Source: Saccharomycopsis phalli
Taxonomy: Eukaryota; Ascomycota; Saccharomycetes; Ascoideales; Saccharomycopsidaceae
DNA length: 64,000 nucleotides
Reading direction: 5' to 3'
NCBI GenBank assembly: GCA_020342235.1
Contig: CP073213.1
Coordinates: 536,501-600,500 of the forward strand
The notes under the pieces were generated by a model. The model was not told the origin of the DNA and searched no databases. It worked only from the letters and a program-made list of their open reading frames with translations. The stretch's first letter is position 1. The number at the start of each line of letters is the position of its first letter. Shown here in pieces: positions 1 through 64,000 of this stretch. The translations under genes were made by a program, and so were the position numbers.

Positions 1-147
1 CGTGGGGATGAATCATCACTGGAATGCGTACGCGGCGCAATGGTCTCTACGGAAAGAGTAACTAGCTGAAAATGCAAAGAGTTACCAAGATGTTCCTTTT
101 GATAGAAATGAATTGCATTTTTCCTTGGAATTGAATGAATTATTTAT

Positions 148-419
148 TGTTGAGGTTGAGAACCACAAGTAAGACACCTATAACGGAGAAGCAATTCTAC
201 GTTGTAATGTACTCACTGAGTAAGACAACTAAGCGGTTATGCTGTTGTAATAACCAGTGAAACTCATAACAATAGGATCTTATAAGGGAATATTATCTCC
301 TACAAAGAGAGGATATTTCCGTAGTTCAAGAAAACAACTAAATCAATCCAATCATCACTACCGTTCCGATTATTCACTTATAAAGGAACAAAAACTCATC
401 TATAATTAACTAAATATCA
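148..419 (+). repeat. left LTR of the copia fossil
   Basis: Direct repeat of 1231-1500, starting TGTTGAGG and ending near AAATATCA. The pol remnant follows immediately without a recognisable 5' leader. I see no convincing short target duplication around the element. Confidence 0.85.
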
Positions 420-1230
420 GCAAAATAAATCTGGAACGGAAGCGGCTGTTGAGATACACTGCTTACTGGCAAAAGATTGACTATCTAGCTAAACTCGATC
501 AGTTGGAATTAAAATACATCCCTACAACTGAACAAAAAGCAGATATTTTTACCAAGCCATTGGCATATACCAGAAAAGGTAAAACTTGGTTAGACGATCT
601 TGAGGGTTTGAGTATGAAGACGATCTAACAAAACTGAAAGAGTGAAACAACACTATAAACTGGTGAATGGTAGGCATAGGACTACTAGAGCAAGTGACGA
701 CTTGACAATATAGGAAATGAGATACTGATTCTGATCATTGAAACTGAGTAGTCATGTCTTGTATGTGATAGCTAGTGGATTAATGATCTGACCATAGGAG
801 GGATTAATGATAGTGGGTGTTCAATTTGCTATCTACCCACACCATGACGTTCTGTACCTCTTTACAAGTACCAAGTTTGTGCGGTTTAGAGTGGAATCAA
901 AATACGTATACTCATAAGGATGAAACTAATTCGAGAACTGGTACTTGATGATCATCCAAGCCACTGAAACGATAAGAAAGAGTCTTGATCTAGACAAGAA
1001 CGCTTAGACTCGGTGAGCACAACACGGGTCCTTTAGTGGGTTATGATAAACCACCACTGGTGGAAACAATCATGAGTCCCACTCGAACCATAGTTTATTG
1101 GACGACACAATGGCTATGGAAAGTCTCTTTGGAGAGTTCCTTCCCGTGGAATAATTTGCGTCATTGGATAAACTTCGAACTAAAAGAATCCTTTAGGCCA
1201 AAAGAATTCTTTTAAGAGAGAAGGCGGTAT

Positions 1231-1500
1231 GTTGAGGTTGAGAACCACAAGTAAGACACCTATAACGGAGAAGCAATTCTACGTTGTAATGTACTCACTG
1301 AGTAAGACAACTAAGCGGTTATGCTGTTGTAATAACCAGTGAAACTCATAACAATAGGATCTTATAAGGGAATATTATCTCCTATAAAGAGAGGATATTT
1401 CCGTAGTCCAAGGGGACAAGCAAATCAATCCAATCATCACTACCGTTCCGATTATTCACTTATAAAGGAACAAAACTCATCTATAATTAACTAAATATCT
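1231..1500 (+). repeat. right LTR of the copia fossil
   Basis: Direct repeat of 148-419, preceded by a purine-rich tract (about 1217-1229) of the kind used to prime plus-strand synthesis. Host flanking sequence appears to resume after about 1500. Confidence 0.85.
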
Positions 1501-2155
1501 GAGTATAAGTTTGTAACGATGTCACACTCAATGGACGAGGATTTAGACATTGACATTTATTTAGATATTACCTCTTCTAGCCATCTCTCAAAATTAAACG
1601 GGAACTAAAACACTGGTATGGCTATGCTTAGTGCCGTACCAATGGAATCCTCTTTACAGTACCTTTGAAAAGATGGTCAGTAGTATTGGCTAAATTTTTT
1701 ACTCCAGTAGCAGGGTTTCTTTCGATATTCAAACGGCACAGTGCTTGGTTGTACACAGTGAATCATACATATCCCAATCTAGAATAGCACATTTAAATAA
1801 CACCGGTACGCCTATACATTCCCGTACATTCAAAAGATGGTTATAATTCGACATTAACAGACAAATATCACAACCGATTAATGCAAAATAATGGAAAGAG
1901 GTGCGAACTTGTTGATTCTACTCACTGTACGATTAAATACGCATTGTCCCTAGGATTTTCTCACGACAGTTTTACAGCAACACAATGTTGATTTTTAGAC
2001 GGCAACAATTTCTTGGAGCCGATTACAGATCTATCAGGGAAAATATATAATAATTTATCAAGGCACTTGGACTTTATATCACGCGACATGCATGGTACGT
2101 CCACTTACCCGCATATTTTCATCAAGAAGCTCCAGTGGGAATTCACTACAACAAC
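1501..2155. other. intergenic, no gene seen
   Basis: Sequence between the fossil and APM3. A 29-codon frame opens at 1520 but has no recognisable homology and no supporting signal. I see no RNA gene here. Confidence 0.5.
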
Positions 2156-3816
2156 ATGGACCTCATTGCCGGGGTTTATATATCTGATGCCAAAAAGTAA
2201 GTATTGCCACCCATTCCCTTTTCTTCTCTGACCTTAGTAATTTGTTGTTCGAGTACCCTTTGTCGGACCTGAGACTCAGTTTTAAGCTGGTGATTGCCAA
2301 GGTACAAAATGAAGTGGTGGACGATGGAAGTGACATTTCCAAGACATTGAGGCCGGTGATTAGGCTATCTTCGAAGTATGTGATGTATTACTCGACGACG
2401 AAGTATTTGAGGTATTTTATAGCTTGTAAAGATTTACAAGGGGATCAGCAGGATGATGAAGAGGAGGAGGAGGAAGAGGAGGAGGAAGAGGAGGAGGAAG
2501 AGGAGGAGGAAGAGGAGGAGGAAGAGGAGGAGGAAGAGGAAAATGTTTGGTCAAACCAGGAAAATTCCAGCTCGTCATTGCAATCTACACCACAATTCAC
2601 CGAGTACAATCCATTAGTACCACTCACATTTCTAAACCAACTTATCCTGGTCATGTCGGACTATTTTGGCGTTCCGTTGCTCCCCGTCAAAATAGAAGCA
2701 AACTATGACACTTTGTCACTTCTCTTGTGCGAAATGATCGAACAAGGCTATCCATTCATCACCGACTTGAACCAATTGAAGCAATCAGTGCAGTTTGAAG
2801 GAGCACTCAGCCGGTTTTTGTCATCCACCACGGGCTCCGTCGCCACTGCAGTCACATCCAAAAGCTTCACTATAGCTTCCAGCACCTCTTTGCTGTCGGA
2901 AGCCGATCTGCCTCAGATTCCCTGGAGGAAATCCAACGTCAAGTACAGCAACAATGAGCTCTTTGTCGACATTTGCGAGAAGATATTCCTTGTCATGTCG
3001 CCGTCCAGAAACGCCTCCGCGCCCCAACATGCCGGATCGGCTTTCTACTCCACTTCCAGCAACTACAAATCTCTGGCCCGTCCCGTGATCGCCAGGTTGG
3101 AGGGGGAAATCACACTTACGTCGCGGCTCAGTGGCATTCCAGATTTGCAGCTTGTCCTCAACACAAACGGGCACAACTTGGGGATCCCCACGTTCCATCC
3201 GTGCATCAGAACCGATAAGTGGGCCTCGTCACCGGGTTTGCTTTCGTTCATTCCTCCCGATGGGAAATCCACGCTTGCAAACTACACCATCGACTTCCAA
3301 ACGGTTCCATTTCTGAACCAGATTGTGCGCAGCATGGGAATCATCCAAGCGGAATTTAGAACCGAGTTGGGGGCCCAGGGAAATGAGTTTGAAGTCATTG
3401 TGTACATCAGCAACCTCAAAACTGTCAAGAACGTCGAGGAGTTTAAAGTGGAGATAAACACCGAACAGTACTGCTCCAAGATTCTGGCGATCAAGATCCT
3501 CCGGCTTTCTAGCGGAGATTTTCAGTTTAACCTGAAGGGGAAAAGCGAGTGGGTCTTTGATAAAAACTTGGGAACTGGTGTCAATGTGACGCTCCGGGGA
3601 ATGGTTGTGCGGAAAAGCCCGGAAAATGAAGAAGCTGACGAAAAGCCAATCTTCCCCAACCATGTTGCATTGTCATTTTCTTACAAAGGAGGCTTGCCCA
3701 GCGGGATAAATGTCGGGTCTTTGAAGATTGTTAGTGCCACGGGAATGGGCGACAACGTAAAGCCGTACAAAGGAGTGAAATATTGGACACGTGCTGGTGA
3801 ATATGTTCTAAGATGA
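2156..3816 (+). CDS. APM3: AP-3 adaptor complex mu subunit (Apm3), one intron
   Basis: Medium subunit of the AP-3 clathrin-type adaptor, which carries cargo from Golgi to vacuole by the direct (ALP) route. Exon 1 is 2156-2196, a 41-nt intron follows, and exon 2 is 2238-3816, giving 539 residues. The spliced N terminus MDLIAGVYISDAKNNLLFEY resembles yeast Apm3 and forms the longin-like domain. The C-terminal mu-homology domain ends with GSLKIVSATGMGDNVKPYKG and a final WTRAGEYVLR typical of the family. Between them lies a run of about 28 acidic residues from a GAG/GAA microsatellite, which makes the protein longer than yeast Apm3 (483 residues). Assignment to AP-3 rather than AP-1 or AP-2 rests on the divergent sequence and the N terminus. 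Confidence 0.88.
2197..2237 (+). other. APM3: intron of APM3 (41 nt)
   Basis: The 5' splice site is GTAAGT and the 3' end is CTGACCTTAG, with a likely CTGAC branch point only a few bases from the AG. Splicing joins AA and T into an Asn codon and restores the conserved Apm3 N terminus; without it the frame stops at the donor site. Confidence 0.85.
2453..2541 (+). repeat. GAG/GAA microsatellite encoding a poly-Glu tract
   Basis: Repeats of a 12-bp GAGGAGGAAGAG unit inside APM3. They keep the frame and encode almost pure Glu, so copy number can vary without breaking the gene. Confidence 0.95.
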
Positions 3817-3948
3817 TTCGATAAATTATGGTGCAATAAATAATACACGGATATACCCACACTCTACCAAGTAGTCATGCCACGTGACATTATTATGTTT
3901 GAGCCCTGGCCGTTTATAAGCTGGGCTTTTTTGTAGGTGACACTCTTG

Positions 3949-5058
3949 ATGGTGAGTGTCGATGATTTTTGCAGCAATAAAGTATGGTGGGCAGTACTAG
4001 GATTACTCATATCCGTTATTCTTTGTATTCTGAATGAGATCATCAAACTCGTATCGATTTTTAGTTGTTTTGTTCTTGTTCTTGTTCTTATCACACAACA
4101 ATTTGACTGGTATTATAGGAAATATACCCAGACCAAGCATGGACGTTTCAAACTTGGTGATACTGACGTTGTTCTTGTCGTCGGTGGGGCAAGAGGACTA
4201 GGCTTCCAGATTGCAAGACTGTTTTTGCGACAGACTAACTGTAAAGTTTGCGTGGTTGATATTCGTAAAGTCCAGGAAGAACCCCGGTTGTTTGGTTTCA
4301 AATGTGACGTCAGTGACTCCACATGGCTCTCAGATGTAATTAGAGACATTGAGTCGCTGGTTGGTAAGGTCAGTGTTCTTGTAAATAGTGTAGGAATCAA
4401 GAGTAACCATCTGTTTGCCAAGACGGACTTGAACGAGATGAAAAAAGTGTTTGACGTGAATTTCTTTTCATATTTACTAACCATGAGGACTCTAATGGAT
4501 TTGCGAGTCCGTGATAAGTTGTACATTGTCAATATCGCATCTGTGTTGGGCATGGTATCACCTGCTAATTTGCTGATGTACAGTGCATCCAAAGCGGCAG
4601 TTATTTCGGTCCATGAGTCAGTAAGTCACGAAATCCAGCACATGGGGTCGAATTTCAAGTTGTTACTCGTGAATTTGGGTCAATTAGACACGCTTTTGTT
4701 TCTGGACGTCGAGCCACCTCGCCAGTTTCTTGCTCCAGTTTTAAACCACGAAAAAGTGGCACAGACGATATTTGAGCGAGTAGTTTCGGGAGTTGGCGGC
4801 GAAATTGTCATGCCAATGTATGGCAAGTACTTGGGTTTGCTACGTGTGTTTCCCTTTTTTGTTTCTGAGTGGTTAAGATGGGGAAGCAAAGTGGATACTA
4901 GCGTCCCTCAGGAAAAGGTACAGACGGAAATGGATGTCGACAATAAGGAGTGGAATTTTGTTTTCAAAAATGAGGTTGATAAAGTTCAAGGAAGCAATGG
5001 CAAGGGAATTAGAATGAATGGGGAACAAGAACGCATGAATAATAAACAGCATACATGA
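3949..5058 (+). CDS. membrane-anchored short-chain dehydrogenase/reductase
   Basis: A 369-residue SDR-family oxidoreductase; the start is the first ATG, giving MVSVDDF. Two hydrophobic segments at about residues 12-50 precede the Rossmann domain, suggesting an ER or lipid-droplet anchor as in the RDH10/HSD17B11 and yeast Tda5 group. The cofactor loop is GGARGLG, the NAG-like motif is VNSVG, the catalytic Ser lies in NIASVLG and the YxxxK pair in YSASK. The last 50 residues are charged and look disordered. A lipid or retinal-like substrate is likely from the family, but the substrate cannot be read from sequence. It is closest in layout to Tda5, though I am not sure of orthology. Confidence 0.8.
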   Translation: MVSVDDFCSNKVWWAVLGLLISVILCILNEIIKLVSIFSCFVLVLVLITQQFDWYYRKYTQTKHGRFKLGDTDVVLVVGGARGLGFQIARLFLRQTNCKVCVVDIRKVQEEPRLFGFKCDVSDSTWLSDVIRDIESLVGKVSVLVNSVGIKSNHLFAKTDLNEMKKVFDVNFFSYLLTMRTLMDLRVRDKLYIVNIASVLGMVSPANLLMYSASKAAVISVHESVSHEIQHMGSNFKLLLVNLGQLDTLLFLDVEPPRQFLAPVLNHEKVAQTIFERVVSGVGGEIVMPMYGKYLGLLRVFPFFVSEWLRWGSKVDTSVPQEKVQTEMDVDNKEWNFVFKNEVDKVQGSNGKGIRMNGEQERMNNKQHT

Positions 5059-5558
5059 AAATTGCAAGATGATTAAAGTATTGCCGATATTCAAATTGCA
5101 ATGACACTACACTAAACATTGCAAGAGGATCAAGTATTGCCGGTATTCAAATTATAAAAAATCAAGACAATTTATAACTAGCATATCATTTTTCAACCAA
5201 AAGATAAACATTTAAATGGTATACTTCAAGAGCTTTTCCAAGCACTACTTAGCCTGTTTTCCAATGATGCAATAAATGAGTGAAAATGAATATATATAAA
5301 AGGAAATACAATTTGTGAAATAGGTTGATTTTTTTAGTTGCAGGACAGCAATATGAATGTTGCCGAACTTGAAGGATTTATTTCACGATAAAGTATCGAT
5401 ATTTGAAGGAATCACATAATTAAAGAAGTTGGCATTGCATAAAAAGAACACATTCCTTTAGTTATTTGAATTTCCACAAACACTACAAAGGAATACAATA
5501 TGAAGGATTAGGGAAACAGTACGTATAAATTCCCGGAAATTAGTTGGATATTATTCAA
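5059..5558. other. intergenic with a short imperfect duplication
   Basis: Two imperfect copies of an AT-rich unit (ATTGCAAGA..GTATTGCCG.TATTCAAATT) lie at about 5060-5100 and 5118-5153. The rest is the presumed promoter of the next gene, with no other feature seen. Confidence 0.6.
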
Positions 5559-7061
5559 ATGATACTCACATTACCAAACAACATTCTATATGAAATCTGT
5601 GAAAGGTTCACGAGATTTTGCTGTGAAAAGGTAATCCAACTATTGAGAACATTGAATAGGGCACAGAAATTTGTGACCATATGTCGCACATGCCTTTATT
5701 CCAATATTGGAATATATCGTCAACAATCTGGGTATCACGATTATGACATTGGGGCCCTATTGACTCTGTATATGACACCCTCGTTGAGAGTGACACGTCA
5801 TAAGACACTCTCAAAGTGTACCTATCCAGTATCAAGCAAAGATATGAGTAGGTTTGTCAGAAATAACGGAAGCATGTACATGAAACGTTTGGAGTTTTTT
5901 GACTGTATGTGTGAAAGAAAATGGTTCTGGTTTGTAAAGTTTTGCAGAAACGGGGCACTTGACTTGTCAGGCTTGAAGGAAATTGTCTTGTGCTGTTGGA
6001 ACTGGAAGCATTTGGAGATGGTAAGTGCATGCCCAATGTTGGAATCATTGACTGTGAGATCATGTAAAATTTTCCGGAAGATGCAGTTTACGGGAATTCC
6101 AATTGGCTTTTCAGAGGTATTGGAGTTTTCAAGGCTAAAGAAATTGAAATTGAATGTCAATTCAATGATTGAGGTGGACGGTATCACGGAAGTTCGGTGT
6201 CCCAATGTGGTTCAATTTAGTTTCTTTGATACCAGTTTACTGGGGTCCTTGCTCCTTGAGAAGTTTCGACTTCCACGGGTCAAAAGTGTCGAGATTATGA
6301 CACGAGGCCTTGTCCAGTTGTCCAAATTCTTTGCGAGTCTGAAACACATTACAGACTTGAACATGATATGGTGGCTGAACTTTGTGGTGGATTTAAAGAC
6401 GGTTGCGGTATTGGAAAATCTACAAAAGTTGCGGGTCAAGTGTTCTATTTTTGAGAATTTAAAGCACCTAAGATGCATTCGCGGACTAAAGCGGGTAGTA
6501 CTAAATTGTCATGAATTGGCCAGAGTTCCAGAGGTGAATGAGAAGACTGAAGAGGTGACAATCACTGTGCCATTAATTGGGGAAGCTGTTGTATTCCGAG
6601 GGTACAGTAAAGTGAAAAAGTTGAGTATTCGGTCGCTGAACCTACGTTACATCTGTTTGGTTGGATTAGAGTGTGTTGAGGTGCTTGATCTTAGTGCCAA
6701 CAAGTGGGAATGCTTGCCTGACTTTAGGTACATGACGTCGTTACAAGAGCTTCGATACGATAATAATGTATTGGCGGTGGATGAAAATAGTGGGGGATTT
6801 CGGTGTTTGGAAGTGCTTCATTTGCGGCATGTGGGTGGAAATCCACGGGTCAGTTGGATTATCGACTTGTGCGAGAAGTTTCCGGGGATTAAAATTGAGC
6901 TTATTCCGAGACAAGTGGGTGAGGAGGAAGCGAATTATCGGTATTATAAGAAGTGGTTGCACAATTTTGTTGTTGTTGATGAACTAAAGGAACGAGTTTC
7001 GTGGAATTATGTGCCGAGGGTGGGGCGAGATGGTTTGTGGATGACATTTGCAAATGATTAG
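5559..7061 (+). CDS. F-box/leucine-rich-repeat-like protein
   Basis: A 500-residue protein beginning MILTLPNNILYEICERF, where LPxxILxxI resembles the first helix of a degenerate F-box. The rest is built of irregular leucine-rich repeats, for example LEFSRLKKLKLNVN, LENLQKLRV and VEVLDLSANKWECLPDF. Proteins of this layout usually act as substrate adaptors of SCF ubiquitin ligases or as unassigned LRR scaffolds; CUG-clade yeasts often carry divergent families of them. It is rich in Cys and aromatic residues and I cannot name an ortholog. The start is the first ATG in frame; an upstream TTG is unlikely in a nuclear gene. Confidence 0.65.
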   Translation: MILTLPNNILYEICERFTRFCCEKVIQLLRTLNRAQKFVTICRTCLYSNIGIYRQQSGYHDYDIGALLTLYMTPSLRVTRHKTLSKCTYPVSSKDMSRFVRNNGSMYMKRLEFFDCMCERKWFWFVKFCRNGALDLSGLKEIVLCCWNWKHLEMVSACPMLESLTVRSCKIFRKMQFTGIPIGFSEVLEFSRLKKLKLNVNSMIEVDGITEVRCPNVVQFSFFDTSLLGSLLLEKFRLPRVKSVEIMTRGLVQLSKFFASLKHITDLNMIWWLNFVVDLKTVAVLENLQKLRVKCSIFENLKHLRCIRGLKRVVLNCHELARVPEVNEKTEEVTITVPLIGEAVVFRGYSKVKKLSIRSLNLRYICLVGLECVEVLDLSANKWECLPDFRYMTSLQELRYDNNVLAVDENSGGFRCLEVLHLRHVGGNPRVSWIIDLCEKFPGIKIELIPRQVGEEEANYRYYKKWLHNFVVVDELKERVSWNYVPRVGRDGLWMTFAND

Positions 7062-7081
7062 GTTAGGACATTGTTTATTAT

Positions 7082-7168
7082 AAATGTGATTGTTAGAAAT
7101 GTGATTGTATGTTTGGAAATGTGATTGTTAGAAATGTGATTGTATGTTTATTTGGAATGTGATTGAAT
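7082..7168 (+). repeat. minisatellite, AAATGTGATTGTTAG type
   Basis: About five imperfect units of (A)AATGTGATTGT(TAG/ATG) begin some 20 bp after the stop of the LRR-like gene. Confidence 0.85.
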
Positions 7169-8311
7169 GCACCAGTAGGATGCGGGTAGGTAAAATAACC
7201 AAGCCTTAATAATTTCAAGGACGAAACGAGTCAAACAAGGCAAGGCAAACCGTTTATTTCACGCGTATGAAGGAGGATTTGCTGTCTAGTAACATGATTG
7301 CAAGTTTTTATATATCAGCAATTGTACAAAGTTTAAAGCCGGACGTTTTTCTGGGTTTGGCTGTTTAAGTTTGACTTGGTAACACTATCATTGTAATCAA
7401 ACGGATATGCAAGATTGATTTATTATGGAGCTATGCAGTCTCAAGGGCAGAGTCTTTGGGATGGTGCGGCAAAAGAATGGAAAGGCAGAGTACTGGCAAA
7501 TAAGACAATTGTATAAAGGCAACTCAAGCAAAACATGTCATTGAAATGTAGTCTCATTATGGCATTGAAATGTAGTCTCACTATACCATTGAAATGTAGT
7601 CTCATTATGGCATTGAAATGTAGTCTCACTATACCATTGGTATAATTAGGCCAGTCCAAAAATAGAAAAAGCAAAACAGCAGCTCTGGCATGAGAAGGAT
7701 GGATTGGGAAGCTCATCGAGGAAAAGTCGATGCAGCAAACATATTGTAAGAATAGTAGCGAGCCGAGTCATGAGTATGAGATTGCCGGATGGGAATGTCA
7801 ACACCGCGAGACCAAATGGAGATTGACATGTCAGGTCCCGCATGATCGCGCATACAGACGGAGTGAGATTTTCATACAAACATAGTAAAGCGTTGTAGAG
7901 TAGTATAGCGAGGTGTAAGAAATGGTGAAAGAGGTGGAAGTGGTAAGCAGTTGTAAGGAATGGTAAGAAATGATAGAAATAATAGAAATAATAAATGGCA
8001 AATGGCAAATAGTAAATACCTTGTCAAGGCACAACGTGCCATGCTACCCAATATAATAACCATTGACACGGAGCACCCCAACCCATACCATTTCCAACCA
8101 AATCATACCCATTTTCATAGTTCATCGGGGCGTAAGCACTTGTAGACACATTTAGTTTGCCGGGCTGGTGAATCTCGTCTACTTGTCGCGGCATGCCTAA
8201 ATAGGCAACATGTCAATACCCAGTAGCCGGTTCCAGAGTATTCAACCCCAAGAGCCACATATAAAACCAATCTGCCCCCCCACCAAGGAACATTAATATC
8301 ATTCTTACAAA
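7169..8311. other. intergenic, with a 24-bp repeat
   Basis: Gene-free stretch between the LRR-like gene and the FIG1-like gene. Apart from the tandem repeat at 7539-7640 I see no RNA gene or conserved coding frame; several frames here exist only because the sequence is purine/pyrimidine biased. Confidence 0.55.
7539..7640 (+). repeat. 24-bp tandem repeat, four copies
   Basis: Unit CATTGAAATGTAGTCTCATT plus four bases, in two alternating forms ending ATGG or ATAC. The alternation suggests duplication of a 48-bp dimer. Confidence 0.95.
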
Positions 8312-9091
8312 ATGTTCATGCCACCATTCAAAGAAGGCGGCTTGATGCCGTTGGGCCGGGGCGGATTCAGCGTGCGTGCGATTCGTCCTCGGCACTATGT
8401 TGTGTTCTTTTTGTTTCTCTACATTCTCCTCGAGTGTATCACCATTGGAGGGTCCATCAGCCCGCCAACGCGCGGTGTCTACGTCGCAAAGTTGACGTAC
8501 ATTGCTGGCGACAACAACGCGTTTTTCTCTGCCGACGGCATCAGCCAGTTGAACGTGCGCGTCGGGTACTTTGCAAGCTGCATCCAGACCCAGACGTCGT
8601 CCAACGTCGGAGGATGGAAGTGTGGCCATAATGAGACGTCGTTGCTCATTAACGATAGCAACTTCAACTCGAGCTCGCCGCCTGACCAGGATTTGTTGAA
8701 CTTTTTCAACAACACTGCCGTGATGTTCAGACAGCAGTGCATCACTCCATACATCCTCGTGGTCGCCATCTTGCTCTCGTTCCTCTCAATATTTCTCTTT
8801 GCTTTCCAGCTGCCGGACTCGGGGTTCGACTACTATAAATACTCCTCCATCGTATGCTACCTTGCCTTTTCGCTATCGCTTGTCGCAGCCGTATGGCAGG
8901 AAACCAACACCTTGACCGGCACAAAGTTGATGAAGGTCATGGTCGACGACTATTATGGTCTCGCCACCCTGTACGGGACTTCCGCACGTGCCATGGTCTG
9001 GATCGGCGTGGTTTTGACGTTTTTCGCCTCGCTTTCCTTATTCACAATGTCGTGGGCAGGGTCCATGACTAGCGCATACTATGACGCATAG
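8312..9091 (+). CDS. FIG1-like four-span membrane protein (claudin-like)
   Basis: A 259-residue integral membrane protein with hydrophobic segments at about residues 28-50, 149-170, 180-198 and 225-250. Between the first two lies a large loop with N-glycosylation sequons and the motif VGYFASC followed 11 residues later by a second Cys (GGWKC), which matches the claudin-like signature of the fungal Fig1 family. Fig1 supports low-affinity calcium entry and membrane fusion during mating in Saccharomyces. The related Sur7/PalI family has a similar layout and is the main alternative. The start is the ATG at 8312; a second Met lies two codons on. Confidence 0.6.
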   Translation: MFMPPFKEGGLMPLGRGGFSVRAIRPRHYVVFFLFLYILLECITIGGSISPPTRGVYVAKLTYIAGDNNAFFSADGISQLNVRVGYFASCIQTQTSSNVGGWKCGHNETSLLINDSNFNSSSPPDQDLLNFFNNTAVMFRQQCITPYILVVAILLSFLSIFLFAFQLPDSGFDYYKYSSIVCYLAFSLSLVAAVWQETNTLTGTKLMKVMVDDYYGLATLYGTSARAMVWIGVVLTFFASLSLFTMSWAGSMTSAYYDA

Positions 9092-9234
9092 AATTTCTTT
9101 CATGGGTTTATATCCTGGGCTGCCGGCCTCTTGGATTTGATATAAGTTACGAATAGCATGTAATATAATACGATATGTGTTGTAGTTGGGTTGCTGCTCT
9201 TGGAGATTTCAAATGTAGTCCTGGAGGTGAGTGG

Positions 9235-9422
9235 TGATTAGTGTATGATAGTGTATGATAGTGTATGATTAGTGTATGATAGTGTATGATTAGTATATGA
9301 TTAGTGTATGATTAGTATATGATTAGTGTATGATTAGTATATGATTAGTGTATGATTAGTATATGATTAGTATATGATTAGTATATGATTAGTATATGAT
9401 TAGTATATGATTAGTATATAGG
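9235..9422 (+). repeat. 11-bp minisatellite, TTAGTATATGA
   Basis: About 17 imperfect units of TTAGTGTATGA / TTAGTATATGA, becoming more uniform toward the right end. It begins about 140 bp after the stop of the FIG1-like gene. Confidence 0.95.
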
Positions 9423-12207
9423 TGATTCGAGTGGTTGAGTGTGATAATCTCATGGTGATTCGAGTGGCTGAATGTGCCAAGAATCTCATAGTCATCCGAG
9501 TGTATTTAGATCATCTGAGTAGTGGCTAATTGTAATTAACTCTGATAGTCATCTGTGTGCACATTGGATGAGTGATGCTGATTATTCATCACTAATCTGG
9601 CCTCCCTTTCAACACCATCAAGACTATACCTATACTAGGCTCCGAGAAAATTCACAATTTACCTTTACCACAACGGCACACTATCATGCCAGAAAAATGC
9701 CAGGACAAAACTTCCACTAGATCAAGTGTGATGGATCATTGTCCTTGATTTAAATCATAAGCAATAGTCACCTCTCTTAGTCCTTCTAATATGTTGCAAC
9801 AAAAAGAAACCTACAGTCCAGCACTGACAAGTAGTCATGTCAAGTGTACCCACCTTGTCTTTAGAGACCGTTTGGTAATGTCTTGTGGGTCTCTTGGACT
9901 CAGAGGGGGAGATAGATCATGTGAAATCGTAAAACGTCGGTATAGGATCCTCACATCTATTGCATAATGGATTGGCGTCGAGATTAAACAAAATTTAGAT
10001 TCTGTACAATGTTAAGCCCTGGCCGCCAAGTAACTAGCCAATTTGGTTAGTGCTCATTTGGGAACAGCTACAGGCTTTCAAAGGAGTACCTTGTACTCTT
10101 TGGTAATCAATTGGACTGGCATTGGTTTAGCGTCATAAACAGAAGGTAATCTCCTTGAAATGAGCTCTTGCCATTCGTTGGTTCTAGTTATTTGCACGGC
10201 TTTTAGAGAATGTATTTTCCAGTGTTGCAGCAGCTCTGTCCATTTGGATCTATATCAGTCAGACAGGCCTCGTGTTATCCATTTTGTTTCCATTTTGTTT
10301 CCATCTTGTTTCCATCTTGTTTCCATTTTGTTTCCATTTTGTTCCATTCTGCTTTCTGGATAATTCTTTATGAAATCTCTAATGAACCTTTGATAACATA
10401 CACTAATGCCATGGGCCATGTGTTTCTTGGATGAGTCGCATGAATTTATTACAACTCCTGATTTATTCCCTCAACTTGTTCTCCAAAATCAATACAGCAA
10501 TCATTTTATGTCGCACAAGCTACCCTCTGATAGATTGCGCATTTACATTACACATGTAAATTGACTGCATCATTTAGATCGTTAATCACCAATGATAAAA
10601 CATATCCTTGGCCCAAAGACATGGCCGCTTAGACCATTTTTATCCATGTGTGCAAATTTCCTAAAGTCATTTATCTGGTTGTCGGCAGCTGGTTGCTCAA
10701 TTCTCTTGATATTGCCATTAATCAAGAGCTTAATCAATCTACAGCCCCTAAATCGTCTCTGTTTTCAGCATAAAGGGTATATACTTGCCTTTTCAATACT
10801 TCTATCAAGAAAGTCCGGCTCACTGTCTCAAGTTTAAGACTTTTGGATCATACTCCTTGATATATTCGTCCATCAGGACAAGAACAATAATTCCATCAGA
10901 CAGCTGAAAGTTGAATCTCGTGACAACCTAGTGCAATTCCTCAAAAGTCAGTATCTATTGGTGAGAATCTGCACTTGCAACTGTATTGTTCCAAAGTCTG
11001 GAGACTCACATGTCCAAACCGCTTATTTAAACAGTCTTTATTAATAAAACCATAATTTTTGAACAAAAACTCACAGGATAAAGGGATCTTTATGTTCTTC
11101 AGACAATATGTGCTACCACTGTGGTATCTGCAACTGACTGGCACATGATTTCATAGTCAATAATAATCCTCTGCTGGTCTTGATAAAGATAGTAGCCTCA
11201 GTATTATATAATCCAAAATGTGGGTTTATAGTAACATCATTGCGCCTAGAAACAAGAATTTGTCCATTTTCTTAATTTTAAGGCTTGTTCCGCCTTAGAG
11301 ACGAATTCTTTCGCTCTGGTGAAAAATGAGGGAAGTTGACCAACAATGATTGATATTTTGGTTATTATTTGAGCAGTATTACCATGAAATCCTTTTCTCG
11401 TGGCTCAGTCCTATTGGCTTCGCGGAATGATTCTTGATACTTTTATATAAACAAAGCAACTCGCAGCAGGAGTTTCGAAAACACCTGCTAGGTTGATTGG
11501 ATTGATTCTTTCAATTTTCTCCACGAGAGGAAACTGCTACAGGCTCAACGGGTAATCTGAGTCATTCCAATCATTGACTTTAATGACATTTATCTGCGGC
11601 CTCATCTTTATTTAGCGTTTTCATTCTTTTCGATTATAGAATTTCTCCCGTTGAGCTCAAAAGCCTGGTAGATTTCGTTTGGTCACTGTAACATAATATA
11701 GACAAGCATCTTTGAAAAGACCATAGAAGTACTCTGAAGAGAGGCTTAAGATTGAAGGTCATTGGCCTCCATTCCGACTCAGTGATTCATATAAGTACTT
11801 TGCAACATTCTTTATCAAATGCTTTTCCAATTCAAAATGATTCTTTCCTCTAGAGACTTTGTGATTCATCCCGTGTCATGTAATCCTCTATTGTTAAAAC
11901 AACAATGGAAATCCTGTATACATTCATGATTACCCATTAGACGATTTGAGTACCACCTTCAGGGAATTTTTGAACCTAACTCTTGTAGACAAGCTACTAT
12001 GATAAGCTCTGGATAAATATCAAATTGATTCCTTGGTGATTTGATTTGGCATTTTGTACTCAGAAGTTGAAAAGCTTGTACTATTAATTTCTCACAAAAA
12101 TAAACTCATTCTCGTCAGACCATATAAACAATGTCCGTGAAAGACGTGGTTATATTTCATTGATGATAACTAAGTCAAACAAAACTACATGAATCGTGCA
12201 AAAAATA
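9423..12207. other. gene-free stretch, possibly containing decayed coding sequence
   Basis: No intact gene seen over 2.8 kb. On the minus strand there are short open stretches of protein-like composition, for example about 10080-10255 (containing TNEWQELISRRLPSVYDAK) and around 11280-11380. They look like the remains of an old coding sequence, but I cannot assign a family; an old transposable element is one possibility. A short TTCCATTTTGT repeat lies at 10277-10350. Confidence 0.4.
10277..10350 (+). repeat. 11-bp repeat, TTCCATTTTGT
   Basis: Six to seven tandem units of TTCCAT(T/C)TTGT. Confidence 0.9.
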
Positions 12208-12231
12208 TGCGAGCTCTGTGTATCGATCACA

Positions 12232-12264
<33 letters not shown>

Positions 12265-12280
12265 TCTGAGCTAAGCCCGC
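12208..12280 (-). tRNA. tRNA-Phe (GAA), intronless, atypical T loop
   Basis: On the minus strand it folds as a full cloverleaf: acceptor GCGGGCT/AGCTCGC with one G-U pair, D arm GCTC-AGATGGGA-GAGC, anticodon stem TCAGA/TCTGA with loop CTGAAGA (anticodon GAA), and T stem CTGTG/CACAG. The discriminator is A and a run of T follows on the minus strand, fitting a Pol III terminator. Saccharomyces tRNA-Phe genes have an intron; this one has none. The T loop reads ATCGATA instead of TTCGAxx, so the usual U54 is A and the internal B box is degraded. It may be a weak or decaying copy. Confidence 0.85.
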
Positions 12281-13053
12281 TCCTTGAAAACTTGGAAACT
12301 AAATTGCATATAAAACTACCAATAAATTTTGCTCGGACGAAATTCCAGAGTGAGCCATGAGGACCAAACGGAGAATTCTTTGATATGTAAATAATCTAGA
12401 GCTTTACAATTATGTGAATAAGGAGCAGACGGTGAATTCAACAAATACTTGGTAATTCTTTTTGGATCGTACACGATTATTATCAGGGCAGTAGTTTTTG
12501 GGAGGCCCTAGAGAAAAGTTTGGGTTTAGAGAAATAGTGGACTGGTTCTGGTATCCTAATATGGCGTAACTAGTGATGTGTGTTTGCTATAATACTCTAT
12601 TAAAAAGGTGTATGAGCATACCGGCCAATGGATCAAACAATCAATCCACGTAGGCACTAAGATTACTCAAGTTGATATCAGCACTGACTTGGCTCTATTG
12701 CAAGGAGGTTAGTGCAACAGGAATTTGACTAGCGTGCTACAGAATACTGTCCATCAAGAGCAAAAGTCGTTTTGCGCTCCACGGACCGTATTCTGTTGGA
12801 GTGGATTAAGAGGAGGAATGGAAAAGGAGGAATGGAAAAGGAAAAGAAGGAGGAAAGAAGATGGAGAAATTAAAATAAACCCATAAGCATAAAGAAATAC
12901 CCCAAGGCAGAAAAACAAGATTAAACAAACATCAAGACTGAAAACCAGCCAGTGCTTTTCGACAAACACGGCAAGACAAGAAAAACTCGGCGTGCGAAAA
13001 AACTTAAATACACGCACGCGTGTCAGTGCCGAAAACCATCCACTCTTCTCTTC
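12281..13053. other. intergenic upstream of CAC2
   Basis: Contains a purine-rich GGAATGGAAAAGGA tract at about 12815-12860. No gene is seen; the frame that continues upstream from CAC2 to 12952 lacks an ATG and is unlike the family's N terminus. Confidence 0.5.
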
Positions 13054-14355
13054 ATGGAAGCCAAAACCTTGTCAATTCACTGGCATGATGACTCCCAGCC
13101 GGTATATAGTGTTGATATCCACCCCATGTCACGAAACGGGGTGCTTAAATTTGCAACAGCAGGAGGAGACAATAACGTGCGTGTTTGGGAGATGGAACAT
13201 GGCACGGTGAAGTATCTTCTGACGCTTCGGAAACACACTCAGGCAGTCAATGTTGTTCGTTTTGATGCGCTGGGCGAGTTTCTAGCTAGTGCTGGTGATG
13301 ATGGCACGGTTTTTTTGTGGGTATTGTCAGATACCTTGGTGAAGGACTTTGAGGCCGACGACGACAATGCATCCGAGTCTTGGGTTGTTCGGCACTCTTT
13401 CCGGGTCGGGAGCTCGGAGATATACGACTTGACATGGTCTCCTGACTCGAACTATATAGCCACGGGGTCCATGGACAATGTCACGCGGATTTACAGTGTC
13501 GGTACCGGTCAGTGTTTGAAAGAGTTGGCAGACCATGGACATTATGTCCAGGGTGTATCTTGGGATCCGAAGAGCGAGTTTTTGGCTACGCAGTCTGCCG
13601 ATCGGTCTGTTCATATTTATACGTTGAGTGGTGGAGAGACGACTGGGTTGTACAAGATTTCCAGGATGCATGTTCCAAAGAGTGAGTTGAAAGGTGGGTC
13701 ATTGGAAATTGGGCCATCAGAAGAGGGACCAGCAGAAATTGGACCATCAGAAGGGGGACCAGCAGAAATTGGACCATCAGAAGGGGAGCCATCAGAAAGT
13801 GGACCATCAGAAAGACCTTTGCTAGGTGGGCCCTCTACTGGGTCTCCGGATAAAAAAGCCACTCCTGAAACCAGCCGCAATCAACTCTACCACAACGAAA
13901 CTTTGCAATCGTTCTTCCGCAGACTTTGCTTTTCGCCAGACGGATCATTGCTTGTGACTCCCTCTGGGATTTTCAAATCGGGCGAAGAACTGACAAACAC
14001 CGTCTATGTTTACACACGAGCAGGACTCAAGAATCCCCCAGTGTATCACTTACCGGGACTAAAAAAACCGGCAATCGCCGTCCGCTTCTCCCCAGTAAAG
14101 TACACTCTTCGTGGTGCCAGTCTGGTGCTCACTCTTGCTTACAGAATGGTGTTTGCTGTAGCCACACAAGATGCAATTGTGATATACGACACCCAGCAGA
14201 TGCAGCCGCTAGCAATGGTGAATAACTTGCACTACATGTCGTTTACAGACATGTCGTGGTCGCCCAACGGCACTCTGTTGATTGCTTCGTCTGCTGACGG
14301 GTTCTGTTCTGTGATTTCGTTGAGTCTGTCCTTGCTTGGTGAGCCGTGTAAATAG
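13054..14355 (+). CDS. CAC2: chromatin assembly factor CAF-1 subunit Cac2 (p60)
   Basis: A 433-residue WD40 protein, the middle subunit of CAF-1, which deposits H3-H4 on newly replicated DNA. The start at 13054 gives MEAKTLSIHWHDDSQPVYS, which matches the conserved p60 N terminus. WD repeats follow, including HTQAVNVVRF, the run GEFLASAGDDGTVFLW, and YVQGVSWDPKSEFLATQSAD. After the fifth repeat is a low-complexity insert of GPSE/GPAEIGPSE units (about residues 212-265), and the propeller then resumes with FFRRLCFSPDGSLLVTPSG. CTG codons at 13219 and 13270 fall where human p60 has Ser and Thr (LSNLARH, FSPTGEI), fitting CUG-Ser decoding. Confidence 0.92.
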   Translation: MEAKTLSIHWHDDSQPVYSVDIHPMSRNGVLKFATAGGDNNVRVWEMEHGTVKYLLTLRKHTQAVNVVRFDALGEFLASAGDDGTVFLWVLSDTLVKDFEADDDNASESWVVRHSFRVGSSEIYDLTWSPDSNYIATGSMDNVTRIYSVGTGQCLKELADHGHYVQGVSWDPKSEFLATQSADRSVHIYTLSGGETTGLYKISRMHVPKSELKGGSLEIGPSEEGPAEIGPSEGGPAEIGPSEGEPSESGPSERPLLGGPSTGSPDKKATPETSRNQLYHNETLQSFFRRLCFSPDGSLLVTPSGIFKSGEELTNTVYVYTRAGLKNPPVYHLPGLKKPAIAVRFSPVKYTLRGASLVLTLAYRMVFAVATQDAIVIYDTQQMQPLAMVNNLHYMSFTDMSWSPNGTLLIASSADGFCSVISLSLSLLGEPCK

Positions 14356-14480
14356 GTATTGGGAGAATCGGGTGGCTGGGGTTTGATGAGTGTAGGCTGG
14401 TTGAATGGGAATACTGAGTACATTGTGAGATCTGGTTGTCATGTGCTATGAGTTGCATTGATATAATGTATGAGTTGCTT

Positions 14481-14607
14481 TGCCATAGTATATTGTTTGC
14501 CATAGTATATTGTTTGCTTAGTATATTTTTTGCTTAGTATATTGTTTGCTTAGTATATTGTCTGCTTAGTATATTGCCTGCTTAGTATATTGTTTGCTTA
14601 GTATAAT
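14481..14607 (+). repeat. 17-bp minisatellite, GTTTGCTTAGTATATT
   Basis: Seven or eight imperfect units about 125 bp downstream of the CAC2 stop. Confidence 0.93.
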
Positions 14608-15787
14608 TATTTACTATAGTATTAATGTATGCCTGCCAATGTGTAAAACATTGTACAGTGTATAGTTGGAATACTTGCCTCTGCCAATTCATCACTGTCA
14701 AGATAACAATTCAGAACAGAATACCTGCCTTAGATCCAAATTGCCCATGTCATACACTAAATGCGTAATTCAGGATTCTAGTACTCTTGTATCTTCAATG
14801 TTTCCCCACACAGCATCTTGCATATTCCTGAGTAGACTCAATAATTACGTAAAGTGGATATTGGGATTGCTAATGATAAATACATCGGACATTGTGCAAA
14901 AGCCATAAATGTCATCTATTTCCGTTTACTCAAACCACACACTACAGTGCTTGGGCCAATGGTTCCAGAATTATACACCTCCACCACGACAATTCCCTTT
15001 AAACACGCAATTTCCAATTCAAATATACCATCAACACTTGCCATCCATCAAAACTTCTTGTAAAGGTTTATTTACCACTAGATGCTCAACGACGCTCTGC
15101 GTCTAGAATTATCCGTAAAATGCGTATTAATCGTATCCCATCCAGTAATAAGACCCTTTTAAACTCCAAAAAAAACCTTTTAAACTCCAACAAGAGTCGC
15201 TAAAACCTCAACCACAAATTTCCACTCTGCCACTAATCATCAAACTGTCGATATTTCTTCTCATTCACACTTGGTAAAGGGTCGGCAATATACTGTTTGT
15301 CCCATCGGAATGGTACATGATGAATGAACTGTGTACTCCGAGCAATGACCGACATTGCTTACTAATAAAGATACCCTGCATAAACCCATTTATGGACATT
15401 TCAATCGTGCCATAGGATGATTTTGTCCAGAAGATTGACAGAGGACCGTGCGAGGCACAAAATATATTGCCCAAACCCATCTTGTGTAGCTGAAATCAGT
15501 CATGAAAAAAATCAATTGGATCAGCATTGATGATCATTTTCAGCAGAGTATCACGGCTCGGGTCACGTGCCACAGTCGGCAAGCTCATAGCCGACGCGCA
15601 GATTTGCTACGCGACGCCTCAACAGCTCAGAAACCCCACAATCGGTCAGTAAAACCTGACTGATTTACCATTGAAATATTAGAGTTTTGTCTTCACGGCA
15701 ATGGGTCTGCTATTCCACCCAGATTTCTCAAATAAAGTTTGTCCCCCCGGTGAAATGCCGCGTGCGCTTAGCACACTACGCTGCAGG

Positions 15788-15795
15788 TATATAAT
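15788..15795 (+). promoter_or_regulatory. TATA box of the ADH6-like gene
   Basis: TATATAAT 43 bp before the ATG, preceding a pyrimidine/A-rich leader that ends TTTCAACAATGG. The short leader and strong codon bias suggest high expression. Confidence 0.6.
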
Positions 15796-15837
15796 CTCGG
15801 ACCCCCACCAAAATTCAGTACTAATTTCTTTTCAACA

Positions 15838-16935
15838 ATGGGTTACCCAGAGACTTTCCAAGGATTCGCCGTCACTGACACCGCCAAATGGTCCGAGACC
15901 AAGAAGATTGAGTACACTCCAAAGAAGTTTACTGAGTTTGATGTTGACATCAAGATCGAGGCCTGTGGTGTTTGTGGTTCTGACATCCACACTGCCAACG
16001 GCGGTTGGGGCAAGCCTATCTTGCCGCTTGTCGTTGGACACGAGATCATTGGCAAAGTGGTCAAGGTAGGATCCAAGGTCAGCCAATTCAAGGTCGGCGA
16101 CCGTGTCGGTTGCGGAGCCCAGGTGTGGGCCTGTTTGAAGGACGACTGTCCAGCATGTTCCACTGCCAACGAGATCTACTGTCCACAATGGGTTGACACC
16201 TACAATGCCGAGTATCCAAAGGATGCTGGTGAGGCTGCTGGCGGAAATGCCTATGGTGGATATGCCTCCCATGTGCGTGCCCACGAGTACTTTGTGTTCC
16301 CAATCCCAGAGGGAATCAGCAACGAAAAGGCCGCGCCAATGTTGTGTGCCGGTATCACCACATACTCGCCATTGGTGCGCAACGGTGCTGGGCCAGGTAA
16401 GAAGGTTGGAATTGTCGGGATCGGCGGATTGGGCCACTTTGCCATCCAGTTTGCCAAGGCTCTTGGCGCTGAGGTCTATGTGTTTTCCAGATCCGACAAG
16501 AAGAAGGAGGATGCGCTCAAGTTGGGTGCCACCCACTATGTTGCCACTGGCACCAAGGACTGGAGCAAGCCATTGACGATGAAGTTGGACTTTATTGTGT
16601 CCACTGCCAACTCTTCCGATGGCTTCGACCTTGGATCGTACCTCTCCACTTTGAAGGTCGGTGGTAAGTTTATTTCCGTCGGACTTCCAGAGGAGCCATT
16701 CACGGTTGGTCCAGCTTCGTTTATCAAGAACGCTTCTGCCTTGGCCTCGTCTCACTTGGGTAACAGACAGGAGATGTTGGCCATGTTGAAGTTGGCTGCC
16801 GAGAAGAACATTGGTGCCTGGTACGAATCGATTCCAATTTCCGTTGAAGGTGTCAAGAGTGGTCTTGAGAAGTGCCACAACAACGGCGTGAGATATAGAG
16901 TTGTTCTTACTGACTATGCCAAGCAATTTGATTAG
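15838..16935 (+). CDS. ADH6: NADP-dependent medium-chain alcohol dehydrogenase, Adh6/cinnamyl type
   Basis: A 365-residue zinc MDR enzyme of the Adh6/Adh7 cinnamyl alcohol dehydrogenase group, which reduces a broad range of aldehydes with NADPH in the cytosol. The catalytic zinc site is seen in CGVCGSDIH and VGHE, and the cofactor fold in GIVGIGGLGHFAIQFAKALG. SRSDKKKEDA after the second strand fits NADPH preference. The structural zinc lobe reads C-x4-C-x2-C-x7-C (CLKDDCPACSTANEIYC), two residues longer than the usual C-x2-C-x2-C-x7-C. Leu is coded mostly by TTG and CTT, typical of highly expressed yeast genes. Whether it is the exact ADH6 ortholog is uncertain because CUG-clade yeasts carry several copies. 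Confidence 0.85.
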   Translation: MGYPETFQGFAVTDTAKWSETKKIEYTPKKFTEFDVDIKIEACGVCGSDIHTANGGWGKPILPLVVGHEIIGKVVKVGSKVSQFKVGDRVGCGAQVWACLKDDCPACSTANEIYCPQWVDTYNAEYPKDAGEAAGGNAYGGYASHVRAHEYFVFPIPEGISNEKAAPMLCAGITTYSPLVRNGAGPGKKVGIVGIGGLGHFAIQFAKALGAEVYVFSRSDKKKEDALKLGATHYVATGTKDWSKPLTMKLDFIVSTANSSDGFDLGSYLSTLKVGGKFISVGLPEEPFTVGPASFIKNASALASSHLGNRQEMLAMLKLAAEKNIGAWYESIPISVEGVKSGLEKCHNNGVRYRVVLTDYAKQFD

Positions 16936-17174
16936 AATAAATGTATTCGATGATGTTGTAGTTATAAACGCTCGGATGGTGGTGATTTCACTAGTTTTGG
17001 TTGGATTGATGTGTAGATGCAGTTTATTGGTGGGTCTAGGAGTTGGAGTATTGATGAGATTTATATAGTTGATTGAAAATCGTGTTGACGGTGTTTGTCT
17101 GGGTTTGGGTAGAGTGTTGTCGTATCTGTGTTTAGGGCTTGTATCGTATTAGTCTTGGCATTGCACTGGGTTAT

Positions 17175-17670
17175 CCTCAGTCTTTAATCTTAGTTTGATC
17201 TTTAATCTTAGTCCTCAATCTTTAATCATTAGTCCTCAATCTTTAATCATTAGTCCTCAATCTTTAATCATTAGTCCTCAATCTTCAATTTTTTTCTCTT
17301 CAGTCTTTTAATCTTTTAGTCTTTTAATCTTTTAGTCTTTTAATCTTTTAGTCTTTTAATCTTTTAGTCTTTTAATCTTTTAGTCTCTTAATCTTTTAGT
17401 CTCTTAATCTTTTAGTCTTTTAATCTTTTAGTCTCTTAATCTTCAAACTTTTAATCTTCCATCTTCCATTTCAATCTTCCATTTCAATCTTCCATTTCAA
17501 TCTTCCATTTCAATCTTCCATTTCAATCTTCCATTTCAATCTTCCATTTCAATCTTCCATTTCAATCTTCCATTTCAATCTTCCATTTCAATCTTCCATT
17601 TCAACCTCCTCCTTCCCATACAACCTCCTCCTTCCCATACAACCTCCTCCTTCCCATACAACCTCCTCCT
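17175..17670 (+). repeat. complex of four adjacent minisatellites
   Basis: Four different units follow each other: CCTCAATCTTTAATCATTAGT, then AGTCTTTTAATCTTTT, then ATCTTCCATTTCA (about 11 copies), then ACCTCCTCCTTCCCAT. The block fills almost all the space between the convergent ADH6-like and BRE4-like genes and ends 17 bp before the latter's stop. One strand is strongly pyrimidine-rich throughout. Confidence 0.95.
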
Positions 17671-17686
17671 TCCCTATCCACCTTGT

Positions 17687-20600
17687 CTAAAACTCCAACT
17701 CATCGGCAGTGACTCGCCCAAACAATTCCTGAATCAAGTCAATAATCACATCCGTCTCCTGCGTAATCTGGCACGAAATAAGATAGTACGAGTACATCAA
17801 CGCAAAATCATCGTCCTGCACCGTATTATCACCATTCTTCTGGTCCCTTCGCAAGTCAGCCAACTTGGCCAAGATCCGGTCCTTGGAATGCTCCGTCGAG
17901 ATTCCCTTCAAGGGCAACGGGATTCCAAGTCGCATGGCCGAGGCCACCATGTACAAATTCTGGAGAATCCGGCTCTCCAACTCCTCTCGTTCGCTGCGAA
18001 TATAGTCCAACACAAGGTGTTTTCCCGGCGTGAGCCGTGGGTTTTCTGCAATAATCATGTTGATGTTGCCAAACGCATTCAAAATCACCTCGGAACTAGC
18101 CAAGATCGACTTGTAGATTGCAGTGGGGAACGCACCCTTGAGTCGGAATTCCATTGGGGCCTGGTTGCAGAATGTCTCCAACTCGGAGAACATCTCATAC
18201 ACCTGGAAGCCTTTATCCTGGATGCCGACAAGATACTTGTCCAGCAGGCCGGGAACCGGCTGGTACTTTAGCGGGTCGCTATTCCAAATGATGCCGAGCT
18301 GGAGCCAAAGCAACGAGAGGCCCTTTTTCAAACGGGCTCGGGCACTGTGGGGGAGCACAAACGTGGTGATGAAGATCGCCCAGACCACGCCAATGGACAC
18401 ACTGATGAACCGGTGGAACGCAATCTCGTAAATGACCGGGCTGTTTCCACCCTCTCTCTCATCCTCATCCTCGTGCTGGGTCATGCTGTAGCTATATAAT
18501 GCGGTCAAGTTGTAGGTGAGCAAGATGAAGCGGCCATATGCGTTGAACTTGGGCCATTTTAAGATGATGTAAAACGACGGTATCAGAATAAGAAACCCCA
18601 CGATTGCCAGTCCCCAAGCCTCGCCATCAAACAATTCCCAGGTCAATACTGCAACCACAGCCCCAATAAACGTGCCAAGAATGCGCCACTTGACTGTCAT
18701 TTGCGTCCCGCCAACAGATTTGTTCATCATGATGGAGTACACCACAAGAGACCATTCCAACCTCCAGCTGGCGAAAAACTCGCGTGTGCGCGGAATAAAC
18801 GCAAGAGACGAAAGCACAAGGGTCCCCACTCCGACCCGGAGACCTAATTGGAAGTGCGAACCCCGAAAGTTGCTGAGAAACCGCCACACGCGATAACGGA
18901 GCGGCCGCCTGGACGGCGCGGCTTCGGGCGGGCGGGCGCACGTGACTCGCCGGGTCCAGAAGCGGAGCCAGGCGTAGCTGCGGCGGGGCGGCGGGCGGGC
19001 TAGGCAGTCCAAGAGGCGGAACATCTTGTTCAACTCGTTGGAGTACTCAATCAACGAGTAGGAGAAGTTGAAGCAGGATGCGGCCACCTCCTCCTCATCC
19101 TCACTTGTGTCGTCGCGTTTGATCACCTGGAACAACTTCTCGCTATACACCTTGTGCATTGCCTCCAGTTGCTTGGCCAAAAAGAGCTCTTGGGCAAGTC
19201 TATGGCTCCTAGAAAGCTGGGCAGCATTGACTGGCTGGTGCGGCGCAAACTGGTCAAACGGGATGTGGTCGAGGATCTCTCTGATGGTGAATGAGAGCGA
19301 CTTGAGCGATGGGCCGAGATAGAAGATGAACAAGTTGAATAGCTGCGGGGCATCGACAATGTCGTCGGGTCCTGGCACGGACTCTTCGGAGAACAGTGTG
19401 GCGACGCGACGCGGTGGTTTCCCGAAGATGTTGTCGGAGTTTTCGCCGCCTTGGGCCAATTTTGTGCCGTTTTGGACCACTTTTGCATGCCGCAGCACAC
19501 TCTCCTGAAGAAGCTGAATCTGGATGTCAGAGCTAAGCCTGAGCCCAGCAAGCGACCGTGTGAGACTGTGTGTCAACGTACACATCTCCTGGAGCAACGA
19601 GTACTCATGTTCACGACCCTTGACCAACAACTCATAACGGGCCTCTTCCAAAGACACGTCCACAACCTTCAACATGGCCTTTAACTGGCTTTGGATCTGG
19701 TTAATGGCCGCAACATGCAGCTCCTCGCCCGAGAGAAACCGGTCCGAGAGCAACGAGATGCTGTCGCTCATCAAATAACAGCAGTTGTTGAGACTCTGCT
19801 TCAATTTTGCTACAGCACTTTGGGGCCACAACGCGTAGCAGATGCACATTGACACCAATGCGCCAAACCCCACGATTCGGAACACGCTATGGAGCCGCAG
19901 CAACTTGATTTCTCCATGATCATGACTTCCTTCCTTGACAATGGTGGAAATCATCGATGTCGATGCCAACGAACACGCAACGTTGAATGACGGCTTGTTG
20001 ACACGCTGTTTCACCACAGAAACCACACTGAGTGCCACTGAGATCACCACAATATTCACAATGTACCCAACCTGGTTCTCGTCATACATCCACTGGGATA
20101 TCAACGAGCACAAGATTGATACCGAGAAACTGAAGCTCAACAGGAGGCAGATGTACACAATCGACTGGTGCATCAGACCAATTGTCCGCGTCGGATGGAA
20201 ATACACTGCCACTGTCGCCACCAAATGCTTACTATCGCTGGTGCCGAGCAAATTGGCAATAGGGGTGAAATACACCGCCAACGACGCGATAAAGTACGCA
20301 ATCGCGCATTTCAACACGTCCCGCGACAAGTACGGTGCAAAATACCCAGCAGCAGCGGAGAAAAAACCGGTTTCTTGCTCCTCAGGCCGCAATTCGATAC
20401 TTCCAGCCGTGCTACTGGGCTGTACTAGACTAAAATACCGTGACGACGCTTCGCCCGTCTCTGGAATAATCACAGAGCTGTCGTGGATTATTCGGCTGTA
20501 TATCTCCTCCAACTGATATTTATCCTGGACATTGCTAGCAAGTTCCAAAATCTGTGACTCTCGTCGCCTTAGACTCATACCCTGTTGGTTGTATAAACCA

Positions 20601-20725
20601 CGTGAGCTGTTGAATGAGAGTAGACGTGGAGTGGCACGTGATGCAAATGATATCACCTGACATGGCTTTTTATCATTTGGCATAAAATCAATATTGTCAC
20701 GTGACCTGTTGTCATCACCTGACAT
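17687..20725 (-). CDS. BRE4: Bre4-like membrane transporter (ER transporter-like N terminus, DUF2421 C terminus)
   Basis: A large integral membrane protein of up to 1012 residues resembling yeast Bre4 (brefeldin A sensitivity) and the FUSC/aromatic acid exporter fold. Six hydrophobic helices lie at about residues 133-300 and a second set at about 640-800, including VGVGTLVLSSLAFIP and WRILGTFIGAVVAVLTW. The middle is soluble and the C terminus is long and helical. The first ATG (20725) is only 32 bp from the divergent DUO1 start, and the first 49 codons cover three CACGTG sites. A start at Met50 (20578, MSLRRRESQ) giving 963 residues is therefore quite possible. Substrate unknown. Confidence 0.8.
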   Translation of the reverse strand: MSGDDNRSRDNIDFMPNDKKPCQVISFASRATPRLLSFNSSRGLYNQQGMSLRRRESQILELASNVQDKYQLEEIYSRIIHDSSVIIPETGEASSRYFSLVQPSSTAGSIELRPEEQETGFFSAAAGYFAPYLSRDVLKCAIAYFIASLAVYFTPIANLLGTSDSKHLVATVAVYFHPTRTIGLMHQSIVYICLLLSFSFSVSILCSLISQWMYDENQVGYIVNIVVISVALSVVSVVKQRVNKPSFNVACSLASTSMISTIVKEGSHDHGEIKLLRLHSVFRIVGFGALVSMCICYALWPQSAVAKLKQSLNNCCYLMSDSISLLSDRFLSGEELHVAAINQIQSQLKAMLKVVDVSLEEARYELLVKGREHEYSLLQEMCTLTHSLTRSLAGLRLSSDIQIQLLQESVLRHAKVVQNGTKLAQGGENSDNIFGKPPRRVATLFSEESVPGPDDIVDAPQLFNLFIFYLGPSLKSLSFTIREILDHIPFDQFAPHQPVNAAQLSRSHRLAQELFLAKQLEAMHKVYSEKLFQVIKRDDTSEDEEEVAASCFNFSYSLIEYSNELNKMFRLLDCLARPPPRRSYAWLRFWTRRVTCARPPEAAPSRRPLRYRVWRFLSNFRGSHFQLGLRVGVGTLVLSSLAFIPRTREFFASWRLEWSLVVYSIMMNKSVGGTQMTVKWRILGTFIGAVVAVLTWELFDGEAWGLAIVGFLILIPSFYIILKWPKFNAYGRFILLTYNLTALYSYSMTQHEDEDEREGGNSPVIYEIAFHRFISVSIGVVWAIFITTFVLPHSARARLKKGLSLLWLQLGIIWNSDPLKYQPVPGLLDKYLVGIQDKGFQVYEMFSELETFCNQAPMEFRLKGAFPTAIYKSILASSEVILNAFGNINMIIAENPRLTPGKHLVLDYIRSEREELESRILQNLYMVASAMRLGIPLPLKGISTEHSKDRILAKLADLRRDQKNGDNTVQDDDFALMYSYYLISCQITQETDVIIDLIQELFGRVTADELEF

Positions 20726-20757
20726 CTAACAATCTCCATCACCACCTACTATAAACA
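20579..20757. promoter_or_regulatory. divergent BRE4/DUO1 promoter with three CACGTG sites
   Basis: CACGTG occurs at 20599, 20635 and 20698, the palindrome bound by Cbf1 and other bHLH factors. A CACCTGACAT motif is repeated near 20653 and 20716. This density is unusual for coding DNA and suggests the BRE4 coding region starts at 20578. Factor identity is inferred from the motif only. Confidence 0.5.
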
Positions 20758-21183
20758 ATGACCTCAGTTCCTGAATCAGGTACCACCCAGCCTGATGGCA
20801 GTTTGGAGCTACGTAATCTAAAGGCCATCAACCACATGCTTTCAAACTTGTCCGACAGCGTCGATTCAATCGAGTTGGGCGTCAAGAAAGTAGATGACGC
20901 TTTAAAAACCGCCAACGGCTTGATTGATCGGTGGGCCAAGATCTTGGTAAAGAACGGCGAAATCTCGCAGTTGTTGCTTAGCGAAAACGACCGGGTGAAA
21001 TGGCAGGGCGTTGGTCACGACTCGGTGATTTATAAAAAGAAGTTGGCCAAGTATAATGGGTTGTTGCAAAAGTATAATTCATTAAAGGCTGCAAAGGAGG
21101 AGAAGGAAAAGGAAAAGGAAAAGGAAAAGGTTCGGCCAAAGAGGTTGGATAGAAAGTCAAGAGGGCGAGTGAGTAAGTGGTGA
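20758..21183 (+). CDS. DUO1: DASH/Dam1 complex subunit Duo1
   Basis: A 141-residue coiled-coil protein. The region LKAINHMLSNLSDSVDSIEL through LKTANGLIDRWAKILVKN, then QLLL, matches the Duo1 core of the DASH complex. DASH forms rings on kinetochore microtubules and couples chromosomes to depolymerising ends. The C terminus is a Lys/Glu repeat (EKEKEKEKEK) followed by a basic tail likely to contact microtubules. It is shorter than Saccharomyces Duo1 (247 residues), mostly because the N and C extensions are missing. Very close divergent spacing with BRE4 implies a shared promoter. Confidence 0.78.
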   Translation: MTSVPESGTTQPDGSLELRNLKAINHMLSNLSDSVDSIELGVKKVDDALKTANGLIDRWAKILVKNGEISQLLLSENDRVKWQGVGHDSVIYKKKLAKYNGLLQKYNSLKAAKEEKEKEKEKEKVRPKRLDRKSRGRVSKW

Positions 21184-21968
21184 TGGGATAGAAATAGCAA
21201 GGTGGGCCGAAGAGCAAAACAAGCGTTTTGGAATGTTGTCAAAATTTAGTTTGGCATGATAGTCTATGAATATCTTAATCATGTCAATGGTCTATGATTA
21301 TCTTAATCATGTTAATAGTCTATGATTATCTTAATCATGTCAATGGTCTATGATTATCTTTCTCATGTTCAGCTATTGAGACAGATATATGACGTGCTGA
21401 TACTAGACACACAATTCTATTCTCTGGATACGTCTGGTTCAAGTGATTTAAATACCAAAATGACCCAGCCAAAGGAATTGCAATGGGATATGATGACTTA
21501 AATTGAGGGTATTCGGGGAGAGCAAGAGAATGTTCTAGTTGAATTGGACAGCTATGAAGGAACTGTACAAGGTTGGAATGGAATATTGTAACGAAATGAT
21601 TAATGAATTGTGCATTTAAAATGTATTTTAACTAGTGGATATTGTACAACCAAGTCTCGTCAACTCAGATAGGTTACAACTCAGAGTCAAGGCTAGAGTC
21701 AAGGACAGAGTTAAAATAGTGAAACGGTACAATACATATTCAATCCAATTAACATTGTCGTAGATTATAAAAATTGCCACACATTGTGAGGTTTTCTGTC
21801 CACTCAATTAGCGGCGCCGTCCTTTGATTTTTAGACGGTGAAATATCAATCTCACCTCCGGGAAGCCTAATATAGTTATAGAAGTAAATAAACATATTAT
21901 TATAGTGTACTAATGGGGGAAACCCACCGATTGTTTCGTAATGAAATTACTCAATTGTCTCGAGTGCT
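21184..21968. other. intergenic downstream of DUO1
   Basis: Contains a 29-bp minisatellite at 21259-21370 and then unique AT-rich sequence leading into the pheromone-gene promoter. No gene seen. Confidence 0.5.
21259..21370 (+). repeat. 29-bp minisatellite, GTCTATGATTATCTTAATCA
   Basis: Four imperfect units about 75 bp downstream of the DUO1 stop. Confidence 0.92.
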
Positions 21969-21989
21969 CATTGTAATGCACTAATTAGG
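21969..21989 (+). promoter_or_regulatory. putative a2-Mcm1 operator, copy 1
   Basis: CATTGT (HMG-box type site) is followed after a short spacer by CTAATTAGG, a near match to the Mcm1 P-box CCTAATTAGG. It is preceded by CTCGAGT, as in copy 3. It is the first of three such elements 69-73 bp apart upstream of the pheromone gene. Confidence 0.65.
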
Positions 21990-22037
21990 CAACGACAAAT
22001 CTTGATGTCAATTTACCCAATTAAAATCACCATCCTC

Positions 22038-22059
22038 CATTGAAGTATACTAATTAGAC
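22038..22059 (+). promoter_or_regulatory. putative a2-Mcm1 operator, copy 2
   Basis: The weakest of the three copies: CATTGA, then CTAATTAG followed by AC in place of GC. The spacing between the two half-elements is kept. Confidence 0.5.
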
Positions 22060-22110
22060 AACTATAGAATCAGGCAATCCATAAACTTATTCAATTATAT
22101 TTCGAGTCAC

Positions 22111-22131
22111 CATTGTAATGTACCAATTAGG
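22111..22131 (+). promoter_or_regulatory. putative a2-Mcm1 operator, copy 3
   Basis: CATTGTAATG, then CCAATTAGG, nearly identical to copy 1 over more than 35 bp of context. It lies 27 bp upstream of the TATA box. Confidence 0.65.
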
Positions 22132-22157
22132 CAGGCAGCTAAATGGTTCAAATCAAC

Positions 22158-22165
22158 TATAAAAA
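22158..22165 (+). promoter_or_regulatory. TATA box of the a-factor gene
   Basis: TATAAAAA, 42 bp before the ATG at 22200. Confidence 0.7.
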
Positions 22166-22199
22166 CAGACAATTACTCCAATTTATTCATTAATCAACA

Positions 22200-22334
22200 A
22201 TGCAAACTCCACAAGTCAACAAGTCCTCCTCTGACAAGAAAGCTGCTTCAAAAGACGAGCAAAGGGATAATCTCTACATGACTGACAGCATCAGTCCTGG
22301 GTCCAAAGCAATGGACGCATGTGTTATTGCGTAA
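22200..22334 (+). CDS. MFA1: a-factor mating pheromone precursor (farnesylated peptide)
   Basis: A 44-residue gene starting MQTPQVNKSSSDKKAASKDE and ending SKAMDACVIA. CVIA is a CAAX box identical to that of Saccharomyces MFA1 and MFA2, so the Cys is predicted to be farnesylated, trimmed by Rce1/Ste24 and methylated by Ste14. The Lys/Ser-rich leader followed by an acidic/basic stretch and DN matches the DN/Y cleavage context of Saccharomyces a-factor. Cleavage after Asn would give a 17-residue mature peptide, LYMTDSISPGSKAMDAC. Export would be by a Ste6 ABC transporter. A TATA box and three a2-Mcm1-like operators lie upstream, which is strong contextual support. The mature length and exact processing site are inferred. 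Confidence 0.88.
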   Translation: MQTPQVNKSSSDKKAASKDEQRDNLYMTDSISPGSKAMDACVIA

Positions 22335-25190
<2,856 letters not shown>

Positions 25191-25256
25191 TTAGGAAGGT
25201 GTCTAATGTACTTGTGGTAGGTATGTGTTGTAGTGTGTAGATTAATTGGTCTTGTT

Positions 25257-25478
25257 GGACAATTGGCTGGTGCTACATGTTAATCTATTTATACAATAGT
25301 CTAGTATTGCATGTTAATCTATTTATACAATTGGCTGGTGCTACATGTTAATCTATTTATACAATTGTCTAGTATTGCATGTTAATCTATTTATACAATT
25401 GTCTAGAATTGCATGTTAATATATTTATACAATATTCTAGTGTTCCATGTTAATCTGTTTAGACAATAGTCTAGCTTT
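25257..25478 (+). repeat. 38-bp minisatellite downstream of PRP43
   Basis: Six imperfect units of CATGTTAATCTATTTATACA followed by ATTGTCTAGTATTG, beginning about 70 bp after the stop. Confidence 0.93.
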
Positions 25479-25705
25479 ACTCGTGTATCTGTTATTTTCT
25501 TTGTAATCTGTTTACTTTCTTTATTATCTATTTCACCATACAAGGACAATACCGCTTCAATGTCAAGAACCTTGGATAAATCTCCACATTCGTTACATTT
25601 TGAGCAACCATTCTAGAACCATACACTTCATCACATGGGTACATCTCTTCCGTGAACATCACCCAAAAGTAAATCAAACATATTTAGTCCAGCTAAATTA
25701 TTCAT

Positions 25706-26740
25706 TCAACTACAATTATAACGGCGGTCGGGAAAACAGTACTCCACCTCGTAACCTGGATTGACATTAGGCGAACACTCAATACCTCCCGGTATAGATA
25801 TTCTCCCCGACTGAAAAGAACTGCCGTAAATTTTCGCCGAGAAAATTGATGCCGAGTCTTCGACCGTGTAAAATGTCTTTACTTCATTTATCTTGCAGCG
25901 ATACTTGCCGTTTTCTTCCCTAATAAGCTTTCCAGTAAAAAGTGCATTTGGCATTTTACCAATTTTATCTTGAATCTCATTGTAGGAATACAATTTTCCT
26001 TTCTTAAGAAGGCCATGGAGCTTGCGACTTTCTCGGAGTTGGCCGTCGCTAATAAAAAAAGTATAAACTGCCTTCAAATAGTCCATGGCGACACTTCGCC
26101 GAATGCCATCCTCGGCGCCCTCTCTAATCACATTCTCCATCTGATCAGATTGCTGTATATTGAGAGCTCCACTATTCTGGTATCTAATATAGTCCTGGTA
26201 TTCGCTTTTTTGAGTCCAACTCAGTTCTGGGATATAATAGCATTTCGTACTGAGGGACGAAAAGTCCTTTGCATGCTTCATGATTGCCTTCTCTGGACCA
26301 TGTGAATCGGCCCCTTTCCACCATTTATCCATGAGAATTCGATTCCAAGAGAGAGAGTCTTTGAAAAATAACGACCGGACTTTTTGCTCTGATGCAAAAG
26401 AGGCATGAGGCAACACTGACATCTGGTTGTTTGCCTCGGTCACATACTTGTTTCGCTCCAAACTTTTGATGAAAAAGTCCTCATGGTTGCTCAGATAAGT
26501 ATACGAGAGAATCACATTTTTAACCTCCTCGTTGGTACATTCTGTAGGACAGTAAGACATTCTAGTCAGAGGAGGGGCTTTTACTCCCGTGCACCAAGAC
26601 CCTAGGAGCAATTCATCAATGGACTTTTCATCTCGGGTGACGAGATGTTGTGCCTCGTTGGAAAAATTGATTGGGTTTGCATTACCAATCTCCAAAAATA
26701 GCAAGGCCAAAAGGATGTTAAAGATGGCTAATGTATTCAT
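25706..26740 (-). CDS. predicted secreted Cys-containing protein, unknown family
   Basis: A 344-residue protein with a clear signal peptide (MNTLAIFNILLALLFLEIGNA, likely cut before NPINF) and no later membrane span, so it should be secreted or luminal. At least nine Cys in the mature part, spread as WCTG, YCPTEC, KCYY, YRCK, IECS, EYCF and NCS at the very end, suggest disulfide bonds. One dibasic RR site lies near residue 216. I do not recognise the family. The middle is helical and charged and the last 80 residues look beta-rich. Codon use and base composition are more AT-rich than PRP43, as in fast-evolving accessory genes. It sits alone between PRP43 and a 1.7-kb gap. Confidence 0.65.
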   Translation of the reverse strand: MNTLAIFNILLALLFLEIGNANPINFSNEAQHLVTRDEKSIDELLLGSWCTGVKAPPLTRMSYCPTECTNEEVKNVILSYTYLSNHEDFFIKSLERNKYVTEANNQMSVLPHASFASEQKVRSLFFKDSLSWNRILMDKWWKGADSHGPEKAIMKHAKDFSSLSTKCYYIPELSWTQKSEYQDYIRYQNSGALNIQQSDQMENVIREGAEDGIRRSVAMDYLKAVYTFFISDGQLRESRKLHGLLKKGKLYSYNEIQDKIGKMPNALFTGKLIREENGKYRCKINEVKTFYTVEDSASIFSAKIYGSSFQSGRISIPGGIECSPNVNPGYEVEYCFPDRRYNCS

Positions 26741-28438
26741 TAAAGAATTGAAAATATTTATGGATACAAGTAATGATGGTTTTATATATAGTCTATAAGA
26801 AGCCTTCCATATGTCTTATCAAGTCATTGCCGTGAAATATATTGTGCCTGATGCCCTGCCAGTGATGTACCGTATGCAGAATGCCTACACATTGTTTTTT
26901 ATAGCCACTTCGTTTATTCTCATTTATAATATTGACCTATTTTGCAAATTTTGGCCATCAATGGCTTTTTCCACTGGGCTTATTATGTATCAAGACTGTT
27001 ATGGTTCAGCTTCGTTCTATCTACTATTAGCATATGACTAGGATTACTAGAGCCGTGAGCGGCACTAATATGTTATAGAGTATATTGTTTACGTTAATTG
27101 TCATGACTGAACAAAAAACTCAAACAGAGGCAGATGTTGGACTGAAACCACGATGCAGAAAAAGTGCTATTCATGCCGGATCAACGATTTGCACCGGCGT
27201 GAATTAACCCAACGGATGTCCATATTTATTGTCAAGAGCCGTGATTTTCAAAATATACATCATAAGAAAATGTATCCACACTAGGTAAAGTCCAGTGCTT
27301 GATAAAGCAAGGATGAATATACAATAATAAGTACAGGCATACATGAAAATTTGATCCTACACCTTGCGAAAAGGCTTCTGAAATAGCAACACGAATACGT
27401 TATACCGACAAGTTTTGAGTAGAAACGTACTTGGCAAATCCCGTAGAGCATAGTGACTTCACAGGTGCCCAATTATTCAGATTGAAAAGGTTTGTCAAAT
27501 AACCTAATTACAACACAAATGCCATCTAAATTTAAGACATCAGGAATTACTTCTCCCATGTACACATTGAGCACAACACATCAACAACAAAGTAGCTAAC
27601 ATTGAAGTTATTAATCCCAAACATCATCAAACATAAAGGGCTTCTTTCAGCAGCTGCTTTAGGATTTTCCTGCGTGAATGTATTTTTGTCGTATCATCGT
27701 GTTTTCACAGACAATATATAGATAATACAAAAATTATTATTATTATTTGCTTCTTTACCAGCTATGTCACTACACATCAGACTACAGTGGTCATTCCATT
27801 GAGTCTCCTTTGAACGTATTATGCTTCAATACTTGAATACCAACACAGTTGAATACTGGAAGGTAAAACATGCTCATATGTGATAATATCTATTCATTAG
27901 CCAATGTAAAGTGGAGCATTAGGCATGTTTTTAATGTCTTTGTGCAGGCTTGTCGGCCCAAGACTTTCCAGACTGCCTTATAGACCTTGCATTTGTCTCA
28001 TTTAGTACTATCCAAAGATCGGAATTAAAAAGTGTAAACTAAATCATCCTAGTCAATAATACTATTGACGAAAACCACAAATCTGCATATTCAATCTACA
28101 AATCTCTTTATTAAAAGCCTTGACCACGTTTATCCAACTCTATTGGGCCTTGTCACACTCTTTTATAAAGTGACAAGTTAGCCAGGACTCCTAAATTTTC
28201 CTCGATTCAAACAATGGCAAATCGGTTAAATGGAAGCCCTCCTCATTCATGCCAAAGTGAGTAGTTGCATGAGCGAACTTCCACAACATAGCCACGCACT
28301 ACATATAGAAAATGCCATGGTTTTCTTCACTCCTGTGCAACTTCATTGCTCACGTAATCTTGCCTGAATCGCATCTGATCTGATCACAACTTTATAACTT
28401 TCACCCTTTCCAAGTAACACAAATCATCTATTTTTGGT
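26741..28438. other. gene-poor stretch of 1.7 kb
   Basis: AT-rich unique sequence. A 76-codon hydrophobic frame at 26811-27041 opens with an ATG but has no recognisable homology. I see no tRNA or repeat array. Confidence 0.45.
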
Positions 28439-28837
28439 TTATATATTCTCCACTGACTTGGTTGTCTTCCAATTTTCCACCATGTCATTTATTATCACGT
28501 CGGCCATTTCTCTCTTGAGAATCTCCGTCTTGAACGTCTCGGAATGAATCAACAACTTCAATGTATGCAAACAATTTGGGTAAATCAACAACTTCACGTT
28601 TTCTGGTAGAGACCAATAATTATAGAGGTACTTCAAGTACGATATAAATTTAGGATCCTCAAGGTACTTGTTTTGAGCAAGATAATTGAGATAGTTGAGA
28701 TTACTCAAGGATTGAACAAACTATTGTCAGATGACTCGCTTCAAATAAAAATAACTTACTTCCAATTCAATTTCCCAGCGCGTCGGTGGAACTTCCACCG
28801 GCTGTTCTTGTTCATTTTCTCCTTGTGTTTGCTCCAT
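28439..28837 (-). CDS. SOH1: Mediator subunit Med31 (Soh1), one intron
   Basis: Small conserved middle-module subunit of the RNA polymerase II Mediator. Exon 1 is 28837-28760 and codes 26 residues ending TRWEIELE. After a 39-nt intron, exon 2 (28720-28439) begins FVQSLSNLNYLNYLAQ. The joined sequence gives the family signature RWxIELEFVQ.LSN.NYLNYLAQ, then FISYLKYLYNYW and YPNCLHTLKLL. Total length is 119 residues, against 127 in Saccharomyces. Reading only the unspliced frame would lose the start of the conserved domain. It is divergent from the syntaxin gene, with about 184 bp between the starts and a CACGTG at about 28879. Confidence 0.93.
28721..28759 (-). other. SOH1: intron of SOH1/MED31 (39 nt)
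   Basis: GTAAGT donor, and a CTGACAATAG end with CTGAC a few bases before the AG. The layout is the same as the APM3 intron. Phase 0, joining Glu to Phe within the conserved ELEFVQ motif. Confidence 0.9.
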
Positions 28838-29021
28838 TGCATTTCACTCATGGGTAAATTGTTGGTATAAAACATGGTCACGTGCTTGGCATGGGATCAC
28901 AAAGCTTGAGCATACTCACGACGGTAGTTTTTCACAAATGTAGAGCTTTTCATGGCTTTAGAGTCTTTCACAAATGTAGAGCCTTTTGTAACAATTTTTT
29001 TTTTTAAATTCTGGTACTAGT

Positions 29022-29870
29022 ATGAGTCCAGCTGGTTCTAAGAAAGATGGAATGTTTTATGAAAAAGAGCCTGCCTCTGGAAGTTCGGAGCTTCTCTTTT
29101 TCACTAGTGCCGATGAAATCAATCAAGAAATTCTTGAATATGTTAATTTGGCAGAACAATTTGATAAAACGCAAATCCAACTCCTGAATGAGGTTGATTT
29201 TAACAAGGAGGAGCAGCTTAGAATGTCAATTTATAATCAATTGACTGAGATCTCAACCAAACAGGCGTATATAAAGGAGCAAATGTATAATTTGAAAAAC
29301 GGTCTTAGCACTGCCTCGAGTACCGATCGGATTGATAAATTGGATTCGTTAAGGGCTCATTTTCTCCAGGCGATTCAGCAGCACCAGGAAAAGCGTGTGA
29401 AGTTATCTGAACGAGCAAAAGCCCGACTTGTAAAACAGCAAACTGTCATACAAACCAATTCTTCTGATAATTCCAACGAGACATTTGCCAGTGCCTTACT
29501 TTCCCAGCCGCTTACCAGTGGAAATAAGAGAGAATTGAAAAAAGAGTCGAGAAAAGCGGCTTCTAAAACTCTTGATGTTGTGGCTTTGCGAGAGGCGGAA
29601 TTGCGACGAATTGAGCTTTCAATGAAAGAATTAGGGTATTTGTTTGAGGAAATGAGTAATCTTGTAGTGGAGCAACGCGGTGCTGTCCATGAAATTGGCA
29701 CGCAAATAAATGATGCTGAGAAATGTATTACGGACGCGAATATAGAGCTTGATAGGGCGACAAAGAAGGCGACAAAGTTTCGAACAAGTCGAGTTTGGGT
29801 ATTTTTTTTGGCCATTGTATTGTTTTCGGTTGGAGGTGTTATAGTGGCTACAATTTTGGGCATGCAGTAA
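29022..29870 (+). CDS. divergent Sso-like syntaxin (Qa-SNARE)
   Basis: A 282-residue tail-anchored protein with syntaxin layout: a helical N-terminal domain (about 30-150), a linker with FASALL as in Sso1, a SNARE motif (about 190-255) and a C-terminal membrane anchor VWVFFLAIVLFSVGGVIVAT. The zero-layer Gln falls in VVEQRGAV, the counterpart of VIEQQENV in Sso1. Sso proteins are plasma-membrane t-SNAREs that pair with Sec9 and Snc1/2 for exocytosis. Similarity in the SNARE motif looks lower than expected for the main Sso protein of this clade, so this may be a second, specialised paralog, for example for spore membrane or mating. Confidence 0.75.
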   Translation: MSPAGSKKDGMFYEKEPASGSSELLFFTSADEINQEILEYVNLAEQFDKTQIQLLNEVDFNKEEQLRMSIYNQLTEISTKQAYIKEQMYNLKNGLSTASSTDRIDKLDSLRAHFLQAIQQHQEKRVKLSERAKARLVKQQTVIQTNSSDNSNETFASALLSQPLTSGNKRELKKESRKAASKTLDVVALREAELRRIELSMKELGYLFEEMSNLVVEQRGAVHEIGTQINDAEKCITDANIELDRATKKATKFRTSRVWVFFLAIVLFSVGGVIVATILGMQ

Positions 29871-30415
29871 TGGATGTTCTAGAGAATGGAATTTGCTAAA
29901 CCACGAATGAGTATTGATGGAGAGAATATATAGGGAGATGCAGAAAATGTAATGTAGTGACTAAAATACGTGTGGATAAATAGTTTGAATATATTTGCTT
30001 GAATATTAGAAAAGAGTTTGGCTATTTATACTTGTCATGAAAGACGAGGAAATGAAAATGTAAAATGGAGTGTAGCCAAGAAGCATGTTCAATTAGTATA
30101 GCTTCAGAGGGTAGCAACCATTTTACAATACATATTATTATTATTTATAAGTATCAAAGTTTACATACATATTACGAGACATTGACTAAAATGCAATTGA
30201 ATGTAATTTATTCCAGAATATACCTCTTCATTTTAACCAAGGATCGAGGCATCATGATGGTGTAAATTGCTGCACGGCTACAAGGGCATAATAATATACA
30301 TAACTATTAACACCTAGAATACACTATGCAAAACAATCCATACTCCACTGCTTATACGGTCTATCGGCCTATTTGAAGTTGCCACTGTCATTATTGCCTG
30401 GCCAATCCACCACTC
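29871..30415. other. intergenic between convergent SSO-like and NAB2
   Basis: AT-rich unique sequence with no gene, RNA or repeat that I can support. Confidence 0.5.
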
Positions 30416-31684
30416 CTAATTCACAGCCATTGAAGCATCCTCCTGGGGCGGAACTTTATCAATGTCTTCGCCCGTCACTGCAAATTGCCGCTCCGAAGTG
30501 CTGGAGTCGGCAGTCCAGACGAGCGGCTTGTGCATCATTTCCGCCCGCTCAGCTGGATGCTTAAACAAGCAAAACTTGTTCTTGCAGTTGATCAGGTACT
30601 TGCAGTCCTGGGCCAACGGATGCGAAAAGTAGCAGTCGATCCGCGAGCAGTTTTCTCCGTCGCGACAGAGCACCGGCAGACTTGCGTGGCGGAATTTGCA
30701 CCGGGGATTGAGGCAGCGGGCTCCAAATTTGCACTGCTCCAAGGACTTTTCGTCCTGCTGCTGGATCACTGATGCAATCTTGGCGAGTTTGCTGTTGAAG
30801 CCCATTGGCTTGGGCTTGTATCCTCCACTCTGGACGACCTGCTCCATTGTCTTGTGGGACGGATGGCACTTGTTGCATGCGGAATCGGCACACTGCTTCC
30901 CTGCGGGACACCACTCAAATACCGAGATGGCTGCGCCGTCATTAGCCGGCGTTGGGTGCGCGTACCTGCACGTGGCCAAGAAGCAGTTTGCGGCCTTGTG
31001 GCAGAGACCAATGCCGTTTTGCTGGCGCAACTGCTCCTGGTTCTCGATCTTCTTCTGCTCATACTCGGCCTTGGTCTTGGCCAACTCTTCGATCAACGCG
31101 TCATCTTCGCCCGGGTGCAAGAAGTTGCACGTGCCCGGCGGGTTTGGGCAGTTTGGATGCTGGTAGCATGTCTTTGTGGGATGGGCAAACGAGCAGTTTT
31201 TGAACGCACAGTGCGGGAAGTTCTTGCAACGGCTCTTTTTTTTGTTGTCTAGCAACCCGCTGAGCGCCTTCTGCAACTGCACGGGGTCTGCCATCAAGTT
31301 TTTGCGGAGCGGCTTGCGCACCGCGCCGGCCACAAACTTGCGCGGGTGTTTAGGCCGCTCGGGCCGCTCGGCGCGCCCCTGGGAAAACGCCGACGGCGGA
31401 ATCGATGAGACCGGCGGCGGCACGTTGCTGGCGTTGCTGCGCAAGGAGTCCAAGTCCAGGAAAAGCGACTCGACAAACTCGCGGCTAATGTCTTCGCCTG
31501 AGATGGACGAGAGCTCGTCGATAATCTGGGGCGGCGAGCGGTTGTTGGAGATCAACACGACAATGTATTCGGCGATGTCGCGTCTTGTTTCCTCGCTGAC
31601 GTTTGCCAGTGCGAGTTTCTGTACCGTGTGCTCGAAAAACGCCTTTCCCAACTCGCTGTCCACTTGTAAGCTCTGTTCTGACAT
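30416..31684 (-). CDS. NAB2: nuclear poly(A)-binding protein Nab2
   Basis: A 422-residue poly(A) RNA-binding protein that limits tail length and guides mRNA export through Mex67 and Mlp1. The N-terminal PWI-like helical domain (about 8-100) is followed by a Pro/Arg-rich linker with RKFVAGAVRKPLRKN, probably the Kap104-type import signal region. Seven CCCH zinc fingers follow: CKNFPHC, CYQHPNC, CHKAANC, CPAGKQC, CKFGARC, CRDGENC and CKYLINC each begin one, with spacing C-x5-C-x4/6-C-x3-H. Seven fingers is the Saccharomyces Nab2 count. The long Gln-rich and RGG stretch of the Saccharomyces protein is missing. Divergent from COQ8 with 118 bp between starts. Confidence 0.93.
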   Translation of the reverse strand: MSEQSLQVDSELGKAFFEHTVQKLALANVSEETRRDIAEYIVVLISNNRSPPQIIDELSSISGEDISREFVESLFLDLDSLRSNASNVPPPVSSIPPSAFSQGRAERPERPKHPRKFVAGAVRKPLRKNLMADPVQLQKALSGLLDNKKKSRCKNFPHCAFKNCSFAHPTKTCYQHPNCPNPPGTCNFLHPGEDDALIEELAKTKAEYEQKKIENQEQLRQQNGIGLCHKAANCFLATCRYAHPTPANDGAAISVFEWCPAGKQCADSACNKCHPSHKTMEQVVQSGGYKPKPMGFNSKLAKIASVIQQQDEKSLEQCKFGARCLNPRCKFRHASLPVLCRDGENCSRIDCYFSHPLAQDCKYLINCKNKFCLFKHPAERAEMMHKPLVWTADSSTSERQFAVTGEDIDKVPPQEDASMAVN

Positions 31685-31802
31685 GATGATATTTCCCTAG
31701 AGCAAAACTTTTTTTTTTTGCCATTTTGGCAAGCCCAAGAACCCATCGCGGGCCGGGTAACTGCGCCTCTGGAAGCGAGCGGGTCTGGCAAAAAAACTTG
31801 CA

Positions 31803-33557
31803 ATGGCCTTGAAATCCGCGTACGATTACTTGTGCGTTTTTAATGGGTCGGTGAAGGTCGTTGAAGCTGCAGTGTCGTTGGCGGTCCTGCGCCAGCGCCA
31901 TTGGGCTGCACGTCTGGCAGTTTGCCATGTATATAACCGATACAAGGAGCCTTCCATCTTCCAAGTGGCGAGGGAAAAGTCCCTACAAGTTAAGAAGGGC
32001 AGAGGACTGGTTGGAATACGTCAGTATAGTACGTTGGCTGGAAGAGGCCACTTTTCGTCCCCTGGAAGAGGCCACCTTTTGTCAATTGGAAAAGGCCACT
32101 TTTCGTCAATTGGAAAACAGCACTTTGGTACCTCTCCTGGAAAACCCTCCCCAGATAATCACTCCTCGTCAGACCAAAAGATCATTGGCGAAAAGGAAAA
32201 ACGCCAAGAAATGGAAAGCTCAGCCGTCCCCAGCTCGCGACTCGGACGCATCTTCCACTACGGAGCACTAGCCGCGTCCATGAGCCTTGGCGCTGCTAGC
32301 GAAGGCATCCGGCGAGCGGCAAGTGGCGAAGGCTCAGGGTCGTTGTTCTTGTCGCCGCGGAACATTGAGCGGTTGGCAAAACGGCTCAGCCGGATGCGCG
32401 GGGCGGCGTTGAAGATTGGGCAGATGCTCTCTTTCCAGGACGCGCTGTTCTTGCCGCAGGAGATCCAGCAGGTGCTTCTCAAGGTGCAGAACAGCGCGCA
32501 CTACATGCCGCCAGGACAGTTGGAGGCGGTTGTGCGTGGCGACTTGGGCACGGAGTGGCGCAGCAAGAACTTTGCGTCGTTCGAGGACGTGCCCCTTGCC
32601 GCTGCGTCCATTGGCCAGGTGCACGAGGCGGTTACCCGGACGGGCCATACCCAAGTGGTGGTCAAGGTACAGTATCCAGGGGTGGCGGACAGCATTGATA
32701 GCGACTTGAACAACATCTTGATGCTTCTCACGGCGTCGTCGATGCTTCCCAAGGGGCTATTCTTGGACAAGTCGATTGCCAACGCGCGCACCGAGTTGAA
32801 GTGGGAGTGCGACTATCTCCGCGAGGCGCAGAATATCGTGCGGTTTGGCGAGTTGCTTCGCAACGACCCGGTGTTTGTGGTGCCAAAAGTGTGGCACAAC
32901 TTGAGCGGGCCGCACGTGCTCACAATGGAACGCATGCGGGGCGTGGAGATTGCAAAAGGCGACTGGGACCAGGCGACGCGCGACTGGCTAGCGACGGAGA
33001 TTATGCGGCTCTGTCTCAAGGAGATTTGCGAGTTCCGGTTCATGCAGACCGACCCGAACTGGGCCAACTTCTTGTACAACCCGGCCACCAAGCGGATCGA
33101 GTTGTTAGACTTTGGCGCGTCGATCGAGTACAGCAAGGACTTTATCCGCAACTACGTGGCGCTTCTCCGCGCGTCGATCCGCAAGGACCGGGCTGCTATT
33201 GTTGAGCACAGTAAGCTGTTGGGGTACTTGACTGGGTTGGAGACCGCAGGCATGCGCGATGCGCACGTGGAGTCGATTTTGGCGTTGGGCGAACCGTTTT
33301 CGCCGGCGGATAATGATGGGGGGTTGTATGACTTTGCGGACCAGACGGTGACGGACCGGATCCGGGGCAAGATTGGGTTGATGTTGAATGAGCGGTTGTC
33401 GCCTCCGCCGGAGGAGACGTATTCGTTGCACCGGAAGTTTAGCGGGGTGTTTTTGTTGTGTGCGCGGTTGAAGGCGAAGGTGGCTTGTGAGGCGTTGTTT
33501 GCGGATATTGTGGGGTATGGAGAGGATGCAAGGGAGGGGGATAAAGGGAGGGAGTGA
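31803..33557 (+). CDS. COQ8: mitochondrial ADCK-type kinase Coq8 (Abc1)
   Basis: A 584-residue atypical kinase/ATPase of the UbiB family needed for coenzyme Q synthesis and stability of the CoQ synthome in the mitochondrial matrix. The KxGQ motif is KIGQ (about residue 204), the Ala-rich loop is AAASIGQV (about 265), the ATP lysine lies in VVVKVQYPG, and the catalytic core in QTDPNWANF and LLDFGAS. The C-terminal signature PPPEETYSLHRKFSGVFLLC is intact. The N terminus has mitochondrial-targeting character followed by a run of GHFSS-type imperfect repeats (about 80-110) not typical of the family. The CTG at 33216 aligns with Gln in yeast Coq8. Confidence 0.95.
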   Translation: MALKSAYDYLCVFNGSVKVVEAAVSLAVLRQRHWAARLAVCHVYNRYKEPSIFQVAREKSLQVKKGRGLVGIRQYSTLAGRGHFSSPGRGHLLSIGKGHFSSIGKQHFGTSPGKPSPDNHSSSDQKIIGEKEKRQEMESSAVPSSRLGRIFHYGALAASMSLGAASEGIRRAASGEGSGSLFLSPRNIERLAKRLSRMRGAALKIGQMLSFQDALFLPQEIQQVLLKVQNSAHYMPPGQLEAVVRGDLGTEWRSKNFASFEDVPLAAASIGQVHEAVTRTGHTQVVVKVQYPGVADSIDSDLNNILMLLTASSMLPKGLFLDKSIANARTELKWECDYLREAQNIVRFGELLRNDPVFVVPKVWHNLSGPHVLTMERMRGVEIAKGDWDQATRDWLATEIMRLCLKEICEFRFMQTDPNWANFLYNPATKRIELLDFGASIEYSKDFIRNYVALLRASIRKDRAAIVEHSKLLGYLTGLETAGMRDAHVESILALGEPFSPADNDGGLYDFADQTVTDRIRGKIGLMLNERLSPPPEETYSLHRKFSGVFLLCARLKAKVACEALFADIVGYGEDAREGDKGRE

Positions 33558-33611
33558 GGGAGATAAAGGGGGAGTGAGAAGATAGAGGGAGTGGAAGGTA
33601 AGATGGTGTGA

Positions 33612-33765
33612 GATAATAAAAGAGAGAGAGAGAGTGTGTGTGTGTGTGTGTGATAATGAAAGAGAGAGAGAGTGTGTGTGTGTGTGATAATGAAAGAGAG
33701 AGAGAGTGTGTGTGTGTGTGATAATGAAAGAGAGAGAGTGTGTGTGTGTATGAGAGAAAATGTGT
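33612..33765 (+). repeat. GA/GT compound microsatellite, about 35-bp higher-order unit
   Basis: Blocks of (GA)n(GT)n separated by ATAATGAAA repeat four or five times, starting 55 bp after the COQ8 stop. The purine-pyrimidine alternation is the kind of sequence that can form unusual DNA structure. Confidence 0.95.
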
Positions 33766-34536
33766 GTGAAAATAAAAGAGTGCATGTGAGAGAGTGAATG
33801 GAATAGGTGCATGTAATATCCAGTGACTTGATATCTGGCCAATTGTCTTGCCAATTGTCTTGCCAATTATCTGACCAATTATCTGACCAATTGTCTCCAA
33901 ATACTCAAGAAACCTCCATATACAGAAAACCACACCAATCACACGTCTTTTCTCCACAATATCCATTGGCATGAGCAATCTCAAACAAAATTCACGCTCC
34001 CAGTTATTCCATTGATAGATTTGCAATATACTTTATAGTCCAGTAAACCACTGTAGCCCGAGGGTGTGTCCTATTGGCCCAGGACGACTCGTGATTTGAA
34101 ACACGCCGAAGTGCATGCGGAAAAAGCTGCAATTTTTTACCAACAAAAAGGCTGGCAAGTCGGGACGCGACCAAGAAGCACACGGCTAGAATAGCGAAAG
34201 TAGCGAAAATAGTGAGACTGAAATTACAAGGCCAGCGAGATAACGACTGGGATATACGTTGACATTGAGTATTGGCATAACTGACGAGCCGACGAAGCAA
34301 GACAAACTAAGCAAGAGTGAAAGAGTGAAAGAGTATAAGAGTGAAAGAGTATAAGAGTGAAAGAGTGAAAGAGTGAAAGAGTGAAAGAGTGAAAGAGTGA
34401 AAGAGTGAAAGAGTATAAGAGTATAAGAGTGGACAAAAGTGGACAAAAGTGACAAAAGTGAACCACCAAACAAGAGCCTGAAAATCATCCACAACATCAA
34501 TAACAAACCCTGCAAATCACCACTCAACACATCACC
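33766..34536. other. intergenic upstream of CHD1
   Basis: Includes the repeat at 34311-34445, which lies in the CHD1 promoter or leader. A 98-codon minus-strand frame at 34004-34300 with one hydrophobic segment is present, but nothing supports it as a gene. Confidence 0.45.
34311..34445 (+). repeat. 8-bp repeat, GTGAAAGA with GTATAAGA variants
   Basis: About 16 tandem octamers within 100-230 bp of the CHD1 ATG, ending in GTGGACAAAA units. Unlike most arrays in this window it is upstream of a gene, so it could affect promoter nucleosome spacing. Confidence 0.95.
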
Positions 34537-37500
34537 ATGTCAGACATGAACCAGGAAATGTTGGAAGACCCAGAGTTGTACGGACTCCGCCGTTCACGAC
34601 GGGCCACGGCACAAAAATACTCCGTCGGCGATTCAAGCGACGAGGCCGAGGAGCCGGGGTATTTAAACGGATATGCGCTGGAAAGCGACGAGGAGTATGG
34701 CGCAGTGGTTCGGAAACGGACAAAACCAGTGAACGAGGTGCGGTTCAGTACGCGAAACAACAACAAGAGCGTCAACTACAACATTGAGCAGGACGAGGAG
34801 GAGTTTATTGAGAGCGACGAGGAAGGAAACAAATACTCGTACGTCCCCGAGGGCAAAGAAACAAGCGGAACGTACCGGTATCGGACGGAAAAGGGCGATT
34901 TGGTGGAGGGCATTGACCAGGTGATGAACCACCGATTGATGGAGGAAGAGGAGTTGGAGCAGTTGATGGAAGGGGAGAGCGAGGACGAACCCAAGGGCGA
35001 GGAAGAAGCCCAGGAATTGGCGCGGAAATTGACGGCGCACAAGGCCAAGGTGAGCGCAATGGAAAACGCCATTGGCAGCGACATGGCGGAAATCAAGCGC
35101 CGGTACCGGTTCCTCGTCAAATGGAACGGAATGTCGCATCTCCACAACACCTGGGAGACGTACGAGCATCTTGGAGGACTCAAGGGCCTCAAGAAGATCG
35201 ACAACTACATCAAGGTGAGCATCATTGTACCGTACGAGATCCGGAGCGATCCGCACATCACCCAGGAGGAGCTTGAGCAAATGTCGCTTGAACGGGAGCG
35301 GAAAGTCGGCGAGATTGGCGAGTACAAGCGGATCGAGCGGATCGTCGATAGCCGAAGAGAATATGTGGGCGATGACGGCGAGTTGCAGTATTTCATCAAA
35401 TGGCGCCGACTCAACTACGACGAATGTACCTGGGAAAACGCCAATGTGATCTACAAGCTCAGCCCGCAATTGGTGGACAAGTATCAGCATCGCATCAAGA
35501 GCAAGATCCTCCCAAACTTGAGCGCAAACTATGGCACACTGCGCCCGCGATTCGAGAAGCTTGTGGACCAGCCGGCATATATCAAGAACGGCGAGCTTCG
35601 CGACTTCCAGTTGACGGGATTGAACTGGATGGCGTTCCTCTGGAGCCGCAACGAAAACGGAATCTTGGCCGACGAAATGGGGCTCGGGAAAACCGTCCAA
35701 ACCGTGTCGTTTTTGAGTTGGCTTGTGTTTGCTCGCAGACAAAACGGTCCTCATTTGGTTGTCGTGCCTCTCAGTACCATGCCCGCATGGCAAGAGACTT
35801 TTGACCGTTGGTCGCCCGAGTTGAATGTGGTGTACTACATTGGTAACACAAAGGCCCGGAAGACTATCAGAGACTATGAGTGGTATGCGGGGAAGAAGCC
35901 CAAGTTCAATGTGTTGTTGACCACCTACGAGTACGTTTTAAAGGACCGTCTTGAGTTGAACTTCAAATGGCAGTACTTGGCAGTCGACGAGGCTCATCGG
36001 CTCAAAAACGACGAGAGCAGTTTGTATGAGGCCTTGAGCGGCTTAAAGGTCGCCAACCGGCTTCTCATCACCGGTACTCCGTTGCAAAACAACATCAAAG
36101 AACTCGCGGCTTTGGTCAACTTTCTCATGCCAGGAAAGTTTGTCTTGGAGGACGTGGACTTTGACAAGATCGATGAGGCATACATCAAGGAATTGCACAA
36201 ACGATTGCAGCCCTACATCTTGCGCCGGCTCAAGAAGGACGTTGAAAAGTCGCTTCCCTCGAAAACCGAGCGCATCCTAAGAGTCGAACTCTCTGACCTC
36301 CAAACCCAGTACTACAAGAACATCTTGACGAAAAACTACTCGGCTCTCAACCAGGGAAACCAGCAGGTGTCGCTTCTCAACGTCATGGCTGAGTTGAAAA
36401 AGGCCTCCAACCATCCATACCTCTTTGACGGCGCCGAGAAACAGGTGCTCCAGCGGGCAGGATCGTCGTCACGTGAAAACATCTTCAAGGGCTTGATCAT
36501 GTCCAGCGGCAAGATGGTGCTCTTGGACAAGTTGTTGACCCGCTTGAAGAAGGACGGCCACCGTGTGTTGATTTTCTCGCAAATGGTCCGCATTCTCGAC
36601 ATTCTCGGCGACTACTTGTCCATCAAGGGCTACAACTTCCAGCGACTCGACGGTACGGTTCCCTCGTTCCAACGGCGTATCAGCATCGACCATTTCAACC
36701 AGGACGGCAGCCAGGACTTTGTGTTTCTTCTTTCCACTAGAGCTGGCGGTCTTGGCATCAACTTGATGACTGCTGACACCGTCATCATCTTTGACAGTGA
36801 CTGGAACCCTCAGGCTGACCTCCAGGCAATGGCCCGAGCCCATCGGATCGGCCAGAAAAACCATGTCATGGTGTACCGGTTTGTCAGCAAAAATACCGTC
36901 GAGGAACAGGTGTTGGAGCGTGCGCGGAAAAAGATGATTTTGGAGTACGCCATCATCTCGTTGGGGGTCACAGACACTTCCAAGGTCAAGGCCGAACCCA
37001 GCACCTCGGAGTTGAGCGAAATCTTAAAGTTTGGTGCGGGGAACATGTTCAAGGCAAACGAGAACCAAAAGAAGTTGGAGGACTTGAACTTGGACGATGT
37101 GCTTGATCATGCTGAGGATCACATCACTACTCCGGATCTTGGGGAGTCGAATCTCGGTGGCGAGGAGTTCCTCAAGCAGTTTGAGGTCACGGACTACAAA
37201 GCCGACGTCGATTGGGACGACATTATTCCCGAGGAGGAGTTGCAAAAGTTGAAGGACGAGGAGAAGAAGAAGCAGGACGAGGTGTACATGCAAGAGCAGA
37301 TGCAGATGTATGCCCGTCGCGAACAGGCGTTGAAGAATATGAAGAACATGTACGAGAGTGACGAGGAAGATAACCGCAAGGTCCGTTTGAAGAAGCGCAA
37401 GCTCAACAACAACGAGGCAATCACCGAGAAGGAGGTCCGCAATATCTACCGTGCAATCTTGAAGGTCGGCGACATCTCATTGGTGTGGGACCAGCTTGTC

Positions 37501-38580
37501 GCTGATGGCAGCTTAAGCAACAAGCAGCCGGAATTGATGAAGACCATCTACCAGCAGCTCAATGACAAGTCACGCGAGCTTGTTCAGATCGAGGACGAGC
37601 GACGTAGCAAGGCTTTGAAGGAGTTGGAGAAAGCGGCGCTCGAGCAAAAGGAGAACGAGGCCAAGGGCATCAAGAAAGAAGGCTCAGGCGACGCAGTGGC
37701 ATTGTGGAAGTTGAAGCGCAAGGAGCACAAGGCGATCTTATTCGACTACCATGGCGCAAAGAACTTGAACGCCGAGTTGATTCTCAATCGACCATTGGAC
37801 ATGGCCCTCATCAAGGACACAATTGGCGACCAGTCTCCAGAGGAGTTTCGCATCTCCAAGAAGCCAAAGGTGGCCCATGGCTGGAACTGCGAATGGACCA
37901 CGCGCGACGACGAAATGTTGTTGTACGGTATCCACAAGTTTGGGTATGGATCCTGGATGCAGATCCGCGACGACCCAGTATTGGGACTTGGCAACAAGTT
38001 GTATCTCAACAATGAGACAATCCTCAAGGAGGTCAAGAGCGAATCCAAGCCCAAGGAGATCCGCAAGGTTCCCAATGCGGTGCATTTGGGACGTCGTGCC
38101 GACTATTTGCTCACATTACTCAAGGGCGAGGATGAAGATGACCAGGGAACTGTGTCTGGAAGCGCAAACGGTACACCAGGACCAGCAAAGCGCAAGAAGA
38201 ACGGTAAGCCGCTTATGGAAAAGAAGCCAGAGAAGCAGATAACCATCAAGAAGCTATCCACCAAGAAAGAAGACTACTCGGAGTACGAAAGTATGGACGA
38301 CGAGGAGTGCAAAAACAAGTTGGCACCCGTGAAAAATTCGCTCAAACGGTTGCGCAAGGGTGACGGAGGACTAGGGCGCAAGGAATGGGCCAGAATTCTC
38401 AAGAAAGAGTTACTTCGTGTTGGGGAACACATTGACAGTGAGTTGGGGAAAGTCGACAAGGCTGACGAGGAGAAGACAAGACGGCACTTGTGGCTGTTTA
38501 CAAGTTACTTTTGGCCAATAAAGGTGAGAAGCAGCAAGATTGCCAGCATGTACGCCAAGTTGAAGGAGCAGGAGAAGTGA
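34537..38580 (+). CDS. CHD1: chromatin remodelling ATPase Chd1
   Basis: A 1347-residue remodeller that spaces nucleosomes over transcribed genes and works with FACT, Spt6 and SAGA/SLIK. An acidic N terminus leads to two chromodomains (about 185-320, with [19 protein letters not shown] and [18 protein letters not shown]). The SNF2 ATPase has [10 protein letters not shown] (about 380), VDEAHRLKN and [10 protein letters not shown]. The helicase C lobe has [20 protein letters not shown] and [10 protein letters not shown] conserved bridge ([20 protein letters not shown]) precedes the SANT-SLIDE DNA-binding domain, with the CHCT domain at the end ([15 protein letters not shown]). The start [20 protein letters not shown] fits the family. 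Confidence 0.98.
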
Positions 38581-41500
38581 TTCGTGTGAGATATTTTTTA
38601 TATTAATTGATATTTATTCTATGCGTAAGCTCGTCCCTACTGGGCATACCTTGCTCTTATTCGTACAAGTTATCAACGGATGGCTGATCGCAGCAAATGT
38701 ATCGCTAACTGTAGCCCATGTATTGATAATCATACGTCATGTATTGCTAATCCATGTATCGCCAATCACAGCCCGTGTATCGCTAATTGTAGTCCATCAA
38801 TCGCTAATCAAGGTCATGTATACACCACATAGAGTGTCGTGACTTTATGACGCATGTATTGGAACCCACCACCGTGAAAATACCCTTTACTTCAAACAGG
38901 AAGCTGCACTAAAACCCGTCCTTGAATAACTATCAATTTAACGTTGATGGCCACTTATTGTTTGCTTTGAATTTTGCCCAACGCTTTCTTGATTCGGTAT
39001 TCAAACATCATTGGGTGGACCCAGCTTCTATTGAAGCAATCTACAGCCATTTTCAGTGTATTTTTTTTTATTGTTCCATATTACCAATTCTGTGTACATT
39101 TTTGAGACCCATGATGTCTATCGTCCGAAATTTTATTATTAGGTATCCGAAACGTTTGTGTAGTATTACAGACTAAGTAGAATTGTCACCAGACTAATTT
39201 TCAAACAGTAAGCCATACTCAAGCGGATATATCACCTACCAAAAATACGAGGTTCTCTATATATTTAATTTCTCGGCTCACCCCCAGGCACGAAACATAA
39301 TTTGCTAAAAGACGTTTCTGCGCCTGGACACCTGTTATTATTTGTAGATCGATGTTGAATTATCCGTGCTCAAAGGGGAAACATTTTGTAAAAACGTGCA
39401 AGAACCTAAATTGTCTAATGGGTAAATGCTATAAGCAACAGCTGTACTTTGGCACTAGTGTGTAACTTAATTTTCTGACAGCCTACTAGAAAATATCTCC
39501 TGAGCCCAGGAGAAATTATTCAAAAACTATGCTAGATGTATGTCAAACGTATTCTGAAGGCATGGTAATCTTTCAATCCTTCAAGGGTATTCTGAATGTA
39601 TTCTGTGTGTATTCTGAATGAATAGCGCACCAAAATGCCCTCCAAGGCGACTGTTGAACTACTTATTTTTTTGCAAGATTCTAGAACCGGTGAGTTGCCA
39701 AGAGTCAATAAGCTACCCTCACAACATTGGCAAGGTCGCTTTTCTTGGTTCATGGAAAGGTGGGATTAATATACAAATGTCTCATGACAACGGACGTGTT
39801 GTTACGATCATGCCATAAAGAGATATTCACTATATTTAGTGCATTAGAGTTTGGTGCTAAATTTTTATATTATTAGATTTGTTTGGTATATCAGCATCCG
39901 TGACATTTTCAGTGCATTTTTTGGGGCCTATGCTAACTTCCCACTTTGGGTACTAGCATAGCCTACTAAGTTACCACGGGTCGTGACAATGCTTTCTAAC
40001 CTGTCATAGGGGTCAGGGAAATCGCCCAACGTACTCTTTTTAATTGACCAAGAAGTGTGTATACTTAATAAATAATTTTCCAGATACGACGACACCATCC
40101 TCAACTTGTTGTGCTGTACATGGCTGTCCCAAAAATCTCTAGATCCAATGTGGAAGCTTTGTTCTCAAAGTTAAGTTGTCGATTCTACCGCAGCAAACTT
40201 TTTTGAAAAGGGATAGACAAGTATTGCATAAAACCTTCCATCGTACCGAATACTTTTCAAAGCCAAGCTCTTTGATGTATTGAAAGTCAACATCTCAAAA
40301 TGCTGATACTTGATGACCAACTGCTATTTTTACTGGGGCAAATTAGCATTGTAAAAAAAGTAATCTGGTGACTGAAAGTCATTTTGCAATTGGAAATTGT
40401 CGATAGATCATCTATTGATGATTGTCCTGTTTTTTGTCTGTATGTTGTAATAGCAGATTCATGACTGGGTATACCTTTGCCTTTCTAGCAGTATGATGAG
40501 TTCATTGAGAAACGAAACAGTTGGTTTGACGGGCGGTTTCTCGGTAAAATTACCATTGGAGGGCGACAGAGTCGTTTGTTATTAAGGGAATTGATCATTA
40601 TAATGTGTCGTCACATTGGATGCGCACATTTACACACTGGCAAAGGTAATTTTAGGAGCCTGTTTGTTTCCAAGAGGTCATGATTATGTTGATTTCTAAT
40701 CTTTGATATGATATTTATCTTTTGATGGGTTTTTTACACGCTATAGAATGTACGTAAAGTATTTTCAAAATGGTGTCAACACGGATAAACTACAACTACT
40801 GGCGTACGAATTACTTAACAGTCTAGGAGAATGAATTGAACTAGAAGAATAAATTGAGTTGGAAGAATAAATTGAGCTAGAAGAATAAATTGAGCTAGAA
40901 GAATAAATTAAACTAGAAGAATTGAAAACCAACACTAGTTCTAAATGTACTTTTACTTGTGGTGGGCTGTATTGTATGTTTCAAATGTTTGCCGAGGTGG
41001 TATTCGAAACACACGCTAGTAATCAACGAATTAAATGGACATTGATATATTGAAATTTTATAAAGGGTAGAATACGAAATAAAAGATTGGGTCCCAGAGG
41101 GTTTGGTGATTTTTTTTTTTGATTACACGACATGCATTGTTGGAGAGTTGATTAAGCAACGGGAACCTGATCAGATGAATCAAGTGACCAGCAAAGGAAC
41201 GTGTATTGAAACAGATGATTCTAATTAAGCAGACGTGTTTCATTAAATAGATGATTCTAATTAAACAGCTGTGCCTATTAAACAGATGAGCCTAGTAAAC
41301 AGCTGGCCAAATTGAAGACACCTTCCAAAAACCCGACGAAACTACCGCCAAAGCACGATATTAGGGAATCTGGCCCTGGGCTAGGAATGTTGCATCAACA
41401 TGTCAAAGAATAGCAAGTGAAGAATTGCGGTTCAGATGCATGATTTAGTGGGAAGCAGGGTGAGTTAAGGCTGGTTTGCATTCAAGACAACATAGTAGTC

Positions 41501-42100
41501 ACATACTGATGTGAAGCATAACCAAGGGCCGGTGAATCAGTAACCAACGATACTAAGCAGATTCATCGGCATGAACCGAACACTGGACGAGATGCAGAGA
41601 TATTGGTGAGGCAGGGGAAGGAGGGTGTGAAGGAAATTGGCGATACAAGAGGGTTTTTTTATCCACACATACCAACATCCCACACACTAGGTGGTATAAA
41701 ACATACTAGGCGCGTATAATACATACTAACTTAATACTATACTAAAGTCTGGACGACAGTTGGTTTTTCTAGAATATTCCCATAATCTGAGACAGAAGGT
41801 TAATTAGCAAGGATGCGTATCAGAATACCACACCTCCAGCTCATGAAGCTTAATATTTTCTTTTTCTCCCTGCTGTCTTCTCCTCTTCTAAAGTGTACTT
41901 GGGCTATCGTTGAGTGATTACACATGCGACCCCCATCTTCCTTAGTGCCAGTTGTGGGTGTGCCTTGCATTTTCACGTGACGGCGCCGAGAAGTTTTTTT
42001 AGTCTGAGTTTTAAAAAAAACCGGTCCAGCAAGCCAGAGTAAAAATTGATGTTGTTTTCCCACGGCTAGTGTTGATTGTGATTCGCTGAGCACCGATTGT
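38581..42100. other. long gene-free region of 3.5 kb
   Basis: No coding frame with support on either strand. It holds a loose ATGTATCGCTAATC repeat at 38690-38815 and a 21-bp repeat at 40830-40922; otherwise it is unique and AT-rich. It could be the extended upstream region of the regulator gene at 42747 or a small regional centromere of the type known in some CUG-clade yeasts. The sequence alone does not decide. Confidence 0.45.
40830..40922 (+). repeat. 21-bp minisatellite, GAAGAATAAATTGAGCTA
   Basis: About four and a half units inside the long gene-free region. Confidence 0.92.
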
Positions 42101-42104
42101 ATTG

Positions 42105-42618
42105 TTGGCTCAACGAAGATATGCACATGCATCACTGCGCATCACTCGGCAGCGCGCCTGTCCCCCAATGGAGCAAGGAAGTTGTTTCAGACCCAGGAGA
42201 TGGACAAGATCAGTTAAGGTTGGGGGCCTCAAAAGGATACCCCACGGGACCCCGGGGGGAAGGTGTACTGGGCTGGGAGTCTGCGACGGAGGAGGAGAGT
42301 CGATCTCCGAAGAGGAAGCGTGAAAAAGGTGGCTAACGCACGGTGGATTGAAGGTGACTTTTTTGAGCCGGAACATTTCTGGAGCAACTTGCCATCTCGG
42401 CCGGGTAAACCCCATAGGGTTGCGGAGTGTCCCTGGACGGGAGCAAGGGAGGCAGATGTAGGTAACTGGTAACCAGGACGCGCGATCATGAGCAAAAGAA
42501 GGTTGAGTGTACAGGGGAGGAGGCCGAGTCGGGGGGCCGGCGCGGTGGGCTGACGCAGAGAACTTTCTGTAGGCTCCGTAATGCAGAGCCATGCGGAGGA
42601 GTACAGCGAATGTTTTTT
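42105..42618 (+). ncRNA. candidate structured RNA gene, family not recognised
   Basis: A GC-rich block of about 500 bp stands out from AT-rich flanks and has no convincing protein frame. It contains several self-complementary segments: GGAGA/TCTCC near 42295-42310, AACCC-CATA-GGGTT near 42408-42422, and CTGG-TAA-CCAG near 42466-42477. At the right end CTGTA+GGCTC (42567-42576) pairs with GAGCC (42586-42590) and TACAG (42602-42606). Six T follow at 42613-42618, as in a Pol III terminator. Candidates by size are RNase P RNA, SRP RNA or telomerase RNA, but I could not match their conserved cores. The left end is a guess. Confidence 0.4.
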
Positions 42619-42693
42619 GGTTTGAAACCTTAAATATTCCCTGGTGGGCTAATAAGAGCAGTCAACTTTCCTAGAGTTTTCTGTGGTATCCTG

Positions 42694-42702
42694 TTTATAT
42701 AT
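42694..42702 (+). promoter_or_regulatory. TATA-like element of the Medusa-family gene
   Basis: TTTATATATACA about 45-50 bp before the ATG at 42747. It separates the candidate RNA gene from the protein gene. Confidence 0.4.
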
Positions 42703-42746
42703 ACACTGGCATTTCTGCGAATTTTCAAACAGCAGAGAGTGGCAGA

Positions 42747-44156
42747 ATGTATGACTACGAACTTCCCCAGTATCAGATCGAACAGGATCAGCCTGCTCCC
42801 TTTGTGAATACACCCTTGGTTGACTCACTAGAATTTCTCAACGACTATCGTCCACCAACTGGCTACCCAGAGTTTCTTCCTGGGGTTTATGAGCCTGCAT
42901 ATGTGTCTCAGGACGTGTATCTGAGGGCGATGAAGCCACCAAAGAGCGTGCCAGAGATGAGTCCGCACAAGTTTGATGGGAGTCCGTTTGCGCTTGGGTT
43001 TAGTCCAGAGGTGATGCAGTTTGAGGAACGATACAGATACGACAAGATGCCAGTGAATTTCACCGAGAAGATTCCCGAGACGTATGAGAAGATCCCAGAA
43101 AAGTACGAAAAGCTTCCCGAGCCGGTTCCCCAGAAGGTCTCTGAATATGAAAAGGTCTCAGAGTATGAAAAGGTCCCGGTCAAATTTGAAAAAGTCCCCG
43201 AGTTTGAAAAGCTCCCTGGGTTTGAGCCCCTCACGTTCTCCAAGACCAACTTCGACGTCAAGGACGAGTTCCCAGTGTACCCTACCCCACCAGACGTCCC
43301 CTTGGCCAACGAAATCGTGCCCGACTTCCTCGCGTACCACATGAACTTCCAGCCCGAGGACGACAAAAACAAGCCCGTGGCCCAGCTAGAGTCCCAGGGA
43401 GACCGCCACCGGGTGATCCGAGGCATTTCCTCGGGCGGAGGCGCCACACGGCCCCCACGACAAGACGATAGCGGCCGCAAGGTGAACTATCTTCCCGTGA
43501 CGTTGTCGCTCATCGACGCAAAGCTCCGGGACTTGTGTCTCCCCGAGTGGGACGCCGAGGAGAAGCAGGACAAACGGCGGATCATCCGTGTCGAACGACG
43601 ACAGCTGGGCGGGCGTATCTACGCGTCGTTTTCGATTGTAGGTGCATCGGCATCACATCCGCCGTTGGAGACCCAGAGCCCCGACGTGGTGGAGGTGAGC
43701 TGCCTCGAGTGCTACATCCAGCCGGGAGACAGCATCGACACCGATCCAGACACCGACGGCTCCGAGATGCTGACGAAAATCGCCGACTCCGTGCAGCGAC
43801 ACTTTTACATTACAAGCGTGGAGGTCATCAAGATCGTCGAGCTTCTCATTGGCGTCGATCAGAAGTATCCGGCCGAACGTCGCAAGGAAAGAGGTCGGAT
43901 TCGCCTGAACCTCGTGCCGTTTTGGTCGCGTAAACCCATCTCCACCCGCATGTCGCCCACGCTGCCCGGCCACAGCCCGGACGGGTACCCGGGCGGCTCG
44001 TGCGACTTCCGCGTCGAGTTGGCTAAGCGCATCATGGGCTACACCGTCCGCAAGCCCCGGGGGTTTGACAAACACATCCGTATTTTGAAGTGGGAGAACT
44101 TGGAGCCTGCGCTCAAGCGAGCATTGCAGAGCTACTACGTGGAAGTTCCTTTATAG
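42747..44156 (+). CDS. Medusa (MedA/Ren1)-family transcription regulator, DUF7082-like
   Basis: A 469-residue protein. The C-terminal half (about 245-469) resembles the domain of fungal Medusa regulators, which control conidiation, adhesion and filamentation in moulds. Shared features are RIIRVERRQLGGRIYASFSI near its start, the FYITSVEVIKIVELLIGV stretch, RIRLNLVPFW, and the ending FDKHIRILKWENLEPALKRA. The N-terminal half is disordered and carries about nine tandem YEK(I/V/L)P units (about 105-160). No classical DNA-binding domain is seen. Lying after 4 kb of gene-free DNA it has the extended upstream region typical of developmental regulators. Family call is from remembered motifs, not alignment. 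Confidence 0.65.
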   Translation: MYDYELPQYQIEQDQPAPFVNTPLVDSLEFLNDYRPPTGYPEFLPGVYEPAYVSQDVYLRAMKPPKSVPEMSPHKFDGSPFALGFSPEVMQFEERYRYDKMPVNFTEKIPETYEKIPEKYEKLPEPVPQKVSEYEKVSEYEKVPVKFEKVPEFEKLPGFEPLTFSKTNFDVKDEFPVYPTPPDVPLANEIVPDFLAYHMNFQPEDDKNKPVAQLESQGDRHRVIRGISSGGGATRPPRQDDSGRKVNYLPVTLSLIDAKLRDLCLPEWDAEEKQDKRRIIRVERRQLGGRIYASFSIVGASASHPPLETQSPDVVEVSCLECYIQPGDSIDTDPDTDGSEMLTKIADSVQRHFYITSVEVIKIVELLIGVDQKYPAERRKERGRIRLNLVPFWSRKPISTRMSPTLPGHSPDGYPGGSCDFRVELAKRIMGYTVRKPRGFDKHIRILKWENLEPALKRALQSYYVEVPL

Positions 44157-45034
44157 ACCGCCTTATGACTAATGACAAACGTTGAGTATGTACCATAGTT
44201 TTTGTATGAATAGAAAGCCTAGAACTTGGCGTAATTGTGTAGATAAGGTGTGGGCAAGCTGTTTGGAAAGTTGCAATTTTTTCGTTTGGCGTGGTAGAAT
44301 GCTCAGGAATGTCTATTGTATATTAGTTTGGCGTATTATTATGCTGGTGTCGTTGGCATAGTCATTGACTGATTTGCATTAACCGATTTTCAACCAATCA
44401 CCAACCATCAATCACCATCACTAGTCATCAATCGCCATCACCAGTCATCAATTACCAACCATGAACCTACCCTCTTACAAGTCATTGTCAAGTGACCGCT
44501 TTTGTATCCGCTTAAACCACGTACTCCAATCAACCAGTAAGCATAAAACACTCTACAATAACAGAAAATACTCTACAATAAAACACTCTACAATAAAACA
44601 CCCTACCACAAAACACTCCACAATAAAACACCCTACCACAAAACACTTCACAATAAAACACCCTACAACATAAAGTCGCAACCTTCCAAACCACTTTTGA
44701 TCCATTAAAATCACTCGGAAACAGTCCATACTTGTCCAAAATATTATGCACGCTACACATTCCGCTTCTCAAGCCATTTCCTGTTGGCCTCTACATTCCA
44801 AAGCAAAAGCACCCCTACAAATAGTCCAATCATCCACATTAATTATGTACTATAGTATCCTATGATATCGATACGTGCGTCTTGTATCTGCATCTCCCTG
44901 TCTGTAGCCCACTTGATCATTCCACTGGCTGATCACGGTTAGCCTAACTGATTACCTTCGCATAACCAATCACTCTTAACTAGTCACTAGTCCATAACCC
45001 CTGGCTAATCACTAGTCCAATCACTCCTAGCTAA
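44157..45034. other. intergenic with repeats
   Basis: A CATCAAT(C/T)ACCA repeat at about 44395-44460, then the array at 44541-44670, and a TAATCACTAGTCC-type repeat near 44970-45040. The 70-codon frame starting at 44461 is mostly repeat translation. Confidence 0.55.
44541..44670 (+). repeat. 15-16 bp minisatellite, CACAATAAAACACCCTAC
   Basis: About eight imperfect units of (A)AAACAC(T/C)CTAC(A/C)A(T/C)A. Confidence 0.93.
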
Positions 45035-45622
45035 TCACTCAGTAAGCCAACTGATCATTCTCCGGGCTCGTGGTATATTCTTCTTACTGCTCTTCTTCTG
45101 CTGGCCTTCATCCTCCCCTTCCTCATCCGTCATATCATCCGAAAACTCCTCATCCAGATCATACTGCGCCTTCTTCGCCTTCTCATACTGCATGTCCTTA
45201 AACTGGATCACAATGTGCATGCCTGGCTGAATAAACACATCAAAATGCTGCGGCAAAAACAACGCATCGTCCTCTTTACTCACAAGGAGCATATTGCCCT
45301 TTTCAATCATCTTCCGGTGCCGTGGAAACGCCTTCGTGAGCGACTCTTGGAACTTGGCCCATGTATTTGTAATCTCAAATGGAAACTGGAACTTGTGGGC
45401 CCCTGCCATTTCTACTGTCAATGGCTCCTGCTTCTTCGCAGCTGGTTTGGTTTCTGGTTTCTTTTTTTGTGCCATGCTTATAAACTCATTATACAATCCT
45501 TTATCCAAGGCTAGCGACCGCACGTCTGATATATCATCCTGAAGATGCACAGTGTGGAAATGCAGACTCTTTCCGTAGCTATCATTCTGCCATTCACCTG
45601 GTAAACGATATACTGAAGTCAT
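45035..45622 (-). CDS. fungal ubiquitin-like (ULD-type) domain protein
   Basis: A 195-residue protein. The segment from about residue 72 to 142 (LTVEMAGAHKFQFPFEITNT, then FLPQHFDVFIQPGMHIVIQF) resembles the ubiquitin-like fold common in filamentous fungi, where it reads FPF....TW....FIQPGW.I. The C terminus has an acidic stretch (DEEFSDDMTDEEGEDEG) followed by a basic tail, and the N-terminal 70 residues are polar with a Lys/Ala/Pro linker. The start is the ATG at 45622 (MTSVYRLPGEW); an upstream open frame through the TATA region lacks an ATG. The role is unknown; a scaffold or interaction module is likely from the fold. Confidence 0.65.
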   Translation of the reverse strand: MTSVYRLPGEWQNDSYGKSLHFHTVHLQDDISDVRSLALDKGLYNEFISMAQKKKPETKPAAKKQEPLTVEMAGAHKFQFPFEITNTWAKFQESLTKAFPRHRKMIEKGNMLLVSKEDDALFLPQHFDVFIQPGMHIVIQFKDMQYEKAKKAQYDLDEEFSDDMTDEEGEDEGQQKKSSKKNIPRARRMISWLTE

Positions 45623-45647
45623 AGTGTAATATTTAGACTGGCCCGGT

Positions 45648-45668
45648 TCAAAAAATATATATATATGC
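45648..45668 (-). promoter_or_regulatory. TATA-like tract upstream of the ULD gene
   Basis: Alternating TATATATATA about 30-45 bp upstream of the ATG at 45622. It supports that start over longer N-terminal readings. Confidence 0.5.
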
Positions 45669-46146
45669 CTACTACACGAAGGTGGCTGGCCCTTAGACGA
45701 GGCTACACTGCCTACGATTATGCCGTCAGCCACGAAAAAATAACTGAACCGCAATAAAAATAATTGAAAAAAAAAAAAAATCAATCGCCCATCAGTGAAA
45801 AAAAAAATATAAACGTAAACATTGATCGGCGAGAAAGCAATACTTCCATCCTCTACTAAAAATAATGCCGTGTTCCTACCCGAGTTTCCTTCAACTTCGC
45901 GTCAATCCCGTCTAGATACGCCCACTCCTACTGTATTCCACACGTGATTACATTCTTTCCTTGCACTCCAAACGAGATGACCTTTGGCAGAATGTATTCT
46001 TCTATATACATTCGTTCTTTGAACTCCTAACGAGATAATCTTTGGCAAAATGTATTCTCCTATATAAATCACTACATTTAGCAAATTTGACACCTCTCAT
46101 TGAATCAAACAATCTCACGTGATAGTACGCTGAGATGTAAAAAGAA
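45669..46146. other. intergenic before tRNA-Gln
   Basis: Contains poly-A runs at 45767-45780 and 45798-45807 and a two-copy imperfect repeat (CTTTGGCA(G/A)AATGTATTCT) at about 45980-46060. No gene seen. Confidence 0.5.
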
Positions 46147-46229
46147 GGTCGTACCCGGATTCGAACCGGGGTTATTCGGAGGTTTCGTATGATCAAAACC
46201 GAAGGTGATAACCACTACACTATACAACC
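46147..46229 (-). tRNA. tRNA-Gln (TTG) with a 12-nt intron
   Basis: On the minus strand GGTTGTA.../...TACGACC form the acceptor stem, the D arm reads GTGTAGTGGTTATCAC, and the T arm CCCGGTTCGAATCCGGG carries a perfect B box. The anticodon stem TTCGG/CCGAA and loop TTTTGAT give anticodon TTG. Twelve extra bases (about TCATACGAAACC) sit one base after the anticodon, the standard place for a tRNA intron. The mature sequence is nearly identical to Saccharomyces tRNA-Gln(UUG), whose gene has no intron. Length without the intron is 71 nt. Confidence 0.95.
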
Positions 46230-48570
46230 GTGTTGTTACAAAAAATTTATGCAGTGTATTTAAAGCATCAGGATTCAACAAACTTGTATTACTTATTCAT
46301 CTCACAGAAATTTTAATATACCTTCACTATATACTTATAAAGAGTATTCTAAATTAGAAGGCAACATGGTGGTGGAAATGTAAGCGAAACAAGTCTTACA
46401 CCAACTAATTTTCTATATAAATGTTTAAACAATTGCATTTCCTCTTGACTTTCTATTTTTAAATATTTCAACCAGAGCAATTATAGTCAAAACCTTTGAC
46501 TCGACTTGTTTGGAAAGCTAATTTTTAAAATCTGCTATTAATGTTCCTCAATGTTCAGCAATGTTCAGCAATGTTTGTCCATGTTTGTGGTATATGACTC
46601 AGAACACCGTCGCTCAAAGATTTTGTTCCAATTGGGGAAATTGGTCGTGAAGGTGTGCCGTCTGGCCTCTGGGGAGCCTATTTGGCTCAAAGTTTTCCGG
46701 ACAATTGAATACAAGAGCATCTAGATGGACACAACTTAATTACTCATAACTTTACACTCGAGATCTCGACCCGAAATTCTAATATATGTGGTGGTCGAAT
46801 TACCTATTCTGGATTGCAAGTTCATAAATAGCAACACCATGTTAAAGGTTCAATACCCGGGCATAATAATCCGAATACCAATCCAAATATTCAAAGACAG
46901 AATCTCAATACCAAAATACAATACCGCAGAATACACCCGCAGGTCAGGATATGTATACGATGGAAATCTTGGGGCGGTGCCTTCGACAAGTTGGCTAATC
47001 TTGTTGTTGAGCAACAATAAACGCGGTTTCACTATTGCTGCTGCCAAACAATGTGGATCGTCACGTTTAGCAGATACATACCATGTCCCGATTTGGTTTC
47101 AATTTAATTAATACAGATATACCAATGCCTGATAATATCCCCGGGATCTGTCTGTTTACATTGGAATACTACTCCGATTCTCTTTCCAGAACAGGCATAT
47201 AGTGGATACAATAAAATTGATACTAATTGGGATTATTGTTTATGTATTTGTACAAAACTATTGTTCTAGAATATTCTCGACAACCTTCCTAAACGAGTTG
47301 CGCTCATAAACATACACATTTTGCTAATATATTGTTTTTTTAGTCTGAGCTAGTCTATCATAACTTTGGAAAAGTGTCTGAGCGTGGTGCACAGATTTAT
47401 CAAACTTTAAAGTATATTTATAAGTAGGTATTTGGGACAGCACGCAATAGAACAAATAAAATCAATAAGATATATGATACAATTTGGAAACAGGCTATGA
47501 TATTTCAAAACTGGAATTAATATGATAGGCAATCGTTGGTGGACACTTTTGCTACATTTCCTTTAGATTTTCCCTGGTTGCGACATGGGCGGCCCGATTT
47601 TTATTTTTGACACTCACTTTGGGACTATTGACTGTTGTGGCTATCTAGAGTGAGGACACCCATTTTCGCCAATGATAAATATTATTACTAAAGATTGACG
47701 TAACTTCTTAATATTTTTAGTTCCAACAATTGGCCAGACTACGGTATTTCTGCAAATAGGCAACGTAAATCCTTTGAGAGACAGAAATATAATAGCAGGG
47801 TCATGGTATCGTATTCATACTCAGAGAAATACGCTAAATAAAGATCTGCAGCTTTGACAAGTTTCGCGAAGATTAAAGCAAGCTTAGACAACAACACGCA
47901 CGTTCTGTTTTATGTGAGTCAACAGAAGATCCCAGGGTAGAACTTCCCGGAAAATCACCAGGAGAAATAATCCTGGTCAACAAACTGAGGGGTGTGTTAC
48001 GGACATGAATGCAACTGATGAAATTTAAATTACAAGTAGTGCAGTAGCTTAAACAAAACTTTATTCGTTACTGAGGTTGGGAGGATTGGGTTAGAAAGGC
48101 TTGGATACATCCAGACGCACCAAACCTAACGGGCCAAGTATTATTATTTATTGACGTGAATTGATGTACCGCGACTATAAAAGCGGCCACGCAATGAAGT
48201 ATCCGGATAGATCGTCACTGTTTGTACCGTCTTTGGCTTTTGACGTAAATCGTATATTGCCAAGCACACTCTATATACTGAAACCACCGGTTAATAGCTT
48301 GAGACATACTTCCAAGTTTGGGACCCGAGACTCCCCACAAATTCCGATACCGAAGTTCACAATCCCGTAAACCACTGTTTCTAATATCCCATGACTTTTA
48401 TGGCGTAGTATGGAGAAGTACAGGGGGAGACTACAGACTAGGGAACCCGAGGTATATTTTTTGATGTATGAGCCAGTTGAGACAGTTATGAATACGTATC
48501 GTAATCACGTGAGAGATGAAAAATTGGTACACTTTGTCATATACTCCAAATTCTGAAAAGATTTTAAGTA
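46230..48570. other. gene-free stretch between two tRNA genes
   Basis: 2.3 kb of mostly unique AT-rich DNA with no supported coding frame. A perfect TTGTTG/CAACAA hairpin occurs near 47003-47018. Frames at 46788-47111 and 48161-48370 lack homology or a good start. tRNA-flanked DNA often collects transposon remains, but I recognised none. Confidence 0.45.
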
Positions 48571-48642
48571 GCCGGCCTAGTATAGTGGTCAGTACGAGTC
48601 GTTGTGGCCGACTAGACCCAGGTTCGATTCCTGGGGCCGGCA
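48571..48642 (+). tRNA. tRNA-His (GTG)
   Basis: Acceptor GCCGGCC/GGCCGGC, D arm with AGTATAGTGGTCAGTAC, anticodon stem AGTCG/CGACT with loop TTGTGGC (anticodon GTG), T arm CCAGGTTCGATTCCTGG, discriminator A. It closely matches Saccharomyces tRNA-His. ATTTTT about 5 bp downstream is the likely Pol III terminator. It ends only 51 bp before the EAF3 start. Confidence 0.97.
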
Positions 48643-48693
48643 ATTATTTTTGCAGCTTTTTCGAGCGATGCATTGCGAAAGTAAAATGACAAA

Positions 48694-49698
48694 ATGCAAT
48701 CACTCGAGGTGACGAGCATGCCAAAACTCAAAGTCGGGGACCGGTGTTTTGTATTTCACGGCCCTGTTTTATATGAGGCCCGGATGGAATATATTCATGA
48801 GGCAGGGACAAACACCGTGATCCATAAAAGGGAAGGGGAGATGTCGTTGGACAAATTGGTGGACGATAACAAGGTTCCGCCGGTCCCACGGAAGTTGGAG
48901 GATAAGAAGGGATACTATGTGCACTACAAGGGGTGGCCAAAGTCGTGGGACGAGTGGGTGGATCCGATTCGGATTATTCCGTATACTGTGGATAACATTC
49001 GGAAACTGAAGGAGTTGAAGCAAGCGGCGCTTGAATTGGGGCACCAGGAGTCACTGAATGGGAGAGTGGAGATTGAGGTTCTGGTTCGCGACGAGGAGAA
49101 TGAAAACTATTTTCCGTCGCGTGTGACGCGTCGTTGTGTGATGGACAAGGCCGAACAATTTTTTCGCAAGCCGCCCTTGAGCTTGGACATACCGTCGGTG
49201 TTGCGCACAAGACTAGTTGAGGACTGGGATAACGTCGAGATCAAGGGCAATTTAGTTTTGTTACCTGCGCAAGTAACCATTGATAAGTTGTTGGAAGAGG
49301 TTGTGGTGCATTTCGAGAAGCATGGCAACAAGTTGGAGGGCCAGGCGCAAAACGCGTCGCAACCGACAGATTATGTACTCTACGGAGGGTTCCAGCGCGA
49401 GTTCTTGGAGTCGTTGAAGATATTTTTCAACCGCAAGTTGACAGACTTGCTTCTTTACCAGGTGGAAAAGCAGCAACACGATGAGTTGTGCACAGAGGGA
49501 AAAGCCATGACCGGTGTATATGGGTTCACGCACTTGCTACGGTTGTTAGTAATATTCCCTGATATTGTCAACCAGTATGAGATGGATCCACAGGCGCTGG
49601 AGATTGCCAAATTCCACATCAACCACATGTACCGGTACTTTGGGCAGAGGATTACCCAGCAGGAAATGCATCACATTGGCAAGTCCCAGCGGATATAG
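48694..49698 (+). CDS. EAF3: NuA4/Rpd3S subunit Eaf3 (MRG15 family)
   Basis: A 334-residue chromodomain plus MRG-domain protein shared by the NuA4 acetyltransferase and the Rpd3S deacetylase, where it reads H3K36 methylation. The chromo barrel is at about 9-95 (VGDRCFVFHGPVLYEARMEY, then VHYKGWPKSWDEWVDPIRI). The MRG domain (about 155-330) has LVEDWDNVEIKGNLVLLPA and VYGFTHLLRLLVIFPDI. The linker is much shorter than in Saccharomyces Eaf3. An ATG at 48718 (MPKLKVGDRC) lies close to the chromodomain and is an equally good start. The tRNA-His gene occupies the space where a promoter would be expected. Confidence 0.93.
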   Translation: MQSLEVTSMPKLKVGDRCFVFHGPVLYEARMEYIHEAGTNTVIHKREGEMSLDKLVDDNKVPPVPRKLEDKKGYYVHYKGWPKSWDEWVDPIRIIPYTVDNIRKLKELKQAALELGHQESLNGRVEIEVLVRDEENENYFPSRVTRRCVMDKAEQFFRKPPLSLDIPSVLRTRLVEDWDNVEIKGNLVLLPAQVTIDKLLEEVVVHFEKHGNKLEGQAQNASQPTDYVLYGGFQREFLESLKIFFNRKLTDLLLYQVEKQQHDELCTEGKAMTGVYGFTHLLRLLVIFPDIVNQYEMDPQALEIAKFHINHMYRYFGQRITQQEMHHIGKSQRI

Positions 49699-50657
49699 TT
49701 TGTGGTGAGTGGAAATGTGTTGCAATTTCATTTGGGCAGTTGATGATGCCACAGGTACATTGTATATACGGGAAGTGTATCATTTTACTAATTGGGGTGA
49801 CAAATTGTGGGCTTTTGATACTGGTTTGACACTGGTATGGGCCAGTTTAATTTGAAAGTCCATTTACAATTGGACCATACGGTGTAACTCAATGCTTATG
49901 TTAGGTATTTACCAATTAAGATAGATGTAGGATTGCATTTTGCAGGATTGATGTGAGGAGGCATTGAGAATATTTTGTAATTGTCTATCAATGTGAAGAG
50001 GCATTGTGTATAATTTATAATTGTCCATGAATATGAAGAGTTGATGAAGAATCAACAAAGAATCGATGACGAATAACTTATAATTGTCTATTAATGTGAA
50101 GAATCAATGAATAATACTTCATAATTGTCTATTAGTGCAAAGACTCAATGACAAACAATTCACAATCTCTTATGTGAAGAGTAAAGAGTTGAATATTTCT
50201 CACAATCTCTTTGTAAAGAGTTGAAGACTGCTCATAATCGTCCATGGTTAGTCACATGATTACGTCGTGGTCATAATCATCCAAATTTAGTCACATGACC
50301 ATATCGTGGCCAGAAGCTGACCAGGCCTCTGACAAGAGCCAATTGACCAAGTCAGATAAAAGTCCAACCGTCACTGGAGGAAACTACTCTTGAGCACCAG
50401 TACCAATTCAAACGACCAAGTCACACATTGACATTGAATCAGTTTTTGGAACCTTGAGAGCAAATTTTTCACCCTCGGCTGGATGATGAGTGATGTTGTA
50501 CATTAGCCTCACCTTGCATGTACTTCTTATCAGTGCATGATTCGCGTTACCTCACGGCTCGGAATGCCTACCCTACCGACGGAGATGCTGGAATAGGAAA
50601 ACATGACAGACTACGGTGGTAGGAAACATTACTATTAACAAGACCATCTATAGAACA
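49699..50657. other. intergenic with loose repeats
   Basis: Loose repeats of (A)TTGTCTAT(C/T)AATGTGAAGA and related units run from about 49940 to 50230, followed by a TAGTCACATGA(T/C)(T/C)A repeat near 50250-50305. No gene seen. Confidence 0.55.
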
Positions 50658-52058
50658 CTATTTCTTACTGTTAATCAACTCGACGTACTTCTCGGTGGAG
50701 AAACTCTTTGGTCTCTCAATTGGAAGACCGTAGGCACGGTCAATGATCAACTGAGGCAAGACACCAAAGGCACGCGAGACACCAAACAAGACAGTGTAGA
50801 AGGAGGCCTCAGTCAAGCCGTAGTACTTCAACAACACGCCGGAGTGGGAGTCGACGTTTGGCCATGGGTTCTTGGTCTTTCCCTGCTTGGTCAAGACCCC
50901 TGGAGCGACCTCGTAGACAGTGGACACCACCTTGAAAAGATGGTCTTCTGGCAAGTGTTTGAGGGCAAATTCACGCTGGGCAGTGTAACGTGGGTCGGTC
51001 TTTCTCAAGACGGCGTGGCCATACCCTGGAATGACCCGTCCGCTGTTCAAGGTCTCCCACAAGTACTTCTCGATCGACTCCTTGGTGATGTTGCCATGGA
51101 GCTCCTCATCCAACTTGGTGAGCCACTCGAGCACTTCCTGGTTAGCTCTTCCGTGCAATGGGCCAGCCAAACCGTTGAGACCGGCCGCAAACGAGAGGTA
51201 TGGTGACGAAAGGGCCGAACCAACCAAATGGGTGGTGTGTGCAGACACGTTTCCTCCCTCGTGGTCGGAGTGGATGGTCAAGTACAAGCGCATCAACTCG
51301 ACAAACTCCTTGTTGCTGCCATAGCCCAAAAGCCCGGCCAAGTTGGCACCATAGTCCAAGTCCTTGTTCACGGCTGGAAGCTTGCCGTCCTTGAAGACGT
51401 TCTGGTAGATTCTTCCGGCGATGGTAGGCAACTTGGCAAGCAAGTTGATGGAGTCCTCATAGGTGTAGTTCCAGTAGTCCTTCTTGTTGGCACCCTTGGC
51501 ATATGCTCGGGCAAACTCGGACTCGGACTCCAAGGCGTTCACGGCAATGGAGAACTGCGCCATTGGGTGGAGATTGGTTGGCGAGCGGTCAATGAGCTCC
51601 TCGACGTGCTTTGGCAACTCGGAGCGGGCAGCAAGCTCGGCGGAAAAGGCCTTTGTTTGTGCGTCGGTAGGGACCTCGCCGGTCAAAAGGAGCCAGAAGA
51701 GGGCCTCTGGCAATGGCTCGGAGCCACCTGGGGCCTTTGGCAACTCCTTTTGTATCTCTGGAATCGACTTACCCCGGAATCTGATACCCTCTTCAGGGTC
51801 CAACACCGAGCCTTCCCAGACCAATCCTTTGATGCCACGCATACCGCCGTAGGCCTGTTCCAAGGTGACCTCGCCGATGACGGTGCTGCCGTGCTCCTTC
51901 TTGAACTTCTTGACGAACTCGGCCTTCTCAGGGTATGTCTCGGCAAATCGCTCCTTCAAAGTCTTCTCCTTGGTGGAGTAGGCTCTGGCGGAGGACAAGG
52001 CCTGGCGAGTGAATTGTGTCTTGAGTGCCCGTTGTGAGAATGTTCTTAACGAAGCCAT
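50658..52058 (-). CDS. CIT1: mitochondrial citrate synthase
   Basis: A 466-residue enzyme condensing acetyl-CoA and oxaloacetate in the TCA cycle. The start at 52058 gives a Ser/Arg-rich presequence, [20 protein letters not shown], ending near [10 protein letters not shown], a good matrix-targeting signal. Active-site segments are [27 protein letters not shown] (catalytic His) and PNVDSHSG (catalytic Asp). It ends INSKK, which is not a peroxisomal SKL signal, so this is the mitochondrial form. An open frame extends upstream but passes through the promoter. Strong TTG/CTC codon bias fits high expression. Confidence 0.97.
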
Positions 52059-53754
52059 GATGTATGTGCAGAGTAGAAAAAATTGTGGGTTTTTTGCGGC
52101 AGTTCTCCAGTATAAATACACCTCTGTCGCGAGCCGGAGATGGTACTGCATACCCACGGGGATTTCGCAAACGTTGCATCCCCTGGCCGACCGGATGCCC
52201 CTGTGTCTGTCCCGAAGCCCAGGGGATTATGCAGGCCCATGCATGATATGCCGCTGGTCATTCCAAGGTCGGTGAAAAATTGCTAAACCTATTGAGAAGG
52301 TCGCTGACAAAATCCGCAATCCGAAAAATATCTCAACCTATGAGATCATCCAGATATCGTCCGCCGTGCTTTCCCAGTGTCAAATTTAATCCCGCTAATC
52401 CGGTGCACCCTCGCATCGTGCTGTTCAACTGTTTCATCGTCCTCAACACAATGTCTCGAAACTTGCTCCACATTTCTGGTTGCCATTTTGCTTCTGGTTG
52501 CCCGCTGCATTTGCTTTTCCTGCGCTTCCTGACTATTTTTCCTTGGCCCTGCCTCGTTTACTTCTACATTTACCAGTTTTTTTCAATGACCCGTGACTTT
52601 CTGACACATTGGGATCTAGTCATGAATTTTCACATGAATTTTCACATGGATTCCACACCTGCGAGGCTTTGATTTAACCGATGTAATTCCGACAAGTAGA
52701 AGTATTTGTACACAATATAGGCAGTTGTGGGCAATGGATATGATTATGAAGATGGATGAGGAGGATGAAGGAATATGTTAGCAAAAGATGAAATAAGTCG
52801 TACCAAAGAGCCTGGATTAACTGGCAGAGATTGACCGGAAGAGATTGACCGGAAGAGATATAACAAGGTATATGATTAACTGGCAGAGATTAACAAGGCA
52901 TAGGATTAACTGGCAGAGATTAACAAGGCATAGGATTAACAAGGCATATGATTAACAAGGCATATGACCAACGGGCAGAGATTAACGGGCAGAGATTAAC
53001 GGGCAGAGATTAACGGGCAAAGATTAATCAACAATCATCAGCATGATACAAGCATTTCATCATGACTGTGTTGTACAATGATTGGCATGATCGTCACTGT
53101 CTGGGAATAGTCACTAAATTCTAGATGATTCTCCTATTATTTCACATTTCTCCCACTTCTCACATTCTTCCACCTTGGCACCGTATTTTCCATCTGCCAA
53201 GACCATTGTACACCAACCTTTGCACCATAACCTAAAACAGCTCGTTTCAATCTTAGACTGTTTAGTTTTGGGTTGATGCGTCGTAATGTATATCACCCAA
53301 ATCCCAATGACACAATCCGTAGCATGTGCCAGGGCATATAAAAGGGCTTTTGATTGACGATTCTTTACTTCTGATGCAGCTAGGGTGTACCGCATGTTCC
53401 ATCACGTAGTCATGACAAGACTTTTGCGTGGAATTTGTGTGAAATCAGCCAATACACCGGCCATGAATTCGACAGGAGCCCCTTTCCAATTAAATGAATC
53501 ACGAGAAGGTTTCATGCTAATCATGAAAAGCTCACTACCATCATGAAAAGCCTTTCCAACTACATGTTGAATCACGGAAGCCCTTTCAACTCAAACGATG
53601 AATCAATGAAAAGCCCCCCATTCAGATGTTGAATCATGAAATACTACTACCCCATGAAATACCACCATCATGATATACCATTACCTCATGAAATACCACT
53701 GCAATCCCAATAAACCCTACGTGAAAACAATTAAGATAATAACTATATAGAAAA
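52059..53754. other. intergenic between CIT1 and KAP123
   Basis: Holds the CIT1 promoter (TATTTATA near 52111-52118 on the minus strand), a minisatellite at 52806-53035, and loose CATGAAAAGCC / CATGAAATACCAC repeats at about 53515-53700. A 93-codon minus-strand frame at 53114-53395 has no support. Confidence 0.55.
52806..53035 (+). repeat. minisatellite, GGCAGAGATTAAC with AAGGCATAGGATTAAC
   Basis: About a dozen units in two interleaved forms, merging at the right end into a pure GGGCAGAGATTAAC array. Confidence 0.94.
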
Positions 53755-56700
53755 TTAATTAATAATCGAGGCCAACACAGAGTTGCGTGCCACCATTCCA
53801 CCGTTTTGGGTGTCAATGTATTTCAACAACTCAACCACGCTATCACGCAAACCAGGCTCCTGGAACTGCTTCAACGAGTCAATGTTCTGCTCACGGCCCA
53901 AGGTGGACTCCTTCTCGAGCTTCTCGCGGTCAAGATCCTTCTTAAACACCTCGGCAAAAATCTCAACGAGCTGCTCGCTAAACGGCGAGATCATGGAGTT
54001 CTGGTTCTGGTACAAGAAGATGATCAAGTTGAAGATTGGTGTGTTCTCCTCAAAGGCAAGGCTCAATGGCAAGTGGGACATCAACACTGGCAAGATCTGG
54101 TCCAACGGAACTGCGTTTGGACTCTTGAGCGCCATTCGGGCAACACAACCACAGGCGTTGGCATAGGACCGCAGGATAAACTCCTGGGTCTCCTCATCAT
54201 CAATGTCGCGTTTGGCCTCCTTCTCAGCCTTGTTGAGAAGATGCGACAACGAGCCAAGGATGCTGCCAAACCCGGCGGAAAAGTCCTGTGTGGAGTTGAA
54301 GATCACGACCCCGGCACCAAATGCAGCGTTGCTCTTGACGTCCAACCACGAGTCCTTGTCCAACAACTCGGCAAACTTGGTCAACATTTCCTCGGCCGAC
54401 TGGTTGTGCGCACCCAAACCAACGGCAATCTCGGCAAGAGCACCAGTAGCCACGCTCCGCTTGTTCTTGGATGGCAGCAGCAACGATTTGTACACGGTTT
54501 CCTTGAAACTGGCAAAGATCCGGTTGAAGTCGTCGCCCAAAGTCGAGGCCAACGCAACCAAGGTGTCAAAACAGGTGTCAAACAACAACACCTCGGCCTC
54601 AGACGAGTCGATTTCCTCACCGGCTTCCTCCTTGTCCTCTTCCAGTTGACACGCGTGTTCACCCTTGAACAACTTCATAATCTCGACACACAACGACTCC
54701 AATTGCGCGGAATCACCATGGTCCATAATGGCAATGGCACCAATATCCTTGAGAACGTCGTTGATGCTCATCAAGATACCATGAACCACGGCAATATCAT
54801 ACTCTTCATTCAACAACTGCACCGACTTGTCACGTGCCAAGCGGATGATGATGAGAATGTTTTCCGGCACATATGAGTCCTTGACGGCACCAATTGGGTA
54901 CTTTGCAAGCTCGACGTTGCTGTTGTAGAGAACCACAACGATCTTCCACAACGTGTTGAGTGCCACGGTTCCGATACTCAACGAATTGTCCACTTGGTCA
55001 AGAAGCACGCTCACCACGTCCTCAACGTACTGGGTGAAGTTGTTCTTTGTGGCAGCAGCCAACTCGGCCAAGGCGATTGTGGCAATCTCCTTCTCCATGG
55101 TGATTCCGGTGTGGATTCCGAACTTGTCGTCCAAATCGTCGGCATCAAAATCGTCTTCATCATCGTCGTTCTCAAAGTTGATTGACAATTCCTCTTGCTT
55201 CAAGCACTTGATGATTGCAGGTACCAATTTTGGCAAGAACGCAGTAAAGTCCTCACCATAAACCTTCGCCATGTTGCTGACAAACGTGAACCCCGACTCA
55301 CGCAATCGAGCATTGTCCGAGTTGATACATGTGTAAGCCGAGCTAATGAGCGGCTCGGCGAACTTGGCAAACGACTCGGCACCCACGGCCCGAGCCATGG
55401 TTGAAATGTTCTCAAAGGTCGATGCCTTCAACTCAATGTCGTCCTCAGACAAACCCTCGGTGGACTCACTCATCTGGATCAAAGGCTCAAGGCACTTGAG
55501 CGAGTTGTCAAAGTATGGGTTGAAGGACTTGCCGGCTGCAAACGCAGTAGAGCCAATGGCAGACACCACTGCGGTCTTCAAGGACGCAGAGTTCAGGTTC
55601 AGCAACATCTGGAACAACTTGTTCATCAACGGCTCCAAATATTGGCCCACTGCATCATGATCCATGTACTCGATGATCCCATCCAAGGCATATGTGCCAT
55701 ACTTGTAGATCATCACACTGGTTGCGCTGTCGATGATCTGAATAATCAATGGCAACAATGACTGGTGGTACTCTGCCAATGTGTTCTGCAACTCCCCAGT
55801 CAAGTCGCTGATTGTCTTCAACGCCGCGACACGCACCAATGGCACATCGTCCTTCAAGCCCATGATCAACACCGGCACCAACTTCGGCAAGAACGTCGTG
55901 ACAAAGTCAGGGGCTCCTGCTGCAATCACACCCACAGATAACAACCCTGCGCGCCGCTCAAACTTGTCATTCGACTCCATCAAGCTCTGCAACTGGTTGA
56001 AGATCGGAGTAATCACCTGGGATGGTGGAAGCGAGTTGGACAACTCGGCAAGAAGACGAAGTGCCAACGCAGTCGGCGTGCTTTCCTCGTTCAACGAGTC
56101 CTCATCCTCGTTGTTCAAGACCTCCTCCTCATCAACTTCTCCCGAAGCAATCCGAAGCCCAGCCACTGTGAGTTCAGGCCCAAGTTTTTGGGCAATGATC
56201 TTGGACTTGCGCAATGGAATGATCCGAATGAGAAACTGGAGTGCCATAAGAGTGTACTCGTCATCCAAATCCTTGGTCAAGGCAATTTCGGTAAACACCT
56301 TGATGAGCAATAAGAAGTTGTCGCCCACCAACTTCGAGTCAAAGAACGCAAAGTCATTGAACGCATTGAATGCCAATTTCGCGTTTGGCATGTCATCCGC
56401 TTCGATCGTCGCCTTCAACACGCTGATCATCCCGTTGATAAGCCCGCGGAATTGCAGAGCCAATTGCTCGTCAACCTCGCCTTGATCCTCAAGATACGTG
56501 CCCACAATCAAAAGCCCCAAGAACGAGTGCACACGCACATCAAGCGACTCGGAGTCCTCCAACGTGCCGCCAAGAAGCGCAAGGAAGTTGCCCACGTGCG
56601 AAATCATCTTCTCGTTGTACGTGTCCAACAAACTGTAGATGATGTACACCGCAGCCTCACGTGCCCCAACGTCGCCATTTGACGCGTTTTCCACCAACAC

Positions 56701-57078
56701 TTTCAACAAGTCTGGCCACTCGTCTTCGGTCAAGTCAATCTCCCCAATGCTCGCAATCACCCGCGCAGAGTTGTGGCCCACAATCTTGTTCTTCTCGCCC
56801 AAAGTGAACTCCAACAATGACACCCGGATCGGCGCCTTCACGTCCCCAGAAAGCTTCTTCCAGTGCTTCTCAACAAGCTTTCGCGCCTCAATCGCAGCCA
56901 ACTGTCTTATCTGGTCCTCAGGATGCTTCTGGAGAATGTGAATCATCGCCGGTAAAGAATCGGGATTCGGATAAAACTCCTTAGCAAGCTTCGCCGTCGC
57001 TTGCTTGATCGCCCCGCTGTCCGGAACAAATATCTCCTTCAACGTCGCCTCCAATGCGCTAGTGAATTCCTGACTCAT
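53755..57078 (-). CDS. KAP123: karyopherin beta Kap123 (importin-4 type)
   Basis: A 1107-residue importin that carries ribosomal proteins and histones H3/H4 into the nucleus. The protein is built from HEAT repeats throughout. The N terminus from 57078 is MSQEFTSALEATLKEIF, and family blocks include QLAAIEARKLVEKHW, NARVIASIGEIDLTEDEWPD, NTFENISTMARAV-like TFENISTMARAVGAESFA, and near the C terminus KESTLGREQNIDSLKQFQ. An acidic loop (NDDDEDDFDADDLDDK, about 640) is in the place expected for Kap123. The closest alternative, Kap121/Pse1, lacks several of these blocks. The open frame upstream of the chosen ATG runs through promoter DNA. Confidence 0.95.
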   Translation of the reverse strand: MSQEFTSALEATLKEIFVPDSGAIKQATAKLAKEFYPNPDSLPAMIHILQKHPEDQIRQLAAIEARKLVEKHWKKLSGDVKAPIRVSLLEFTLGEKNKIVGHNSARVIASIGEIDLTEDEWPDLLKVLVENASNGDVGAREAAVYIIYSLLDTYNEKMISHVGNFLALLGGTLEDSESLDVRVHSFLGLLIVGTYLEDQGEVDEQLALQFRGLINGMISVLKATIEADDMPNAKLAFNAFNDFAFFDSKLVGDNFLLLIKVFTEIALTKDLDDEYTLMALQFLIRIIPLRKSKIIAQKLGPELTVAGLRIASGEVDEEEVLNNEDEDSLNEESTPTALALRLLAELSNSLPPSQVITPIFNQLQSLMESNDKFERRAGLLSVGVIAAGAPDFVTTFLPKLVPVLIMGLKDDVPLVRVAALKTISDLTGELQNTLAEYHQSLLPLIIQIIDSATSVMIYKYGTYALDGIIEYMDHDAVGQYLEPLMNKLFQMLLNLNSASLKTAVVSAIGSTAFAAGKSFNPYFDNSLKCLEPLIQMSESTEGLSEDDIELKASTFENISTMARAVGAESFAKFAEPLISSAYTCINSDNARLRESGFTFVSNMAKVYGEDFTAFLPKLVPAIIKCLKQEELSINFENDDDEDDFDADDLDDKFGIHTGITMEKEIATIALAELAAATKNNFTQYVEDVVSVLLDQVDNSLSIGTVALNTLWKIVVVLYNSNVELAKYPIGAVKDSYVPENILIIIRLARDKSVQLLNEEYDIAVVHGILMSINDVLKDIGAIAIMDHGDSAQLESLCVEIMKLFKGEHACQLEEDKEEAGEEIDSSEAEVLLFDTCFDTLVALASTLGDDFNRIFASFKETVYKSLLLPSKNKRSVATGALAEIAVGLGAHNQSAEEMLTKFAELLDKDSWLDVKSNAAFGAGVVIFNSTQDFSAGFGSILGSLSHLLNKAEKEAKRDIDDEETQEFILRSYANACGCVARMALKSPNAVPLDQILPVLMSHLPLSLAFEENTPIFNLIIFLYQNQNSMISPFSEQLVEIFAEVFKKDLDREKLEKESTLGREQNIDSLKQFQEPGLRDSVVELLKYIDTQNGGMVARNSVLASIIN

Positions 57079-57527
57079 TTCTACTGTTGACTTCTTGAGG
57101 TTGTCCTCTGGAGATGATTGGGTATAAAAAAAAATTTTACCTCTTCCCAGAAATACCACCTTAGGATGCGACGGCCGGGTAACTATCGCCGCGCCATTTA
57201 CCTGGGCATTTGCCCGCAAAAGTCGCGCCCAACGCGCTCCTCACATTTACTTTATTTTAAATGGTAATATATCCATTTCCAGCGACAATTGCCCTGGCTC
57301 TTTGGCCGCAAATATCCCCCCAATTGCCAGCGTATACGACATCAAATTAGTTCGTACATTAGAATATACATTAATCCAATTCATGGGTACTACGTCATTA
57401 TACATACCCTAACAACCATAGCAAACGTACCAGACATAGCAAATGTACCAACCATAGCAAACGTACCAGAAAACATACAATCCTTAAACCCACCGATATA
57501 ATATTATACAATATACTAGACACTTGC
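57079..57527. other. intergenic between KAP123 and H2A
   Basis: KAP123 promoter at the left, then the repeat at 57407-57470. No gene seen. Confidence 0.55.
57407..57470 (+). repeat. 18-bp repeat, AACCATAGCAAACGTACC
   Basis: Three and a half units in the 3' flank of the H2A gene. Confidence 0.9.
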
Positions 57528-57923
57528 TTACAACTCCTGCGACTCCTTTGGCTTGGAAGTCTTCTTTGGCAACAATGTCTGGTGAATGTTTGGCAAAACA
57601 CCACCCTCAGCAATAGTAACGTGTCCCAACAACTTGTTCAATTCCTCATCGTTTCTGATGGCCAATTGCAAGTGTCTTGGGATAATTCTCGTCTTCTTGT
57701 TGTCTCTGGCAGCATTACCAGCCAATTCCAAGATTTCAGCCGCCAAATACTCCAAAACCGCAGTCAAGTAAACTGGGGCTCCAGAACCAACTCTCTGGGC
57801 GTAGTTACCCTTTCTAAGCAATCTGTGAACTCTTCCCACTGGGAAAGTCAAACCAGCCTTGGCAGATCTGGTTTGCGAAGCCTTAGCAGCAGAACTAGCT
57901 TTTCCTCCTTTTCCTCCAGACAT
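57528..57923 (-). CDS. HTA1: histone H2A
   Basis: A 131-residue core histone. The start at 57923 gives [20 protein letters not shown], followed by the invariant [20 protein letters not shown], the acidic-patch region [20 protein letters not shown] and the C-terminal tail ending SQEL. SQEL is the damage-signalling phosphorylation site of fungal H2A (the gamma-H2A site), so this is the canonical form that also does the H2A.X job. Its divergent partner is H2B, sharing a 334-bp promoter as in most yeasts. Confidence 0.99.
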
Positions 57924-58257
57924 TATGTTAGGTATACAAAATTTAGGTATGGACAATTCCTCCGAGGCATGCCATATTTATATATATTTATTTATTTCTG
58001 TAAATGTACTCTGCAGCACCTGCGATGTTATCACACTTTTTTTGCCCGTGCTGAAACTTGCGCGCAAAGGTGTAGTTTCTGGCACGGCGGCTCGTGCACT
58101 GTTTTTCATACAACAATTTCAACCATGGAGATTCACGGTTTTTGCATAATTACAATGCGTAGGTCGGCCCGTTCCCAAAACGGCAACCTACTTCGTCCCC
58201 ATTAATACTTAAACCCACCGCCCCGCTGTATTTTGCAAAGTAAATAATTTTTTAGAA
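57924..58257. promoter_or_regulatory. shared divergent H2A/H2B promoter
   Basis: 334 bp between the two ATGs. A TTGCGCGCAA palindrome at 58058-58067 and a CCCGTTCCCAAAACGG element near 58168-58183 sit between TATA-like stretches (TATATATATT near 57975). S-phase regulation of the pair is expected from other yeasts; which factors bind here is not shown by the sequence. Confidence 0.7.
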
Positions 58258-58650
58258 ATGGCACCAAAAGCTGAAAAGAAACCTGCCTCAAAGGCTCCTG
58301 CTGCTAAGAAGCCTGCTGCTAAGAAGACCACTTCTGCTCCAGCCGACGGAAAGAAGAGAGGAAAGTCCAGAAAGGAGACCTACAACACGTACATCTACAA
58401 AGTGTTGAAGCAGACCCACCCGGACACTGGTATTTCCAAGAAGGCCATCTCTATCATGAACTCGTTTGTGAGTGATATCTTTGAGAGAATTGCTACCGAG
58501 TCTTCCAAGTTGGCTGCTTACAACAAAAAGTCTACCATCTCGGCTAGAGAGATCCAAACTGCTGTTAGATTGATTTTGCCTGGTGAACTTGCTAAGCACG
58601 CTGTTTCTGAAGGTACTCGTGCTGTTACCAAGTACTCTTCTTCTGCTTAG
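58258..58650 (+). CDS. HTB1: histone H2B
   Basis: A 130-residue core histone with a Lys/Ala/Pro tail ([18 protein letters not shown]), the [20 protein letters not shown] entry helix, [17 protein letters not shown], and the C-terminal helix ending [17 protein letters not shown]. The KYSSSA context contains the Lys used for Bre1/Rad6 monoubiquitination. Codon use is strongly biased to preferred yeast codons. Confidence 0.99.
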
Positions 58651-59145
58651 TTGTGTATATTATGAACGGATTTAATGATTATGGATCGCGTAGATGTGAC
58701 GCGACGCGTAGTGTAATATAAAGAGGATTTTTTGATAGGATACTTTATATAGGCTATTAATTGTACGGTTGGGCTTATTTATTATATGTAGAATACTTTA
58801 AATGCTACGTCGTGATGACAGTTTAGTGTATCGTATATCGTGTTTTAACTGCCTTTCTGTTGACTTTTAATGGCTCAACTTGATTGAATTGCTCGACTTG
58901 TTTTTAGTAACACAACTTGATTTATGGACGCAGCAATTGACTCTTTGTTTGAAAACAAGCTGCTATTATTTATTCTTTGCCAAATGTATTACCTAGCTTT
59001 ATTGCCTTTCTCATGTGCATACATGTAGTCTCGCAAAAGATCCTGCTTTCTTACAGGTTTACTTACCTGTCATAATTAGTATCCGTAATTTAAATACCTC
59101 ATTAACCTATTTAAAATTTTTATAATCTACTGCTTCCATAGTTTA
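58651..59145. other. intergenic between H2B and KAR5
   Basis: AT-rich DNA with no array or RNA gene. The region just before KAR5 is nearly all A/T. Confidence 0.55.
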
Positions 59146-60213
59146 ATGATTTTTCTACTTTGCTGGACATTATTGGTGGACCCTTCCAGGTGCTTCTGGT
59201 TCAACAATCCTCCGCCTTTCAAAGTTGATGGCGTCCCTGGGATTAATATAAAAGCAAACTACTTGGAGAGAAGTAATCAACTAACAAGTGAGCTAGTAGG
59301 CCAGTTTTCTCCTACATGTGTTACTACTGTGGTGAATCCATACTTGGGGAAATGTTTTGACATGGGAGAAGATGAAAAAACCATCGTTGCTGCAAAGTTG
59401 GCTCTTTGCCAATTAAAATCCAATGGAATAGAAACACCAAAAACATGCATTGCTTGTATCACCCACAGTAGATGTGGTCAATGCGTAAAATCAATCTTCA
59501 ATGTTCCTCAGTTATGGACCACATATGATGCTAGCTACAAGTATTATGGTGCCCAGTGCATCCAAGAGTTGATAAAAGACGAACAAAAAAAAGCCATAGA
59601 ATTACATGTAAAGATTTCGAAATATTACCAGGACCTACAAGTGATGAACCTCGACATTATCGAAAAGCTAGAGGCATCCATGCTTACTAAAATTGAAAAT
59701 GTTGTACAGGACAAAATAGCTCACCAATTGAACAAAATCGCCGAGGAACACGCGACTGAAGTTCATAAAATAAGCAGAATGTATTATAATGACTTGGATA
59801 AGTTCAATTCGGCGCAGAATCAGAGTTTAAATTACTTTGAAGCACATTTGGATAATGTGGCGATAAAACACCAGACACAAATGCACTACTTGTTTGAAAT
59901 AAGTAAAATGAACGTCAATCTGACACTCAACGAGTTGAACAAGAATTTAAACCAAACGAAACAGGCTTTGCAGACTATTTCTGGGAATCTATCTGCAAGC
60001 TTACATGCTAGTGTTGAAGAGATTGCACAGTTGCAGCTTAAAATCAAATTAGTCAACCAGGCTTTGGATTGGACAAGATGGAAGTATGCAGTTTATATAA
60101 TTATAGTGTCGGTGGTATTTTCCTTAAGCAGGCAGTATTGGGTATTCAGGTTTGTGGTTGTCAATACCTTGGGTTTTGTTGGTGGTAGAAAATTGTACGA
60201 CTATGTCGTATGA
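59146..60213 (+). CDS. KAR5: nuclear fusion protein Kar5
   Basis: A 355-residue ER/nuclear envelope protein needed for fusion of nuclear membranes during karyogamy after mating (family Kar5/Brambleberry/GEX1). It has a signal peptide (MIFLLCWTLLVDPSRC) and a Cys-rich luminal domain with SPTCVTTVVNPYLGKCFDMG, AAKLALCQLKSNGIETPKTC and a CIACITHSRCGQC cluster. PQLWTTYDASYKYYG follows, as in other Kar5 proteins, then about 150 residues of coiled coil. Two hydrophobic segments at the end (about 302-318 and 325-345) anchor it. Kar5 evolves fast, and the call rests on the Cys pattern and layout. Confidence 0.85.
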   Translation: MIFLLCWTLLVDPSRCFWFNNPPPFKVDGVPGINIKANYLERSNQLTSELVGQFSPTCVTTVVNPYLGKCFDMGEDEKTIVAAKLALCQLKSNGIETPKTCIACITHSRCGQCVKSIFNVPQLWTTYDASYKYYGAQCIQELIKDEQKKAIELHVKISKYYQDLQVMNLDIIEKLEASMLTKIENVVQDKIAHQLNKIAEEHATEVHKISRMYYNDLDKFNSAQNQSLNYFEAHLDNVAIKHQTQMHYLFEISKMNVNLTLNELNKNLNQTKQALQTISGNLSASLHASVEEIAQLQLKIKLVNQALDWTRWKYAVYIIIVSVVFSLSRQYWVFRFVVVNTLGFVGGRKLYDYVV

Positions 60214-60250
60214 ATGTGGGTTTATATTTGGGGTAGCTTTGATCATTGAA

Positions 60251-60412
60251 TCTAATAAAGATTTATAGTCTGTAATTTTAATCACGATGTCCAATACAGA
60301 TTTATAGTCTGTAATTTTAATCACGGTGTCCAATACAGATTTATAGTCTGTAATTTTAATCACGGTGTCCAATACAGATTTATAGTCTGTAATTTTAATT
60401 ATCATGTCCAAT
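60251..60412 (+). repeat. 39-bp minisatellite, four copies
   Basis: Unit TCCAATACAGATTTATAGTC plus TGTAATTTTAATCACGGTG, nearly identical between copies, starting 38 bp after the KAR5 stop. Confidence 0.96.
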
Positions 60413-60579
60413 GGATATTTATAAATATAGTAACTTTTATTAATCATTATGCCCAACCTAATTAGTATACAAAGTCATCAAGAGTCGTAAGTCAAAAGTC
60501 GTAAGTCAAAAGTCGTAAAGTATCAAAAGTCGTGGTAAAAAGTCGTACGCCGTGAGTCATAAAAACAATATCCAAACAC

Positions 60580-61284
60580 TCACGTCTCCTCCACATCCGT
60601 CTCTTCCGAGTCTTTACTTTCCATTATAACATTATTTATCTGACCCATTTCTGTCCTCAATCTCCGAGACCTTTCAGGCGTCTCCATTCTCTTCTTCCCC
60701 CCGGGAGAAGGCGAGAGAAAATTCACATAGTCGCTCATGTTGAATTTAGGCGTGCGAATCACAGTAGATGGACCAAAAGTACTATAGCTCTGGAGCTTGG
60801 GCGTGATTATCCCCACTTTCTTGTCGCCCAGCGGCGATCTACCTGAAAATCGGGGAGTACTAGGAATGGCCATATCGCTGCGAGACAGCCTTATTGGAGA
60901 CGACATGATATTGTTTTGTCGAGATGCATAGCCCGAGGGCGAGGTGGCCAAATACATTAGCAAATTGGCACCCTCTTCGTCATGTGAAGGTCGAGGCGTC
61001 GATAATACCGAGCGATTCATTCTTCTAAAAGGCGAGGCATATCGATATCCTGGAGAAGAGACGGTGAACTTTCCATGGCGTCTTCTTCCAGGAGACTCAA
61101 AAGGACTGTCACCAAACCGTCTTTGCCGGATGTTTCTTGGCAACTTCGACACCGAGCTTGGATGGTTAATTTTGCGCTGGATGGCAGATAATTTCAGCTT
61201 TAGCTGGCGCGACATGTGCCCGATTTCGATGTTGTGCAATAGCCGGGATTCCAAATCCGGTAAAGTTGCATTCAATGAAGCCAT
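60580..61284 (-). CDS. NRM1: WHI5/NRM1-type G1/S transcription repressor
   Basis: A 234-residue mostly disordered protein. ANLLMYLATSPSG is the GTB motif by which Whi5, Nrm1 and Stb1 bind SBF/MBF. An N-terminal helical stretch MSRQLKLKLSAIQRKINH corresponds to the conserved block of Nrm1/Whi5. Many SP/TP sites (PFESPGRR, SVLSTPRPS, IPSTPRFS, VIRTPKFN, NFLSPSPGG, METPERS) are potential Cdk targets, fitting release of repression by Cln-Cdc28. CUG-clade yeasts usually have one protein standing for both Whi5 and Nrm1, so the symbol is provisional. Confidence 0.75.
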   Translation of the reverse strand: MASLNATLPDLESRLLHNIEIGHMSRQLKLKLSAIQRKINHPSSVSKLPRNIRQRRFGDSPFESPGRRRHGKFTVSSPGYRYASPFRRMNRSVLSTPRPSHDEEGANLLMYLATSPSGYASRQNNIMSSPIRLSRSDMAIPSTPRFSGRSPLGDKKVGIITPKLQSYSTFGPSTVIRTPKFNMSDYVNFLSPSPGGKKRMETPERSRRLRTEMGQINNVIMESKDSEETDVEET

Positions 61285-61883
61285 GGTTCGATAGTAGACG
61301 AAGCTAGGAATGTAGGTACTTTATAAATTTTGAGCTGCATAGAGTAATGGGATCACAAAATTATCCATGGCAATCATGCCTAAGAAACTCCCCGTGTGAA
61401 CGGGAGACATGACGCGGGTGACGCGTCAAATAATAACAAATTTTACACTAAAAAAAACCCAATGAGGGAAATCCAAAATATCTCCAGGTGGTGCATTTTT
61501 GGTATTCTATGCAAAAATACTGGATCTTGAGTACGCCTGGCTATGCATTTTTCCAAGCTGTTTTTGAGATTTATTGATCGGCATTTGCATTTATTTTCCC
61601 ATTGTGGTGTTTAATGTGTTTTGGTAAATGGAAACTTGGCAGTATTGATACCAAGTCCATTTTACATTGGCCCGAGTTTAGGATGGGCGAATATCCAATT
61701 CCACATGTGTGGTTACGCTTGACATTTTACTTAATATTCGACATGCTACTGTATACTCAACCAGTTAGCTCATATTAGGTACCATGAATGTGGTTTCATT
61801 TGCACCATTTCCAGGACTTTCAAAGTCCTCCTTTTTGTACCATCTGTATGATATATAATTTGTAAACCATTTAGGATTCTTAA
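61285..61883. other. intergenic, divergent promoter region
   Basis: Lies upstream of both NRM1 and the orphan gene. It contains GACGCGGGTGACGCGTCA near 61402-61419; the core ACGCGT is the MBF (Mbp1/Swi6) site, which fits regulation of NRM1 by the factor it represses. Confidence 0.6.
61402..61419. promoter_or_regulatory. putative MBF site (ACGCGT) upstream of NRM1
   Basis: GACGCGGGTGACGCGTCA has a perfect MCB core ACGCGT plus a half site, about 120 bp upstream of the NRM1 ATG. In Saccharomyces NRM1 is itself an MBF target, closing a negative feedback loop. Confidence 0.6.
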
Positions 61884-62600
61884 ATGGGAGAACTACTAAC
61901 TGCTGGATTGGCCTTTTTCATCACTTCATTCACAATTGCATCTATTGCCTCATACTACAGGAGAAAATATGAAACCTCCAGTGTCAATTCATATCCGATT
62001 CTCAACTTGACTACCAACATTGACCACATCAAATCTCTTGTGATATGCTTCAAGGATAAGCAAACTTTCACGGTATCTCGGCTTGACAACACTAATGTGC
62101 ACACCATTGAAAAAAGTAAGCATATCAAGAAGCTATGGCTCTTGGAATCCGAAACTGGAATCACCAGCATTAATGTCCCAAAATTTTACTCAGGCGGCAG
62201 CATATATGCCATTTCTTGTAAAAATGCGACAATCATTAAATGCACCCTGCATTATGGATACAGCAGTTTCTCGATTTTCAATAAGGACAATGCGAATATC
62301 GAGTACAAATGGTTGTCTAATTCCAAGTACTTGGAAAAGATCAATTCCGAGAATATTGATCCTGTTCAAAAGAAACCCATCCATCAACGTATAGCCGTGG
62401 GGCTTGGTACCAGCGAAAAGTCCCGAAGCTACAATTTTCAAATAATATACAATGCCAATGAAATAGACGAGCATGATTTGACAGTGATGGCATTTATATC
62501 GATACTTTGCTGCTGGGGAAAATCAAAAACCGATCCTGGGTTGCAGCGGAAGTTGAAAGCCTGGAACTTTCAGGTTGCTAGACCGCAAGACGGTGGATGA
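61884..62600 (+). CDS. orphan protein with N-terminal membrane anchor
   Basis: A 238-residue protein of unknown family. Residues 4-24 (LLTAGLAFFITSFTIASIAS) form one membrane span or signal anchor, followed at once by the basic YYRRKYE, so the rest is predicted cytosolic. The body is beta-rich with NATIIKCTLHYGYSSFSIFN and a short hydrophobic patch near 205-212 (MAFISILCCW). I see no catalytic motif. It may be a fast-evolving ER or outer mitochondrial membrane protein. It is convergent with AIM21, with about 105 bp between the stops. Confidence 0.6.
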   Translation: MGELLTAGLAFFITSFTIASIASYYRRKYETSSVNSYPILNLTTNIDHIKSLVICFKDKQTFTVSRLDNTNVHTIEKSKHIKKLWLLESETGITSINVPKFYSGGSIYAISCKNATIIKCTLHYGYSSFSIFNKDNANIEYKWLSNSKYLEKINSENIDPVQKKPIHQRIAVGLGTSEKSRSYNFQIIYNANEIDEHDLTVMAFISILCCWGKSKTDPGLQRKLKAWNFQVARPQDGG

Positions 62601-62705
62601 GGTGTTGTAGGAACCCAATTGGAAAAATTTAAGACCTATCGTGTATTATTTATTGAATTGAGTAAATGTGTGGTACCACAAAATAACATGTACTGTATAT
62701 AGTGA

Positions 62706-64000
62706 TTAGTCTGAGTCATGTACATGGGCATGTTCAGTAGGTTCACTAGACATGTCAGTCTCAAAGTCGAATTCCTTGTAAGTAGGTTCAGAATCTTTGT
62801 GACTGGTTTTGGAAATTTGAGGTTCAATATGATTCTCAGGTTCAATGTGATTCTTAGGCTCAATGTGATTCTTAGGCTCAATATGATTCTTAGGCTCAAT
62901 ATGATCCTTTGGCTCAAAGAGTTCATCCTTTGGTTGATGATTCTCATCCTCAAGTTCCATGGAGTCTGCAAATTTCTCTTCCGTAGACAGTTCCATTATA
63001 TCTTTGGAATTTTCCAACTCCTTCAGATTTCCTCGTCCAAGTGCTTCATCTTCTGACCGACTGTCTTGAGGCTTATGCTCAAGTTCAGGCACGCTCTTTG
63101 GCTTCTGAGCTTTGATTTCCCAAAGATCAGCCACATAAATTCCCAACTTCTTTTCTTGAACCTCCACCTTTTCAGTAACAGACTTTGGCAAGCGTCTCCC
63201 CTTTAAACCCCTGGCACGACCTCGTCTAACATCAGTTAACTTTTCAGGTTCTTCCTCCTTGTTTTCTTCCTCGTTAGTAGAGCTTCGGCTCAATTTTGCT
63301 GGAAACCCACCATGGCCCATACCTGGAAGAGCTATGCCAATCATGCCGTTTAAATTCTTTCCAAACTCTGTCCGGCCCAACTTTTTGACTGCTCCGTCAT
63401 CTTCGTCTGGTTTTGTTTCACTGCGCATGGATTTTGCTTCAAACTGGTTCTGTTGCTGGCTGAGCATGTTCTGAAAGGCAAGGATCTTGGATGAAGGTTT
63501 TTTTGGTACTGGAGGTTTCTTTTTTGGCACGGGTGGGTCCCTTTTGAGCTGATCAGCCATGGTAGGTTCCACCAATGACTCCTTGGACGTTTTGATGGAG
63601 TCTTTAGAAACGTCACCGGATACTCTTGAATCTTTAGAAGTTTCTCTGGACAATTTGGAATCTCTGGAAGCTTCTCTGGACAATTTGGAATCTCTGGAAG
63701 CTTCTCTGGACAATTTGGAATCTCCATGAACATCGCTAGATACTTTGGAATCTCCAGGAACTTCATTGGACACTTTGGAGTCGTTAGACACTTCAATTGA
63801 CTCCTTGGACTTTGGTTTTGGGCGAGAAGGAACAACTGGCCGTGGTTTAGATTCCACCACGGAATCAAACGAAGAGACGGGGGTGATTCTCTTTGGTATA
63901 GCCGGAGGAGTTTTCTTGGAAATGTCTGAATTTGTCCGTGACGGGTTCTTGAACGAGACGTCAGAATTTGTCCGTGATGGGTTAAACGAAACGTCAGAGT
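62706..64000 (-). CDS. AIM21: Aim21-like actin regulator, partial (5' end outside window)
   Basis: The frame is open from the stop at 62706 to the right edge, so the N terminus is missing; at least 431 residues are present. Aim21 with Tda2 binds capping protein and limits barbed-end actin growth at endocytic patches. Marks of the family are PPVPKKKPPVPKKPSSKILA followed by FQNMLSQQQ, then FGKNLNGMIGIALPGMG, and the basic GRARGLKGRRLPKSV block. The N-terminal part is SH3-ligand-like and repetitive: SDVSFxNPSRTN units near the edge, then DSKLSREASR units. The C terminus has five IEPKNH units. No Met-led start inside the window should be taken as real. Confidence 0.8.
   Translation of the reverse strand, partial: SDVSFNPSRTNSDVSFKNPSRTNSDISKKTPPAIPKRITPVSSFDSVVESKPRPVVPSRPKPKSKESIEVSNDSKVSNEVPGDSKVSSDVHGDSKLSREASRDSKLSREASRDSKLSRETSKDSRVSGDVSKDSIKTSKESLVEPTMADQLKRDPPVPKKKPPVPKKPSSKILAFQNMLSQQQNQFEAKSMRSETKPDEDDGAVKKLGRTEFGKNLNGMIGIALPGMGHGGFPAKLSRSSTNEEENKEEEPEKLTDVRRGRARGLKGRRLPKSVTEKVEVQEKKLGIYVADLWEIKAQKPKSVPELEHKPQDSRSEDEALGRGNLKELENSKDIMELSTEEKFADSMELEDENHQPKDELFEPKDHIEPKNHIEPKNHIEPKNHIEPENHIEPQISKTSHKDSEPTYKEFDFETDMSSEPTEHAHVHDSD

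What the first reader, a model, noticed from the sequence alone, without database searches (positions are those of the whole stretch)
22200..22334. Overlooked 44-codon gene for the a-factor lipopeptide pheromone
Below the usual ORF size limit lies a small gene ending CVIA, the same CAAX box as Saccharomyces MFA1/2. It has a Lys/Ser-rich leader and a DN processing context. The predicted mature peptide, LYMTDSISPGSKAMDAC, is longer (17 residues) than the 12-residue Saccharomyces pheromone and unlike it in sequence. A TATA box and a-specific operators support it as a real gene.
Basis: partly seen in the sequence, partly recalled or inferred. Interest (0 to 1): 0.92.

Follow-up and report, generated by a model that had tools for sequence, protein, structure and literature searches.

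The report
Six-copy yeast a-factor pheromone gene
A tiny overlooked yeast gene very probably makes the fatty mating signal called a-factor, and the same genome carries five more copies of it scattered over its chromosomes, most of them next to a common repeat.

Summary
In detail: window 22200-22334 is a 44-codon ORF ending CVIA, with a Lys/Ser-rich leader, a DN site, a TATA box and repeated upstream sites. The whole genome (14.15 Mb, 8 contigs) settles most of it. Six copies lie on four contigs, and all six keep the CaaX box and DN site. The most diverged copy differs from the three others with the same mature peptide by 5-6 synonymous and no amino-acid changes in that part. Sites of one kind (CATTGT beside an Mcm1-like box) stand before all six, before STE2, and before the only STE14/ICMT gene found, whose enzyme would methylate a-factor. 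The STE3 locus has none; nor does the upstream gap of a STE6 candidate, which counts against a full classical regulon. A MATa1-like homeodomain is present; MATa2 and MATalpha1 were not found. The yeast groups with Saccharomycopsis (CUG-Ser2), not the Candida CUG clade. Transcription, processing, peptide length and activity are not shown.

The parts
22200..22334 (+). a-factor precursor ORF, 44 codons plus stop
   Evidence: five further copies in the genome; codon changes
22200..22271 (+). leader, 24 codons, Lys/Ser-rich, ending RDN
   Evidence: sequence; EQ(R/K)DN kept in 6 of 6 copies; role by analogy (recalled)
22272..22322 (+). predicted mature part LYMTDSISPGSKAMDAC, 17 codons
   Evidence: sequence; cleavage after Asn inferred, not shown
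22320..22331 (+). CaaX box CVIA
   Evidence: kept in 6 of 6 copies
22158..22164 (+). TATA box TATAAAA at -42
   Evidence: TATAAAA found within 150 bp upstream in 6 of 6 copies
21969..21992 (+). operator 1, CATTGT plus Mcm1-like box, exact match to the 21-base pattern
22038..22061 (+). operator 2, CATTGA..., 3 mismatches to the 21-base pattern
22111..22134 (+). operator 3, exact match to the 21-base pattern
21791..21913 (+). piece of the dispersed repeat, upstream, same orientation as the downstream copy
22391..22554 (.). short tandem repeats (25-30-bp units) between gene and dispersed repeat
   Evidence: families D2, D4
22613..22862 (+). dispersed repeat downstream (two aligned pieces, 22613-22687 and 22742-22862)

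Best explanation
The ORF is one of six a-factor (MFA) genes of a Saccharomycopsis-like, CUG-Ser2-clade yeast. In a cells MATa2 (HMG protein) with Mcm1 would activate it through the upstream sites. By established a-factor biology the precursor would be farnesylated at Cys41, lose VIA, be methylated by Ste14, be cut after Asn24 and leave through a Ste6-type ABC exporter as farnesylated, methylated LYMTDSISPGSKAMDAC, sensed by Ste3 on alpha cells. Shown here: the ORF, its five relatives, their codon pattern, the upstream sites and their presence before STE14 and STE2, and the presence of STE2, STE3, one ICMT and a MATa1-like homeodomain. Inferred: expression, binding by a2 and Mcm1, every processing step, the cleavage point, export and receptor activation.
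For: Six copies without internal stops, all with EQ(R/K)DN, LYMTD and ISPGSKAMDACVIA. L006 against the three other SIS copies: 5-6 synonymous, 0 nonsynonymous changes in the mature plus CaaX part; against the two HIS copies 5-6 and 2. A pattern made from MFA sites alone (up to 2 mismatches) hits 16 places, 14 at MFA copies and one 85 bp before the ATG of the single ICMT gene; reversed pattern 0. A matrix from MFA sites alone gives its best score around STE2 in the STE2 promoter, and nothing of 5 or more at STE3. In five copies the two shared operators are more conserved than the spacers, 95.8 against 84.8% pairwise.
Against: No expression or peptide data. No homologue in the protein collection, PDB or Pfam above cut-off. 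The STE2 site scores 8.3, only a little above the window background maximum of 7.5. The STE6 candidate has no site in its 296-bp upstream gap. MATa2 was not found. The mature peptide does not resemble the Saccharomyces one (recalled) outside the CaaX box.
Confidence: 0.92

Rival explanations
1. A small prenylated peptide of the a-cell programme that is not the mating pheromone itself (helper, decoy or interspecies signal), with the real a-factor gene elsewhere.
For: Length and sequence differ from the Saccharomyces pheromone (recalled); function is untested; the genome was not scanned for other, unrelated small CaaX ORFs.
Against: CVIA end and DN context, multiple copies, upstream sites shared with STE14 and STE2 are what an a-factor gene should show.
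Confidence: 0.05
2. A chance or decayed ORF carried along in a repeat.
For: Loose CaaX-ended small ORFs are common (8 in the window, simulated mean 4.31), and five copies are tied to a dispersed repeat.
Against: No internal stop in 6 of 6 copies; amino-acid changes avoided in the mature part while synonymous ones accumulate, also in L006, which has no such repeat match.
Confidence: 0.02
3. On the spread of the copies: the cassette moved as passenger of a mobile element (retroelement-like) and not by recombination between dispersed repeats. This is independent of the pheromone reading.
For: Five copies share promoter, gene and a downstream repeat, and their flanks then differ. One repeat copy, L085, read by eye, is flanked by a 14-base direct repeat and ends in a TATTATTATT tail.
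Against: The two repeat pieces of the window locus are only distantly alike, whereas a fresh insertion with terminal repeats would have near-identical ends. A clear upstream piece at the expected place is seen in 3 of 5 loci. Only one repeat copy was fetched for itself.
Confidence: 0.25

Closest known systems
Saccharomycopsis fibuligera MFA1 and MFA2 (PMC5106798; passages read)
   Same: Small CaaX-ended pheromone genes of a yeast of the same order, found by the same motif logic; two mature forms differing by one residue.
   Different: There two genes in tandem on one chromosome; here six copies on four contigs, five of them with a dispersed repeat. The S. fibuligera sequences were not seen (supplement not readable here).
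Saccharomyces cerevisiae MFA1/MFA2 (recalled; no call)
   Same: CVIA box, Lys/Ser-rich leader, cleavage context ending DN.
   Different: 12-residue mature peptide of unrelated sequence, two genes; regulated by alpha2-Mcm1 repression, not a2 activation.
Schizosaccharomyces octosporus M-factor genes (PMC6342294; passages read)
   Same: Six redundant genes for a farnesylated pheromone in one genome.
   Different: All six give one mature peptide there; here two forms. No repeat cassette is mentioned in the passages read.
a2-Mcm1 control of a-specific genes as in Candida albicans (PMC2253631 and PMC5748462; passages read)
   Same: Activation by MATa2 with Mcm1 fits sites that join CATTGT to an Mcm1-like box; MFA and STE2 carry them.
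   Different: STE14 carries a site and the STE6 candidate does not. RAM2 as an a-specific gene in C. albicans is recalled as a parallel, not looked up.

Membership tests
fungal a-factor (MFA) precursor genes | short ORF with C-terminal CaaX box | tested here: met
   44 codons, CVIA; CVIA in 6 of 6 copies
fungal a-factor (MFA) precursor genes | leader with processing site before the mature part | tested here: inconclusive
   EQ(R/K)DN kept in 6 of 6 copies; cleavage itself cannot be seen in sequence
fungal a-factor (MFA) precursor genes | selection on the mature peptide | tested here: met
   0 nonsynonymous and 5-6 synonymous changes between L006 and three SIS copies; 2 and 5-6 against two HIS copies
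fungal a-factor (MFA) precursor genes | receptor Ste3 and methyltransferase Ste14 encoded in the genome | tested here: met
   one PF02076 match; one PF04140 match, PDB match to an isoprenylcysteine methyltransferase at 2e-53
fungal a-factor (MFA) precursor genes | Ste6-type exporter | tested here: inconclusive
   Six ORFs with two ABC_membrane matches each. The shortest, 1166 aa, matches the solved a-factor exporter at 2.7e-88 but ABCB1 better, 1.8e-112; the other five were not compared
fungal a-factor (MFA) precursor genes | farnesyltransferase, Ste24, Rce1, Axl1 | not tested
fungal a-factor (MFA) precursor genes | sequence relation to a known a-factor | tested here: inconclusive
   no candidate in the protein collection, nothing in Pfam or PDB; so small ORFs are often not annotated there
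fungal a-factor (MFA) precursor genes | secreted farnesylated methylated peptide acting on alpha cells | not testable with these tools
   needs chemistry and mating assays
a2-Mcm1 a-specific regulon | same operator before the a-specific gene STE2 | tested here: met
   best matrix score in 6.7 kb around STE2, 96-119 bp before the ATG; score 8.3 against a window background maximum of 7.5, so modest
a2-Mcm1 a-specific regulon | operator before STE6 | tested here: not met
   none within the 296-bp gap upstream of the STE6 candidate; a weak match (9.0) overlaps the start codon; identity as STE6 unsure
a2-Mcm1 a-specific regulon | operator absent from the alpha-specific gene STE3 | tested here: met
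   no matrix hit of 5 or more in the 3.8-kb STE3 locus
a2-Mcm1 a-specific regulon | MATa2 HMG gene present | tested here: inconclusive
   six HMG matches in five ORFs, none looks like MATa2; an intron could hide it; MATa1-like homeodomain found, 581 bases nearby show no HMG box

The most novel reading that the evidence does not exclude
The a-factor gene has become a dispersing cassette: promoter with a2-Mcm1 sites, gene and a common repeat spread together, giving six copies and two pheromone isoforms, while STE14, the only CaaX methyltransferase gene found, has been drawn into the a-specific regulon, so that pheromone dose and its methylation rise together in a cells.
Probability: 0.35. Interest if true: 0.7.

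Novelty: new member of a known kind. Interest (0 to 1): 0.52.

Why it matters
It gives a candidate mating pheromone to a Saccharomycopsis-like yeast, a group with predatory members and a changed genetic code, and makes its mating testable with a synthetic peptide. Six copies in two isoforms, five of them with a dispersed repeat, are a natural case of pheromone gene amplification. An a-specific operator before the sole STE14 found would show how a modifying enzyme needed above all for a-factor can become cell-type specific.

Tried and rejected
The Pfam match NADH_dhqG_C (E 0.009, 17.1 bits, cut-off 25) and the one PDB match (E 1.6) were set aside as chance.

HMG match L025 was first suspected to be MATa2; it reads as an NHP6-like protein and L026 as RFG1-like (both names recalled).

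The operator-like site at C3:1644715 was set aside: the only ORF starting within 400 bp downstream is 65 aa without a CaaX end, and a similar site about 1 kb away and a further look-alike in the C1a flank (by eye) suggest another repeat. It remains the one of 16 hits without an explanation at a mating gene.

In one search the pattern was loosened after seeing the STE2 and STE14 sites, so its hits there are built in. It gave 35 hits with up to 1 mismatch: 15 exact (13 MFA, STE2, STE14) and 20 with one mismatch (2 MFA, 18 others). The reversed control gave 13, so the 18 are treated as background.

MATa2 was looked for beside MATa1 in 581 bases and not seen. The species name is not settled.

Full report
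OBSERVATION. The ORF at 22200-22334 is as described: 44 codons, CVIA end, 24-residue Lys/Ser-rich leader ending RDN. A TATA box lies at -42, and three related upstream sites start at -231, -162 and -89. A small ORF with a loosely defined CaaX end is not rare (8 in the window, simulated mean 4.31); the strict form occurs once (simulated mean 0.25).

SIX COPIES. A search of the window's own genome (14,148,124 bases in 8 contigs) gave six matches without internal stops: C2 (the window), C1 (three), C5 and C7. All six keep EQ(R/K)DN, LYMTD and ISPGSKAMDACVIA. Four encode SIS (window, L002, L004, L006) and two HIS (L003, L005). L006, on C1 near 242 kb, is the outlier: promoter identity 43-52% to the others and one operator. 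Against the three other SIS copies its mature plus CaaX part shows 5-6 synonymous and 0 nonsynonymous differences; against the two HIS copies 5-6 and 2. That is the codon pattern of a selected peptide.

OPERATORS. The sites read CATTGT, a spacer, then (C/T)AATTAGG. I read them as an HMG site beside an Mcm1 site; the division into halves is recalled. That MATa2 activates a-specific genes in many yeasts, with Mcm1 in the C. albicans lineage, is in passages read of PMC5748462 and PMC2253631. A pattern made from MFA sites alone, up to 2 mismatches, hits 16 places in the genome: 14 at MFA copies, one at C1:227601, one at C3:1644715; the reversed pattern hits none. The C1:227601 site starts 85 bp before the ATG of a 240-aa ORF that is an isoprenylcysteine methyltransferase, STE14, the only one found. 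A matrix from 15 MFA sites gives its best score within the 6.7 kb around STE2 at 96-119 bp before the STE2 ATG, and nothing of 5 or more in the STE3 locus. The STE2 score (8.3) is only a little above the window background maximum (7.5), so that site is suggestive by itself. The STE6 candidate has no site in its 296-bp upstream gap, which counts against a full classical regulon; its identity as STE6 is also unsure, since six ORFs carry two ABC_membrane matches each and only this one was compared. In five copies (L006 left out) the two shared operators are better conserved than the spacers, 95.8% against 84.8%.

MATING TYPE. STE2 and STE3 are single matches. No MATalpha1 match was found, but no control genome rang either, so absence is not proven. 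The homeodomain match at C1:1186080 reads KQVRVW, then an intron-like GTAAGC...TACTAAC...CAG, then FTNKRSR and an early stop; this resembles Saccharomyces MATa1 (recalled). MATa2 was not found.

WHICH YEAST. The nearest relatives of a window protein (BRE4-like; only 8000 candidates scored) are unnamed proteins at 70% and 60% (the latter over 40% of the query); the best named one is Saccharomycopsis crataegensis at 50%. In a tree of 16 rows the window protein sits with these three at 100/100, apart from the Candida CUG clade with Babjeviella. Of 11 CTG codons in that gene, three fall in columns mostly Ser among 32 relatives (31, 21, 23 of 32) and one in a column Leu in 31 of 32; the other seven are in variable or gapped columns. 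With 8 contigs the genome does not look like the published S. schoenii assembly (6 nuclear chromosomes, 14.3 Mb; PMC13148404, abstract and passages), but the two were not compared. The pheromone ORF has no CTG codon.

HOW THE COPIES SPREAD. Five copies (not L006) share promoter, gene and a downstream copy of a dispersed repeat in the same orientation; further upstream (-1400 to -600) they are unrelated, 31-44% identity. The region after the window gene has 62 matches in the genome, with 40 of 149 candidates scored. A piece of the same repeat lies upstream at -409 to -287 (window), -381 to -321 (C5) and -391 to -339 (C1a); C7 has a weak piece at -251 to -195 and a segment like the window's upstream one some 1.1-1.2 kb upstream; C1b has none in the 1.5 kb held. 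Recombination through the repeat and movement with it are both open.

KNOWN AND NEW. a-factor genes are a known kind. S. fibuligera has MFA1 and MFA2 in tandem with one residue between the mature forms (PMC5106798, passages). S. octosporus has six M-factor genes with one mature form (PMC6342294, passages). Ten paper searches, of which I saw the listings, showed no report of this gene family or of an a-specific STE14. That library leaves out most subscription papers; a recalled survey of pheromone genes across hundreds of yeast genomes could not be consulted and may already list this gene.

VERDICT. An a-factor gene, one of six: 0.92. A new member of a known kind, with an unusual copy number and arrangement and a suggestive link to STE14.

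Noticed in passing
window 22613-22862; 62 matches in G000 with 40 of 149 candidates scored: A dispersed repeat of about 210-260 bp, 75-85% alike between copies; one copy (L085) ends in a TATTATTATT tail and is flanked by a 14-base direct repeat read by eye. Type not determined.
   Followed up: partly
window 17687-20725 (-), codons 184, 195, 706, 714: CTG codons fall in columns conserved as Ser (three) but also in one conserved as Leu (31 of 32 relatives); this could be mixed or recent reassignment of CTG in this lineage.
   Followed up: partly
G000 C1: STE14 at about 227.7-228.4 kb and L006 MFA copy at about 241.9-242.1 kb: The operator-bearing STE14 and the most diverged MFA copy lie about 14 kb apart.
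   Followed up: no
window 59146-60213 (+): ORF of 355 aa matches Pfam Tht1-like nuclear fusion protein (PF04163, E 2.4e-10), another mating-related gene, of karyogamy.
   Followed up: no
window 25706-26740 (-): 344-aa ORF with a hydrophobic start like a signal peptide and no Pfam match at E 0.001.
   Followed up: no
window 194 and 1276: The same 36-base weak operator-like hit occurs twice, so the first 1.5 kb of the window holds repeated DNA.
   Followed up: no
L005, 3' side of the C7 MFA copy: The short units found after the window gene are expanded into a longer array there.
   Followed up: no
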